The notes under the pieces: model-generated | What the model saw: only the letters and a program-made list of their open reading frames with translations | What the model was told of the DNA's origin: nothing | The model's database searches: none | Shown: positions 1-64,000 of the stretch, piece after piece | Layout of the letters: the number at the start of each line of letters is the position of its first letter | How positions within the stretch are numbered: the first letter of the stretch is position 1 | Assembly: GCA_011319805.1 (NCBI GenBank) | Contig: SJRY01000311.1 | Span: 1 to 64,000, forward strand | DNA length: 64,000 bases | Origin: Macrocybe gigantea | Taxonomy: Eukaryota > Basidiomycota > Agaricomycetes > Agaricales > Callistosporiaceae | Reading direction: 5' to 3' | Position numbers and translations under genes: made by a program

Positions 1-2564
1 AGTACGGACTGGGTCCCGTTCTCTGCTACCGAGCTCCGAGAGTCCTTAGAGCCCTGTAGCAATACGTCGGCACCAGGACCAGACCATCTGTCTTGGAACC
101 ACATCAAACAGCTGGTGAAATTTCCTCACATAGCTGCATTCATCTTGAACTTGCAAATGTGTATCTAGATCTGGGGCACTGGCCCTCTTACTTCAAGCAG
201 AGTTTGTCGGTTATCATTCCGAAACCTGGCAAACCTGCATACGATACTCCGAAAGCCTTTCGTCCGATTGTGCTTTTGAATACCCTCGGCAAGCTCGTCG
301 AGAAGATGCTGGCGCGACGTATGCAGTACGAAGCGACCAAATTTGCTGTCTTCGATCCGAAGCAGTTCGGCGGCATCTGTCAGAATTCAACTGAGGATGC
401 TGGGTCTTCCTTACCCATATTATCCGTCAGGGTGGTCTAAGGGATTCAAAATGAGTGTCATTGCCTTCGATGTCGCTCAGTATTTTCCTTCACTCAACCA
501 TCGTATGTTGGTGAAGATTCTTCAACACGGAGGCTTTGCACCACAGGTGTCAAAGTTCTTTGAATCATACCTCGTTGGGCGCAAAACTTCTTATGCCTGG
601 CGTAGTGCCATCTCTCCAGAGTTCGATGCCGACGTTGGAGTTGGCCAAGGCTCTGCACTCTCCCCAGTATTGTCAGCGCTCTACTTGGCGCCGGTACTGA
701 AACTGTATCAGAAAGCTGGTGATATGCCAGTAATCATGTCATTCGTCGATGACGGACTGATCATTGCTCAGTCCAAATCCACATCGGACAATGTTCCGAA
801 ACTGCAGAGGGCTTATGCCTCTGTGCATAACCTCTTCACTGACTTCGGTCTTGTTGTAGAACACAACAAGACTGAATTACAGCACTTTTCGCGCATAGTA
901 TGGACCCTCGTCCGTCTATTGACTTGGGTTTTGCTCCATTTACGGGCAACACCCGCTTCGACCCAAGGATGTCTGGCGATACCTTGGTTTCTTTTTGGAC
1001 ACGCGCCTTTCTTTTAAGGAGCATGTTCGATTCTATGCTACGAAGGCCTTGATACCGCCAGGGCCTTCCAAATGCTGGGCAATTCTGTTCGGGGCTTATC
1101 CCCTCAGCAGAAACGCATTCTCTACTTGTCGTGCACGTGTCCCATCGCAACATACGGCTGTTTATTATGGAACTTCAATGGCATGCGTAATGTCGCACTG
1201 TTGAAACAACTATGCCAAATGCAGCGCAAAGCATGCATTTGGATTAATGGACAGTTTCGCACCACTCCTGAGGGTGCAGCTGAGACAATGGCCTGCGTCG
1301 AACCTATCGGCGGTTCATTAAAAGGCTGAAAGTTGGCTCGTCTGCCCGCTTAGCTAACTCCAATCTGAGGCATGCCCTCAGATCCATTAGTATGCCCGCC
1401 TCAGTTGGGGGTGACCCATCTAAAGTGAGAAATCTCGCTTCTTTGTCAGACAGACAGCGTGCTGCGCTTAAGTCCCCACTCAAGGATTTGGTGGATCTGA
1501 AACCACCACTCTTTCTAACCACGGATTATTTTGCTGATGCAACTAACCCGGGCAGGCGGCTTGTCGATGAGTTTGGCAGTCGCTTTGAGATCCATAAGTT
1601 ACTGGCCAAGACGAGGACTCAGTCAAGGCTTACCGCACATCGCTGGACCAAACACTTTCCCAGTGTTCGATCCAGCATGATTGCTCTTATGTGAGTAGTG
1701 ATGGCTCCGTGCCTGCAAAAGCAGAAGTGCCACTTAAGCAGTCTGTGTCAGCTTCGCGTGTTTATCGCGAGGGCAGGCTGGTCTCTGAGATTCGTCAGCC
1801 AGTTGGTAAATCAACGAGCGACGATGCTGAGCTCATTGGGTTGCGAATGGCAATCCAAAAGGCTATCGCACAAGATGGAGTTAATTCTGTCGTGTGCTTT
1901 TTAGATTCGATGAATGCAATTAATCACATCATCGATTGCAACCCCCACTCTGTGCAGTCACATCTATTGCACTTTGTGCATCACTGGAAGCTTGGCTCTC
2001 TGAGTCCGAGCAGCGCCGGATTGAATTCTGGCACGTCCCTTCCAAATGGAAGTGGGCAATACAAGTTGAGGCTCACGAGTTTGCCGGAGCCTGGAGGTTC
2101 CCCTGGGACGTCGTCCCCTCTATACCACCGATGGCCTTCGAAAGGAGGCTGACGATGATATGCATAGCACTTGGTTCCAGAATTCTGGGAACAAGAAATA
2201 CATTGGTGCTTCCACATTTCGTTTTCACGAAGCAGGAAAGCCAAATTCCTATGAATGGCCCTCTCGGAAGAGAACGGGCTTCATGAAGTTAGTGACAGAG
2301 AATGAGCTTTTTGCTCGCTGCGCACGACTTGCATGCGGCCACGCCCCGATCAATGCGTATCGGGCACGGTTTAATTTCGTTGAGAGCGACTTATGCTCTT
2401 GCAGACGAGGGCCGGAAGACTCCGTCCACATCATGACTCAGTGCCGCAACTGGCACAGGCCAACTGAATGCCAGTTCGACGCATTTGTGCGTCACTGGTT
2501 TATCAAGTACCTTGCATTCAACAAGGCGGCAGGAGCTTTTATTCCGGATCCAGGCAGCAGGTGA
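1..2564 (+). pseudogene. LINE-A ORF2 remnant (RT, RNase H, CCHC)
   Basis: ORF2 makes the DNA copy of the LINE RNA at the nicked target site. Reading frames jump between about 93-440, 343-1017, 1072-1329, 1392-1694, 1691-2152 and 2160-2564, so the copy is dead. Visible motifs are the RT fingers (IIPKPGKPAYDTPKAFRPI), the RT GQGSALSP block and the catalytic FVDD at 742-753. The RNase H has SSDGS, DDAELIGL and FLDSM supplying the acidic residues. The C-terminal cysteine/histidine motif reads CSCR...H...C near 2397-2443. The shared ORF2 end is the TGA at 2562-2564. Confidence 0.88.
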
Positions 2565-2959
2565 CTGCCGCTCTGTAGCGGAGATCGCCCGGGGCAACCT
2601 AGGCAATCTTTAGGCAGTAGGACCAGCGGCCGAAGCGCTGATCGAGCATTATGCGAACCGCAAACTTTGCGATAGCATCCGTTATAGGTCCTTTTGGACC
2701 TTTTACGTGGAATTGACCACAACCAGCCCATTGGGGCTGGGGGACGGTGCTCAAGCAAGCGAGTATGCATGTGCTTGGTCTTTTAGCTCGAGCGGGGCAC
2801 GAGAGAGCAGGGCACTGTAGCCCTCTATGTATTTTCCTTCAGTCTGGTTTGGATCGGACTTGTCGTATTTATAGTAGGTACCTGTGTGTATTTACAAGCG
2901 GACTGCCACCGTGCACTGCTATATAAATTGTTGATTTAAAAAAAAAAAAAAAAAAAAAA
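2565..2959 (+). other. LINE-A 3' UTR and poly(A)
   Basis: The non-coding tail includes the small inverted repeat AGGTCC-TTTT-GGACCT near 2687-2702. The last ~85 bp, from TATTTATAGTAGG to CTATATAAATTGTTGATTT before the poly(A), are shared with all LINE copies here and with the 1.2-kb tRNA-headed modules, so this is probably the part recognised by the LINE RT. Confidence 0.8.
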
Positions 2960-3088
2960 GAAGTCCCCAGTGTTCTCACTCAGGACTTCTAGGCAAGTAC
3001 TTGTACATAACTCAATTACTAGTGTTCTCACTCAGGACTTCTAGGTTCTAAGGCTCGTCCAGAGTGTTCCCTGTGCCTAGTTTTAACA
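2960..3088 (+). repeat. Copia-1 5' LTR, 3' portion
   Basis: This matches the 3' third of the copia LTRs at 7123-7524, 12895-15711 and 22728-23130 and ends in ...GTGCCTAGTTTTAACA, giving the CA end of a TG...CA LTR. It carries two copies of the motif AGTGTTCTCACTCAGGACTT. The rest of the LTR is displaced to the left by LINE-A. Against the other LTR of this nest (12895-15711) I see roughly ten differences in 130 bp by eye, so the two need not be from one insertion. Confidence 0.85.
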
Positions 3089-3104
3089 GGTTATGGGCCC
3101 CGGC
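3089..3104 (+). other. Candidate copia primer binding site
   Basis: Directly after the LTR end the sequence reads GGTTATGGGCCCCGG. Copia-type elements often prime from the anticodon-loop half of initiator tRNA-Met, whose complement contains GGTTATGAGCCC; this site differs by one base in that block. The position is right and the tRNA choice is an inference. Confidence 0.55.
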
Positions 3105-3579
3105 CTCCAACAGCCTTATCAGACATACACCAAGAGTCTGGATTTCCCTCCATCTTTCCCCTTCCTTGACTGTACTAGCCTGGAGTTCACTGTCCTTATA
3201 GGGTGTGTGTCTAAGTTTAGTAGATAGGAGCACCAACTGTTGGGACTGGTCTTCATTTGAAGCAGTCTTTACTCCACCGTAGAAAACCAGGTAGTCATTC
3301 CTGTGACTCTGGGGTTAGGCCTTTGTGCTGACAACTGGGTGCTCAGTAGATAGCCTTTTTACTTTACTTAAGTAGACCAAGGGCACTTTCAGTAGCTAGA
3401 CCTTTCTTGACACACACTCTCCTGAGGGCAAGGCCAGTAGCACAGTCTCTCTCTCTGTTGTGGAACCCTGCCCAAGCAAGAGGATTGTGGTTGTATTCCC
3501 AACCTCCCATTATTCCATTCCATTCCATCTCCTTGCCTCTATTCCTTTGCCATCTCCCTGCCTCTAGCATCTTGCCATC
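3089..3579 (+). other. Copia-1 leader
   Basis: About 490 bp of untranslated sequence between the LTR and the gag start codon. No gene and no convincing RNA structure was seen beyond the primer site. Confidence 0.5.
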
Positions 3580-5773
3580 ATGTCTTCCTCTACCTCCATG
3601 CCTTCATTCACCAAACTCAACTCCACCAACTATCCTACTTGGTCTGGAGAAATGGAGGCTTGGCTCAGAGCCTGTGGCCTTTGGAGGATTGTCTCTGGTT
3701 CAAATCCAAGACCAGTAGACTCCACTTCTGCTGAAGCATGGGACCTAAAGTCAGACAAAGCAGCTGGCCAGCTCTACCTTATGGTGGAGCAGGAACAAAG
3801 AATTCATTTCCATGGGATTAAAGATGATCCTGTGAAGATGTGGGCTGCTTTGGAAAAGGTCCATCTTCAAAAGAAGCCTGGCTCCAGGTTCAATGCCTAT
3901 GATGATCTCTTCTCTATCAGAAAGAAGGAGGACGAAACTCTGCAATCCCTTATGAACAGAGTTGAGGACTGTCTGGTCAAAATCCAAAATCTTCGCCCAG
4001 CAGACTTCACTCTACCTAGCCTGGATAGTGAACTTGCTTCCATGGCCTTGATCAGAGCTCTTCCTGAGGAGTACAACTCTTTTGTCTCCTCCCTTCTTCT
4101 TCATGACAAGCTTGACAAAGACACTATCAAACAAGCCTTTGTCACTGAAGAGATTCAAAGGACTAGAAGATCTGCTGATGCTGCAGAATCTGCCTTAAAG
4201 GCTACCACTTCCTTCCATTCCTCCAATTCATCTAAACAGAAGAACTCAAACTCCAATACATTACAGAAAAAGGACAAAACATGCAGATTCTGTAGTCTTG
4301 ATCACTTCTGGAGGAATTGCCAACTTTACAAGGAGGCTCAAAAGGTGGCTAGGCAAAAGACTAAAGGGCAGGAGCAAGCCAACAAGGCTACAGAGTCTGA
4401 AGTAACCGAATTTGCAGGCAATGCAAGTGCCAAACTCTCTCATCCACTCCAACTGGATGCTGACTTTGATTGGATTGCAGACACAGGGGCCACTTCTCAT
4501 ATGACCCCTCATAAACACTGGGTCAGAAACTATACCCCTCTCAAGATTCCAATCAAGTTGGCAGATAGTTCCATTATTTATTCCGCTGGAGTTGGAACTG
4601 TGATTTTCAATCCAGTCATTAGAGGCAAACCAGCCCAATCTGTAGAGTTTACCAGGGTTTTGCATGTGCCAGAACTCCGAAACAATCTATTGTCCTGTCT
4701 ATATCTCTCCAAACACAAAGCTTTCAGGATTGTCATTGATGATTCCTGCATAGACTTTCATTCCAAATCACTTAACAGGACACTCTTCTCTGCTCACATC
4801 ACTCCCAACAATACTGCTCAGTTGGATGGTGTAACAGAGGCAATTTCGGAGTTTGCAAACCTTGCTAGTACACTTCCTTTGGACCTTAGCTTATGGCATA
4901 GGAGATTGGCTCATTTCAGTTATGACACTGTCAAACTGATGGCCAAGGATAACTTGGTAACTGGATTGGATCTCAAAACCTCGGACAAGCCAGACCCCAT
5001 CTGTGAACCATGTCTTGCAGGCAAAATGTCTTCAAACCCATTCCCTTCCTCAGACAGTCATGCTTCTCAACCCCTAGAACTCATCCATTCTGATCTTTAT
5101 GGCCCTCTTCCTGTTAAATCCCACTCTGGATTCAAGTATTGGGTTACTTTCATTGATGATTGTACCAGATTCAGAGTGGTGATACCTCTTAAACAGAAGA
5201 GTGATGCATTTGATGCCTTTAGACAGTTTAAGGCCTATGCTGAAAACCAACTTGGCCTAAAGATCAAAGCTTTACAGGATGACAAGGGTGGAGAGTACAT
5301 GTCCAATGCCTTTATCAAATTCACCAATGATTGTGGCATTATCTGGAGACATACTGTCAGGAATAGGCCTCAACAGAATGGAGTTGCAGAAAGAGCTAAT
5401 CGGACTATGGCAGAAGAGTTAACTGCTATGCTGTCTGAATCCAAGCTGCCTGCTTCATTCTGGGGAGATGGTCTTGCTTCTATGGTGCATATTTGGAACA
5501 GAGTACCTACTTCTGCTCTGTCTGGGACCACACCTTATCAGGCTTGGTTTGGGAAGAAACCAGATGTCAGTCATCTCAGAATCTGGGGATGCACTGCATA
5601 TGTCTTTGTGCAAAAGGATCAGAGGAAGAAACTCCAATCACACTACCAGAAATGCGTCTTTATTGGCTATCCTGATGGTTATAAGGGTTGGAAGTTTTAC
5701 AATCCTACCACCAAAAAGACCATTATCTCGGAAAGGGCTGAATTTGATGAGAGATACTTCCCTGGTACCTCAA
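3580..5773 (+). pseudogene. Copia gag-protease-integrase polyprotein, truncated
   Basis: This is an uninterrupted frame of ~730 element codons from ATG 3580. Residues ~1-190 are a copia-type Gag. A zinc knuckle CRFCSLDHFWRNC follows near residue 235, with three rather than the usual four residues before the histidine. The aspartic protease active site is DWIADTGATSHM near residue 300. The integrase has the zinc-binding LWHRRLAHFS...CEPCLAGK part and an rve core with HSDLYGP, DDKGGEYMS and NGVAERANRTM for the D,D,E triad. The frame stays open past 5773 into LINE-B sequence to 5922, so about the last 50 codons are foreign. It has no RT, so it is not autonomous. The long clean frame suggests a fairly recent loss. 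Confidence 0.9.
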
Positions 5774-5968
5774 CGCTTCTCTTTCCACAACCCCCACTTG
5801 TAAACAACTGTAAACAACTCTCACAAATCGCACTCCTCATTCTATGGCGACAACACTTGGGACGATCTTTGATCAGGTTGCAGATCCGGATACCTATATC
5901 CTTGAGCACTCCCCGTTCTTAAAATCGCGAAAATCGCTGAAAATCCACCGATTTATTAGAGTTTTTCA
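5774..5968 (+). promoter_or_regulatory. LINE 5' UTR, probable internal promoter region
   Basis: A 195-bp leader with the direct repeat GTAAACAACT GTAAACAACT near 5800-5819 and the motif AAAATCGCGAAAATCGCTG near 5924. LINEs must carry their promoter inside the transcribed region, so this is where it should be. No TATA box is expected. Its limits are defined by identity with the LINE-D copy at 16169-16364. Confidence 0.6.
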
Positions 5969-6893
5969 ATGAGCGACGATCCGCTCAACATTGTTGGCGG
6001 CGGTGGGCCTCCACCGCTAAATCCGCACCCTGGGCGGACCCCTCAGGCCCCTCTTGACCCCCTGCTCCTTCCCCCTTGGGGGACAGGAGCCTTCTCTTCC
6101 AAGGCGGCGACGGTTTAATGGATACCGACGATGCTGGCCCCTCGAATCGGACTGGGTCCACCGAACTCCCCGTTCCTCCATCTCCGTCGATGCTGTCCAC
6201 GGAGGCAGCTTATAACGACAATTCTATCGGTATTGCGATCTTTCCCGAAGGGCATCGGTTCCTTCACGGTGAAGCGAAGGCCGCCACCGAATCCCTCGCT
6301 GCCCTTAAGGATTGGATCCTCAAGGTCGGCAAAGCATCTGTCTCCATCCCAGCGGGCTACCAGTATGCCATTGCTGAGGGTATTGCGGCCTTGGTCACTA
6401 CTGCTGGTGATGTTAACATGTTCTCCGTCCCTACTCTTCAGGGACCTCAGCATGAACTCGGAGCGCGCTTGCAGAGTATCGTAAATGCGCACCTTCCCTC
6501 GCGCGGGAAATCAACTCGCTTTGCCAATCCTGCCACTCATCACTCCCCCTCTGGTACAGTGCGACCGGAGGACTCACGTTTGAACCAGGGCGCCCCGCTT
6601 CCAAGACCGGCTCGGAACCCAAACTGCCCTCCTCCACCCCTCGTGCGCGATCTCGTTCCCGGACTCCTGGACATGGACCGCCTCCTCCGGTCAATAGGGC
6701 TACTCGCCCATCTTCCGGTAAGTGCTCCTATGCGCAAGCCCTGGCCCAACCGGCCAACACTCCTGCCGAGGCTATTGTAGCCCTGGCAAAGACATTCCCA
6801 CACCTCCCCGCAGAGAAGATTGTCTCCTTGCAAAAGGAAGCAACCGGGGAGCCGTCTGGACCACCTAAGAAGAAGGCGAAGTCCACCTCTCAT

Positions 6894-7112
6894 GGACCGT
6901 CCCGGCATAATGTCCGATCAGTTACTCTTTCCCAGATGACAACAATTCCATTGCTGCTGGAGCTCTTCTGAATGCCCTTAATAGGGCATTGACTACTGGC
7001 AAGGACCGTCCCGTCGTAACGTCCGGGTCAGTTACTCTTTTCTGGCTGACAACGATTCTGTTGCTGCCAGAGCTCTCCTTAATGCCCTTGATAGGGCGTT
7101 GACCACTGGTAA
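6894..7112 (+). repeat. 109-bp tandem duplication inside LINE-B ORF1
   Basis: Two copies, 6894-7002 and 7003-7112, begin GGACCGTCCC and end near GGGC(A/G)TTGAC(T/C)ACTGG. LINE-D has only one copy at this place. The two units differ from each other at more than ten positions by eye, and 109 is not a multiple of three, so the frame breaks. Confidence 0.85.
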
Positions 7113-7122
7113 GTCCTGGATT

Positions 7123-7524
7123 TGTTGAAACTAGGCACAGGAACACTCTGGACAAGCCTTAGAACCTAGAAGTCCTGAGTGAGAACACTGGTAATTGAGT
7201 TATGTACAAGTACTTGCCTAGAAGTCCTGAGTGAGAACACTGGGGACTTCATGGCACTCTGTGCTACCTATATATACGTATAGAAGGCTGTGTGCACAGC
7301 CATAGGCTGCGCATTGCTGCGGGCACAGCTGTAGGCTGTGCACTGCTGCGGACACAGCCATTTACTGCGCATTACTGCGTGCACAGCTTGTGCTGTGCAT
7401 TGCTGCGGATGCAGCCACAGGCTGCGCATTGCTGCACACACAGCTATAGGCTGTGTGCATTGCTAGGCGCATAGCCTGGGTCCTGTCCTATGCACAAGTC
7501 CGGACAGGAGGGGCATTTCTAACA
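7123..7524 (-). repeat. Solo copia LTR in LINE-B
   Basis: The 402-bp LTR reads TGTTGAAACTAGG...ATTTCTAACA and is flanked by the perfect 5-bp target duplication GGATT at 7118-7122 and 7525-7529. LINE-D has the uninterrupted site (CCTGGATTCGATGCG). The LTR is reverse relative to copia-1. A solo LTR with an intact target duplication means a full copia jumped here and later recombined between its LTRs. Confidence 0.95.
7285..7475. repeat. GCAGC/CACAGC minisatellite within the copia LTR
   Basis: About six degenerate units of roughly 30 bp, each with a CACAGC...GCTGTG/GCTGCG inverted motif (for example CACAGCCATAGGCTGCGCA). The same array sits in the LTRs at ~12930-13100 and ~22890-23070. Just outside it, at 7270-7285, is a TATATATACG stretch that may be the LTR promoter on one strand. 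Confidence 0.75.
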
Positions 7525-8333
7525 GGATTCGATGCGAATCCAGGATCATTCCGCCTCCTCGTTCTCTTGCTTGATGACGAGGGTGGCTTCTCTGAAAGAC
7601 CTCAGCATTTTGCGTGAGGCCGCTCTCCGCTGTGCTCCGGCAGGATCTACTGTCGAGCTCGCAATCCCGACGAGCGTTTCTTATTTGAAACTGCTCGACG
7701 TTTCCTATTTCAATGCCGATGGTAGCATTATCACTGCCCGGCAGGCTTACGAGATTCTCCGAGACTCTTCCTTCTCGGATCTCATTACTCTCGTTGGGGT
7801 ACCGCGTGTCATGCGCAACTCCAAGAATTCCGATACTGCAACCGTCTGGTTCAACATCGAAGACACGTCAACTGGCCAGAATGTAAAGGCTCTGGACAAT
7901 TGTACAGTTATGGTCAGGAATTGGCGTTGCCGATTCAAGGCCGCTCTCTCTTCGCCGGGAGTTCCTCTTTGCAAACGCTGCTGGCGCTGGGGGCACTCTG
8001 CATTGAAGTGCAACCAGCAATCTCTCCGCTGTCCGATCTGTGGGGAATCTCACAGAAAGGAACACCATCGCACCCTGGCGTCTTGCTGCAAGGCTCGACC
8101 CAAGGCTAACCCTCCTCGCGAGGCTACTCCAGCGGGCCAGCCCTGCCCTCATCCTCCTAAGTTCTCAGCTGCAGCCGAGACCATTCCACTGATGACCGGA
8201 AGTGTCCCTTCTGGAAAAATCGCTTTGATCCAGATTGGATCAAGGAACACTATAAGCTGGTACGTGATCGCAAACGATCAGGTAGCAATCATCCTAACGC
8301 CTCCCCGCAGCATAATGCGGAGGCCGACGCATC

Positions 8334-11300
8334 ATGAGTGTCTCCTCGGGTAGCACAGCCTCGGCTGTGGTCCCCGGTTCAAGGGGACGCTCATTGATTT
8401 CTTCTTTTCGTATTTTCTCTCAGAATGTAAATAGAAAATATGTACATATGGACATGCTCCTCTCTACTCTTGGGAGGGATTATGATATTCTGTTTTTCCA
8501 AGAACCTGCTTGGAATCTCATAAGACATGCCCCATCTGCCCACAATGTTGAGGGCGAGGCAGTAATCGGAGGTCCCACCCATCCGGATTGGACCTGCATT
8601 GTTCGCCGATCATCTCTCGAGGACCCTCCTCGAGTCATGGCCTATATACATAATAGGCTTCGTCGCCTACGTCCATCCCTTCGTCGCGACCTAATTGATA
8701 GCCGCGATCTTATGATTATCAGCTTCGCCACCCCTGGCGAGCCACTCTTTCTCGCTAACGCCTACTCTGATGTAGATGCTAGCGCGATTCGTCTTTTGCA
8801 TGATTGTGCTGAGCGCCCCGATTTCCCCAACTTAGTTTATCTCGGAGGGGATTTCAATTGTCATTATGAACTCTGGGATAGAGTTCATAATTCGCAGCAG
8901 TCTCGAGGGGAGATGCTGTGTAATGCAGCTCTCAATCTCGGTCTGGAATGGTCGGAACCTAGCAACCCTGGGCCGACATTCATTTCACATAACCCCGAGC
9001 TTCGGCCCTCGGTTATTGACTTGATGTTCATCCCCATTGATAGTGGGGATTGCCATCCTCGCATGATTGATGCGCTCAAGCTGACATCGGACCATGTCCC
9101 ATTGTCACTTGTATTGGATGTTCCTCTGCTGGACCTATCCGTCCAGTGACGAACGTTAAGTAAGGACAGCATGCTGGAGTTTATATCCGATATTGCCGGT
9201 GATCTTCTCGGAATGGACATTGTCCCTATCGAGACTAATAACGACCTCGAGAGTGTCCTGTTGACACTATCGAAGGCCATTGATCGAGCCTGGAATCGAC
9301 ATTCTAAGGAATGTAAGCTCTCAAAACGGAGTAAGGGTTGGTGGAACCAGCAATGCTCTGAGACTCTTGATACTTTCCGACAAACCCGGTCTGAAAGAGA
9401 TCATCGCATCTGGCGGCGAGCTGTCAAAGATGCTAAACGTGCCTTCTTTGATCAACGGATCAAGGAAGTTGCAGAAAAGTCTCGTCGTCCATGGGATTTA
9501 GCTGCATGGACGAAACAGAGACCTCTACCCGACTACGAAGCTATCTCTTTCCAGGGACAGCCTTGCAACTCTATCGAAGCGCTTTGGAACGCGCTTGATA
9601 AGTCTTATAACGCTGCATCTGACCGTGCAGTTAACTTGGACCGCCTCAATGACCTTGAAGCGCATCCAGAGTGGGATTGGGTCCCGTTCTCTGCTACAGA
9701 GCTCCGAGAGTCCTTGGAGCCCTGTAGCAATACATCGGCCCGGACCAGATCATCTGTCTTGGAGCCATGTCAAGCAGCTTGTGAAATTCCCTCACATAGC
9801 TGCATTCATCTTAAACATCTCCAATGCATGTTTAGACCTGGGGCATTGGCCCTCTTACTTCAAGCAGAGCTTGTCGGTTATCATTCCGAAACCTGGCAAA
9901 CCTGCATACGATACCCCAAAGCCTTTCGTCCGATTGTGCTTTTGAATACCCTCGGCAAGCTCGTCGAGAAGATGCTGGCGCGACGTATGCAGTACGAAGC
10001 GACCAAATTTGCTGTCTTCGATCCGAAGCAGTTGGCGGCATCCGTCAGAACTCAACTGAGGATGCTGGGGTCTTCCTTACCCATATTATCCGTCAGGGGT
10101 GGTCTAAGGGATTTAAAACGAGTGTCATCGCTTTCGATGTCGCTCAGTATTTTCCTTCACTCAACCATCGTATGTTGGTGAAGATTCTTCAACACGGAGG
10201 CTTTGCACGACAGGTGTCAAAGTTCTTTGAATCATACCTCGTTGGGCGCAAAACTTCTTATGCCTGGCGTAGTGCCATCTCTCCAGAGTTCGAGGCCGAC
10301 GTGGGAGTTGGTCAAGGCTCTGCACTCTCCCCAGTATTGTCAGTGCTTTACTTGGCGCCAGTACTGAAACTTTACCAGAAAGCTGGTGATATGCCAGTAA
10401 TCATGTCATTCGTCGATGACGGACTGATCATCGCTCAGTCCAAATCCACATCGGACAATGTTCCGAAACTGCAGAGGGCTTATGCCTCTGTGCATAACCT
10501 CTTCACTGACTTCGGTCTTGTTGTAGAACACAACAAGACTGAACTACAGCACTTTTCGCACAATAGTATGGACCCTCGTCCGTCTATTGACTTGGGTTTT
10601 GCTCCATTTACGGGCAATACCCCGCTTCGACCCAAGGATGTCTGGCGATACCTTGGTTTCTTTTTGGATGCGTGCCTCTCTTTTAAGGAGCATGTTCGAT
10701 TCTATGCTACGAAGGCCTTGACTACCGCCAGAGCCTTTCAGATGTTGGGCAATTCTGTTCGGGCTTATCCCCTCAGCAGAAACGCATTCTCTACTTGTCG
10801 TGCACGTGTCCCATCGCAACATACGGCTGTTTATTATGGAACTTCAATGGCATGCGTAATGTCGCACTGTTGAAACAACTACGCCAGATGCAGCGTAAAG
10901 CTTGCATCTGGATTAATGGACAGTTTCGCACTACTCCCGAGGGTGCGGCTGAGACAATGGCCTGCATCGAACCCATCGGCGGGTTCATCCAAAGGCTGAA
11001 GGTCGGGTCCTCTGCCCGCCTCGCCAATTCCAATCTGAGGCATGCTCTCAGGTCAATTAGTATGCCCGCCTCGTCTGGGGGCGACCCATCTAAAGTGAGA
11101 AATCTCGCTTCTTTGTCAGACAGACAGTGTGCTGCGCTTAAGTCCCCACTCAAGGATTTGGTGGATCTGAAACCACCACTCTTTCTAACCACGGATTATT
11201 TTGCGGATGCAAATAACCCGGGCAGGCGGCTTGTCGATGAGTTTGACAGTCGCTTTGAGATTCATAAGTTACTTGGCCGAGACGAGGACTCGATCAAGGC

Positions 11301-12237
11301 TTATCGTGCATCGCTGGATCAAACACTTACCCAGTGTTCGACCCAGCATGATTGCTCTTATGTGAGTAGTGATGGCTCCGTGCCTGCGAAAGCGGAAGTG
11401 CCATTTAAGCAGTCTGTGTCAGCTTCGCATGTTTATCGCGAGGGCAGGCTGGTTTTCGAAATTCGTCAGCCTGTTGGCAAATCAACGAGTGACGATGCCG
11501 AGCTTATTGGATTGCGAATGGCAATCCAAAAGGCTATCACACAAGATGGAGTTGACTCCATCGTGTGCTTTCTGGATTCGATGAATGCGATTAATCGCAT
11601 CATTGATTGCAATCCCCACTCTGTGCAGTCGCATTCTATTGCACTTTGTAGATCATTGAAAGCTTGGCTCTCAGAGTCCGAGCAGCGCCGGATTGAATTC
11701 TGGCACGTCCCTTCCAAATGGAAGTGGGCAATACAAGTCGAGGCTCACGAGTTTGCTCGAAGCCTGAACGTTCCTCTGGGGCTTCATCCCCTCTATACCA
11801 CCGATGGCCTTCGAAAGGAGGCTGACGATGATATGCATAGCACTTGGTTCCAGAATTCTGGGAACAAGAAATATATTGGTGCTTCCACATTTCGTTTTCA
11901 CGAAGCAGGAAAGCCAAACTCCTATGAACGCCCCTCTCGGAAGAGAATGGGCTTCATGAAGTTAGTGACAGACAACGAGCTTTATGCTCGCTGTTCACGT
12001 CTCGCATGCGGCCATGCTCCGATCAATGCGTATCGGGCACGGTTTAATTTTGTCGAGAGCGATTTATGCTCTTGCGGACGAGGGGCTGAGGACTCCGTCC
12101 ACGTCATGACTCTGTGCCGTAACTGGCACAGACCAACCGAACGCCAGTTTGACGCCTTTGTGCGTCACTGGTTCATTAAGTACCTGACATCTAATAAGGC
12201 TGCAGGTGCTTTCATTCCGGATCCAGGTGGCGGGTGA
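8334..12237 (+). pseudogene. LINE-B ORF2 (endonuclease, RT, RNase H), disrupted
   Basis: Start ATG 8334 overlaps the ORF1 stop by ATGA. Residues ~1-270 are an APE-type endonuclease: QNVNRKYVH, FFQEPAW, LGGDFNCHYELWD and SDHVPLSL carry the usual Asn, Glu, Asp and His residues. A TGA at 9147-9149 stands where LINE-D has CGA. The RT follows (9171-10873 in shifting frames) with GQGSALSP and FVDD. A long clean frame, 10795-12237, encodes the thumb region and RNase H (VSSDGSVP, SDDAELIGL, FLDSMNAI). It also has a C-terminal C-X-C-X8-H-X4-C motif (CSCGRGAEDSVHVMTLC) typical of RNase H-bearing LINEs. Stops and frameshifts show that it is inactive. Confidence 0.9.
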
Positions 12238-12628
12238 CTGCCGTTCTGTAGCGGAGATCGTCCGGGGCAACCTGGACAATCTTAAAACAGTTGGGTCAGT
12301 GACCGAAGCACTGACCAAGCGGTATGCGAATCGCAAACTCTGCAACAGCATTGTTATAGGTCCTTTTGGACCTTTTACGTGGAATTGACCACAGCCGGCC
12401 CTCTGGGGTTGGGGGACAGTGCTCGAGCAAGTGAGTATGTGTGAGCTCGAGTCCCATAGCTCGAGCGCAGGCATGAGAGAACAGGGCAGTGCAGCCCTCT
12501 ATGTATCTCCCTTCAGTCTGGTTTGCCTCGGACTAGTCGTATTTATAGTAGGTACCTTGGTGTATTTACAAGCGGCCTGCCACCGTGCACCGCTATATAA
12601 ATTGTTGAATTAAAAAAAAAAAAAAAAA
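12238..12628 (+). other. LINE-B 3' UTR with hairpin and poly(A)
   Basis: Contains AGGTCCTTTTGGACCT near 12358-12373, which can fold as a 6-bp stem with a TTTT loop, then a CTCGAG-rich segment and the common ~85-bp tail before the A17 tract. It acts at the RNA level as the likely site for RT binding and target-primed reverse transcription. Confidence 0.75.
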
Positions 12629-12894
12629 GCATCACCACTCAAGATTGACAATAAGTCTGCACTGAGTGTCACAAAGAACCCAGAGCATCATGGGAATATG
12701 AAACAGCTGGATTTGCGATACTTCTGGCTTAGGGATACAGTGGAGCAGAAGAGGATTCTGCCAGAATTTATTCCAGGGACTGAACAAGTTGCAGACTTGT
12801 TAACCAAGCCACTTACTGTACCAAAGGTCGAATTCTGTAGACAGAGAATGGGACTCATAGTTACATAGTTTAGACAGTTCAGGTCAGGGGGAGG
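12629..12894 (+). pseudogene. Copia RNase H C-terminus and 3' leader
   Basis: The frame reads LKIDNQSALSVTKNPEHHG, LDLRYFWLRD and ADLLTKPLT, the classic copia RNase H end. It stops shortly before a polypurine tract AGGTCAGGGGGAGG at 12881-12894. It directly follows the LINE-B poly(A) and belongs to the same strand as copia-1. The RT domain that should precede it is absent. Confidence 0.88.
12881..12894 (+). other. Copia polypurine tract
   Basis: AGGTCAGGGGGAGG directly before the TG of the 3' LTR, the expected site for plus-strand DNA priming. The copia-2 copy has its complement at 23131-23144. Confidence 0.85.
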
Positions 12895-13227
12895 TGTTAG
12901 AAGTGCCCCTCCTGTCCGGACTTGTGCATAGGACAGGACACAGGCTGTGCGCAGCAATGCACAGCCTGTGGCTGCATCCACAGCAATGCGCAGCGCAAGC
13001 TGCATGCGCAGTAACGCGCAGTATATAGCTGTGTCCGCAGCAGTGCACAGCTTACAGCTGTGCCCGCAGCAATGCGCAGCCTATGGCTGCGCACACAGCA
13101 TCCTGTGAGTATATATAGGTAGTATGGAGCGCCTTGAAGTCCTCAGTGTTCTTACTCAGGACTTCTAGGCAAGTACTTGTTTATACTCAATTATATTCAG
13201 TGTTCTCACTCAGGACTTCTAGGTTCT

Positions 13228-15657
13228 TTTTTTTTTTTTTTTTTTTTTTAAATCAACAATTTATATAGCGGTGCACGGTGGCAGTCCACTTGTAAATACA
13301 CACAGGTACCTACTATAAATACGACGAGTCCGATCCAAACCAGACTGAAGGAAAATACATAGAGGGCTACAGTGCCCTCCTCTCTCGTGCCCCGGCTCGA
13401 GCTAAAAGACCCGAGCTCGTGCATACTCGCTTGCTTGAGCACCGTCCCCCAGCCCCGAGGGGCCGGTTGTGGTCAATTCCATGTAAAAGGTCCAAAAGGA
13501 CCTATAACGGATGCTGTCACAAAGTTTGCGGTTCGCATAATGCTCGATCAGCGCTTCGGCCGCTGGTCCTACTGCCTAAAGATTGCCTAGGTTGCCCCGG
13601 GCGATCTCCGCTACAGAGCGGTAGTCACCCGCCACCTGGATCCGGAATAAAAGCTCCTGCTGCCTTGTTGGATGCAAGGTACTTGATAAACCAGTGGCGC
13701 ACAAATGCGTCGAACTGGCGCTCAGTTGGCCTGTGCCAGTTGCGGCACTGAGTCATGACATGGACGGAGTCTTCCGGCCCTCATCCGCAAGAGCATAAGT
13801 CGCTCTCAACGAAATTAAACCGTGCCCGATACGCATTGATCGGGGCGTGGCCGCATGCAAGTCGTGTGCAGCGAGCAAAAAGCTCATTCTCTGTCACTAA
13901 CTTCATGAAGCCCGTTCTCTTCCGAGAGGGCCATTCATAGGAATTTGGCTTTCCTGCTTCGTGAAAACGAAATGTGGAAGCACCAATGTATTTCTTGTTC
14001 CCAGAATTCTGGAACCAAGTGCTATGCATATCATCGTCAGCCTCCTTTCGAAGGCCATCGGTGGTATAGAGGGGACGACGTCCCAGGGGAACCTCCAGGC
14101 TCCCGGCAAACTCGTGAGCCTCAACTTGTATTGCCCACTTCCATTTGGAAGGGACGTGCCAGAATTCAATCCGGCGCTGCTCGGACTCAGAGAGCCAAGC
14201 TTCCAGTGATGCACAAAGTGCAATAGAATGCGACTGCACAGAGTGGGGGTTGCAATCGATGATGTGATTAATTGCATTCATCGAATCTAAAAAGCACATG
14301 ACAGAATTAACTCCATCTTGTGCGATAGCCTTTTGGATTGCCATTCGCAACCCAATGAGCTCAGCATCGTCGCTCGTTGATTTACCAACTGGCTGACGAA
14401 TCTCAGAGACCAGCCTGCCCTCGCGATAAACACGCGAAGCTGACACAGACTGCTTAAGTGGCACTTCTGCTTTCGCAGGCACGGAGCCATCACTACTCAC
14501 ATAAGAGCAATCATGCTGGATCGAACACTGGGAAAGTGTTTGATCCAGCAATGTGCAGTAAGCCTTGACCGAGTCCTCGTCTCGGTCCAGTAACTTATAG
14601 ATCTCAAAGCGACTGCCAAACTCATCGACAAGCCGCCTGCCCGGGTTATTTGCATCAGCAAAATAATCTGTGGTTAGAAAGAGTGGCGGTTTCAGATCCA
14701 CCAAATCCTTGAGTGGGGACTTAAGCGCAGCACGCTGTCTGTCTGACAAAGAAGCGAGATTTCTCACTTTAGATGGGTCGCCCCCAGACGAGGCGGGCGT
14801 ACTAATTGACCTGAGAGCATGCCTCAGATTGGAATTGGCGAGGCGGGCAGAGGACCCGACCTTCAGCCTTTGGATGAACCCGCCGATGGGTTCGACGCAG
14901 GCCATTGTCTCAGCCGCACCCTCGGAGTAGTGCGAAACTGTCCATTGATCCAGATGCAAGCTTTACACTGCATCTGGCGTAGTTGTTTCAACAGTGCGAC
15001 ATTACGCATGCCATTGAAGTTCCATAATAAACAGCCGTATGTTGCGATGGGACGCGTGCACGACAAGTAGAGAATGCGTTTCTGCTGAGGGGATAAGCCC
15101 CGAACAGAATTGCCCAACATTTGGAAGGCCCTGGCGGTAGTCAAGGCCTTCGTAGCGTAGAATCGAACATGCTCCTTAAAAGAAAGGCGCGTGTCCAAAA
15201 AGAAACCAAGGTATCGCCAGACATCCTTGGGTCGAAGCGGGGTGTTGCCCGTAAATGGAGCAAAACCCAAGTCAATAGACGGACGAGGGTCCATACTATT
15301 GCGCGAAAAGTGCTGTAATTCAGTCTTGTTGTGTTCTACAACAAGACCGAAGTCAGTGAAGAGGTTATGCACAGAGGCATAAGCCCTCTGCAGTTTCGGA
15401 ACATTGTCCGATGTGGATTTGGACTGAGCAATGATCAGTCCGTCATCGACGAATGACATGATTACTGGCATATCACCAGCTTTCTGATACAGTTTCAGTA
15501 CCGGCGCCAAGTAGAGCGCTGACAATACTGGGGAGAGTGCAGAGCCTTGACCAACTCCCACGTCGGCATCGAACTCTGGAGAGATGGCACTATGCCAGGC
15601 ATAAGAAGTTTTGCGCCCAACGAGATATGATTCAAAGAACTTTGACACCTGTCGTGC
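13228..15657 (-). mobile_element. LINE-C, 5'-truncated, reverse strand
   Basis: The poly(T) at 13227-13249 is the LINE poly(A) on the minus strand. The element stops at 15657 within the RT domain, typical of incomplete reverse transcription. A 15-bp direct repeat GGACTTCTAGGTTCT at 13213-13227 and 15658-15672 is the target duplication, so this is a textbook target-primed insertion into the copia LTR. Length is 2.43 kb. Confidence 0.95.
13625..15657 (-). pseudogene. LINE-C ORF2 fragment (RT C-terminus, RNase H)
   Basis: Two long frames cover it. 15648-14863 carries RT with GQGSALSP, FVDDGLIIAQ and the thumb. 14959-13781 carries RNase H with SSDGSVP, DDAELIGL and FLDSMNAI, and ends at the zinc motif. 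They overlap in different frames because of an indel near 14930. The shared ORF2 stop position is 13625-13627. Of the ORF2 copies here, this one keeps among the longest open frames, which fits its being a young insertion. Confidence 0.88.
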
Positions 15658-15711
15658 GGACTTCTAGGTTCTAAGGCTTGTCCAGAGTGTTCCCTGTGCC
15701 TAGTTTCAACA

Positions 15712-16168
15712 CTTTCATCTTTCATATCATGAAAATCAGCTGAAAATCAACCGACCTACCAGAGTTTTCTATGAGCGATGACCCGCTCAATATTGTCAGC
15801 GGTGGTGGCCATGCACCACTCAACCCGCACCCAGATATCGGGCACGGTTTAATTTTGCAGAGAGCAATCTATGCTCTTGCGGACGAGGGCCTGAAGACTC
15901 CGTCCACGTTCTGACTCAGTGCCGTAACTGGCACAGGCCAACCGAACACCAATTTGACGCATTTGTGCGTCACTGGTTCATGAAGTACCTGACAACTAAC
16001 AAGGCTGCAGGTGCCTTTATTCCGGATCCAGGTGGCGGGTGACTGCCGTTCTGCAGCAGGGATCGCCTGGGGCAACCTGGACAATCTTAATGCAGTTGGA
16101 TCAGTGACCGAAGCACTGATCGAGCAGTATGCGAACCGCAAGCTTTGCGACAGCATCCGTTATCGCTG
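15712..16168 (+). mobile_element. LINE-E, internally deleted LINE variant
   Basis: The first ~120 bp are a diverged LINE 5' end, with ATG 15771 beginning ORF1 as MSDDPLNIVSGGG. At ~15834 the sequence jumps straight to the last ~300 bp of ORF2 (TATCGGGCACGGTTTAAT), which has the zinc-motif region and the GGATCCAGG end. It then stops at CCGTTATCGCTG, just before the hairpin of the 3' UTR, where LINE-D begins. About 6 kb is missing, and it has no poly(A) of its own. Confidence 0.8.
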
Positions 16169-16364
16169 CGCTTCTCTTTCCACAACCCCCACTTGTAAAC
16201 AACTGTAAACAACTCTCACAAATCGCACTCCTCATTCTACGGCGACAACACTTGGGACGATCTTTGATCAGGTTGCAGATCCAGATACCTATATCCTTGA
16301 GCACTCCCCGTTCTTAAAATCGCGAAAATCGGCTGAAAATCCACCGATTTATTAGAGTTTTTCA
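16169..16364 (+). promoter_or_regulatory. LINE-D 5' UTR
   Basis: It matches the LINE-B leader, including the GTAAACAACT repeat, and ends at the proposed ORF1 start. It is the likely internal promoter region of the family. Confidence 0.6.
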
Positions 16365-18220
16365 ATGAGCGACGATCCGCTCAACATTGTTGGCGGCGGT
16401 GGGCCTCCACCGCTAAATCCGCACCCTGGGCGGACCCTCTCAGGCCCCTCTCGACCCCCTGCTCCTTCCCTCTCGGGGACAGGAGCCTTCTCTTCCAAAG
16501 CGGCGACGGTCTAATGGATACCGACGACGCTGGCCCTCGAATCGGACTGGGTCTACCGAACCCCCGTTCCTCCATCTCCGTCGATGCTGTCCATGGAGGC
16601 AGCTTATAACGACAATTCTATTGGTATTGCGATCTTTCCCAAAGGGCATCGGTTCCTTCACGGTGAAGCGAAGGCCGCCACCGAATCCCTCGCTGCCCTT
16701 AAGGATTGGATCCTCAAGGTCGGCAAAGCATCTGTCTCCATCCCGGCGGGCTACCAGTATGCCATCGCTGAGGGTATTGCGGCCTTGGTCGCTACTGCTG
16801 GCGATGTTAACATGTTCTCCGTCCCTACTCTTCAGGGACCTCAGCATGAACTCGGAATGCGCTTGCAGAGTATTGTAAATGCGCACCTTCCCTCATGCGG
16901 GAAATCAACTCGCTTTGCCGATCCCGCCACTCATCACTCCCCTCTGGTACAGTGCGACTGGAGGACTCACGTTCGAACCAGGGCGCCCCGCCTCCGAGAC
17001 TGGCTCGGAACCCAAACCGCCCTCCTCCACCCCCTCGTGCGCGATCTCGTTCCCGGACTCCTGGATGTGGACCGCCTCCTCCGGTCAATAGGGCTACTTG
17101 CCCATCTTCCGGTAAGCGCTCCTATGTGCAAGCCCTGGCCCAACCGGCCAACACTCCTGCCGAGGCTATTGTAGCCCTGGCAAAGACATTCCCACACCTC
17201 CCCGCAGAGAAGATTGTCTCCTTGCAAAAGGAAGCAACCGGGGAGCCGTCTGGACCACCTAAGAAGAAGGCGAAGTCCACCTCTCACGGACCGTCCCATC
17301 GTAATGTCCGGGTCAGTTACTCTTTTCCGGCTGACAACGATTCTGTTGCCACCGGAGCTCTCCTTAATGCCCTTAATAGGGCGTTGACCACCGGTAAGTC
17401 CTGGATTCGATGCGAATCTATCCAGGATCATTCCGCCTCCTCGTTCTCTTGCTTGATGACAAGGGTGGCTTCTCCGAAAGACCTCAGCATTTTGCGTGAG
17501 GCCGCTCTCCGCTGTGCTCCGGCAGGATCTACTGTTGAGCTCGCAATCCCGACGAGCGTTTCTTATTTGAAACTGCTCGACGTTCCCTATTTCAATGCCG
17601 ATGGTAGCATTATCACTGCCCGGCAGGCTTACGAGATTCTCTGAGACTCTTCCTTCTCGGATCTCATTACTCTCGTTGGGGTACCGCGTGTCATGCGCAA
17701 CTCCAAGAATTCCGATACTGCAACTGTCTGGTTCAACATCGAAGACACGTCAACTGGCCAGAATGTAAAGGCTCTGGACAATTGTACAGTTATGGTCAGG
17801 AATTGGCGTTGCCGATTCAAGGCCGCTCTCTCCTCGCCGGGAGTTCCTCTTTGCGAACGCTGCTGGCGCTGGGGGCACTCTGTGTTGAAGTGCAACCAGC
17901 AATCTCTCCACTGCCCGATCTGTGGGGAATCTCACAGAAAGGAACACCATCGTACCCTGGCATCTTGCTGCAAGGCTCGACCCAAGGCTAACCCTCCTCA
18001 CGAGGCTACTCCGGCGGGCCAGCCCTGCCCTCATCCTCCTAAGTGTCTCAGCTGCAGCCGAGACCATTCCACTGATGACCGGAAGTGTCCCTTCTGGAAA
18101 AATCGCTTTGATCCAGATTGGATCAAGGAACACTATAAGCTGGTACGTGATCGCAAACGATCAGGTAGCAATCATCCTAATGCCTCCCCGCAGCATAATG
18201 CAGAGGCCGATGCATCATGA
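16365..18220 (+). pseudogene. LINE-D ORF1 (RNA-binding, three zinc knuckles)
   Basis: The proposed start is ATG 16365 (MSDDPLNIVGGGG). A proline-rich N-terminus, a conserved NDNSIGIAIFPKGHR block, a basic PPKKKAKS patch and a central domain (PTSVSYLKLLD) follow. The C-terminus has three cysteine/histidine motifs: CERCWRWGHSVLKC, CPICGESHRKEHH...C and CLSCSRDHSTDDRKC. It is broken by frame changes before ~16584 and near 16895-17174, and by TGA 17642-17644 where LINE-B has CGA. The final TGA 18218-18220 overlaps the ORF2 ATG. The protein would coat LINE RNA. Confidence 0.85.
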
Positions 18221-21200
18221 GTGTCTCCTCGGGTAGCACAGCCTCGGCTGTGGTCCCCGGTTCAAGGGGACGCTCATTGATTTCTTCTTTTCGTATTTTC
18301 TCTCAGAATGTAAATAGAAAATATGTACACATGGACATGCTCCTCTCTACTCTCGGGAGGGATTATGATATTCTGTTTTTCCAAGAACCCGCTTGGAATC
18401 TCATAAGACACACTCCGTCTGCCCTCAATGTTGAGGGCGATGCAGTAATTGGTGGTCCCACTCATCCAGACTGGACCTGTATCGTCCGCCGATCATCTCT
18501 CGAGGATCCTCCTTGGGTTATGGCCTATGTACATAACAGGCTTCGTCGCCTGCGTCCATCCCTTCGTCGTGACCTAGTTGATAGTCGCGATCTTATGATT
18601 GTTAGCTTTGCCACCCCTGGCGAGCCTCTCTTTCTCACTAATGCATACTCTGATGTGGATGCTAGCGCCATCCGTCTCTTGCATGATTGTGCAGAGTGCC
18701 CCGACTTCCCCAACTTAGTTTATCTCGGAGGGGACTTCAATTGTCATTATGAACTCTGGGATGGAGTTCATAATTCGCAGCGCTCTCGAGGAGAGATGCT
18801 GTGTAATGCAGCTCTTGACCTCGGTCTAGAATGGTCAGAACCTAGTAATCCTGGACCGACTTTCATTTCATATAATCCGGAGCTTGGCCCTCGGTTATCG
18901 ACCTGATGTTCGTCCCTATCGATAGTGGGGATTGTCATCCTCGCATGATAGATGCACTCAAGCTAACATCGGACCATGTACCGATGTCACTTGTACTGGA
19001 CATTCCTCTGCTAGACTTATCCATCCAGCGACGAATGCTAAGCAAGGACAGCGTGCCGGAGTTTATCTCCGATATTGCTGGTGATCTTCTCAGAATGGAC
19101 AGTGTCCCTATCGAGACTAATAACGACCTCGAGAGTGTTCTGTCGACACTATCGAAGGCCATTGATCGAGCCTGGAATCGACATTCTAAGGAATGTAAGC
19201 TTTCAAAACGGAGTAAGGGTTGGTGGAACCAGCACTGCTCTGAGACTCTTGATACTTTCAGACAAACCCGGTCTGAAAGAGATCATCGCATCTGGCAGCG
19301 AACTGTCAAAGATGCTAAACGTGCCTTCTTTGATCAACGGATCAAGGAAGTTGCAGAAAAATCTCGTCGTCCATGGGATTTAGCTGCATGGATGAAACAG
19401 AGACCTCTACCCGACTACGAAGCTATCTCTTTCTAGGGACAGCCTTGCAACTCTATCGAAGCGCTTTGGAATGCGCTTGATAAGTCTTATAACGCTGCAT
19501 CTGACCGTGCAGTTAACTTGGACCGCCTCAATGACCTTGAAGCGCATCCAGAGCGGAATTGGGTCCCGTTCTCTGCTACAGAGCTCCGAGAGTCCTTGGA
19601 GCCCTGTAGCAATACATCGGCGCCGGGACCAGATCATCTGTCTTGGAGCCATGTCAAGCAGCTTGTGAAATTCCCTCACATAGCTGCATTTATCTTAAAC
19701 ATTTCAAACGCATGTTTAGACCTGGGGCATTGGCCCTCTTACTTCAAGCAGAGCTTGTCAGTTATCATTCCGAAGCCTGGCAAACCTGCATACGATACCC
19801 CAAAAGCCTTTCGTCCGATTGTGCTTTTGAACACCCTCGGCAAGCTTGTCGAAAAGATGCTGGTACGACGTATGCAATACGAAGCAACCAAGTTTGCTGT
19901 CTTCGATCCGAAGCAGTTCGGCGGTATCCGTCAGAATTCTACTGAGGATGCCGGAGTCTTCCTTACCCATATCATCCGTCAGGGATGGTCTAAGGGATTT
20001 AAAACGAGTGTCATTGCCTTTGATGTCACTCAGTATTTCCCTTCACTTAACCACTGCATGTTAGTGAAGATTCTTCAACACGGAGGCTTTGGACGACAAG
20101 TGTCAAAGTTCTTTGAATCATACCTCGTTGGGCGCAAGACTTCTTACGCCTGGCGTAGTGCCATCTCTCCAGAGTTTGATGCTGACGTTGGAGTCGGTCA
20201 AGGCTCTGCACTCTCTCCAGTATTGTCAGCGCTCTACTTAGCGCCAGTGCTGAAACTATATCAGAAAACTGGTGGTATGCCAGTAATCATGTCATTCGTT
20301 GATGATGGACTGATTATCGCTCAGTCCAAATCCACAGCAGACAATGTTCCGAAACTGCAGAGGGCCTATGCATCCATGCATAACCTCTTCACTGACTTTG
20401 GTCTTATTGTTGAACACAACAAGACTGAATTACAGCACTTTTCGCGCAATAGCACGGACCCTCGTCCGTCTATCGACTTGGGATTTGCTCCATTTACAGG
20501 CAACACCCCACTTTGACCCAAGGATATCTGGCGATACCTAGGTTTCTTTCTGGATGCGCGCCTTTCTTTTAAGGAGCATGTTCGGTTTTACGCTACGAAG
20601 GCCTTGACTACGGCCAGAGCCTTCCAAATGTTGGGCAACTCTGTCTGGGGTTTATCTCCTCAACAGAAACGCATTCTCTACCTGTCATGTGCGCGTCTGA
20701 TCGCAACATACGGCTGTTTATTATGGAATTTCAATGGCATGCATAATATCGCACTATTGAAACAACTGCGCCAGATGCAGCATAAAGCTTGCATCTGGAT
20801 CAATGGACAGTTTCGCACTACTCCCGAGGGTGCGGCTGAGACAATGGCCTGCGTCGAACCCATCGGCGGGTTCATTCAAAGGCTGAAGGTTGGGTCCTCT
20901 GCCCGCCTCGCCAATTCCAATCTGAGACATGCTCTCAGGTCAATTAGTATGCCTGCCTCAGTCGGGGGCGACCCATCTAAAGTGAGAAACCTCGCTGATC
21001 TATCGGACAGGCAGCGGTCTGCGCTCAAGTCCCCTCTCAAGGATTTGGTGGATCTGAAACCACCACTCTTTCTAACCACGGATTACTTTGCTGATGCAAA
21101 TAACCTGGGCAGGCGACTTGTCGACGAGTTTGGCAGTCGCTTTGAGATTCATAAGTTACTTGGCCGGGATGAAGACTCGGTCAAGGCTTATTGCACATCG

Positions 21201-22124
21201 CTAGACCAGACACTTGCTTTGTGTTCGATCCAGCATGATTGCTCTTATGTGAGTAGTGACGGTTCTGTGCCCACGAAAGCAGAAGGACCTTTCAAGCAGT
21301 CTGTTTCCGCGTCACGTGTTTATCGCGAAGGCAGACTGGTTTCTGAATTTCGTCAGCCAGTTGGCAGAGCAACGAGCGACGATGCTGAGCTTATTGGATT
21401 GCGAATGGCGATCCAAAAGGCTATCACACAAGATGGAGTTAATTCTGTCATGTGCTTCTTAGACTCGATGAATGCAATCAATCGCATCATCGATTGCAAT
21501 CCCCACTCTGTACAGGCGCATTCTATTGCACTGTGCAGATCATTGAAGACTTGGCTCTCAGACACGGAGCAGTGCCGGATCGAACTCTGGCACGTCCCCT
21601 CAAAGTGGAGGTGGACAATACAAGTCGAGGCTCATGAGTTAGCTCGAAGTCTTGACGTTCCTCTGGGGCTTCGCCCCCTCTATACCACCGATGGCCTTCG
21701 AAAGGAGGCTGACGATGATATGCACAACACTTGGCTCCAGAATTCTGGAAACAAGAAATACATTGGTTCTTCCATGTTTCATTTTTATGATGTAGGAAAA
21801 CCAGACTCTTATGAACGTCCCTCTCGGAAGAGGATGGGCTTCATGAAACTTGTGACAGAAAATGAACTTTATGCTCGCTGTTCACGTCTAGCATGCGGCT
21901 ATGCTCCGATCAATGCGTATCGGGCACGGTTTAATTTTGTAGAGAGCGATCTATGCTCATGCGGATGAGGGCCTGAAGACTCCGTCCATGTTTTGACTCA
22001 GTGCTGTAAATGGCACAGGCCAACGGAATGCCAATTTGATGCATTTGTGCGTCACTGGTTTATTAAGTACCTGGCAGCTAACAAGGCTGCAGGTGCCTTT
22101 ATTCCGGATCCAGGCAGCGGGTGA
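18217..22124 (+). pseudogene. LINE-D ORF2 (endonuclease, RT, RNase H)
   Basis: ATG 18217 lies in the ATGA overlap with ORF1. The endonuclease domain is readable to ~18885, where a 1-bp deletion shifts the frame, and continues at 18906-19436. It includes FFQEPAW and GGDFNCHYELWD. TAG 19434 replaces CAG. The RT frame 19518-20516 carries the fingers, GQGSALSP and FVDDGLIIAQ and ends at TGA 20514, where other copies have CGA. The thumb and RNase H frame 20604-21968 has SSDGSVP, DDAELIGL and FLDSMNAI and ends at TGA 21966, again CGA elsewhere. The terminal zinc motif and tail run to TGA 22122-22124. About 1300 codons in all, normal for this LINE type. Confidence 0.9.
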
Positions 22125-22517
22125 CTGCCGTTCTGCAGCGGAGATTGCCCGGGGCAACCTGGACAATCTTGAAGCAGTTGAGCCAGCGATCGTAGCGCTG
22201 ACCAAGCATTATGCGAACCGCAAGCTTTGCGACAGCATCCGTTATAGGTCCTATTGGACCTTTTACATGGAATTGACCACAACCGGCCCTCAGGGGCTGG
22301 GGGATGGGGCTCGAGTGAGCGAGTATGCACGAGTGTGCGCCTAAAGGCGCGCACACGGGCAGGAGACAACAGGGTGAATATGCCCTCTATGTACATCCCT
22401 TCAGTCCGGTTTCCTTCGGACTAGTCGTATTTATTGTAGGTACCAATGTGTATTTACAAGCGGACTGCCACCGAGCACCGCTATATAAATTGCTGATTTA
22501 AAAAAAAAAAAAAAAAA
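22125..22517 (+). other. LINE-D 3' UTR and poly(A)
   Basis: The hairpin here is AGGTCCTATTGGACCT near 22246: the arms are kept while the loop changed from TTTT to TATT. The conserved tail TCGTATTTATTGTAGGTACC to the A18 tract follows. Confidence 0.75.
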
Positions 22518-22727
22518 GCCACGAAGCCGTGGGTTCTAGTCCTGGAGGTGGCATCTTCAGGTTTGCATCCGGAAGTGTCCGGAGCTGGTTCCACGTGACG
22601 CGGGCAGGAAGTATCACGACCCTGTGACAGTTGTTCCCACGAGGGAGGTGACTTGGTCATATGACTAAGCAACTGGCACGTGATGTAAGCTGGGTTATGC
22701 GTCACACATGTGACTTACCCCACTATG
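22518..22727 (+). mobile_element. Fragment of type-1 tRNA-headed module
   Basis: These 210 bp match 48809-49018 of the chimeric element closely, including the box B region (GGGTTCTAGTCC) and the CATGTGAC-type palindromes. The first ~57 bp with box A are missing. It starts directly after the LINE-D poly(A) and is cut on the right by the copia-2 LTR at CCCCACTATG. Confidence 0.85.
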
Positions 22728-23130
22728 TGTTAAAACTAGGCACAGGGAACACTCTGGACGAGCCTTAGAACCTAGAAGTCCTGAGTGAGAACACTAGTAA
22801 TTGAGTTATGTACAAGTACTTGCCTAGAAGTCCTGAGTGAGAACACTGGGGACTTCAAGGCGCTCTGTGCTACCTATATATACGTGTAGAAGGCTGTGTG
22901 CGTAGCCATAGGCTGCGCATTGCTGCGGGCACAGCTATAGGCTGTGCACTGCTGCGGACACAGCCATTTACTGCACATTACTGCGTGCACAGCTTGTGCT
23001 GTGCATTGCTGTGGATGCAGCCACAGGCTGCACATTGCTGCGCACACAGCCATAGGCTGTGTGCATTGCTAGGCGCATAGCCTGGGTCCTGTCCTATGCA
23101 CAAGTCTGGACAGGAGGGGCATTTCTAACA
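22728..23130 (-). repeat. Copia-2 3' LTR
   Basis: 403 bp from TGTTAAAACTAGG to ATTTCTAACA, closely similar to the solo LTR in LINE-B. On its right is CCTCCCCCTGACC, the complement of the copia polypurine tract, so this is the 3' LTR of a reverse-strand element. It includes the GCAGC minisatellite. Confidence 0.93.
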
Positions 23131-23564
23131 CCTCCCCCTGACCTGAACTGTCTAAACTATGTACCTACAAGTCCCATTTTGTGTCTACAGAATTCCACCT
23201 TTGGTACAGTAAGTGGTTTGGTTAACAAGTCTGCAACTTGTTCAGTTCCTGGAATAAACTCAGGCCATATCCTCTTCTGCTCCACTGTATCCCTAAGCCA
23301 GAAGTATCGCAAATCCAGCTGTTTCATGCACCCATGATGCTCTGGATTCTTTGTGACACTCAGTGCAGACTGATTGTCAATCTTGAGTGGTGATGCTTGC
23401 AACACAGGGTATCCCATCTCCTGCATAATGTTGCGCATCCATAAGATCTCCTTTCCAGCTTCTACTGCAGCAATATACTCCGCTTCAGTTGTAGAAAGCG
23501 TGACAAAAGGCTGCAGTTTGGATGACCATCCAATAGCTCCACCACCAAGAATTGTTACATATCC
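23131..23564 (-). pseudogene. Copia-2 RNase H and 3' end
   Basis: On the minus strand the frame reads copia RNase H: MRNIMQEMGYPVLQ, IDNQSALSVTKNPEH, LDLRYFWLRD, ADLLTKPLTVPK. It starts with the typical ...TEAEYIAAVEAGKE region near 23480. It ends abruptly at 23564 where the poly(T) of the next retroposon begins; the rest of the element is gone. Confidence 0.88.
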
Positions 23565-24774
23565 TTTTTTTTTTTTTTTTTTTAAATCAACAATTTATAT
23601 AGCGGTGCATGATGGCAGTCCGCTTGTAAATACACACAGGTACCTACTATAAATATGCGAAGTTTAGGGCCCTCCAAGTGGAGGACCTTATCACCGTCTC
23701 CTTTGCAGGATAGGTGCTAGACTAACCGGTAGAATTCCGTGTCTAGACCCCGGAATCAACTTGGATTCAAAGCCTGGATTAGTCATCCAGGTGAACCAGC
23801 AGAGGATGAGTCCTCTTGGGCCAGAGTCAGGGGACTGCCTTGGTCCGCCATGGTCTGAATTTCGGCCAGGGAGCAAGTTACCAAGAGGCCAAGCTGACAG
23901 CAAGCTGGGTATTGGTAAGCCCCACCTACTTTAATTTTCCCATTCCTGAGCATGTGGTTCGCTGATGCCCCAAGAGCGCGGATCCCCAATCATGTCTCAG
24001 GTCTCTGCCTTGCCAGCATCCAGCCCCAGTGTGCATCCTAGACCTAAGGCCTAGGCCAGGGAGTTCTACACACATGCTTAACCTGGTTATGCATGCCCCA
24101 CAAGGAGGTCTCAGGCTCCCACCTGAGCAGTGCTTTACGATCATGTGGTGGCTACCCCTGGGCCTGGGGACTCCCCAAGTGTGCCCAAGGACCGGTCCAC
24201 ACTACCAACGCTGACTAACGACCAGGTTCTCAGCCTAATCCAGTTGGTTAGACTGGGCGTGAGATTAACCGGTGGGGGGTGTCCTGTTCTAAGCTCGCAG
24301 TCCAAGGAGACTCCCTATTACAGGGTGCGCAGCACCTTCTGGAAGTGCACATGCTCTGGAACACCCATTATAGGGTGCACATCATAGGTCAGGTGGTTCT
24401 CAAGTCTTTCCCCCGCTTACCATGCCCTATGCTTTCGCTCCCTACTTGATCATATGATTAATCACGTGACCATTTCAGGCATGGCCTGTCAGGGGTCACC
24501 TGACCTGCCACTTTGGGCTCCCACGATCATCCCTATCACGTGACCAGGTTACCACCCTAGTTATGGAAGGTCATATGACCATGGTACTGCCTCAGAGTTG
24601 ATTACCAACCTGAGTCACTGAGCACATGACTGTAACCGATGATGGGTCACATGCCTATCCCTACTTTCAAGGTACAGGGGATGAGTAGGAATCGAACCCA
24701 CAACCTTTCCAGTGGCTGCACAGCCACCTCTCCAGTCTTTAGTGGTGATTAAACCACTGGGCTACTGGGGCCCC
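23565..24774 (-). mobile_element. Type-2 tRNA-headed, LINE-tailed retroposon, copy 1
   Basis: On the minus strand it begins TGGGGCCCCAGTAGCCC. It has box A TAGCCCAGTGG (24754-24764) and box B GGTTCGATTCC (24688-24698), both matching the Pol III consensus. The unique body runs to CTAAACTTCGCA (23656), then ~70 bp of LINE 3' tail and a poly(A) seen as T at 23565-23583. It matches the copy at 38289-39496 over its whole length. It encodes no protein that I can support. The LINE of this window is the probable source of the enzymes that moved it. Confidence 0.9.
24683..24774 (-). ncRNA. tRNA-like head with Pol III boxes
   Basis: The box A and box B matches are 55 nt apart, as in a tRNA gene, but the rest does not form a full tRNA cloverleaf that I can draw with confidence. 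It is probably the internal promoter of the 1.2-kb retroposon. Confidence 0.7.
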
Positions 24775-24970
24775 CTGGGGGACGGTGCTCGAGCAAGTGA
24801 GTATGAGTGAGCTCGAGTCATGTAACTCGAGCACAGGCATGAGAGAACAGGGCATTGCAGCCCTCAATGTATCTTTCTTCAGTCTGTTTGTTTCGGACTC
24901 ATTGTATTTATAGTAGATACTTTGGTGTATTTACAAGCAGACTGCTACCGTGCACCGCTATATAAATTGT

Positions 24971-25002
<32 letters not shown>
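24775..25002 (+). mobile_element. LINE-F, short 3' end
   Basis: Only the last ~230 bp of the LINE: CTGGGGGACGGTGCTCGAGC, the CTCGAG-rich 3' UTR, the common tail and a 26-nt poly(A) at 24977-25002. It lies head to head with the reverse-strand retroposon on its left, with no spacer. Confidence 0.88.
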
Positions 25003-25003
<1 letters not shown>

Positions 25004-25255
25004 GATGTAAGGATGAGTTGCAGGAGTTCAAGTTACACAGGCTTCAGATTTAATAATGTGTCAATACTTATATGTTACTTCCATATTATACTGCCCTGAA
25101 AGGAGGCTTGCAAATGTGCATTAATGCAATAATGTGATTAGGTTACAGGTGACAAGAATCAGAAAAAAAATTTGGGGGGGGGGGGGGGGGGGGGGAATCT
25201 AATCAATTCCTTTACTGATGTTTGTTTGAGACTGAGATGGACAATGAGAGGCTCT
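25003..25255. other. AT-rich spacer with poly(G) tract
   Basis: No gene seen. 25174-25195 is an uninterrupted run of about 22 G after an A8-TTT stretch. Such a run can form a G-quadruplex and is also a common place for sequencing error. Confidence 0.6.
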
Positions 25256-26353
25256 TCAGCATGGATTCTTTTCACAGGTCAATTGATAAGATATGCAAGT
25301 ATAATGCCATTCACACTTACCAAGAGCAGGCGCATCCTTCAGGTGGACCTCGAACTCTGGGCCTTGCCAAGCAAATGATTTACTTACACCAGCTTCATGG
25401 CCATAGATATCCCTTATCATCTGCTTGAAAACTTTGATGCTCTTGAAGGAAAGCTCTTGTTTGGAAATGCCAGCGTCGATTGCAGCATCAAGGAGGGTTG
25501 CAAGGCCATCAAGCTGATGTTTGTGCCATGGTATGAAGAAGCCATTCAAATAGTTGATGGGCTTTCCATGGTGAAAAAGAGAGCATCTGTAGGAAAGCCA
25601 ATGGGCAAGTTGAGCCATTTGCTCAATGCCAGACTCCATGTTCCAGTCTAACAAGCCCTGGTCCCAGTCTCCTTGGAATGAGGGGTAAATGAGTCACAGA
25701 AGATTAAACAGAATGAGTAGCTGAGTTGCATCGAGAAGATCCTCCCAATCATCTAGCTTGAGCAAGTGTTGGCATTGCTCCTCATCACATTGGACATTGC
25801 CCAGACAACTGTCATAGAAAAAGAGAATTATCCTATTGAGGAGCTTCAGCAAGATTTTTTAATGCTCCTAGTTGGTTATGGTATAACCACCGGCGAATGC
25901 ATTGAAGATGCCTGCCACCATATATCTCATCATCCACATATTGAATTCATACCCACCAAAGCATAAAGCATGATCATCTGTTACGATGAAATGAAGCAGG
26001 CTCGGTGGCATCAGGCTACAAGGCAGTTTAGTGCAAAAGAATTGATTATTAGATGAGACTTACAGGGTATCACCAGCCTTAAGCCTTACGGCCTCCAAAA
26101 TTAGGTGTGAATCATTGGCTGCCCTTGAGTCGAGTTGATCAGATATAAAGAATGTTATGTCCATTATATCATTTCCTACCATAGGCCTTCCTGAAAACCA
26201 TATCTTCTTGCTACAGATGATATTGATTTGCATCCCAAACCCAGAGCCATTGATGTGCCATGGGTGCCAAGCACCCTTATTGGTGGCTAAGCCCCAGTAC
26301 ATGGCATGAGTAGGGTAGGGCTCCGATGCTTTAGTTGATACCACTGCAGTCTC
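25256..26353 (-). pseudogene. JmjC-like host gene remnant
   Basis: Minus-strand coding pieces in order: STKASEPYPTHAMYWGLATN, GAWHPWHINGSGFGM, KKIWFSGRP (26340-26064); then, after an intron, MPPSLLHFIVTDDHALCFGG (26015-25950); then a downstream piece at 25654-25256. The H-x-W-H-I-N/D, K-x-W and HFIVTDDHALCFGG blocks resemble JmjC-type oxygenase domains expanded in Agaricomycetes. Here the usual iron-binding Asp after the first His appears as Asn. Stops between 25900 and 25660 and a copia LTR scrap at the 5' side show that it is broken. Family assignment is from memory; a profile search would decide. Confidence 0.5.
26016..26063 (-). other. Probable 48-bp spliceosomal intron
   Basis: On the minus strand it starts GTAAGT and ends TTGTAG, with a CTAAAC branch-like motif ~15 nt before the end. 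Removing it joins ...KAGDT and LLMPPSLLHF in frame. Length and signals are typical of basidiomycetes. Confidence 0.6.
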
Positions 26354-26413
26354 TGTTAAAACTAGGCACAGGGAACACTCTGGACGAGCCTTAGAACCTA
26401 GAAGTCCTGAGTG
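26354..26413 (-). repeat. Scrap of copia LTR
   Basis: 60 bp identical in design to one LTR end (TGTTAAAACTAGGCACAGGG...CCTGAGTGA), ending abruptly inside the LTR. It separates the JmjC-like remnant from a gypsy relic of opposite strand, so the rest was deleted. Confidence 0.85.
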
Positions 26414-27060
26414 AATGATCTTGTGCTTCCCTTGGCTGAAACTACGCAAACCCGACATCGATTGGAAGGAGGGAATGGTCAAAATCAACCAATGTGAATG
26501 TGCCTGCCACATCTGTGCACGAGAGGCCATGGAAGAGTGCACACAGGTGCCACCAGACCAAGGTAGCTACCTGCATGTGCTATGCAGGCCCTGTGCCACA
26601 CCTAAGCACAGGTGAGGACAAGGACAAACAGCTGGCAATTGGCTGACCCTGAAGAACTGACTGATGAAATCATTGAGTTAGAGTGACTGGCCTGCTGAGT
26701 CCATCCATGTGACCGCCAACACCTCGCAATGGCTAGCAGTTGCACACGAGTGAGAAGTAGCATACGTGCCATTTGTGATGCCATCCCTGACCACTTGGCA
26801 TGAATTCGAGGATATATTCTCAAAGGTGGCATTCGATACTGATGTGATAGGACTACATGATTGAACAGGTCAATCTTGCATAGCAGGGTATCTCGATGAC
26901 ACAACAGAATCACACCTCATTCTGGATTGCTTCTAAGAGCACAAGCTCTACCTCAAGTGGGAAAAATGCGAGTTCAAATGCACCATCAACATTCACGACA
27001 GACAGTTTGGGAATTCTGAGCCAAGGAGAGGAAAGGAAGGAGCTGAAGTAAGTACTTTTT
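26414..27060 (+). pseudogene. G5, gypsy pol relic
   Basis: Scattered plus-strand similarities in shifting frames: FPWLKLRKPDIDWKEGMVKI (end of a Ty3/gypsy protease) at ~26429-26485, a WHEFEDIFSKVAFDT block near 26790-26835 (RT N-terminal region), and EHKLYLKWEKCEFKC near 26938-26985 (RT palm to thumb). Many stops. Old and beyond activity. Confidence 0.55.
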
Positions 27061-27216
27061 CTACCAAATAAAAGGCTCAAATGAGGGACACCTATTGTAA
27101 TGTAGACATACAGGTCTTGAAAAAAGGAGAGGGGTGGGAGTAGAAGATTGACCCTTTCACTTCAACCACCTCTAAAACGGTCACATGACCAAGTGAGTGC
27201 TCGCACTTGATCTTGT
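27061..27216. other. No gene seen
   Basis: Spacer with a GGTCACATGACC-like palindrome near 27179; nothing else is supported. Confidence 0.4.
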
Positions 27217-27655
27217 GACTTGCAATGGAGGTTAAGCTTAAGGTAGATGTCGTGCAAAACTGACTATGTCAGGTGATCTGTGACCTGCTGTGACCATACC
27301 CTAAGTAACATTAAAATTATCTTATCATTGTTATCTGCACATGAATAAGGTTCACGCACCATGTTTTTTGCCAGTGGCTGGCTCAGCACATGATTGATAA
27401 GATATGAGAGTATTGCAACTGATAGCATAATAACTTTTGTTCTGTGCTATTTTCTTAAAATGTGCATTCTTGGAGTTCTTTGAAATTAATTTCTTAACAA
27501 CTCTAAGAAGCCACATTTTGCAAAAGTGGAGGAGCACGCAACTTATTATTGAATCAGTAGTAAATGTTACGAAATGTAACGCTTTTGGGTCATGTGACTG
27601 GCCAATTTTGCATGACGTCTACCTTATAATTACTATCTTGGCACCACATATTGGT
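27217..27655. repeat. Foldback repeat (possible MITE relic)
   Basis: The left arm AAGGTAGATGTCGTGCAAAA (~27240-27260) is inversely repeated as TTTTGCATGACGTCTACCTT (~27606-27625). Inside it a second inverted pair, AAAATGTGCATTCTTGGAGTT (~27457-27477) and AACTCTAAGAAGCCACATTTT (~27499-27519), forms a tight stem. No open frame of note. The arms match at ~85% by eye. Confidence 0.45.
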
Positions 27656-28123
27656 CACCTCCAACCTTTCGAACAGTCACATTGTGACTGGTGACTTTTC
27701 CAGACTCTGCCGGCATAGAGATTTGCTTTCCATTTCTGAAACTTTATTTGAACCAACTCCAACACAGCATTAGTCAGCAAGCATGACACAATGCCCTTTT
27801 TCGTTCTCTGTCCTGGACACATTCTGTGCCATAAAACTGTTAGGAGTGGGTTGAGAGAGTGTATTAGGTATGCTACACCAAGTTTTACATGGAGATAGTG
27901 AGAATTAGCTGAGATATTTGAGCTGTCTGAAAGGTCAGGAGTGACCAATGTGTGGTGTCAAGATAGTAGTTCATGGTTCAAGTACCTCCTTGAAACACCT
28001 ACTTTTCTTTTGCCTCTTTCATGACAACACAAGCATTTTTTTTTAGCAAACTAAGTAAGTGGATCCATTCTACAATATAGTAAGACCTTAAGTCCTGAGC
28101 CAATAAGCTTTGTACAATTAGTT
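27656..28123. other. AT-rich spacer before G1
   Basis: A 97-codon minus-strand frame (27948-27655) with no recognised similarity. The last 60 bp, on the minus strand, may continue a host coding sequence that resumes at 32225 (see that entry). Confidence 0.35.
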
Positions 28124-28128
28124 GCTGC

Positions 28129-28448
28129 TGTTACAGACGCCGCCCAAAGGACTATTCATTTTCTTATCTTATCTTTCCCACATCCCTTATCTCCCCCATC
28201 ATGCTGCGCAGCGCACAGCCATCGAGTCATCCCACTTCCCTAGTCATCCTGAGTCATCTCTTTCCAGCCTTACTCATCCGCAGTCCACAGCATTGCGCAG
28301 CCCATGGTCCGTGCTCGAGTACTGTAATGTATATAAGGACTCCCAGATGTACCAGTAGTGCTAGGCTTAATATTCCTTTTGCCATCATCTCAAGACCACT
28401 CTCGCACTTAGTCTGCCCGAGTCCTTCTGAGATTCGTCTAGCCTAACA
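28129..28448 (+). repeat. G1 5' LTR
   Basis: TGTTACAGACGCC...CGTCTAGCCTAACA, 320 bp. A TATATAAGG promoter motif lies near 28330. It matches the 3' LTR except for A/G near 28217 and T/C near 28358. Confidence 0.95.
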
Positions 28449-28493
28449 AGATATTAAGCCTCGTCGAGACTCGCTCAGACTCACACACACACC

Positions 28494-29111
28494 ACGTCAC
28501 GCTTTATCAAAGACTTGATCAACATTCGACGACAAGCGGTCACCGACCCAGCGAGCACTAGCACGAGCGACGAGAGCACTTGGCTCAGAGAAGTAGACCA
28601 GACATTGCAGTCCACGCCATTCGCAGAGACAGTCCACGCCATCCGCAGAGACACTAGCAATCCAAACAAACGAAAGAGAGAGCGCATGCCTACACCAAGT
28701 AGCGACGACGAAGAACAGGCATTTCTGAGAGAGTTTGCCTTCACCACCACAGACGAGCCCGCTGAGATCCTCAGCGAAGGAGCAGCACAACTCATTGCAG
28801 AACTCTTCCTAGAAGGAGAATACGGGATAAGCCTAGAAGAGCTGTGGTCAGACCAGAATCTTCTTGCCGAAGAAGAGGACGAACCCATCCGCAAGAAAAC
28901 GAGAGAAGAACGAACACAAGCCCGAGATTTTAGGCGACAACAGATCGAGAACTATAATCGCCGAACACAGGAGGAAGACATACTGATACAGAGAGGGCAC
29001 GACGCACAGAACATACGACAGAACCAACGAGAACGACACCAGAGTCAAGGACACACAGGAACGAAACCGCCGAATCCCTTCAGAGGACCAATCTGCCGAA
29101 GCACTGCATAA
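28494..29111 (+). pseudogene. G1 5' ORF, Gag N-terminal part
   Basis: Open frame of ~205 codons, rich in Glu, Arg and Gln, with a basic KRKRERMPTPSS stretch and a helical, acidic centre. In G2 the matching position is ATG (55955, minus); here it is ACG (28494-28496), so the start is lost or non-AUG. A second frame encoding the capsid region begins inside this one (ACG 29015, ATG in G2) and runs to the deletion at ~29272. The function is Gag-like by position and is not proven by motif. Confidence 0.6.
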
Positions 29112-29278
29112 GGAGAGAATCGCACCACCGTGGCGAAAGTAAGCAACAGCGACTGGGATGAATACTATCGGTGGAGGGAGCGAAAAGGATTACCAAAGAC
29201 AAACAGACCGACCACTGCAGAGTGGGCCGATTTCGAACAAGCTTGTAGAATCGCAGGAGTCGACCTAGACTAGAACTT

Positions 29279-31472
29279 TTACCAATAATTCATCAAGGGA
29301 TATGCAAAGGTCGCTAAACCCCTGACGGAGTTGACTGGAAACAAAACATTCCAGTGGACAGACAAGCAACAAGGCGCTTTCAAAGAACTGATCCGACATA
29401 TAACCTCAGCACCCATTCTAGCACTACCACAGACAGAAGGAAAATTCCGAGTCGAAACGGACGCCTCAGGATATGCCATTGGAGCGGTACTATCACAACA
29501 GCAGAAAGGACTATGGCATCCGATCGCATTCATTTCGAGATGCATGACCCCAGCGGAACAAAACTACGAAATCTACGACAAGGAACTTCTTGCGATAATG
29601 GTCGCACTAAAGACATGGAGACAATACCTCCTCGAAGCTCGAGAGAAGTTCGAAATATTGACGGATCACAAGAACCTATCATACTTCCAGAAGCCGCAGC
29701 GACTCAATTCGAGACAGATTGGCTGGTACCTGAAATTACAGGAATACGACTACGAACTACGACATGTACCAGGAAAGGCGAATGGGAAAGCGGATGTCCT
29801 GTCACGAATGGCAGGATATGAAGAAAACCTAGCAGAGAAGGACGACATACAAATGATCAAAGAAGCAGCATTCATTCGACATCTGGAAGAGAATAATGAA
29901 CGAGACTTCGAATTTATGATGTTCGAGGACGAACACCCACAGAAAGAAGAAGCAGAAAATAACGAAACAATACAAACAAGAGGAATCACGATGATCGAAT
30001 CCTCAAGGATAGAACAAATTCAACAATGCACACGAAGGGAGACAATCGTAACAACAGGACTGAAGGAAAAACCACACTGGTTCACAGAAGATGACCACAT
30101 CGTATACGTAGGAGGAAAAATCTATGTTCCTCCAGACAACAAACTGAAGGAAAACATCATGTTTGAATACCACGACACACCCATCGGAGGACACCCAGGG
30201 CAATACCGCATGCACGAGCTCATAAGCCGCACCTATTGGTGGCCATCAATGCTGACAGACATCAAGAAGTATGTCAATGGATGCGAAACATGTCAGCGAA
30301 ACAAAATCATCCGACAAAAGAAATACGCACCCCTGCACCTGCACGAAGTCCCACAACAACCATGGGAAGATATCGGAGTAGATCTCATAGGACCGCTACC
30401 CAGCTCGAATGGCTTTAACGCCATCGCCGCAGTCACAGACCGCCTGACCAAGATGATCCACCTAGTTCCCACAAAGACCGAACTCACAGCAGAAGGTCTC
30501 GCACGACTATACCGAGACAACGTGTGGCGGCTTCATGGAATTCCACGAAAGATCATCAGTGATCGAGGACCCCAGTTCGCAGCACGATTCATGACAGCAC
30601 TTCTAAAATTACTCGGAACAAAGCAAAACCTATCAACGGCCTATCACCCACAGACAGATGGACAGGCGGAGCGATCCCACCAAGAAACGGAAGCCTTCCT
30701 CAGAAGCTTCACAAACAACCTACAGGACGATTGGGCAGAATGGATAGCAATTGCAGAGTACCAATACAATGACAAAACACACCAGGGAACGAAGGAAACA
30801 CCATTCTACCTCAACTATGGGATGCACCCCTGGAAGGGAGAGCCGCAGACGACAGAAGGGAATAACCCCGCAGCAAAAGACTTCATCAAAAGAATGAACC
30901 AAATACGAAAGGAAGCAAATGCCGCACTGCAATATGCACAAACACGAGCCAAAGACAATTACGATGCGAGACGAAAACCTGCCCGTGAATACAAGAAAGG
31001 AGATAGAGTATGGCTAGAAGCCACCAATATCACAGTCAATCGACCATCAAAGAAGTTATCGGCACTCCGATACGGACCGTTCAAGGTGGTTGAAAAGAAA
31101 GGAGCCTCGGCATATCGCCTGGAACTCCCAGCATCATGGCAGCTGATACACCCCGTGTTCAATGAAACACTGCTCACGCCTTACAAAGGACCCCGTTTCA
31201 AGATACAAGAGCGACCATCACCACCACCCCCTGAAATCATAAATGATGAAGAAGAGTACGAGATAGAAGAGATCCTAAAAAGGAAGAAACAAGGGAGAGG
31301 GACACTATTCCTGGTCAAATGGAAAGGATACGGACACGAAGAGAACACATGGATCAAAGAGAAGGAGCTAGGGAATGCGCAGCAAGCTCTAGACCACTTC
31401 CTAAAGAAGACTGCGAACCAGGATAAAAGGATCACGACAAGAGGGAAGAAGACCAAAAATCGCACTTCATGA
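29279..31472 (+). pseudogene. G1 pol remainder: RNase H, integrase, chromodomain
   Basis: A clean 713-codon frame from 29331. Upstream, a TAA at 29287 replaces the CGA of FYRRFIKGYAKVAKPL. RNase H is at ~residues 10-130 (VETDASGYAIGAVLSQ, YDKELLAI, LTDHKNL). The integrase zinc finger is HDTPIGGHPGQ...CETCQ. The integrase core has VDLIGPLP, ISDRGPQF and DGQAERSHQE for the D,D,E triad. A C-terminal chromodomain reads EYEIEEILKRKKQ...FLVKWKGYG...TWIKEKEL, which targets integration to modified chromatin in chromoviruses. The unbroken frame over most of the length shows a recent insertion. Confidence 0.93.
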
Positions 31473-31867
31473 CCACCAATGCCCCCATCAGCATCGACAG
31501 CAGCGAGGGCAGCCGCGCACCTACCCCCAACTGCCCAAGCGACCTCGAGAATCTGGCAAGGATTCTCAATGCTAGCGACTACATGGACCCCCTCGCCATC
31601 ACACTCGGCGCATATATGCGCTATGTTATGACCGTCCGCATGCACCTCTGGACCGGGAGAACCCCTGATGGGACCGGCCCCACTGCAGCTGAACGTATCG
31701 CGCTTCGCGAAGCAATGGAAATGCTTCGCACAGAAAACCGGCGACTTAAACTCCTCGCCACCACACTCCACCACATTCGCGCCTATAATGAAGAGCTCAT
31801 TCATACATGGGCCCCGCGTGCCGCGACCGCCTGGGAGACCAATACTGGGTGGGGACAGCTGGACTAA
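31469..31867 (+). CDS. G1 extra 3' ORF, small helical protein
   Basis: 132 codons, intact, starting at an ATG that overlaps the pol stop as ATGA. The N-terminus is acidic and Ser/Pro-rich. The middle part (LREAMEMLRTENRRLKLLA) has the heptad look of a coiled coil. The end is Trp-rich (AWETNTGWGQLD). There is no membrane segment and no known domain that I recognise. The homologous ORF in G2 (47727-47330, minus) is in the same place with one frameshift, so it belongs to the element family rather than being chance. It occupies the position of env in some gypsy elements but does not look like an envelope. Confidence 0.7.
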   Translation: MTTNAPISIDSSEGSRAPTPNCPSDLENLARILNASDYMDPLAITLGAYMRYVMTVRMHLWTGRTPDGTGPTAAERIALREAMEMLRTENRRLKLLATTLHHIRAYNEELIHTWAPRAATAWETNTGWGQLD

Positions 31868-31890
31868 GGTTTTTCGCGAGGACGCGAATC

Positions 31891-31904
31891 TAAAGAGAGG
31901 GTGA
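31891..31904 (+). other. G1 polypurine tract
   Basis: AAAGAGAGGGTGA lies directly before the 3' LTR; the complement stands at the same place in G2 (47293-47306). Confidence 0.75.
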
Positions 31905-32224
31905 TGTTACAGACGCCGCCCAAAGGACTATTCATTTTCTTATCTTATCTTTCCCACATCCCTTATCTCCCCCATCATGCTGCGCAGCGCGCAGCCATCG
32001 AGTCATCCCACTTCCCTAGTCATCCTGAGTCATCTCTTTCCAGCCTTACTCATCCGCAGTCCACAGCATTGCGCAGCCCATGGTCCGTGCTCGAGTACTG
32101 TAATGTATATAAGGACTCCCAGATGTACCAGTAGCGCTAGGCTTAATATTCCTTTTGCCATCATCTCAAGACCACTCTCGCACTTAGTCTGCCCGAGTCC
32201 TTCTGAGATTCGTCTAGCCTAACA
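31905..32224 (+). repeat. G1 3' LTR
   Basis: 320 bp, TGTTACAGACGCC...CCTAACA, with two differences from the 5' LTR. The target duplication GCTGC follows. Confidence 0.95.
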
Positions 32225-32606
32225 GCTGCTTCAACGACTGATTTTTGACGAACGAGTGTCAGGTACCCAATCTTTGCCAGGGCTATGGGATAGAGATGTT
32301 GAGAGGGAGCCAAAAGAGTGTGGGGGAAAGCCTGCAGGGCTTTCGGACTGACAAGTGCCTCAGATAGAGGGCCAAAACAAGCTGCACTACCTGGGATGTA
32401 GCTGCGGAGCAGCACAGCGAGCTCATCTTGGGCTCTCGACACCCACACTTCAAGCGCAGAGAAGCTATGTACAATGAAATAGGTATAGGAGCTGCTGAGT
32501 AGGAGTCTGCATAAAAGTGGCTATAGAGTGATGAACATTTGGAGAGGCTTGAATATATGGAGTAAGAATCGACTCCTTTGTAGGATAGATAGACCAACAG
32601 GATCAC
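32225..32606 (-). pseudogene. Host-like coding fragment interrupted by G1
   Basis: On the minus strand one frame reads ...AQDELAVLLRSYIPG... and ...LYPIALAKIGYLTLVRQKS.. and reaches the G1 insertion site. Skipping G1, it continues at 28123-28060 as NCTKLIGSGLKVLL and then stops. An upstream piece in another frame (32606-32440) may be an earlier exon. No family is recognised. The continuity across the element supports a coding sequence that was once intact. Confidence 0.35.
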
Positions 32607-32754
32607 ATTGTCAGATATCCATGCCCTTCAGTTTGTACAGGTTTTAATCAAAGCCTGCAGAATTATACAGAATTGTGGATGCATGGAATGCAAGTGCCAT
32701 CTAATATGTTTGGGGCATTAGAACGAAATACCGCAATGACATGAGATGTTGCAC

Positions 32755-33188
32755 AAACTGTACCCAGGCCCATTGTTATAGTCGTGAAGGTCAATGACAA
32801 TCCGGTGCAGGCCTTAGTAGATACTGGTTCACTCAGCGATTTTATATCTATGACACTAGCTGATCAGCTCAAAGTAAAGACTATTAAGCTAACAAAACCT
32901 TTACTGCTGCAGATGGCAGTACAGGGTTCTCGTTCCTGAATAAACCAGGGAACTGTAGTCGATTTTGCCTATGAATCTGTAGGAGAACAACATTACTTTG
33001 ATATTGTGAATATATCTAACTACAATATTATTTTGGGCACACCTTGGATATTCCAACATAGGGTCTCTGTTGGCCTAAACCCAACTCATGTGCAAATTGG
33101 GAGTGTGGGTGCTCTACCAATTGAAGAGGAGACCACAGCACACATCGCCTCTAGAGCTATGGATATTTATGAATCCAAACTAGAATAG
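32755..33188 (+). pseudogene. G4 aspartic protease
   Basis: VNDNPVQALVDTGSLSDFIS contains the DTG active site (~32816-32832), and NYNIILGTPWIFQHRV is the usual ILGxPWL block ~70 residues later. A stop (TGA, ~32937) interrupts between them. Confidence 0.75.
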
Positions 33189-33399
33189 GCATGAAATGAA
33201 TTACATATCTATGCTGCACCTATCTGTCAGGCTGCTTTGGGTACGGAATTGCCTCCTTTACAGGCAATAAACCATACCATTCCACTCATAGATGAAAACC
33301 AGGTAATTCCCTGGCATCTGTCTCAGTGCCTGGAGGCCATGCAACCCCAATGGATTGCGAAGCGAGATGCATACTTGAAATCTGGTCAATGGCAGTATG

Positions 33400-34560
33400 A
33401 AACACTGTTCCCATGATGATGATTCCGAAACCAGGAGCAAAAGTGGGCGAGGTGCCCAAATTGCATATTGTAAATGACTTGCATGCACAAAATAAAAACA
33501 CAGTACACTTACCATCACTGCTTCCAGATATGACCGGTATCCTACATCGATAGATGACAAGGATGCCTATGAACAAATTCGGGTGATACCTGAACACATC
33601 CCGCAGACAGCAATGGCGACTCCTAATGGTACAATAGTGAGCCAAGTCATGCAGATGGGAGATTGTAATGCTCCAGTGACTTATCAATCTCTAATGAATT
33701 ACATCTTTGCACCACATCTAGGGTGGTTCATGGATGTGTATCTGGATGGTATTATTGTATACTCGGACACACTGAAAGATCATGTTCAGCATGTGAAGAT
33801 TGTGATTGATATCCTATGTAAGGAGAAACTTTACCTGGGTGCTGACAAATTGAATTTTCTTTATCGTGAGTTGAAGATACTAGGACGGATAATTGATGAC
33901 CAGGGTATTCATATGGACCCTAATAAGGTGGACTGTGTTATAAATTGGAAGGTCCTGATGAATTGTGATCTTCTCCACAGCTTCCTTGGGGCAGTGGGAT
34001 ATCTTGCAGATGATCTGGCAAGTGTCCAAATCCCTATGGGTGCTTTGACTTCTTTAACAGGTGACACAGTACTGTTTTGGTGGGAATTTACTCACCAACA
34101 GGCTTTTGATGAGATCAAACATATTGTTGCTGAGTCAAGAAATCATCATCATGTCCCACTGAAGTATGGGCTGGACTGCGAACCTATTTTCATGATCACA
34201 GATAGCTGCGTGACAGGCATTTCAGGCCTGGTGAGTCAGGGCAAGGATTGGAAGACAGCACATGTCGCTGCCTTCCTCTCTGCTAAGCTGAATGCTGCAC
34301 AACAAAACTATGCCATGCATGAGATTGAGATGTTGGCAGTTGTAGAGACCATGCTGCGACATCGTGATATCCTACAGGGTGTTCAGTTTCAGTGGATCAC
34401 GGATCACAAAGGACTCATCCACCTGCTAGATCAGAAGAACCTGTCAGGGTGACAGGCACGCTGGTTAGAAAAGATTGGTGAATTCAATTTTAAAGTCATC
34501 TACATACCTGGTGTGGAAAACGTGCTCGCAGATGCCTTGTCCTGCCTGTATGCCAATGAT
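33400..34560 (+). pseudogene. G4 reverse transcriptase and RNase H
   Basis: IPKPGAKVGEVPKLHIVND opens the RT. The catalytic motif reads VYLDGIIVY (33733-33759), so the second Asp of YxDD is Gly and the enzyme would be dead even without the stops. RNase H follows: FMITDSCVTGISG, AMHEIEMLAVVE, ITDHKGL. TGA 34450 interrupts, then ARWLEKIGEFNFKVIYIPG and VLADALS close the domain. Confidence 0.82.
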
Positions 34561-35229
34561 AATCCTGGCACAATATGTGCAGTCTCAGAATATACTCAAC
34601 ATGATAACACTATGTGTGCCCTCATGGTACTTGAGGTGTCAGACCCGCTCCTTGTTGGCGTGGATGCACTGGAGGCTGTAGTGCATTGGGATCCCACCAT
34701 AGGACAGGTTGCTGTGCTTCCTAGGGGAGAATATGCTCCTGAGTTATTGCAAAAAGGTACAGTGGTCAGGAGGGTGAGGAGAGGCTTACCTGCCACTGAG
34801 ACTGGCTGCCCAGAGACAGCTAGGGAATCTGCAGCATGGATGCGGCTGCTTTTTCAGATCCAAGGCCCTAGGACAGCATCAGCACAGCCAAAGGCAAACA
34901 ACACAGAGTGAGGAACCTCACCTGTGGTCAATAGGATGGTGGGGAGTCGTTGTTTCATTCTTCATGGACCTAGAGATCGAAAAGAGGATGAGGTGTTGGA
35001 CTCATCCGAGCAACAGTGGGAAAACTCGGACCTACATGGTAGACAGGCTGAGCCACCTGCTCTGGAGCAAGAGGAGGAATCATCCCAGCCTATGGAGAAT
35101 GTCGCTCATAGCCAGAATGAGGAGGTTGAAGGTCAAAATGAAGACATGGCAGATAAACATAGACCTACAACCCAGTGGCAGCTTACCTCAGCCATGGCAC
35201 CAGCTGAGGCTCCCTCAAGCCTGTTACAG
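34561..35229 (+). pseudogene. G4 linker between RNase H and integrase
   Basis: Two partly open frames (34513-34911, 34924-35499) with low-complexity acidic and Gln-rich sequence. No domain recognised. The spacing is longer than usual for gypsy pol. Confidence 0.4.
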
Positions 35230-36741
35230 CTGGCAGAATCTAATGGAATCGACATCTTGAAGGAGTTCCATCACCGTTATGAGGAAGACTCATTCTTCCA
35301 GATGATACTGGAGAGTCCTCGTGATTTCAAGAACTTCATCATTAAAGATGGATTAATCTATATAAAATTGCATGACCGAATTCTGCTATGCATACCAAAG
35401 ATTACCATGAATGGGCGGAGCACATGTGAAATAATTATCGTGGAAGCTTATTCCCTACTCGCTCATCTCGGCCCAAGCAAAACGATTGATTACTTGTGAA
35501 GCCAGGTGTGGTGGAAGGATCTTGTGCCAGATACACAGGCATATTGCAAGTCCTGTATGACCTGTCAGAAGAGTAAGCCATTGAACCAGAAGCCCTATGG
35601 CTTGCTGAATCCCTTACCAGTGCCTACACAACCTTGGGAGGCCATAGGCATTGACTTCATTGGTCTGCTCCCTGAATCCTCCAATCGCAATGGGAAATTT
35701 GATTGTATTATGACAGTCATTGACTTGCTCACCTCCATGGTCCACTTGATTCCAAGCTGGACGAATTACAAGGCACATCATATTGCTAAATTGATGTTCG
35801 AACATGTCTACAAGCTACATGGGCTACCGAAAGCCATTATCAGTGATCATAATGTGCTTTTCATGAGCACCTTTTGGGCTCACCTAAATAGCCTCATTGG
35901 TATGACACTTAAGATGTCGAGCGCTTACGATCCAGAGACAGATGGTTCTACTGAGTGAGCCAATCGTATGGTGATGCAGATGCTGCGCCACTGCATTTCC
36001 CTGAAACAGCATGATTGGATAGGAAAGCTACCTGCAATTGAGTTCACAATTAATTCTGCCCATTCCGAGACCACGGGATATGCACCATTTTATTTGAACC
36101 ATGGTTGGATGCCTCGCACAATAATATGGGATGCCCCTAACTTGACTGAATATCTGGGAGTGCACACCTTTGCACAGCAGAAAAAACTGGCTCTCATGGA
36201 GGCGCATGATGCCATACTTGCTGTGTGGGTGAAACAGATGCGTGATGCCAACCGGAAGAGGCAGCATTGCCCCTTTGAAGAGGGTAACTTGGTCTATATC
36301 TCGACTAAAAACCTATCATTTGCAAAGGGATTAGCTAGGAAATTTATTTCAAAATTTATCAGACCCTACTGGATTATGAAGGACTTCGGGAATCAATCCT
36401 TTTGGATAGAGCTCCCTAGCCATCTGTGACAGCATGGGCTGCATGGTGTATTTCATGCCTTGCTCCTGCTGATCCATATGCCCAATGATGACCAGTTGTT
36501 TCTGGGGCAGTTGGACATGCAGCTTGGTGTGACAGACCCAGAGGAAAATGAATGGGCCATCGATGAGATTGTCAGGCACTCTGGTACTCGAAGGGATATG
36601 ATTTTCAAAGTGAAGTGGAAGTCAGGGGACATGACATGGTTGCCATATGATCAAGCTATGCACCTGCATGCCTTGAATTCCTATTTCAAGTCATTAGGCA
36701 TTAGAGGGATCAGAGAATTGCCGCTAGGGCATGAAAATTGA
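35230..36741 (+). pseudogene. G4 integrase and chromodomain
   Basis: A zinc-finger remnant (AHLGPSK...CKSCMTCQKSKP) is followed by the core with IDFIGLLPESSN, IISDHNVLF and DGSTE*ANRMV; the catalytic Glu is kept beside a stop at 35956. The C-terminal part has FEEGNLVYISTKNLSF. After a TGA at 36427 comes a chromodomain-like EWAIDEIVRHSGTRR...FKVKWKSGDMTWLPY. Confidence 0.82.
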
Positions 36742-36996
36742 GGCTTGACCAATCATCTGGTGGAGCTTCATTTCATCTTGTTCGATCTAGATACTCCCCT
36801 TCCCTCACCTATAAATCACCTCACCCCCAATACCCGTTCCTTTGTCAATTTCCCCTTCACCTTTATCAGTCTATTCGTGGCCACTCCGTCCTTGTATCGA
36901 CCCTTCCGCCCGTATTTCCTGATAGTCCAAGAATTGCCGCTTATCATGGACCACAACTGCCACCGACAATTGTGTTGTCACCCTCTTCTTTGATGG
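36742..36996 (+). promoter_or_regulatory. Possible promoter 3' of G4
   Basis: CTATAAATCACC near 36810 is a TATA-like box in a pyrimidine-rich stretch about 180 bp before the next ORF. It could be element or host sequence. Confidence 0.3.
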
Positions 36997-37644
36997 GTGA
37001 CCACGCAGGATTTCCAGATGACACGTCCGAACCAAGGTGCTGTTGCCCCGCAGTTCACATGTCATGCCTATCAGCTAGTCCGCTTCATCGAGTATGACAC
37101 AGAACTCTGCCATAGCAAGTTGGATGCCAATGTCCTGTTTGGATACTATGATTTTGCCACCATTTTCAACCACCATGGATAAGACTGTGACATGAAGTTT
37201 GCTTACCTTGATCCTGGGTCCAACGCCCTTCATGTGTCCAGCATGCCTTCTAAAGAAGAAGCCTTCAACATCCATTATTCATCGATCTTTCCAAACCATG
37301 AATATGTCGATCCTCGTGGCATGAACCTCTCACATGAGCAAGCTGTCACTTTTACCACCTTATTAGCCAAGGATCAAGAGAGGTGCAATATGTACATCAC
37401 TCGCCACTGGCAAGAACATGCTGCCTGTCCCCTTCCTTATGACATGCCCTGTGGAGAATCCTCCCGCGGCTGCTGTCCAGCTTGTCATTCCCACACCCAG
37501 ATTCAAGAATCCACTGACCCCGGGCCTTCAGCCTCCACCACCACCATTGCTCCAGAAGTGGATGACACGCCAATGGCTAAAGATGATGATGCTGAGGGAG
37601 AACCCAAGGATGAACTCATTGACATGCCATCCCAAGTAAATTGA
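36997..37644 (+). pseudogene. Unrecognised ORF downstream of G4
   Basis: One frame of about 215 codons interrupted by a single TAA at ~37180. The first part has FIEYDTELCHSKLDANVLFG and the second FAYLDPGSNALHVS, a CPLPYDMPCGESSRGCCPAC cysteine cluster, and an acidic tail (KDDDAEGEPKDELID). No family recognised. It may be a 3' ORF of G4 or a separate gene. Confidence 0.35.
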
Positions 37645-38276
37645 AGTGGTCAAAGTGATTAGGAGAATCGCTGGTGGGAGGTATATAGCGGATGACCAAA
37701 CATGCCCTAATACGAGAAGCATGGGTGTGCACGGAAGGTACTGGAGTCAGGCGAAGGGCAGGTTGTATTTGCAATAGCTGCTGTATATAAAAAGTAGAGT
37801 AGCCCTGTCAAAAGAAATCCAGTCTTTGAACCTGTCTCTCACTGTGTGCCATTACCGCTCCTATGCTAACGTCACAGTGCGGATCCTCGATGGAAACCAA
37901 AGGCAGAGATAAATGCTGTAAAATACATAAGGGATTCCAACAGATGGCAACAAACCAAGAAACTGGCCAATTGTATCCAAGGTACATGGAGCGGATCCAC
38001 AGATGAATATGCCGATATGAGGATGACATTACAAGAAGGCACGACGGCCATTCTATTGGCTTCATTTTGAGCACTCACATATACGACGCAATGTATTGAA
38101 TCGAAGTGGCGGATGATGGGTCACATTGCACAATGCCAATGTCATATGGGTTCTAGATAGTTCTATCCTATCAAGAAAGGAAGAACACTGCTGTAAGAAG
38201 TAGTGTGTGATAATGAAAAGCCTTTTTTTCCTCAATGATGATTGAGACCTGCAGAAACATATAAAAGGACTAGCTA
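37645..38276. other. Spacer; possible decayed LTR
   Basis: No gene. TGTATATAAAAAGTAGAG near 37781 is a strong TATA-like element, and a GGTGGGAGG purine run precedes TATATAGCGG near 37672-37690, as would be expected for a G4 3' LTR. Without the other LTR this is only a suggestion. Confidence 0.3.
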
Positions 38277-38288
38277 CCCGAGGATGAC

Positions 38289-38385
38289 TGGGGCCCCAGT
38301 AGCCCAGTGGTTTAATCACCACTAAAGACTGGAGAGGTGGCTGTGCAGTCACTGGAAAGGTTGTGGGTTTGATTCCCACTCATCT
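38289..38385 (+). ncRNA. tRNA-like head, Pol III boxes
   Basis: The A and B boxes are spaced as in a tRNA gene (55 bp). The copy in the reverse element has a perfect box B, while this one has C to T in the fourth position. It is the probable promoter of the retroposon. Confidence 0.7.
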
Positions 38386-39496
38386 CCTGTACCTTGAAAG
38401 TAGGAATAGGCATGTGACCCATCATCGGTTACAGTCATGTGCTCAGTGACTCAGGTTGGTAATCAACTCTGAGGCAGTACCACAGTCATGTGACCTTCCG
38501 TAACTAGGGTGGTAACCTGGTCACATGATAGGGATGATCGCAGGAGCCCAAAGTGGCAGGTCAGATGACCCCTGACAGGCCATGTCTGAAATGGTCACGT
38601 GATTCATCATATGATCAAGTAGGAAGCGAAAGCACAGGGTGCAGTAAGCAGGGGAAAGACTTGAGAACCACCTGACCTATGATGTGCACCCTATAATGGG
38701 GTGTTCCAGAGCATGTGCACTTCCAGAAGGTGCTGCGCACCCTGTAATAGGGAGTCTCCTTGGACTGCGAGCTTAGGACAGGACACCCCCACCAGTTAAT
38801 CTCATGCCCAGTCTAACCAACTGGATTAGGCAGAGAACCTGGTCATTAGTCAGCATTGGTAGTATGGACTGGTCCTTGGGCACACTTGGGGAGTCCCCAG
38901 GTCCAGGGGTAGCCACCACATGATCGTAAAGCACTGCTCAGGTGGGAGCCTGAGACCTCCTTGTGGGGCATGCATAACCAGGTTAAGCATGTGTGTAGAA
39001 CTCCCTGGCCTAGGCCTTAGGTCTAGGATGCACACTGGGGCTGGATGCTGGCAAGGCAGAGACCTGAGACATGATTGGGGATCCGCGCTCTTGGGCATCA
39101 GTGAACCACATGCTCAGGAATGGGAAAATTAAAGTAGGTGGGGCTTACCAATACCCAGCTTGCTGTCGGCTTGGCCTCTTGGTAACTTGCTCCCTGGCCG
39201 AAATTCAGACCATGGCGGACCAAGGCAGTCCCCTGACTCTGGCCCAAGAGGACTCATCCTCTGCTGGTTCACCTGGATGACTAATCCAGGCTTTGAATCC
39301 AAGTTGATTCCGGGGTCTAGACACGGAATTCTACCGGTTAGTCTAGCACCTATCCTGCAAAGGAGACGGTAATAAAGGTCCTCCACTTGGAGGGCCCTAA
39401 ACTTTGTGTATTTATTGTAGGTACCATTGTGTATTTACAAGCAGACTGCCACCGAGCACTGCTTTATAAATTGTTGATTTAAAAAAAAAAAAAAAA
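38289..39496 (+). mobile_element. Type-2 tRNA-headed, LINE-tailed retroposon, copy 2
   Basis: 1208 bp with perfect 12-bp target duplications CCCGAGGATGAC (38277-38288, 39497-39508), so the whole unit moved as one piece. Box A TAGCCCAGTGG is at 38300-38310 and box B GGTTTGATTCC at 38366-38376. The body of ~1.1 kb ends CTAAACTTTG at 39406. A LINE 3' tail of ~75 bp and a 17-nt poly(A) follow. By eye I find no TTTT (the Pol III stop) anywhere in the sense strand, which fits Pol III transcription through the full length. The body is rich in CACGTG/CATATG/CACATG palindromes. No coding frame is supported. Confidence 0.93.
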
Positions 39497-39508
39497 CCCG
39501 AGGATGAC

Positions 39509-40447
39509 CCGCAGATTTTTTGACATGTCTACTACCACTATTGCCAACACGATTCCTATGGAAAGCGCATCCGCTCTGAACAGCCACACATTGAACAATG
39601 CACAAGGCAGAGAGCCAATGTCTTCTGAAAGTATGTCATTTATTTGATTATGCTGGACAATTTTCATATATGCAAAAATTCTTTAGATGCTCCAGTAATA
39701 GCCATCATGGTCAGAGATAATGAACGCACATGGTACACCATCGTCCGTGGCCTCAACATCAGAATTGTCTATGGATTGTAAGCATATTTTACCTGTTCAG
39801 AAGGGGAATTCACAGTTTTTACAGAGCGGCTGCCCAAATGTTATGTTCTGGAATTCCCAACACCTTGTTCTTCCAAGGGGGTTTCGAACGAGTACGAGCC
39901 CAGGCAATGTGGGTTGATTATAAGGATAGAAGGGAGGTAAAAATGCTCAACATCCATGGCAACCCATCACATAAGTACAACTTATGTGCTCAATAAGCAA
40001 AGCTAATGACTATTTTCACATTCAGTGCTTCAAATTCACATTTTCCATTACATCACTATTGACGAACAGTAAATACAGACCGATTTTCTTGTCATTAACA
40101 GTTTCATTTGCATCTGCCCAGAAAAAAAAAGATTAGCTGTGCTGAGGTTATTGATATATCTGAAGTTGATTGAGTAAGAAATTAGAAAAATCTGATTTTA
40201 CAAATATCCAATCCACTTAAGAAGCCAACATTATGTGCAGCAGAAAAATGGCCAATATGCATTCACAATGAACTACTGAACTAATCTTTAACATAGAAGA
40301 GAGCTATAGCTGATATCCCATTGCAATAGGTCAGTTGAATTGTCTGATTCCATTGTCATGATTTCGGACATTAAACCATCATACATCCACATTGAACTGT
40401 CTGTCAGAAAGACGTGAGATACAAAGTGACTGTTGCCATAATATATA
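39509..40447. other. AT-rich decayed sequence
   Basis: Short plus-strand frames only. One piece near 39690-39780 reads VRDNERTWYTIVRGLNIR and then meets a stop. No family is assigned and no regulatory signal is supported. Confidence 0.35.
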
Positions 40448-42723
40448 ATGCCTGCCAAACGGTACATGCACTCTGTGGATGAATCTGGGGTGATTGACAG
40501 TCATAGCCACACCGTGCACCTGCAAGCGCAGAAGCCGAGGCCACTGAGCAAAATCGGCGTGCTCATCAAGACGAAGATGGAAATGTTCTGGGAGGCGTTC
40601 ATGTGCATTGAGGAGCTCTGGTTTGAGTGCAACATTGCTGTCATATGCGGTGGATCAAATTTCTCATGCATGCAGTGGAAGAAAGGCCTTTTTGATGCTA
40701 AAGACAGAGGGTGAGGGAATCCAGACTGATGGCAGGACCTGGGTCATCGAGCTCATCAGTCCTGCATTCCTGCACAAGGAGCTATGGCTGGAAGAAGCGG
40801 AGATGAGCATGGACCACATACCCATCGACTGAATCCCTGGTGAGACAGACTTTGAGATGAGCGAAGGGGAGTGGTATAGGTCCTGCGACATGGAGGGAGA
40901 CATCTCGTGTGGAATGGATTGGACAATGAGCAGGACATGGAGGGGTCTGAATACTTCAGTTGGACTTCTGAAATTCTGAGGACAGAGGAGGGTAATTCCC
41001 AACGATGCCAAGATCGAATGGGTTGCTCACCTTTCCAGCCTGCATGAGCTCATCTACCACATGCCCATGTGTGAACCGGTCAAACCTGAGCAGGTCCATT
41101 AGGAATCCACCACTGCACCCATTGAACCCTCCCACATGGTGATGCTGCCTGGATGTCTTCTGACTGAGATCAGAAAGGTGTGGCATCATCTTTATATTCT
41201 TATAATAGAAAGACTAATCATGATGACCTACAGTTATCTACAGAATGCAATGAGATCACTATGGCATTGCAATTGTCCCATGCAGAGGCTGTGGAACATG
41301 AATCGACATGGTGCAATTTACTTGCACAGATCAAATCATTAGAGGACCACATGGATGGATGAAGCCAATGCTGGCAGAACCCTAGAATGTAGACGTGTGG
41401 ACACCGCCAAGCAAGATGCATTGATTGTGCATAATGAACTTGTATTATGACAAGAGGTGCTCAATAATTCTGCACAGATTATGAAAGACCTCCAAATGAA
41501 GATTCAAAAATTCAAGGAGTCTGATGCTGTCAAAAAAGAAATTGTGCTCCACCCTAACAAGAAACTATTTGAAGACCTCATAGCTCTTCAAGATGAAGTT
41601 TTGGCTCTGAACAAGATGATACTGGTGCTGCACAAAGCCCAGGCTAACACTGTTGAACATCTCAGAAATGTTCATAGTGATATCGACATATTGAGAAGTG
41701 ACCTTTCAGTGATCCATGAAGCACATGACAGCTTGACAAAGTGCCTCACCGATTCTCACAATAAAGTCACCACACTCAAGTCAACTGTTTTGGAGTTGCG
41801 CACAGCACTTTGTGAGTCTCAGCATCGAGTTGATGATTTGAAGATAGAAATGGAGACACTAAAGACTACCAACTCCCAATTGTGCGATGGTTGCTATGAG
41901 ATAGAGAGGTGTGCCAATGAAGCGATATTTTAAAATGTCAAGTTGATGATAAATTTGCATATGATAATCAAGGACATCATATCCAAAGTGGCGGATATCA
42001 ATACATGACATACAAAAGCAGTTGAGGAGCTAGAGATAGTATGTTCATGACTCTTTCAGGATTTCACTTTTAATATGCAATTGGTATTATGTAGAAGCAG
42101 GCATCATGTCTGATGGAGCTTCAAGAGTGCCATTCTGAAGACTTGCAAATTATGGGGAAGCACCTCGATACTGAGAGAAGTCTTACTGACAAACTGAGCC
42201 AGAATCTTTGCTCTACCAGGGATAGGTTGTAGAAGTGCAATGCTGAATGGGACACATATAAGCAGGCTAAGACAAGATTATTAGCTTTGTTACAAGATGT
42301 ATGAAAAGACTCTGTTGATGCAAAGAATCAGCTCAATATGCAAGCCCATGAACACTCCAATGAGCAAGACTGCATGCTTGCAGAGATTTCGGACATGAAA
42401 TGTCACTCCTCTGAGATTGAAACTGAAATGGTGAGAAAGGTTCTGATTACAGCCTCACATTTCTGACTGTAGCTTTTTGTTGATAGTTGCAATTGCATGA
42501 AGCATTGTCTTCGATCCTAGAATCAAATGATGATGGGGTGCTAACTTTGGATGAAGCATTTCTGAGTCTTTTGAATGATACCTGTCAATTTCTCGATCAC
42601 GTCCTGTCACTGCATGTGACTGCAGTAAAATGTGCTATAGATAAGGCTGTGGCCAGCTTCTATATTATCTCTGAAAATATGAGTAACTATGATATGAATA
42701 TCAATGCACAGGATCAGCCATGA
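40448..42723 (+). pseudogene. Decayed multi-exon gene with coiled coil
   Basis: Plus-strand frames in succession: 40448-40714 (MFWEAFMCIEELWFECNI, CGGSNFSCMQWKKGL); a shifted frame to 40832 (GRTWVIELISPAFLHKELWL); then a clean 158-codon frame 41457-41933 with strong heptad character (DIDILRSDLSVIHEAHDSL). After stops the coil continues to 42430 and, past an intron, to 42723. The protein would be mostly alpha-helical. Premature stops occur every 100-300 bp. Whether it is a host gene or part of a DNA transposon is unclear. Confidence 0.4.
42431..42486 (+). other. Probable 56-bp intron
   Basis: GTGAGA at the start, TTCTGAC branch-like motif and TTGATAG at the end. Its removal joins SEIETEM and LQLHEALSS in frame within the coiled-coil gene. 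Confidence 0.5.
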
Positions 42724-43592
42724 GAAACAGGTGACACACATAATGGTACCAATATTATCAGTAAATATTATTTGCAGATATAGGCTTGCTCATTCTAAAC
42801 AGGGACCAACATACAATAATGACACTCAGAGAACTACTACTCTTGTTCATTTAATGGTTGAATTTCACTGTTCCAATCTGACTGTTCGATACAGTGTCTT
42901 GCAAGGCTGTCACTCTGATCCTTACAGGAGTTGTGGGAGAAGCAGGACCTTATGTTCCTTTCAAATTCTGGAACCACTTCTACTTCAAGGACTCCAAATA
43001 ATCCAGTAGTTTATTTTAACACTTGAAGAGCTACTATAAATGCTTCCAGAAGTGGTATGTCTTATTCTTTCACCATTCAACTTCTATGCCACAGCTGTAT
43101 CACAGTTAGTCCCCAACTTCCTCCTGATCTAGATCCATCTGCTATATCGAATGTATTGTCACATCACACTGGAACACCATATTGCACACCAGCTCCTTAT
43201 AGTATAGCGACCCTGCATCACATGTGAACTCTGTGTCATAGAGGAACTCCATGTCATGACCTACTCATCAATCCTTTATTTGATCATTTTGGTGAATATG
43301 ATCACAATTCTAATGAAAGCATGTCCAGAAGTGAAAGTTAGGGGGATGCCACATCCACTATGAGACTGCTCTTTTGTGAAATCCATGTGGCATGGTGCGA
43401 GATATGAGATCTTCAAGAGATGTCATCTTCACCTGCAACACATCATTCAAGGATCAAAAATGCTCTTGCTAAATCACTGGCAAAGCACTACAGGTGAAAG
43501 ATGTTGCACACACAGGATGCAGTAAGTCTTTAACTATAAACATCTGAGCTATGAATTAAATAATCTGGTTTCAGAGGTTCCTTCGCACTTAT
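42724..43592. other. No gene seen
   Basis: AT-rich, only short frames on both strands. No repeats or RNA genes were recognised. Confidence 0.4.
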
Positions 43593-44530
43593 ATGAATAC
43601 TTTGCTTGGAATCAAACACAACAATGACATCATAAAGATTAAGTCCAGAATAATGGTTAGTATGGCAGAAGTAGCTGCATTTGCCAATAGTGACACTAAT
43701 GATGAGGAGGTGGCTGATCATAGAACTAATGAGGGCAATAGAGAGGACCATTGCAATCATGTCAGAACTCCAGGCCTTTCTCCGCTGTGAATCTACTGGG
43801 ATGATCTGAAGTCAGACTGGAACATCTACCTCTTCCAGATTTTCATTGATGCATTGCAGGAGAAATATCCAGATATTGATGCTTTGGAGGAGGTGCTTAC
43901 TACAACTTTCTTCAGTTATGTCAAGACACTCAAGAAGAAATTGCAATGCATAGCTCCCCAAGGTGAAGAGACTCTGGAGGAGGCAGAGCAATATGTGACC
44001 AGAGCAGGAAATGCTAAATACAAAGCCAGCAGATGCAACTCACGTCATGGCAAGGTTTTTCAATCTCCATTCAGATCTTATATGTTACTGAGATGGAAGT
44101 TTAGAAATATAAAGAATGGCTTCAAACCTGCCTCGAAGTGTATGATGCAGCACCTCCCAACAAGAAACCAGGTTGGGGCCAACTTATAAAAATTGTTGAG
44201 ACTCTAGGACTTGATGGGATGAGCTTGGATGAAAGCAACAACAAGACAAAGCAGCTTGTTATCAAACATAGGCAGTGGCACTCTGAGGAGCTGACCATTG
44301 CAATGCAATTTGTCGATGAACATCACAGGGCCAGAATGAAATATGGAAACAGGAAGCCTGGTTCCCATGTCTGACATGGATTCAGATAGATGGTATGGTA
44401 AGTAATAAGTGTCCTTCTGTGGAAATGCTGAAGAATTTTTATGATGGAGCTTGGTACACGGATTTGCCTTATATGATGCGCACAATGCTTGATGCGAAGA
44501 GCAATATGATTATTCCAAATCTGGACTCAA
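43593..44530 (+). pseudogene. Remnant of a basidiomycete hypothetical protein family
   Basis: Pieces 43593-43790, 43854-44189 and 44138-44374 in shifting frames. The block KIVETLGLDGMSLDES, followed ~15 residues later by HRQWHSEELTIAMQFVDEHH, resembles (from memory) a lineage-specific family of unknown function found in many copies in Agaricomycetes. Stops and frame shifts show decay. A database search is needed to confirm. Confidence 0.35.
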
Positions 44531-44885
44531 TTAGATTCTAGCTTTAATGATGGAATTTGTATTTAGTAGTGAATCCACCTGCCATACTTGCCCATAGTTG
44601 TGGGGGAATAAGTATTAGTGTAATAAAGATCTAAACAGCATATTATGTGGAATGATCAATGCAATCAGAAATGCAGTAGAGGTATGAAGCCAAATGAACA
44701 TGGCATGTGGAAGCAGCATATAAGGCCATCATATCCTATGGGCTCACATTCTGATTTGGAGAGATTGCCTTTTATTATAATTAGCTAGCATGTACAGTAC
44801 TGGAAGAATATTCAAGTTATATTTGTTCATTGCAGGTAATTATGTTAAGACATTCAGAACATAGCACTAATCATCATTATCCTGA
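44531..44885. other. No gene seen
   Basis: AT-rich spacer without recognisable features on either strand. Confidence 0.4.
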
Positions 44886-46070
44886 TCATTGTAATCCATT
44901 TCCTCTAGGTTCTGTAGCTGTTGCTCCAATGTATGTAGTAACCACAGCTTGTTCAACACATATCCTACTTCTTGCATGGAAGAGTTCTGAATGAATATGC
45001 AAATAGATGTATTCATAGTCATCGTGTGATGGAGCTGGTTTACTGGCCATCACATTCCTGACCTTTTGAGCATTCCTAGCAGTGCAAGTCACCATCGTCA
45101 TCTGCTGTTTGTCTTTCTTGTTATCTTTCTTTCCAGCTGGTGCTAATGAGCATCTTTGATGGCGAGATCTGCAGAAGTTGAATCATGCTGTTCCAACAGT
45201 ATATTCACAGACCTCATGACCCTTCAGTCTCTGACAGTGAGTACACTAATGCTGTTTTTAGAGAATATTCCAATGGAAAAGTAGGAACTCACTCAGTCAG
45301 CTCCTTTTAACATCAACTTCTTGCTCTTCTCCTTTCTTCTGTGGCCATGCCTTACAGGTATGACAATTTCTGGGAGATATCAGGCCTTTTTTTGAGCTGG
45401 CTCCTCCTCCAATTGATCAGAGGCAAATGGGTCTAGTGACATAGGCATTTTTCTCATCCATTTTAGCTCAGTAATTTCTACATCGTTGTCAAGTTCAATC
45501 AAATTCACCTAGTTCAAGTTCAAATAAGTCACAGCTTTGTAAAGAAAAGATAGAAATACCTGTAGTTTATCTGTGGAGGAGCTGGCTCTAAGCTTCTTCA
45601 CTTCATCTGCAGTGCCATGAGTTTTGAATTTGGACAGTCCACTGTCACCTTCATGCCTCTGCTCCCTTACAAAATGTTCTCCCTGAGGTTTCTGATGCTC
45701 ATCCTTTTGCATGTGGAGCTTGGCAATATTTGGCATGAGTTCTTCACTCCATTCTAGCTATGACTCAGAGCCCTTTTTATCAAAGGTCCCTCGAGCTTCA
45801 TTAACCATTGCAAGAACCTTTTATCATGGCTCTCTACTAAACAGTCATAAGTGTCCTGGAGAGACATCAGTTTTGTTGTCCCGCATTGGTTCCAATGGCT
45901 CACCAGATACTCTAGGAACTTTTTCCCCCAGATAACATAGTCTTCGTCATCAGCAATGCCTTTGGAAAGTGACCTCATTATGTCTTCCATGGCTTCAACC
46001 AAGTATTGCAACATCTTTCTCTGCTTTGCAGTGAGCTCTGGAGGGCCCTCTATGTGACAGGTACATTTTG
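44886..46070 (-). pseudogene. Host-like gene remnant with cysteine cluster
   Basis: On the minus strand: a 5' part at 46014-45754 (MLQYLVEAMEDIMRSL, DEDYVIWGKKFLEYLVSHW), a middle part 45736-45509, a cysteine-rich block near 45270-45130 (CTHCQRLKGHEVCEY, then CRSRHQRCSLAPAGKK), and a tail 45101-44886. The C-x2-C...C pattern with a basic stretch recalls zinc-cluster proteins of fungi but does not fit Zn2Cys6 spacing exactly. Many stops. Function is not assigned. Confidence 0.4.
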
Positions 46071-46388
46071 AGTTGACATGTGAGTGAGGACCAACAAGGG
46101 ATGTTTAGAGTTACTTGGTCATGTGTCGCTGCATAAACTGCAATTAAAGGTTAATTGGACCCACATTGAGCATTACGGAAGACTACAGTGGCTGACATAA
46201 GTATCACACAGCCACCATGTGCCATGTAGATAACTTGGGTATGAGGCAATTTGGCTGCCTCGCACCATAAAATGTTGCATAGAGGGACATTGTGGGTTAT
46301 ATTTCAGTGATATGTCTTTATTAAATGATAGGAGCTTGATTCTGATAAAATATTTGTGAGACAATCAAAAAAGACATGAGCCATACAT

Positions 46389-46972
46389 TTGTCCCACATG
46401 TTCTGCAGCATGGCAAAGGCCATAAAAGCCTCGTTATGGCTTGAAATCATTCCAACCATATTCTCCACCATGGTGTACACCTCTCCGACCAAAGTCACCC
46501 GCATTGTCAGCTACCACCATAATGGTCACAACAATTCTGAGGTTGGTCACTGGATTGGGGTTCATTGCACAACAGTGGTGAAAATCCTTAAATGGTATGA
46601 GAAATCACAGGACCCATACTACATAAACCCAAAGTCTGGCAGGCCCTGCAAAATGGATGTCCGTGAGACCTGTATTGCCATGTGCGCACTTGCCAAATGT
46701 GAAGCTATGAACACTGCCAAGCTCCAAAAAAAGCTCTTCCAACACGTGTCAATGTGAATCCTTAACCACCATTTGAAGGAGGCAAGGCTGGTCTGCTGTG
46801 TCCATAGGTCCAAGCCATACCTTAGTAAGACCCACAAGGCCAAATGTCTGGCATGGGTGAAGGCACATGTCACTTGGACTCTGGAGGATTGGAAGCATGT
46901 GGTTTTTTCAGATGAGTCAAAATTTATGCTCTTCAAGTCTGACAGCTGGCAATATTGCTGGATTAGGCCAGG
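46389..46972 (+). pseudogene. Tc1-like transposase, N-terminal half
   Basis: A helix-turn-helix region is followed by the GRP motif (NPKSGRPCKM) and a second DNA-binding region (NTAKLQKKLFQHVSM). A TGA at 46755 is followed by the catalytic domain start: HVTWTLEDWKHVVFSDESKF carries the first catalytic Asp. The frame is cut at 46972 by G2 after YCWIRPG. Confidence 0.8.
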
Positions 46973-47292
46973 TGTTAGGCTAGATGAATCTCAGAAGGAC
47001 TCAGGCAGACTAAGTGCGAGAGTGGTCTTGAGATGATGGCAAAAGGAATATTAAGCCTAGCATTACTGGTACATCTGGGAGTCCTTATATACATTACAGT
47101 ACTCGAGCATGGACCATGGGCTGTGCAATGCTGTGGACTGTGGATGAGTAAGACTGGAAGGAGATGACTCAGAATGACTAGGGAAGTGGGATGACTCGAT
47201 GGCTGCACGCTGCGCAGCATGACGGGGGAGATAAGGGATGTGGGAAAGATAAGATAAGAAAATGAATGGTCCTTTGGGCGACGTCTGTAACA
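46973..47292 (-). repeat. G2 3' LTR
   Basis: 320 bp, TGTTAGGCTAGATG...GACGTCTGTAACA on the plus strand. The polypurine tract complement TCACCCTCTCTGTAG adjoins it on the right. Confidence 0.93.
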
Positions 47293-47329
47293 TCACCCTC
47301 TCTGTAGATTCACGTCCTTGCAAAAGACC

Positions 47330-47727
47330 TTAGTCCAGCTGTCCCCACCCAGTATTGGTCTCCCAGGCGGTCGCAGCATGTGGGGCCCATGTATGAATGA
47401 GCTCTTCATTATAGGTGCGGATGTGATGGAGTGTGGTGGCAAGGAGTTTAAGTCGCCGGTTTTCTGTGCGAAGCATTTCCATCACCTCGTGAAGTGCGAT
47501 ACATTCAGCTGCAGTGGGGCCGGTCCCATCAGGGGTTTGCCCAGTCCAGAGGTGCGTGCGGACGGTCATAACATAGTGCATATACATGCCAAGTGTGATG
47601 GCGAGGGGTCCATATAGTTGCTAGCATTGAGAATCCTTGCCAGATTCTTGAGGTCGCTTGGGTGGTTGGGGGTAGGTGTGCGGCTGCCCTCGCTGCTGTC
47701 GATGCTGATGGGGGCGTTGGTGGTCAT
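47330..47727 (-). pseudogene. G2 extra 3' ORF, frameshifted
   Basis: The start codon overlaps the pol stop in ATGA (47724-47727 on the plus strand reads TCAT). The N-terminal third is readable, one C is missing near 47606 compared with G1, and the last 85 codons (VMTVRTHLWTG...LRTENRRLKLLATTLHHIR...) align with G1 throughout. Confidence 0.75.
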
Positions 47728-48737
47728 GAAGTGTGATTTTTGGTCTTCTTCCCTCTTGTCATGATCCTTTTATCCTGGTTCGCAGTCTTCTTTAGGAAGT
47801 GGTCTAGAGCTTGCTGCGCATTCCCCAGTTCCTTCTCTTTGATCCATGTGTTCTCCTCGTGTCCGTATCCTTTCCATTTGACTAGGAATAGCATCCCCCT
47901 CCCTTGTTTCTTCCTTTTTAGGATCTCTTCTATCTTGTACTCTTCTTCATCATTTATGATTTCAGGGGGTGGTGCTGATGGTCGCTCTTGTATCTTGAAA
48001 CGGGGTCCTTTGTAAGGCATGAGCAGTGTTTCATTGAACACAGGGTGTATCAGCTGCCATGATGCTGGGAGTTCCAGGTGATATGCTGAGGCTCCTTTCT
48101 TTTCAACCACCTTGAACAGTCCATATCGGAGTGCCGATAACTTCTTTGATGGTCGATTGACTGTGATATTGGTGGCTTCTAGCCATACTCTATCCCCTTT
48201 CTTGTATTCACGGACGGGTTTTCATTTCGCATCGTAATTGTCTTTGGCTCGTGTTTGTGCATATTGCAGTGCGGCATTTGCTTCCTTTCGTATTTGGTTC
48301 ATTCTTTTGATGAAGTCTTTTGCTGTGGGATTATTCCCTTCTGTCGTCTGTGGCTCTCCCTTCCAGGGGTGCATTCCATAGTTGAGGTAGAATGGTGTCT
48401 CCTTCGTTCCCTGGTGTGCTTTGTCATTGTATTGGTACTCTGCGATTGCTATCCATTCTGCCCAATCGTCCTGTAAGTTGTTTGTGAAGCTTCTGAGGAA
48501 GGCTTCCGTTTCTTGGTGGGATCGCTCTGCCTGTCCATCTGTCTGTGGGTGATAGGCCGTTGATAGATTTTGTTTTGTTCCAAGTAATTTTAGAAGTGCT
48601 GTCATGAATCGTGCTACAAACTGGAGTCCTCGATCACTGATGATCTTTCGTGGGATTCCATGAAGCCGCCACACGTTGTCTCGGTATAGTCGTGCGAGAC
48701 CTTCTGCTGTGAGTTCGGTCTTTGTGGGAACTAGGTG
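47724..48737 (-). pseudogene. G2 integrase C-terminal part and chromodomain
   Basis: Integrase core from LTKMIHLVPTKTE through IISDRGLQF and DGQAERSHQE (frame 48767-48222), then a TGA in place of the CGA after NYDAK, then the linker and chromodomain (YKIEEILKRKKQ...FLVKWKGYG...NTWIKEKEL), ending at 47724. The insertion at 48738-48751 splits the core from its N-terminal part. Confidence 0.9.
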
Positions 48738-48751
48738 GATCATCTTGGTCA
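48738..48751. repeat. Target duplication of the chimera, left copy
   Basis: GATCATCTTGGTCA, repeated exactly at 51570-51583; it is G2 integrase coding sequence. Confidence 0.95.
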
Positions 48752-49954
48752 AGGGGCTGGTTGGCATAGTGGTAAACGCGAGTCAGGTAGTCCTGTGGCT
48801 GTGGCAAGCCATGAAGCCGCGGGTTCTAGTCCTGGAGGTAGCATCTTCAGGTTTGCATTCGGAAGTGTCCGGAGCTGGTTCCATGTGACGCGGGCAGGAA
48901 GTATCACGACCCTGTGACAGTTGTTCCCACGAGGGAGGTGACTTGGTCATGTGACTAAGCAGCTGGCACGTGACATAAGCTGGGTTATGCGTCACACATG
49001 TGACTTACCCCACTATGTGGGTCAAGTGTCACATGACCCTAACTCACGTGCAAGCACGTGATCCCCGATCTAAAAGTGTAGGGGCCGAAAGGATAAGGGA
49101 TTATACCAGGAATTGGGCTGATAACCACCCGATGGCGTTTGAGCCAACAGGGCACCCGGTACCGTGTGAGCTGCCTGAAGTAGGGGTCCACGGAGGTTAG
49201 TCATGGCGCAGTATGCTTTGGCGGAAGTAGATCCAGACCCGTTCAGCTAAGGGCTTCCCCTGTGGGAACCTGTCATGGGAGGACCATGGACCTTGCTGTG
49301 ATATCGGAGGCCAGTCTGGCAGGCACATGGCAAGACAGAGACCTTGGACAGATGGGGATCCACGCCCTAAGGGGCATCAGCGAACCATCTGCCAGGGGAC
49401 GGGAAGGCAGGACTGGGGGTCATGCTCCAGACACTGCTGGGCCGTAGCAAGGCTGGACAGTCTCCAGTCCTTGGCTCGAGAGACCTAACTCCTCTGTCGG
49501 TGGCCCTGGGATAATACACCCAGGTTGCCGCTTAAGTTGAATCCGAAGTGTGAACTCCTGGGTTCCGTGGGACTCTGGGGACCCCAGTGTGTAGGTGAAA
49601 GTCCATGCCGACCTACTTGGCAGGCTTAAACAGTTCCCCTTGGCGTGGATGGCCTTGGGTGCAAGTGTCGGACAAAAAGCCTTAATCTGGCAGACCGCAG
49701 CTGAGTAAGACGGTACCATCCCTGAGTCCACACCCAATTTGGGGAGGCCTCGGCCGTTGGCAAGGGGGGGTCCGCAGACCAAATAGGGAGGGCGTAAGCC
49801 CGACGGATGCACACTGGACCCACATAAGGAGTCCTAGGTTAAGGGTTCCCCTGGGCGTGGATGGCCCTGGGGTGAAAGTGCTGGACATTAGCCTTAATCT
49901 GGCAGACCCACCTAGGTAGCAGCCTCCCCCGCAAGGGGGGGGCTAAACTTCGCA
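48752..49954 (+). ncRNA. Type-1 module with tRNA-like head
   Basis: Box A TGGCATAGTGG (48762-48772) and box B GGTTCTAGTCC (48822-48832, one mismatch to consensus). No TTTT run by eye in 1.2 kb of sense strand. It shares short blocks with type 2: GGCAAG(A/G)CAGAGACCT, GGGGATCC(A/G)CGC, GGGCATCAG(C/T)GAACCA, and the CTAAACTTCG end. Also present are CATGTGAC/CACGTG palindromes. No supported protein. Confidence 0.75.
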
Positions 49955-51180
49955 TCTGCCCGCTTAGCTAACTCCAATCTGAGGCATGCCCTCAGATCCA
50001 TTAGTACGCCTGCCTCAGTTGGGGGTGACCCATCTAAAGTGAGAAATCTCGCTTCTTTGTCAGACAGACAGCGTGCTGCGCTTAAGTCCCCACTCAAGGA
50101 TTTGGTGGATCTGAAACCGCCACTCTTTCTAACCACGGATTATTTTGCTGATGCAAATAACCCGGGCAGGCAGCTTGTCGATGAGTTTGGCAGTCGCTTT
50201 GAGATCCATAAGTTACTTGGCCGAGACGAGGACTCGGTCAAGGCTTACCGCGCATCGCTGGATCAAACACTTTCCCAGTGTTCGATCCAGCATGATTGCT
50301 CTTATGTGAGTAGTGATGGCTCCGTGCCTGCGAAAGCAGAAGTGCCACTTAAGCAGTCTGTGTCAGCTTTGCGTGTTTATCACGAGGGCAGGCTGGTCTC
50401 CGAGATTCGTCAGCCAGTTGGTAAATCAACGAGTGACGATGCTGAGCTCATTGGGTTGCGAATGGCAATCCAAAAGGCTATCGCACAAGATGGAGTTAAT
50501 TCTGTCATGTGCTTTTTAGATTCGATGAATGCAATTAATCACATCATCGATTGCAACCCCCACTCTGTGCAGTCGCATTCTATTGCACTTTGTGCATCAC
50601 TGGAAGCTTGGCTCTCTGAGTCCGAGCAGCGCCGGATTGAATTCTGGCATGTCCCTTCCAAATGGAAGTGGGCAATACAAGTCGAGGCTCACGAGTTTGC
50701 CCGGAGCCTGGATGTTCCCCTGGGACTTCGTCCCCTCTATACCACTGATGGCCTTCGAAAGGAGGCTGATGATGATATGCATAGCACTTGGTTCCAGAAT
50801 TCTGGGAACAAGAAATACATTGGTGCTTCCACATTTCATTTTCACGAAGCAGGAAAACCAAATTCCTATGAACGCCCTCTCGTAAGAGAATGGGCTTCAT
50901 GAAGTTAGTGACAGACAACGAGCTTTATGCTCGCTGTTCACGTCTCGCATGCGGCCATGCTCCGATCAATGCGTATCGGGCACGGTTTAATTTTGTCGAT
51001 AGTGATTTATGTTCTTGCGGACGAGGGGTTGAAGACTCCGTCCACGTCATGACTCAGTGCCGTAACTGGCACAGGCCAACTGAACACCAGTTCGACGCCT
51101 TTGTGCGTCACTAGTTCATTAAGTACTTGACATCTAATAAGGCTGCAGGTGCTTTCATTCCGGATCCAGGCGGTGGGTGA
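49955..51180 (+). pseudogene. LINE-G ORF2 3' part (RNase H, CCHC)
   Basis: Frame 50039-50902 carries RNase H with VSSDGSVPAKAE, DDAELIGL and FLDSMNAI. A 1-bp loss near 50880 moves to frame 50890-51114, ended by TAG 51112 where other copies have TGG. The zinc motif CSCGRGVEDSVHVMTQC is kept. Original stop at 51178-51180. Confidence 0.88.
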
Positions 51181-51569
51181 CTGCCGTTCTGTAGCGGAGA
51201 TCGTCCGGGGTAACCCGGACAATCTGGAAACAGTCAGGTCAGTGACCGAAGCACTGACCAAGCGTTATGCGAACTGCAAACTCCGCAACAGTATCGTTAT
51301 AGGTCCTCTTGGACCTTTTACGTGGAATTGACCACAACCGGCCCTCTGGGGCTGGGGGATGGTGCTCGAGCGAGTGAGTACGTGCGAGCTTGAGCCATAT
51401 GGTTCGAGCACGGGCACGAGAGAATAGGGCAGTGTAGCCTTCCATGTAGCTCCCTTCAGTCTGCTTTTTCTCGGACTAGTCGTATTTATCGTAGATACCT
51501 TGGTGTATTTACAAGTGGACTGCCACCGTGCACCGCTATATAAATTGTTGAATTAAAAAAAAAAAAAAA
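51181..51569 (+). other. LINE-G 3' UTR and poly(A)
   Basis: The hairpin here reads AGGTCCTCTTGGACCT near 51302: the arms are kept and only the loop differs from other copies. The common tail and poly(A) 51555-51569 follow. Confidence 0.75.
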
Positions 51570-52620
51570 GATCATCTTGGTCAGGCAGTCTGTGACTGCG
51601 GCGATGGCATTAAAGCCATTTGAGCTGGGTAGCGGTCCTATGAGATCTACTCCGATATCTTTCCATGGTTGCTGTGGGACTTCGTGTGGGTGCAGGGGTG
51701 TGTTTTCTTTTGTCGGATGATTTTGTTTCGCTGACATGTTTCGCATCCATTGACATATTTCTTGATGTCCATTAGCATTGATGGCCACCAATAGGTGCGG
51801 CTTATGAGCTCGTGCATGCGGTATTGCCCTGGGTGTCCTCCGATGGGTGTGTCATGGTGTTCAAACATGATGTTTTCCTTCAGTTTGTTGTCTGGAGGAA
51901 CATAGATTTTTCCTCCTATGTATACGATGTGGTTGTCTTCTGTGAACCAGTGTGGTTTTTCCTTCAGTCCTGTTGTTACGATCATCTCCCTTCGTGTGCA
52001 TTGTTGAATTTGTTCTATCCTTGAGGATTCGATCATCGTGATTCCTCTTATTTGTATTGTTTCATTATTTTCTGCTTCTTCTTTCCGTGGGTGTTCGTCC
52101 TCGAACATCATAAATTCGAAGTCTCATTCATTATTCTCTTCCAGATGTCGAATGAATGCTGCTTCTTTGATCATTTGTATGTTGTCCTTCTCTGCTAGGT
52201 TTTCTTCATATCCTGCTATCCATGACAGGACATCCGCTTTTCCATTCGCCTTTCCTGGTACATGTCGTAGTTCATAGTCGTATTCCTGTAATTTCAGGTA
52301 CCAGCCAATCTGTCTCGAATTGAGTCACTGTGGCTTCCAGAAGTATGATAGGTTTTTGTGATCCGTCAATATTTCGAACTTCTCTCGGGCTTCGAGGAGG
52401 TATTGTCTCCATGTCTTTAGTGCGACCATTATCGCAAGAAGTTCCTTGTCATAGATTTCGTAGTTCTGTTCCACTGGGGTCATGCATCTCGAAATGAATG
52501 CGATCAGATGCCATAGTCCTTTCTGCTGTTGTGATAGTACCGCTCCAATGGCATATCCTGAGGCGTCCGTTTCGACTCGGAATTTTCCTTCTGTTTGTAG
52601 TAGTGCTAGAATGGGTGCTG
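51570..52620 (-). pseudogene. G2 integrase N-terminal part and RNase H
   Basis: Minus strand: RNase H pieces (SGTITTAERTMASD, matching G1 in a shifted frame; LTDHKNLSYF region near 52370), then frame 52111-51647 with the integrase zinc finger HDTPIGGHPGQYR...CETCQRNK and the start of the core (QPWKDIGVDLIGPLPSSNG). A stop at ~52125 and frame changes are present. Confidence 0.88.
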
Positions 52621-53400
52621 AGGTTATATGTCAGATCAGCTCTTTGAAAGCGTCCTGTTGCTTGTCTGTCCACTGGAATGCTTTGTTTCCAGTCAACTCT
52701 GTCAGGGGTTTGGCGACCTTTGCATATCCCTTGATGAATCGTCGGTAAAAGTTCATGAATCCCAAGAACTTTTGTAGTTCTTTCTTCATCTTTGGGGTTG
52801 GCCAGGATTGTACAGCTGTGGTCTTTTCTGGTTCCATTTCTACCTTCCCTTCTCCTACGATGTATCCTAGTACTGGGACTTTCGATGATTCCCAGACACA
52901 TTTCAGTCCTTTGATGAACAGGTCGTTCTTGTTCAGTATTTCCATAACTTCTATGGTGTTCTTTTGGAGTTCCTCTCGTGTTCGTCCAATGATTATGATG
53001 TCGTCCATATAGATTATGCACACTCTTCTTTGTATTTGGTCTTGGAAGAGGCTCGCCATCATTCAGCTAAAAGTGCCTGGTGCGTTGCACTGCCCAAAAT
53101 ACATGACTGTCGGTTTGAAGAGTCCTCTTGCTGTTAGGAAGGCTGCCTTCCATTTGTCCCTTTCCGGATGCGCACGTTATTGTATCCCCAGATGATATTG
53201 ATCTTGCTAAAGTACTTTGCTCCTTGTAATACATCAAGGAGCTCGCTGATGCGTGGTAGTGGGAATTTATCCTTGATCATATATTTGTTTATCTTCCGGT
53301 AGTCTTGGATGAGTCGTTTGCTTCCATCCTTCTTATTGCGAAAGAAGCAGGGTGCTGCGTAAGGTGATTTCGATGGGCGTATCTTTCCTGTTCATAATCC
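52621..53400 (-). pseudogene. G2 reverse transcriptase
   Basis: Frame 53062-52631 has the catalytic YMDDIIII (53000-53011), the LGYIVGEGKVEMEPEK thumb entry and the LGFMNFYRRFIKGYAK block. The upstream fingers (RKNKKDGSKRLIQDYRKINKY) near 53350-53270 are in another frame, with disruptions near 53170. Confidence 0.9.
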
Positions 53401-53985
53401 TTCTTCGACGAAGGCATCTAGTTCCTCTAGTTCTTTCTGTGTCATCGGATAAACCTTGCTCGGTATCATTTTGGGTGCGTCCTTCGTTAAGTTTATTTCA
53501 TGGTCCCATTCTTTGTGGTCTGGTAAGTGGTCAAAGTTCTTCTCCTTGAAGAGGTGTTTAAATCTGATCAGATATGGGGGTATCTGGGTTCCTGTCTTGT
53601 CGCTGGCTGTGGTTTTCGCTGATTCAGCCACCTTCTGTATCTTGATCATCTGGTGGTTTATTTTGCACGTTTTAGGGCATCTGTTGAAGACAACTTCTCC
53701 TGTCCTCCATTTGATTGTTGGGTTGTGGTAGACAAGCCAGTCATGTCCTAGTAGCATGTCAGTTTTTCCGATGTCAAGTACGATGGCTTCCATGTGCTCC
53801 TTGTGTCCTTTAATGTCGATGTGGACCTCCGCTACTCGGTCTGCTGTTTTCTGGCGGTTGGGTGATCCGTCTGCATTTATGATGGGAATCTTCTTGATTC
53901 GTCGTGTCTTCAGTCCTGTTTTTGCTACTATCGCGGTGTTGATGCAGGTCCTATCCGCTCCACTATCGACTTCCGGTGTTATCAT
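53392..53985 (-). pseudogene. G2 protease and RT entry
   Basis: A clean 197-codon frame. TPEVDSGADRTCIN carries the Asp-Ser-Gly active site, DMLLGHDWLVYHNPTIKW is the second conserved block, and MIPSKVYPMTQKELEEL leads into RT. Confidence 0.9.
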
Positions 53986-55960
53986 TGTGATTCCTTTTTG
54001 TGTTTGTATTCTTGCTGGTACTGCGAGTTCTTTCCTCTTTGGTGGTTTGTCCCCTTGGATGGTTTTCCTTGGTGCTTCAGATTGCTTGGCAGGAATGGTG
54101 TATTTCAGAGTATGGGATGATCTACATCCAGTATCAAAGTGAGTCTGTTTCAGTTGTATGGGTCGTGATTTAGCACCTCCTAGTCAGACCCTTTGACAAA
54201 ACCCTCTTTGTCAGAGCTTTCCTCATCCTTGTCTTCTTTGTCCTCTCCTTCTTTTTCTTTCACTTTTCTGACCTGGGATTTTCCTTTCTTCTTCTTCTTG
54301 CAGTTCCGTGCATAGTGTCCCTTTAAGCCACAATTGAAACATGTGACATTTGCTGCTCCTTTTCGTGGTTCCAGGCAGTTTCATGAGAGGTGTCCTGGTT
54401 TATTACAGTTGAAGCAGTTGTTGCTTCGTACTTTATCAACTTCCATGGCCTGTCCTGCTCCTCAGCTTGGATTTCCAGCCTTGCGCTGATTGCTTGTGAA
54501 TTCTCCTCTCATCACATTTCTGTGTTCATCGATGTTTCGTCCAATCGCTCGAACTGTCTTGATATATTCATCTCCATCTGTTGGGAGTGTGGAGATCGAG
54601 TGTACGGCCTCTGCTGTCCTTCAGTTTAAGCTTTCTCGAGTAGGAAACGAGGGGCTGTTCCTGTCATTCCTGCTTTCCTGCGAGGTCTACGAATTCATCC
54701 AGAAATTCGTCGATGGGTCAGTTTCCCTGTCTGATGTTGAATAGTTTGCTTCCTGCTTGTGATGGCGACATGACGTTGCTGAATCGTGTCTCTATCTTGG
54801 TTATGAAGTCGGCCCATGTGCTTTGGTTGGTAGTGGTGTCGATCTTCTTTGACGCCCAGTGAGCTCCGGGTCCGTCGGTCATTCTAGACAGGACCGCTCC
54901 GATCTTCTGTGTGTCCGTGAGGTCTCCATGTGCAGTTATGTAAAGTTTCATCTTCCTCCACCAAATATCGAAGGACGTTCGATCTCCTGTAAAGGATTTC
55001 GGGTCGGCAATGATTCCCTTGTATTCTGTCGTCATCCTTTGGGGGGTTTCTTCATCGTTCTCTTGGTCTTGGCTTTCCTGTTCCTGGATCTGTTGTTCTT
55101 GGGTCTGCTGTGCTTGTACTTGGGCTTGCTGTTCTTGGAGCTGTTTCTGTCTTCGCTCCTCTCTCTGTTCTTTCCAGTAGTCTAGGTCGACTCCTGCGAT
55201 TCTACAAGCTTGTTCAAAATCGGCCCACTCTGCAGCGGTCGGTCCGTTTGTCTTGGGTAATCCTTTTCGCTCCATCCACTGATAGTATTCGTCCCAGTTG
55301 CTGTTGCTTACTTTCACCACGGTGGTGCGATTCTTCCTTATGCAGTGCTTTGGCGGATTGGTCCTCTGAAGGGGTTCGGCGGTTTCGTTCCTGTGTGTCC
55401 TTGACTTTGGTGTCATTCTTGTTGGTTCTGTCATACACTTTGTGCATCGTGCCCTCTCTGTATCAGTATGTCTTCCTCCTGTGTTCGGCGATTATAGTTC
55501 TCGATCTGTTGTCACCTAAAGTCTCGGGCTTGTGTTCGTTCTTCTCTCATTTTCTTGCGGATGGGTTCGTCCTCTTCTTCGGCAAGAAGATTCTGGTCTG
55601 ACCACAGCTCTTCTGGGCTTATCCCATATTCTCCTTCTAGGAGGAGTTCTGTAATGAGTTGTGCTGCTCCTTCGCTGAGGATCTCAGTGGGCTTGTCTGT
55701 GGTGGTGAAGGCAAACTCTCTCAGAAATGCCTGTTCTTCGTCGTTGCTACTTGGTGTAGGTGTGCGCTCTCTCTTTCATTTGTTTGGATTGCTGGTGTCT
55801 CTGCGGGTGGCGTGGACTGTCTCTGCGAATGGCGTGGACTGCAATGCCTGGTCTACTTCTCTGAGCCAAGTGCTCTCGTCACTCATGCTAGTGCTCGCTG
55901 GGTCGGCGACCACTTGTCGTCGAATGTTGATCAAGTCTTTGATAAAGTGTGACATGGTGT
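53986..55960 (-). pseudogene. G2 Gag region
   Basis: The start is ATG 55955 (minus; MSHFIKDLINIRRQ). The first frame is a Glu/Arg-rich N-terminal ORF with a basic stretch. A second ORF, 55434-54718, overlaps it and holds the capsid-like part, with a Gln-rich low-complexity stretch and RMTDGPGAHWASKKI. Two zinc knuckles follow near 54420-54310: CFNCNKPGHLS*NC (with a stop inside) and CFNCGLKGHYARNC followed by KKKK. Lys-rich and acidic linkers run to the protease. Confidence 0.82.
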
Positions 55961-56000
55961 GTGTGTGAGTCTGAGCGAGTCTCGACGAGGCTTAATATCT

Positions 56001-56319
56001 TGTTAGGCTAGACGAATCTCAGAAGGACTCGGGCAGACTAAGTGCGAGAGTGGTCTTGAGATGATGGCAAAAGGAATATTAAGCCTAGCATTACTGGTAC
56101 ATCTGGGAGTCCTTAAATACATTACAGTACTCGAGCATGGACCATGGGCTGCGCAATGCTGTGGACTGCGGATGAGTAAGACTGGAAGGAGATGACTCAG
56201 AATGACTAGAGAAGTGGATGACTCGATGGCTGCACGCTGCGCAGCATGATGGGGGAGATAAGGGATGTGGGAAAGATAAGATAAGAAAATGAATGGTCCT
56301 TTGGGCGACATCTGTAACA
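56001..56319 (-). repeat. G2 5' LTR
   Basis: 319 bp. It differs from the other G2 LTR by a few substitutions and a 1-bp deletion near 56213, so G2 is older than G1. Confidence 0.93.
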
Positions 56320-56750
56320 CTAGGACAGGCCCTGGATGAGTGTTTCACTAAGAAAACAGTCAAGCACAGTGGCGGGAGTCTCATAGTGCATCTTGGCTGC
56401 AGGAATGGGCCAGCTCCACTGGATCAAGGGGATCATGAGGGGCCTAGATTATGTCGAAATCCTCGACAAATCTTATCTTGGGTCCCTTAAAGATCTCAAG
56501 TTGCACTGAACAGGCAATTCAAATGTGATCTTCCAACAGAACAACAATCCGAAGCACCAATCAAAGGTTGCTGAGGACTAGTTCCAAAAAAAGAAGATCA
56601 AATGCCTTGTGTGGCCAGCCACCAGCCCTGATATGAACATCATAGAGCATGTGTGGGATCAGGTGGATGGCCTTGTGCATGCCTGCAACCCTTTACCACA
56701 CAATAAGGATGAGCTGTGGGAGCCCATGACACTCCCCCCCCATTCCTCCT
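56320..56750 (+). pseudogene. Tc1-like transposase, C-terminal half
   Basis: It continues from 46972: KHSGGSLIVHLGC, then FQQNNNPKHQSKVAE, where family members have Asp for catalysis and this copy has Asn, then ATSPDMNIIEHVWDQVD with the catalytic Glu. The Asp/Glu spacing fits DD34E. Frame changes near 56480 and the missing Asp make it inactive. Confidence 0.8.
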
Positions 56751-57175
56751 AAACTCCAGAAGGAATCCACAAGGATTCTACCAGGCTGCCAGGAGGACTC
56801 TGCAGGTACTCAAGAGGGACTTTTCAGCCATTTGTTGAATTTTATTGAGCACACCAAAGTCCTTACCAAGTCCTCCTAAAGTCCTGGTTGAGTCCTACTC
56901 AAGTCCTGGTTTAGAAGGAAGTCCATAAGGAGTTTTGTATAACTGTCACTGACAGTCCTCCTGGAGTTTGGAAGGACTGTGTAGGAAAAGAAGAAGTTCT
57001 TCTAGAGTTTAGAAGGACTCCAGAAGAAATGCTAGTAATCACAATTCACAATGAGAAATACACTATAGTACTGGTGAAGTTCAGAAGGAGTGAGGAAAAC
57101 TTGAGTCCAGGAGGAGTTTAGAAGGAGTGCAGAGCAATCAAATTCCATCCGGAGTCCAGCAGGACTTGTGAAAAA
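56751..57175. repeat. Degenerate AGGACT/AGTCCT-rich stretch
   Basis: At least 15 short variants of AGAAGGACT, AAGTCCTCCT or AGGAGTTTAGAAGGA on both strands, able to form many small hairpins (for example GTCCTCCTGG...GAAGGAC). No gene. It partly overlaps the presumed 3' end of the Tc1 relic. Confidence 0.5.
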
Positions 57176-57179
57176 TCCA

Positions 57180-57292
57180 GAAGGAATCAAGAAATTCAAT
57201 TTGAGAAAAATGTCAGCAGAGGGAATTGAATGCACAACCATGTGAGCAGCGAGAAAATGAGGCGCTTAACTGTTCCGCCAGACAGGCTTGGT
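57180..57292 (-). ncRNA. tRNA-like (SINE-like) relic
   Basis: On the minus strand CTGGCGGAACAGTTAAGCGCC resembles a tRNA D-arm with box A, and GTGCATTCAATTCCC, ~45 nt on, resembles a diverged box B. No cloverleaf can be supported. Its head type differs from the type-1 and type-2 modules. Confidence 0.3.
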
Positions 57293-57559
57293 AGGCCAAG
57301 TCCAATTAAAAGCTATATACAGGTACAGCCAGTGGCTGGTCATGCACTCACATGACTTTGTTGATCAGTCTCACGCTCCTTCCCTTCACCTCCTGCCTCG
57401 TCACCATCACCATCAATCCAACAGGCACCACCAGGGCAATGCACCATGAGCTCAACACGACGGGGATGCCGGGAGGGACAAAACAGCGACAGAGGCGCGT
57501 CGATGCCTCTGTTGCAGCCAGTATGTCTTTTTTTTTCTCTTTTTTTTTGCCCACACACT
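57293..57559. other. Spacer with T-rich tract
   Basis: No gene. 57527-57548 is a T tract broken by CTC (poly(A) of something on the minus strand, or simple sequence). Confidence 0.4.
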
Positions 57560-58790
57560 GAGTGAAGAATGGCCCCCAGCTCCCACCAGCGCACTCTGCC
57601 AGCCCAGTGCCCACGCGCCCCCGCCCCCTGGTCTGCACAGCCTCAGCGCCTCATCCACCCCCTCGGCGCCCCATCCACGCCCCCAGCGCCCACCTCCCAC
57701 CTTCAACACCCGCCCTAACACCCCTTGCCCCCTCCCTGGCCCGTGCGCAGTTGGCACGCACCCACAAAGCAACAGCGCCCACGGTGGCCCAAATCGCCCC
57801 CAGCGCCTGTCTCCCAGTGCCAGCGCCTCACAACTGCCCAGCGCCCGCTCTATGGCCCCTCACCCCCTCCTTGGCCCGTGCGCAGCCAGCGTGCGCCCAC
57901 GAAGCAACACTGCCCCCACGGTGCCCCCAAACTGCCCCCAGCACCCGTCTCCCATCACCACTGCCCCCAGCGCCTGTCTCCCAGCGCCAACGCCTCAAAA
58001 CCACCCACAGTCCGCCTCCAGCGCCTGCCGCACGGCCCCTCGCCCCCTCCCTGGCCCGTGTGCAGCCAGCGCGTGCCCACAACGGCCCTCCATGCCCATT
58101 CCCGTGCCCCAGTGCCGCTTTCACACCCACCGGCAGGTGTTAGCGCCCAGCAGCAGCCCATCCCGGCCCCCACGCCTGTTTCCCCCCCTCCAACACCTAT
58201 CAGCCGCCCCCATCGCCCTTCAACACCCACCAGCTGGCCATCCTGCCCCTCTATGCCCATTTCCTGCCCCTCTATGCCCATTTCCCCACCCTCCATGCCC
58301 ACCAGCAGCCTGTCCCCCCCTCCGCGCCTGTTTTCCCGCCATCCACACCCACCGCACCCTCTTCCTCACCCTCAACGCCCATTTTGCCACCCTCAGCACC
58401 CGTTTCCCCGCCCCCAGTACCCACCAGCAGGCCATCCCACCCCTCAACGCCTGTTTCCCTGCCCTCCACACCCACCAGCAGCCCCAACACCCTTCAACAG
58501 CCAACAGCAGGTGTCAGCGCCCACCAACGCCCACCAGCAGGCCATCCCGCCCCTCAACACCCATTTCCCCACCATCCACGCCCACCGGCAGCCCATCCCG
58601 CCCCTCCACACCCATTTCCCCCCTCAATGCCCACCAATGGCCTCCAGCACCCACCAGCAGCCACTCCCGCCCCTCCGCGCCTGTTTCCCCACCCTCAATA
58701 CCCACCGGCAGCCCATTCCGCCCCTCCACACCCATTTCCCGCCCTCAACGCCCACTGACGGCCCCCAGCGCCCTTCAATGAGGCATCAGC
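57560..58790. repeat. C-rich minisatellite
   Basis: Almost G-poor plus strand made of degenerate units such as GCCCATCCCGCCCCTC + CACACCCATTTCCCC + GCCCACCAGCA. A unit of ~51 bp is clear from 58530 to 58690. All three plus-strand frames are open for long stretches (up to 387 codons, Pro/Ser/Thr-rich) because the repeat has no TA dinucleotides, so I do not call a gene. T-rich tracts flank it on both sides (57527-57548, 58790-58830). Confidence 0.7.
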
Positions 58791-58883
58791 ACTTTTTTTT
58801 CTTTTTTCTGTTTTTATTCTTTAATTCAAGCTATAATTCGTATATATCAAAAGTAAGTGTCTATTGTACATATTATTTGAGGC

Positions 58884-59866
58884 TGTAGCATCCGAAGTTC
58901 GGGTGGTACAGCTTGTTACGATTTCAGGCTAATCGTTATCCTGACGACGGGCACGTGACTCAAAAGCCACATGACGAACACATGATAGATGCAACATGAC
59001 AAACAAGATACAATGCAGCAACTCGAGGAAAACCCTATGACAATGACGCGTCAGCGCTGACTAGGGCAAAGGGTTATTGCATAGTATCTGTAGGACAACG
59101 CATGGAGCACAGTCGAATCCTGACTCACGCAGACGAGGGTTTAGGGTTTCACGTAGCATGAGGCTAACATACTCATGGTCTGTGCTCAGTAGTCATAACG
59201 TATAAATACCTGAATTGTATGTAGTAGAATCCAGCTTCGAGCTGGCTTATAATAGCACTCTTATCCCCGCCTCTCATCTCTAAGTGATAGTTAGAGTGAC
59301 CTGTGCACAGAATTGGTTTTGCGTAGCAAAAGCTCGAAGCTAGCACTAACGCACCTCACTCTACTCTTCCTCTCTACATGCCCTTCCTTCGTTGCCAGAT
59401 GGCCTCGAGTGCCGTGTGACCAAAGGAACCCGCTACGTCGCCACAACTCTTCCCTTCACACAAACTAACATTTTTACCTTTCCACCACTACTCCCCACCC
59501 CGCGCCAACTTTGTTCTGGTCTCTGTCATTGGTCTTTGCTCATTGCATTTGGAAGTGCGAGAGGACTAAGGGAAACGTTGAGCCCGTCCCTGTCCGAATC
59601 GAGCATCATAAGGCTGTGCTAGGGCAATCTTCGGAGAACCCTACCACGCATCTGACCGGGTAGTTTGCTGACCCGGGGCATACCAAAGCAAGAGAGACCG
59701 GAGGACTCGGACATGTGGACAGTCCCCACCCATCAACCACCCCTCAAACACGCCCTTGAAGTTCATTGTCGGGAATGTGTGTTGACCCGAAACGAGAAAG
59801 GGGTTGCTAGACCACTAGAACCTCTGACGAGGAAACCTTCCTTGACTGCCGTTTGGGGCATCCCCA
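58884..59866 (+). promoter_or_regulatory. G3 probable 5' LTR and leader
   Basis: Possible LTR starts are TGTAGCATCC (58884) or TGTTACGATT (58914). CGTATAAATACC near 59208 is a good TATA box. The LTR end and primer site cannot be fixed without the second LTR. Confidence 0.5.
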
Positions 59867-59956
59867 TTGCGACGAGGATTTGAGCTGACCCATCCGCAGT
59901 TTAACAGGCACCACCCCTTCTCTCTGGACCCAACCGAAGTGGGAGTTGACAGTCGC

Positions 59957-61171
59957 ATGCTGCCCACATGGTACTATTCAACAAACCATATCACACACCC
60001 AACCCCTTTCACGTCACACGTCATGGAATTTGTTGCCGCCCTCTTCGCCTTTATCACCATTATCCTCACTACCCTCTTCACCGCAAACCCACTTGCCTTA
60101 GCCTGGGGCACCCTCCGAAACAACCCACAGCAGGCCGAACAGGTTCAGAACGCGACACGGACTTTGGTCGATGCGATCAAAGAAGAATTGGACTTGGGCA
60201 AGAAGCCCAAAAGAACGAAATCGGAACCACCGGATCCATATAAGGGGGATCCCGGTTTAATCGGAAGCTGGCTTCGACGTATGGAAGTCTATTTCGATAA
60301 AGAGGAAATTACCAACAAGTGGGATATGATAACCTATGCGTTGCAACAGATCACAGGAGGCAAGGCCGAACGTGCACAGAACTGGGTGGACTCAAAGCTA
60401 CAAGAGTGGCTAGAGTTCAAGACGGAATTAAACGGACGCAGGCAGGAGTTTAGAAACCACTCCACCTACGATGACTGGGAACATGGCCGCATCGTCACGC
60501 CGGCAATGGCTAACACTCTGGAAGTCAGGACAGATCCCCTTGGACACCTCCCACCATTCAAGGACTGGGAAAACTTCAAGGCGGAGGCCCGTGAGTTCTT
60601 CATGACTACGGAGACATGGAATGATGTGATAATACGGATTAAAGAACTGTTGCAACGCCGACGACCGGTCGAGGATTACATTGTCGAATTCCGGAGCTGG
60701 GCTCCCTTGACGGAATACAACGACATCGCCCTCATCGACATCTTTAAACACAGACTTGACCAGGCACTCGGACGATGTATTATCGAACTAGGAGGTGTCC
60801 GCGAGGAGGACATCGACTGGTGGTATAAACGTGCAACAGAATTGGACCGGCAATACTGCCAGGCCCAAAAGGAATTCGGTGCAAAGGAGCGATTCGCTCC
60901 CAAGCAAACACAGAAACCAGCACAGGGAACCATGGCACCTAAGGAGCAAACTCCGGCACTAGCGACCGGTAATGCTCAAGGACAACCTGACCCAAATGCC
61001 ATGGACGTCGACTGGATGAGGCGCGAAGGTCGCTGCTTCCAGTGCGGACAGAAAGGACACATCAGACATAACTGCCCGATGAACCCCCGACCGAAATATG
61101 CTGCACGGAATGTAGAGACGCAGGACGAGACTACCACTGCTAAGATTGAAGAGCTTAAACAGGGTTTTTGA
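59957..61171 (+). CDS. G3 Gag
   Basis: The frame is open from 59867 without an ATG. Likely starts are ATG 59957 or ATG 60023. The second begins with a hydrophobic stretch (VAALFAFITIILTTLF) that looks like a membrane segment, which is unusual for Gag. A capsid-type region follows (GSWLRRMEVYFDKEEI, PVEDYIVEFRSWAPLTEYND), then a Gln/Pro linker and one zinc knuckle CFQCGQKGHIRHNC near the C-terminus. No interruption is seen. It ends at TGA 61169-61171 directly after a slippery heptamer. Confidence 0.85.
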   Translation: MLPTWYYSTNHITHPTPFTSHVMEFVAALFAFITIILTTLFTANPLALAWGTLRNNPQQAEQVQNATRTLVDAIKEELDLGKKPKRTKSEPPDPYKGDPGLIGSWLRRMEVYFDKEEITNKWDMITYALQQITGGKAERAQNWVDSKLQEWLEFKTELNGRRQEFRNHSTYDDWEHGRIVTPAMANTLEVRTDPLGHLPPFKDWENFKAEAREFFMTTETWNDVIIRIKELLQRRRPVEDYIVEFRSWAPLTEYNDIALIDIFKHRLDQALGRCIIELGGVREEDIDWWYKRATELDRQYCQAQKEFGAKERFAPKQTQKPAQGTMAPKEQTPALATGNAQGQPDPNAMDVDWMRREGRCFQCGQKGHIRHNCPMNPRPKYAARNVETQDETTTAKIEELKQGF

Positions 61172-61203
61172 TAGAGCTGGGAAGAACCACCGCTTCGCCG
61201 GCT
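61162..61203 (+). promoter_or_regulatory. Candidate -1 ribosomal frameshift signal
   Basis: The heptamer G-GGT-TTT (61162-61168) is in the correct phase relative to Gag and ends at its stop codon. Six nt on, AGCTGG (61175-61180) can pair with CCGGCT (61198-61203), giving a 6-bp stem. The pol frame is -1 relative to Gag and open from here. All three parts are as expected for Gag-Pol frameshifting. Confidence 0.65.
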
Positions 61204-61899
61204 GATTATGTATTGTCGAATATGAATATAAGGGACATTCCCGACCTTAAAGAATATTTCGAACGAGAAGGTGCACGAGAGTTCGGTCTCGTAAGAGGAT
61301 ACACTCTACCCTGGGTGGCTCAACAGATTTATCGGCAGGATGAGTCTAAAGTGTACTCGATCCTTAAGGCATGGACAGATCAATCGCGACAGAAGGACAT
61401 CTCACTGGAGAAGCTTCGTGAGATTAACCAGATGAATGACCACGATGCACTCCATACATTGCTCGATCTCAGACAAAAGCCATGATTCATCAGAGGCGGC
61501 AATGGAAATCAGATGGATGTACCTTTGATGATCACGACTTTGGACACTGGACGGACATACAGCATAAAGGCCTTGCTTGATACGGGATGTACCGGATCTT
61601 GCATAGATCGGAAGTTCGTTAAGGAAAAGGAGATCAACACAAAAAGATATCCGATTCCTATTCTGGTCCACAATGCAGACGGAACCCGTAACATAGCGGG
61701 CGACATACGTGAATATGTTGAATTAAGGGTCCGGGTCCAAGACCATGTCGAGCGAATGGTCTTTTCAGTTACTGAACTCGGAAAGGGCCAGATCTTCATC
61801 GGTTACGAGTGGGTTAAGCACCACAACCCTCAGATCAATTGGAAGACAGAGAAGATCACTTTTGATCGATGCCCCAAAGAGTGTCAGCGGATTGTCTGA
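61168..61899 (+). pseudogene. G3 pol start: linker and aspartic protease
   Basis: In the -1 frame relative to Gag. A linker of ~105 codons (REFGLVRGYTLPWVAQQIY) ends at TGA 61483, which breaks the frame. The protease continues in the same frame with IKALLDTGCTGSCIDRKFV (active site DTG) and IFIGYEWVKHHNPQINW. A further stop follows at 61897. Confidence 0.82.
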
Positions 61900-62303
61900 A
61901 AAGGAAACCCCGAAGACGACAACACCTCTATCGAAACAAATGAGGTAGACTTCGAACAAGGAGAGAAACTCTTGATGATCGACATGAACCAAGAGTTTCA
62001 TCTGAGAGCTTTCCAGACAACGGCTTCCAAACTGGCCAAAGCAATGGCAAAGGTGACAAAGGTTAAAACCTTTGAAGAAATCGTACCGGAAGAATACCAC
62101 TGTTTCAAAAATTCAGTGTTCGGAAAAGAGTTGTTCGACGAACTACCACCGTGACAACCTTGGACCATGTGATCGAACTCATTCCAGGAGCTAAACTCCA
62201 GGATTGCAAGGTCTATCCCCTGACACTGGATGAACAGAAACAGCTGGATGCCTTTTTAGACGAAAATCTGAACACCAGATGAATCAGACCGTCGAAGTCG
62301 CCG
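61900..62303 (+). pseudogene. G3 protease-RT linker
   Basis: Frames shift here; LRAFQTTASKLAKAMAK and FEEIVPEEYHCFKNSVFGK (61972-62154) are the expected RT-proximal connector (VPEEYH block). Stops occur at ~62152 and ~62281. Confidence 0.65.
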
Positions 62304-63452
62304 ATGGCCTTGCCTTTCTTCTTCGTGAAAAAGAAGGACGGATCCCTACGACCTGTACAGGATTATCGGAAGTTGAACGACATGATGATAAAGAACAAAT
62401 ACCCACTCCCATTGATCCAGGAGCTAATCGACAAATTGAAGGGAGCAAAGTTCTTTACAAAGCTTGACATCCGATGGGGATACAATAACGTCCGCATGAA
62501 AGAAGGCGACGAATGGAAAGCCGCATTCCGGACAAACCGGGGAATGTTTGAACCCCTAGTCATGTTCTTCAGACTGATGAATTCACCGGCCACCTTCCAA
62601 ACCATGATGAACACGATCTTTAAAGATGAAATCGATCAGGAATACGTAGTCATCTATATGGACGACATTCTCATCTTCAATAAAGATTTGAATGAACACA
62701 GATGACTCGTTCAATGCATGTTGGAAAAGCTAAAGAACAATAAGCTTTACCTGAAACCTGAGAAATGCTCGTTTCATCAACTGGAAGTAGAATACCTCGG
62801 AATGATCGTCTCAGAAAATGGCATTAAGATGGACCCCGTTAAAGTCGAAGGTGCCAAAGGATGGCCAAAACCCACCTGTAAAAGGGACGTCCAGCAGTTT
62901 TTAGGCTTTTGTAACTTCTACCGCCGTTTCATCGAAGGATTCGCAAAGATCGCGAAACCTTTGACGGAACTAACTGGAAAAGCCAACTGGACATGGGGAA
63001 AGGCCCAAGACGACGCATTCAACAGGTTAAAGAATCGGATCAGCTCAGCACCGATCATTTCGATGCCCCGAGACGATGGAAAGTTCCGAATGGAAGTCGA
63101 TGCCTTGAACTACGCAATCGGAGGCGTCCTTTCACAGGAGCAATCCAACGGTACTTGGAGACTGGTGGCTTTCATGTCAAAGTCATTGAACCCGACGGAA
63201 CGAAACTATGAGATCTACGACAAAGAGATGCTTGCGATCATGACCGGACTTGAGGAATGGCACCAATACCTCTGTGGCGCTAAACAGAAATTCGAGATTT
63301 GGACAGACCACAAGAATCTCGAATATTTCAGGAAGCCTCAGAAATTGAATCGCCGGCAAGCTCGTTGGATTTCGGAACTTCAGGACTACGATTTCATTCT
63401 GGAACACAAACCCGGGAAGTCGATGATGAAGGCAGACAGTCTGTCGAGATGA
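62304..63452 (+). pseudogene. G3 reverse transcriptase and RNase H
   Basis: Frame 62304-62705 has [30 protein letters not shown] and the catalytic [13 protein letters not shown] at 62703 (R to stop) separates it from 62718-63452, which has LGFCNFYRRFIEGFAK, RNase H (MEVDALNYAIGGVLSQ, YDKEMLAI, WTDHKNLEYF) and ends at SLSR. In the RNase H the usual DASxYA reads DALNYA. Confidence 0.9.
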
Positions 63453-64000
63453 CCAGACCATGAGAAGGGGGAGAACGATAACAAAAACGTCGTACTCCTA
63501 AAGCCAGAGAATTTTCGCCAGATTTTCATGGCAAAGATCACGCCAACACCGGAATTTCAGGACATTCTGGATCAAATCAAAAGGGCTTGGAAACAAAGAG
63601 AGCCTGAGGTCCAGAAACGTCTTGACGGAGGCGAACATGGCTGGGAGGAAAGCGACCGAATTGTTACATGGTTAAAACAGTACTATGTTCCCAAGAGCCA
63701 AAAGATAAGGGAACGGATCATTGAAATCTATCATTCGGATCAAATCTCGGGACACCCAGGACAGACCAAAATGCACGAGTTAATTACGCGCAACTTCTGG
63801 TGGCCCAAAATGATGAATGATGTCAAGGCGTATGTCAAAGGATGTGACAAATGCCAACGGACAAAGATCATCAGAGATCGGAAACACGCCCCGCTTCACC
63901 CGAATGAAGTACCGAAGGAACCATGGGAGATCATATCTGTCGATCTCATCGGACCACTTCCCGAATCTCATGGATATAACGGCGTAATGGTGACAGTAGA
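63453..64000 (+). pseudogene. G3 integrase, N-terminal part
   Basis: From a TGA at 63450 the reading continues with the zinc finger (YHSDQISGHPGQTKMHELIT, CDKCQRTK) and the entry of the core (EIISVDLIGPLPESHG) with the first catalytic Asp. It runs off the window end. Too little remains to judge whether it was intact. Confidence 0.85.

Follow-up and report, generated by a model that had tools for sequence, protein, structure and literature searches.

The chimeric unit described here occupies positions 48738-51583 of the window, the whole 64,000-nt stretch of DNA that was analysed (Macrocybe gigantea contig SJRY01000311.1, positions 1 to 64,000, forward strand). Its parts, and the unoccupied target elsewhere in the window, are as follows.

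48738..48751, plus strand: 5′ target site duplication, 14 bp (pattern search; empty site at 30445-30458)
48752..49952, plus strand: module, subfamily A, 1201 bp, without a long frame of its own, terminating in CTAAACTTCG
48762..48772, plus strand: A-box-like TGGCATAGTGG
48822..48832, plus strand: B-box-like GGTTCTAGTCC
49921..49944, plus strand: 3′ hairpin of the module, 10-bp stem, GCAA loop
49943-49952, plus strand: CTAAACTTCG, the last bases of the module
49945-49952, plus strand: AAACTTCG, directly 3′ of the module hairpin
49953..51554, plus strand: 5′-truncated 3′ part of a LINE, starting at about 4736 of 6340 in the reference LINE
51555..51569, plus strand: poly(A), 15 A
51570..51583, plus strand: 3′ target site duplication, 14 bp
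30445..30458, minus strand: unduplicated target (empty site) in an uninterrupted copy of the host gypsy-type element

The target site duplication is GATCATCTTGGTCA, and both copies flanking the unit are perfect. When the window was searched for GATCATCTTGGTCA at ≤1 mismatch, three matches were obtained against 0.02 expected, the third being the empty site. The 300-bp upstream flank of the unit aligned to 30744-30445 (97%, minus strand) and the 300-bp downstream flank to 30458-30158 (95%, minus strand), and the two alignments overlap by exactly the 14 bp, so that the target is present there once. The host frame of the empty site generated matches to gypsy-type RNase H, integrase and chromodomain. 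As perfect 14-bp duplications enclose the unit and the uninterrupted gypsy copy has the target once, the module and the 5′-truncated LINE with its poly(A) are a single insertion. The earlier reading of the letters alone (the sequence-only reading) had concluded as much from the duplications, and the empty site bears it out. That reading had placed the module at 48752-49954 and the LINE from 49955; the start is retained, while the boundary lies at 49952/49953, which makes the module 2 nt shorter. Rfam generated one sub-threshold match only over the entire unit.

The module had also been called tRNA-headed, with Pol III boxes. The boxes hold: the A box has no mismatch and the B box one, at ordinary spacing, a combination equalled by 0 of 20,000 shuffles, with TGGCATAGTGG and GGTTCTAGTCC assigned according to what we take to be the A- and B-box consensus. 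A tRNA identity of the head is doubtful by comparison, as ARAGORN found no tRNA anywhere in the window and Rfam no tRNA family at the module head even at E ≤ 10; the term tRNA-headed thus describes the boxes only. Judged by these boxes, the module RNA is probably a Pol III product. Modules fall into three length classes in the assembly, A (1.2 kb), B (about 0.94 kb) and C (about 0.56 kb), and the absence of TTTT was considered as a further sign of Pol III transcription. It was dropped: TTTT is absent from the A and B modules tested with a probability of 0.33 and 0.51, respectively, expected from their own dinucleotides, and the C module contains one.

The reference LINE copy lies in the window at 16161-22500 (6340 bases). 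Among the best 120 of 1527 proteins related to the LINE reverse transcriptase, those named are from mushrooms (48-58% identity), of genera that we take to be Agaricales. Two other observations concern the window: module bases 55-268, without head or tail, lie at 22516-22729 directly after the poly(A) of a LINE ending near 22515, and overlapping long frames at 57450-58888 encode proline-, serine- and histidine-rich low-complexity sequence.

SINE2 and the common 3′ hairpin

The window contains two copies of a further family, designated SINE2.

38289..39496, plus strand: SINE2, a 1.2-kb A/B-box family with a fixed 74-bp LINE tail and poly(A)
23584..24774, minus strand: second SINE2 copy

The copy at 38289-39496 is flanked by a 12-bp target duplication. 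SINE2 carries A and B boxes of its own, generated only a sub-threshold tRNA-Sec match, and is unusually long (1.2 kb) for an A/B-box SINE. Its body ends in a module-type hairpin followed by AAACTTCG and is joined at a single fixed position to the terminal 74 bp of the LINE. This fused end matched at 59 places in the assembly versus 2 in the reversed control. Copies spanning from position 1-4 to the tail made up 34 of the 40 scored, a share biased upward because the scored copies are the best 40 of 426 candidates.

The 3′ hairpin with AAACUUCG is common to the module and SINE2, whose other similarity is one segment of about 80 bp. In the 10-bp stem, 497 of 570 cells are paired in 57 distinct module tails and 196 of 210 in 21 SINE2 tails, as counted with the loop length (3-5) chosen for maximal pairing and only tails matching a fixed pattern included. 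At stem pairs 3 and 4, modules mostly have C-G where SINE2 mostly has G-C, and at pair 8 they mostly have C-G where SINE2 mostly has U-A. These three double changes support conserved pairing, in a suggestive way rather than as proof, because just two lineages are compared.

Module copies across the assembly

The assembly searched comprises 41.2 Mb in 333 contigs, and the searches scored the best candidates only, so that the counts are lower bounds. With the module as query, at least 31 near-full-length copies were present among the 40 scored of 151 candidates, and the head and tail patterns (≤3 mismatches) occurred at 90 and 61 places, respectively, with 0 in the reversed controls. Most other long copies cease to match at 1199-1202 of the 1203 bases searched. 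In each of the 31 near-full-length A copies the module end is followed by LINE sequence; about 25 LINE sites are involved (manual count), and the shorter subfamilies are likewise joined to varying partners. The two bases after CTAAACTT are CG in 49, TG in 10, CA in 8 and TA in 1 of 68 junctions, a spread that CpG decay of one end would give.

Tabulated genome-wide, as the sequence-only reading had proposed, what follows CTAAACTTCG is thus many LINE junctions after one fixed module end. Of the two outcomes which that reading had set against its own interpretation, one LINE junction in all copies was not found (about 25 sites for 31 copies), and a module elsewhere with its own 3′ end and poly(A) was not seen in the loci read, which cover part of the 90 heads. 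Within the same loci, no module copy lacked a LINE or SINE2 partner; at tail L027 +, an antisense LINE adjoins and the true partner was not seen. The absence of solo copies is limited by the heads followed, and the assembly may be incomplete. A source gene of the module without LINE was not found among the tails read, and two exact module patterns had 0 matches in the viral contigs. The contig pairs C66/C126 and C68/C228 carry paired chaperonin exons at equal spacing with near-equal scores, which may reflect retention of both haplotypes in the assembly.

Fifteen A modules differ by a mean of 0.5% outside CpG columns, where some do not differ at all (1.4% overall), and have 15 different junctions; therefore one source RNA was joined many times. 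CpG-context columns, which make up 123 of 1199 columns, hold 95 of the 139 A-module differences, as expected of methylation-linked decay of young repeats. In 13 B modules, the mean difference outside CpG columns is 7.4%, indicating that the fusion process is not new. Target duplications were present in 12 of the 22 units whose LINE 3′ end was covered, 8 of the 12 being perfect and one, at L024, A-rich and doubtful, and were absent in the other 10; a further 11 heads without a covered LINE 3′ end lie outside this count.

Some loci have unusual structures. The copy on the minus strand of L010 with its head at 7196 (C143 near 392.7 kb) consists of a module followed by 22 nt of LINE, then another module 3′ end, and finally LINE from a different site; the 22-nt piece is that found in L064 (C143:385.2 kb), and either double switching or local DNA exchange would give such a copy. 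L018 and L022 have a common 5′ flank and different LINE junctions, from exchange between copies or from insertion into two copies of one repeat. At L105 (C143:440340-440780), a B module breaks inside the 3′ hairpin straight into LINE, the only such joint among 20 further regions.

The donor side of the junctions

Seventy-one tails were found and 68 were used, the three dropped being L027 + (antisense LINE), L017 - (strongly changed tail, apparently from the event also seen in L083) and a tail in L010 without a donor match. The pair L020/L046 and other same-site pairs were kept, as they carry different LINE variants. The donor is the LINE in 57 junctions and SINE2 in 10, and one did not map to the references. 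Every mapped joint has the donor in the same orientation as the module and the exact module end. The donor match begins at the first base after CG in 53 of the 68 joints, and no microhomology to the module end was seen by eye.

The three donor bases before the junction are strongly biased. Position -3 is G in 63, A in 4 and T in 1; position -2 is C in 44, G in 12, T in 12 and A in none; and position -1 is C in 38, T in 26, A in 4 and G in none (n = 68). At +1, C or T occurs in 49 and A or T in 36 of the 68, and the remaining donor positions are near even. The full motif G-[C/G/T]-[C/T] is present in 59 chimeras and is not fitted by 9; the chimeras do not retain the two donor bases that follow the G. 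The triplets were taken from the best-scoring donor copy, other copies sometimes differing (ties at L049, L065 and L068), and that of L042, where the alignment started late, was set by hand to GTC, without which G at -3 would stand at 62 of 68. The 20 further regions yielded a tail in 15, the module end not being seen in L106, L109, L112 and L114. After exclusion of L103 and L110, which look like duplicates of L102 and L034, and with L100 unmapped (LINE starting about 20 nt past the tail), 12 further tails had G at -3 in 9 by best match, or in 10 if L097 is read by majority.

The bias is much weaker where the LINE or SINE2 is truncated on its own. Among 24 solo 5′-truncated copies, a small control of hand-picked and in some cases fuzzy boundaries, the full motif occurred in 5, compared with 59 of 68 chimeras (Fisher p = 7e-9), and G at -3 occurred in 10, above base composition. 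A stall motif could be masked in this control if solo ends are trimmed back before they are joined. The donor motif at the junctions and its contrast with solo truncations are new.

The motif occurs at 585 sites in the 6340-base reference LINE. Five LINE sites are shared between junctions versus 2.6 expected if all 585 were equal, which is not significant alone (P = 0.10). RNA folding around 60 junction sites, compared with 247 control motif sites, gave nothing consistent; among the 24 positions reported, -10 and -3 had p = 0.044 and p = 0.020, respectively, without correction. Codon phasing of the junctions was considered and rejected, all three phases being present (20, 18 and 13 of 51 distinct LINE sites).

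Joining routes and related systems

Fixed module end, variable donor site, motif, orientation, duplications and empty site are read directly from the sequence, and the core of the interpretation, an RNA-derived chimera inserted by LINE machinery, is almost certainly correct. In the mechanism that we propose, a non-coding module RNA, 0.56-1.2 kb long and probably a Pol III transcript, would end in the hairpin and AAACUUCG-3′ and, having no LINE tail, would presumably not allow the LINE enzyme to prime on it. A donor RNA, either LINE or LINE-tailed SINE, would be cut just after G-[C/G/T]-[C/T], and the module 3′ end would be joined to this internal donor site before reverse transcription. The joined product would retain the LINE 3′ end and poly(A) and would be inserted by target-primed reverse transcription, producing the target duplications. 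Cut-and-join of RNA as the joining step, as proposed for human U6/LINE-1, is in our judgement evenly balanced; the ligase used in fungi would be Trl1 instead of RtcB. It is favoured by a short, sharp motif that has no flanking or consistent folding preference and is much rarer at solo truncations, by the absence of junctions at the SINE2 5′ end (0 of 10), and by the joints that match from the first base. Against it stand the 10 of 22 units without duplication, the 9 of 68 off-motif junctions and the two-junction copy at L010 - 7196, which suggests switching or DNA exchange.

The sequence-only reading had favoured template switching during target-primed reverse transcription, in which the enzyme would stall before G-[C/G/T]-[C/T] and jump onto the module RNA at its 3′ end. 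Switching is a real possibility, although we lean slightly against it. All mapped donors are RNAs with the LINE 3′ end (57 LINE and 10 SINE2, with 1 of the 68 unmapped), the two-junction copy in L010 is in its favour, and it is the published explanation of MINE, with stalling at GCC*A/U in the same geometry in the available text of PMC2104539. However, a general stall motif would be expected at solo truncations too, where just 5 of 24 have it in full, no folding preference was found at the junctions, and a jump from the natural 5′ end of the donor was not seen in the 10 SINE2 cases. Switching is not settled as the route, because RNA cutting and joining would account for a sharp 3-nt motif no less well.

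The other explanations fare far worse. Nesting or recombination of DNA could have placed modules beside LINEs after separate insertions, and in a repeat-dense genome some exchange occurs, as the common flank of L018 and L022 indicates; however, mapped joints share orientation and the exact module end, duplications enclose units, and the clean empty site contradicts it for the window copy, making it highly improbable. Scarcely any weight can be given to an ordinary SINE with a LINE-derived tail, its junction variety coming from old, decayed copies: the module does have A and B boxes, and the sister family SINE2 is exactly such an element, but SINE2 has one fixed junction at its 59 places, and A modules near-identical outside CpG with 15 different junctions contradict it. 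Spliceosomal trans-splicing of the module onto cryptic LINE acceptors, suggested by a fixed upstream end with many acceptors that resembles a 5′ exon, can be dismissed, as acceptors end in AG and none of the 68 junctions has A at -2 or G at -1.

Returning to cut-and-join, a wider proposal can be put forward only tentatively, and we consider it rather doubtful as a whole. The module would be a tail-less SINE whose 3′ hairpin and AAACUUCG serve as a fusion signal; an activity in Basidiomycota and Ascomycota would cleave the RNAs of LINEs and SINEs behind G-[C/G/T]-[C/T] and attach them to the module; and SINE2 would be such a fusion frozen into a self-sufficient family, SINE tails being born in this way.

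The closest known system is MINE, the WEIRD-MGL chimera of Magnaporthe grisea/oryzae (PMC2104539). Both have a non-coding, full-length 5′ module (about 1.1 kb in MINE) before a 5′-truncated LINE with many junctions, target duplications and some junctions in a SINE. No solo module was seen among the copies followed here, and for WEIRD the accessible part of that paper has neither a solo module nor a source copy. The junction table there, as available, has 18 representative rows with G at -3 in 17, under a motif named GCC*A/U (PMC2104539), compared with 63 of 68 here, whereas the A/U at +1 in that motif is not seen here (A or T in 36 of 68). The donor LINE is not MGL, since 0 of 12 MGL junction 11-mers are present on either strand in about 278 kb of loci and the window and the named relatives of its reverse transcriptase are from mushrooms, and the 3′ part is hence not MGL-derived, unlike that of MINE. 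The primer MNR2 for MINE, as given in the accessible text of PMC3978060, has no match in the window at ≤3 mismatches. Features reported for the present system are its three length subfamilies, its A/B boxes and the conserved hairpin at the module 3′ end. As far as the way of working goes, the suggestion of the sequence-only reading is supported: a system akin to MINE, whether independent or related. The original account of MINE concerned a single ascomycete and attributed the chimeras to stalling of its LINE enzyme. Its recurrence in kind in a mushroom-like genome, with another LINE, roughly twice the number of junctions and a more sharply defined form of the donor motif, suggests that the mechanism is common to both and not an isolated oddity. 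No further chimera of this type from a fungus came up in the open-access literature searched.

Human U6/LINE-1 and Alu/LINE-1 chimeras likewise have a full-length Pol III RNA 5′ of a truncated LINE in the same sense, with duplications, and for U6/LINE-1 the available text gives two routes, template switching and ligation of the RNAs by RtcB, the choice between which is debated there as here (PMC13174262). Unlike the present system, they involve other RNAs and another LINE, L1 targets TT/AAAA, and the accessible portion of that paper notes no comparable 3-nt donor motif. The contrast with solo truncations makes the question of switching or RNA joining answerable from RNA.

The module finally resembles tRNA-derived SINEs with a LINE tail, such as SINE2 and, in the available text of PMC2104539, Mg-SINE, in its A and B boxes and its dependence on LINE 3′ ends. 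It differs from them in having no fixed tail of its own and in that the LINE or SINE2 end varies between almost all copies, and SINE2, if frozen onto its LINE tail as proposed, would show in concrete terms how a SINE could gain its tail.
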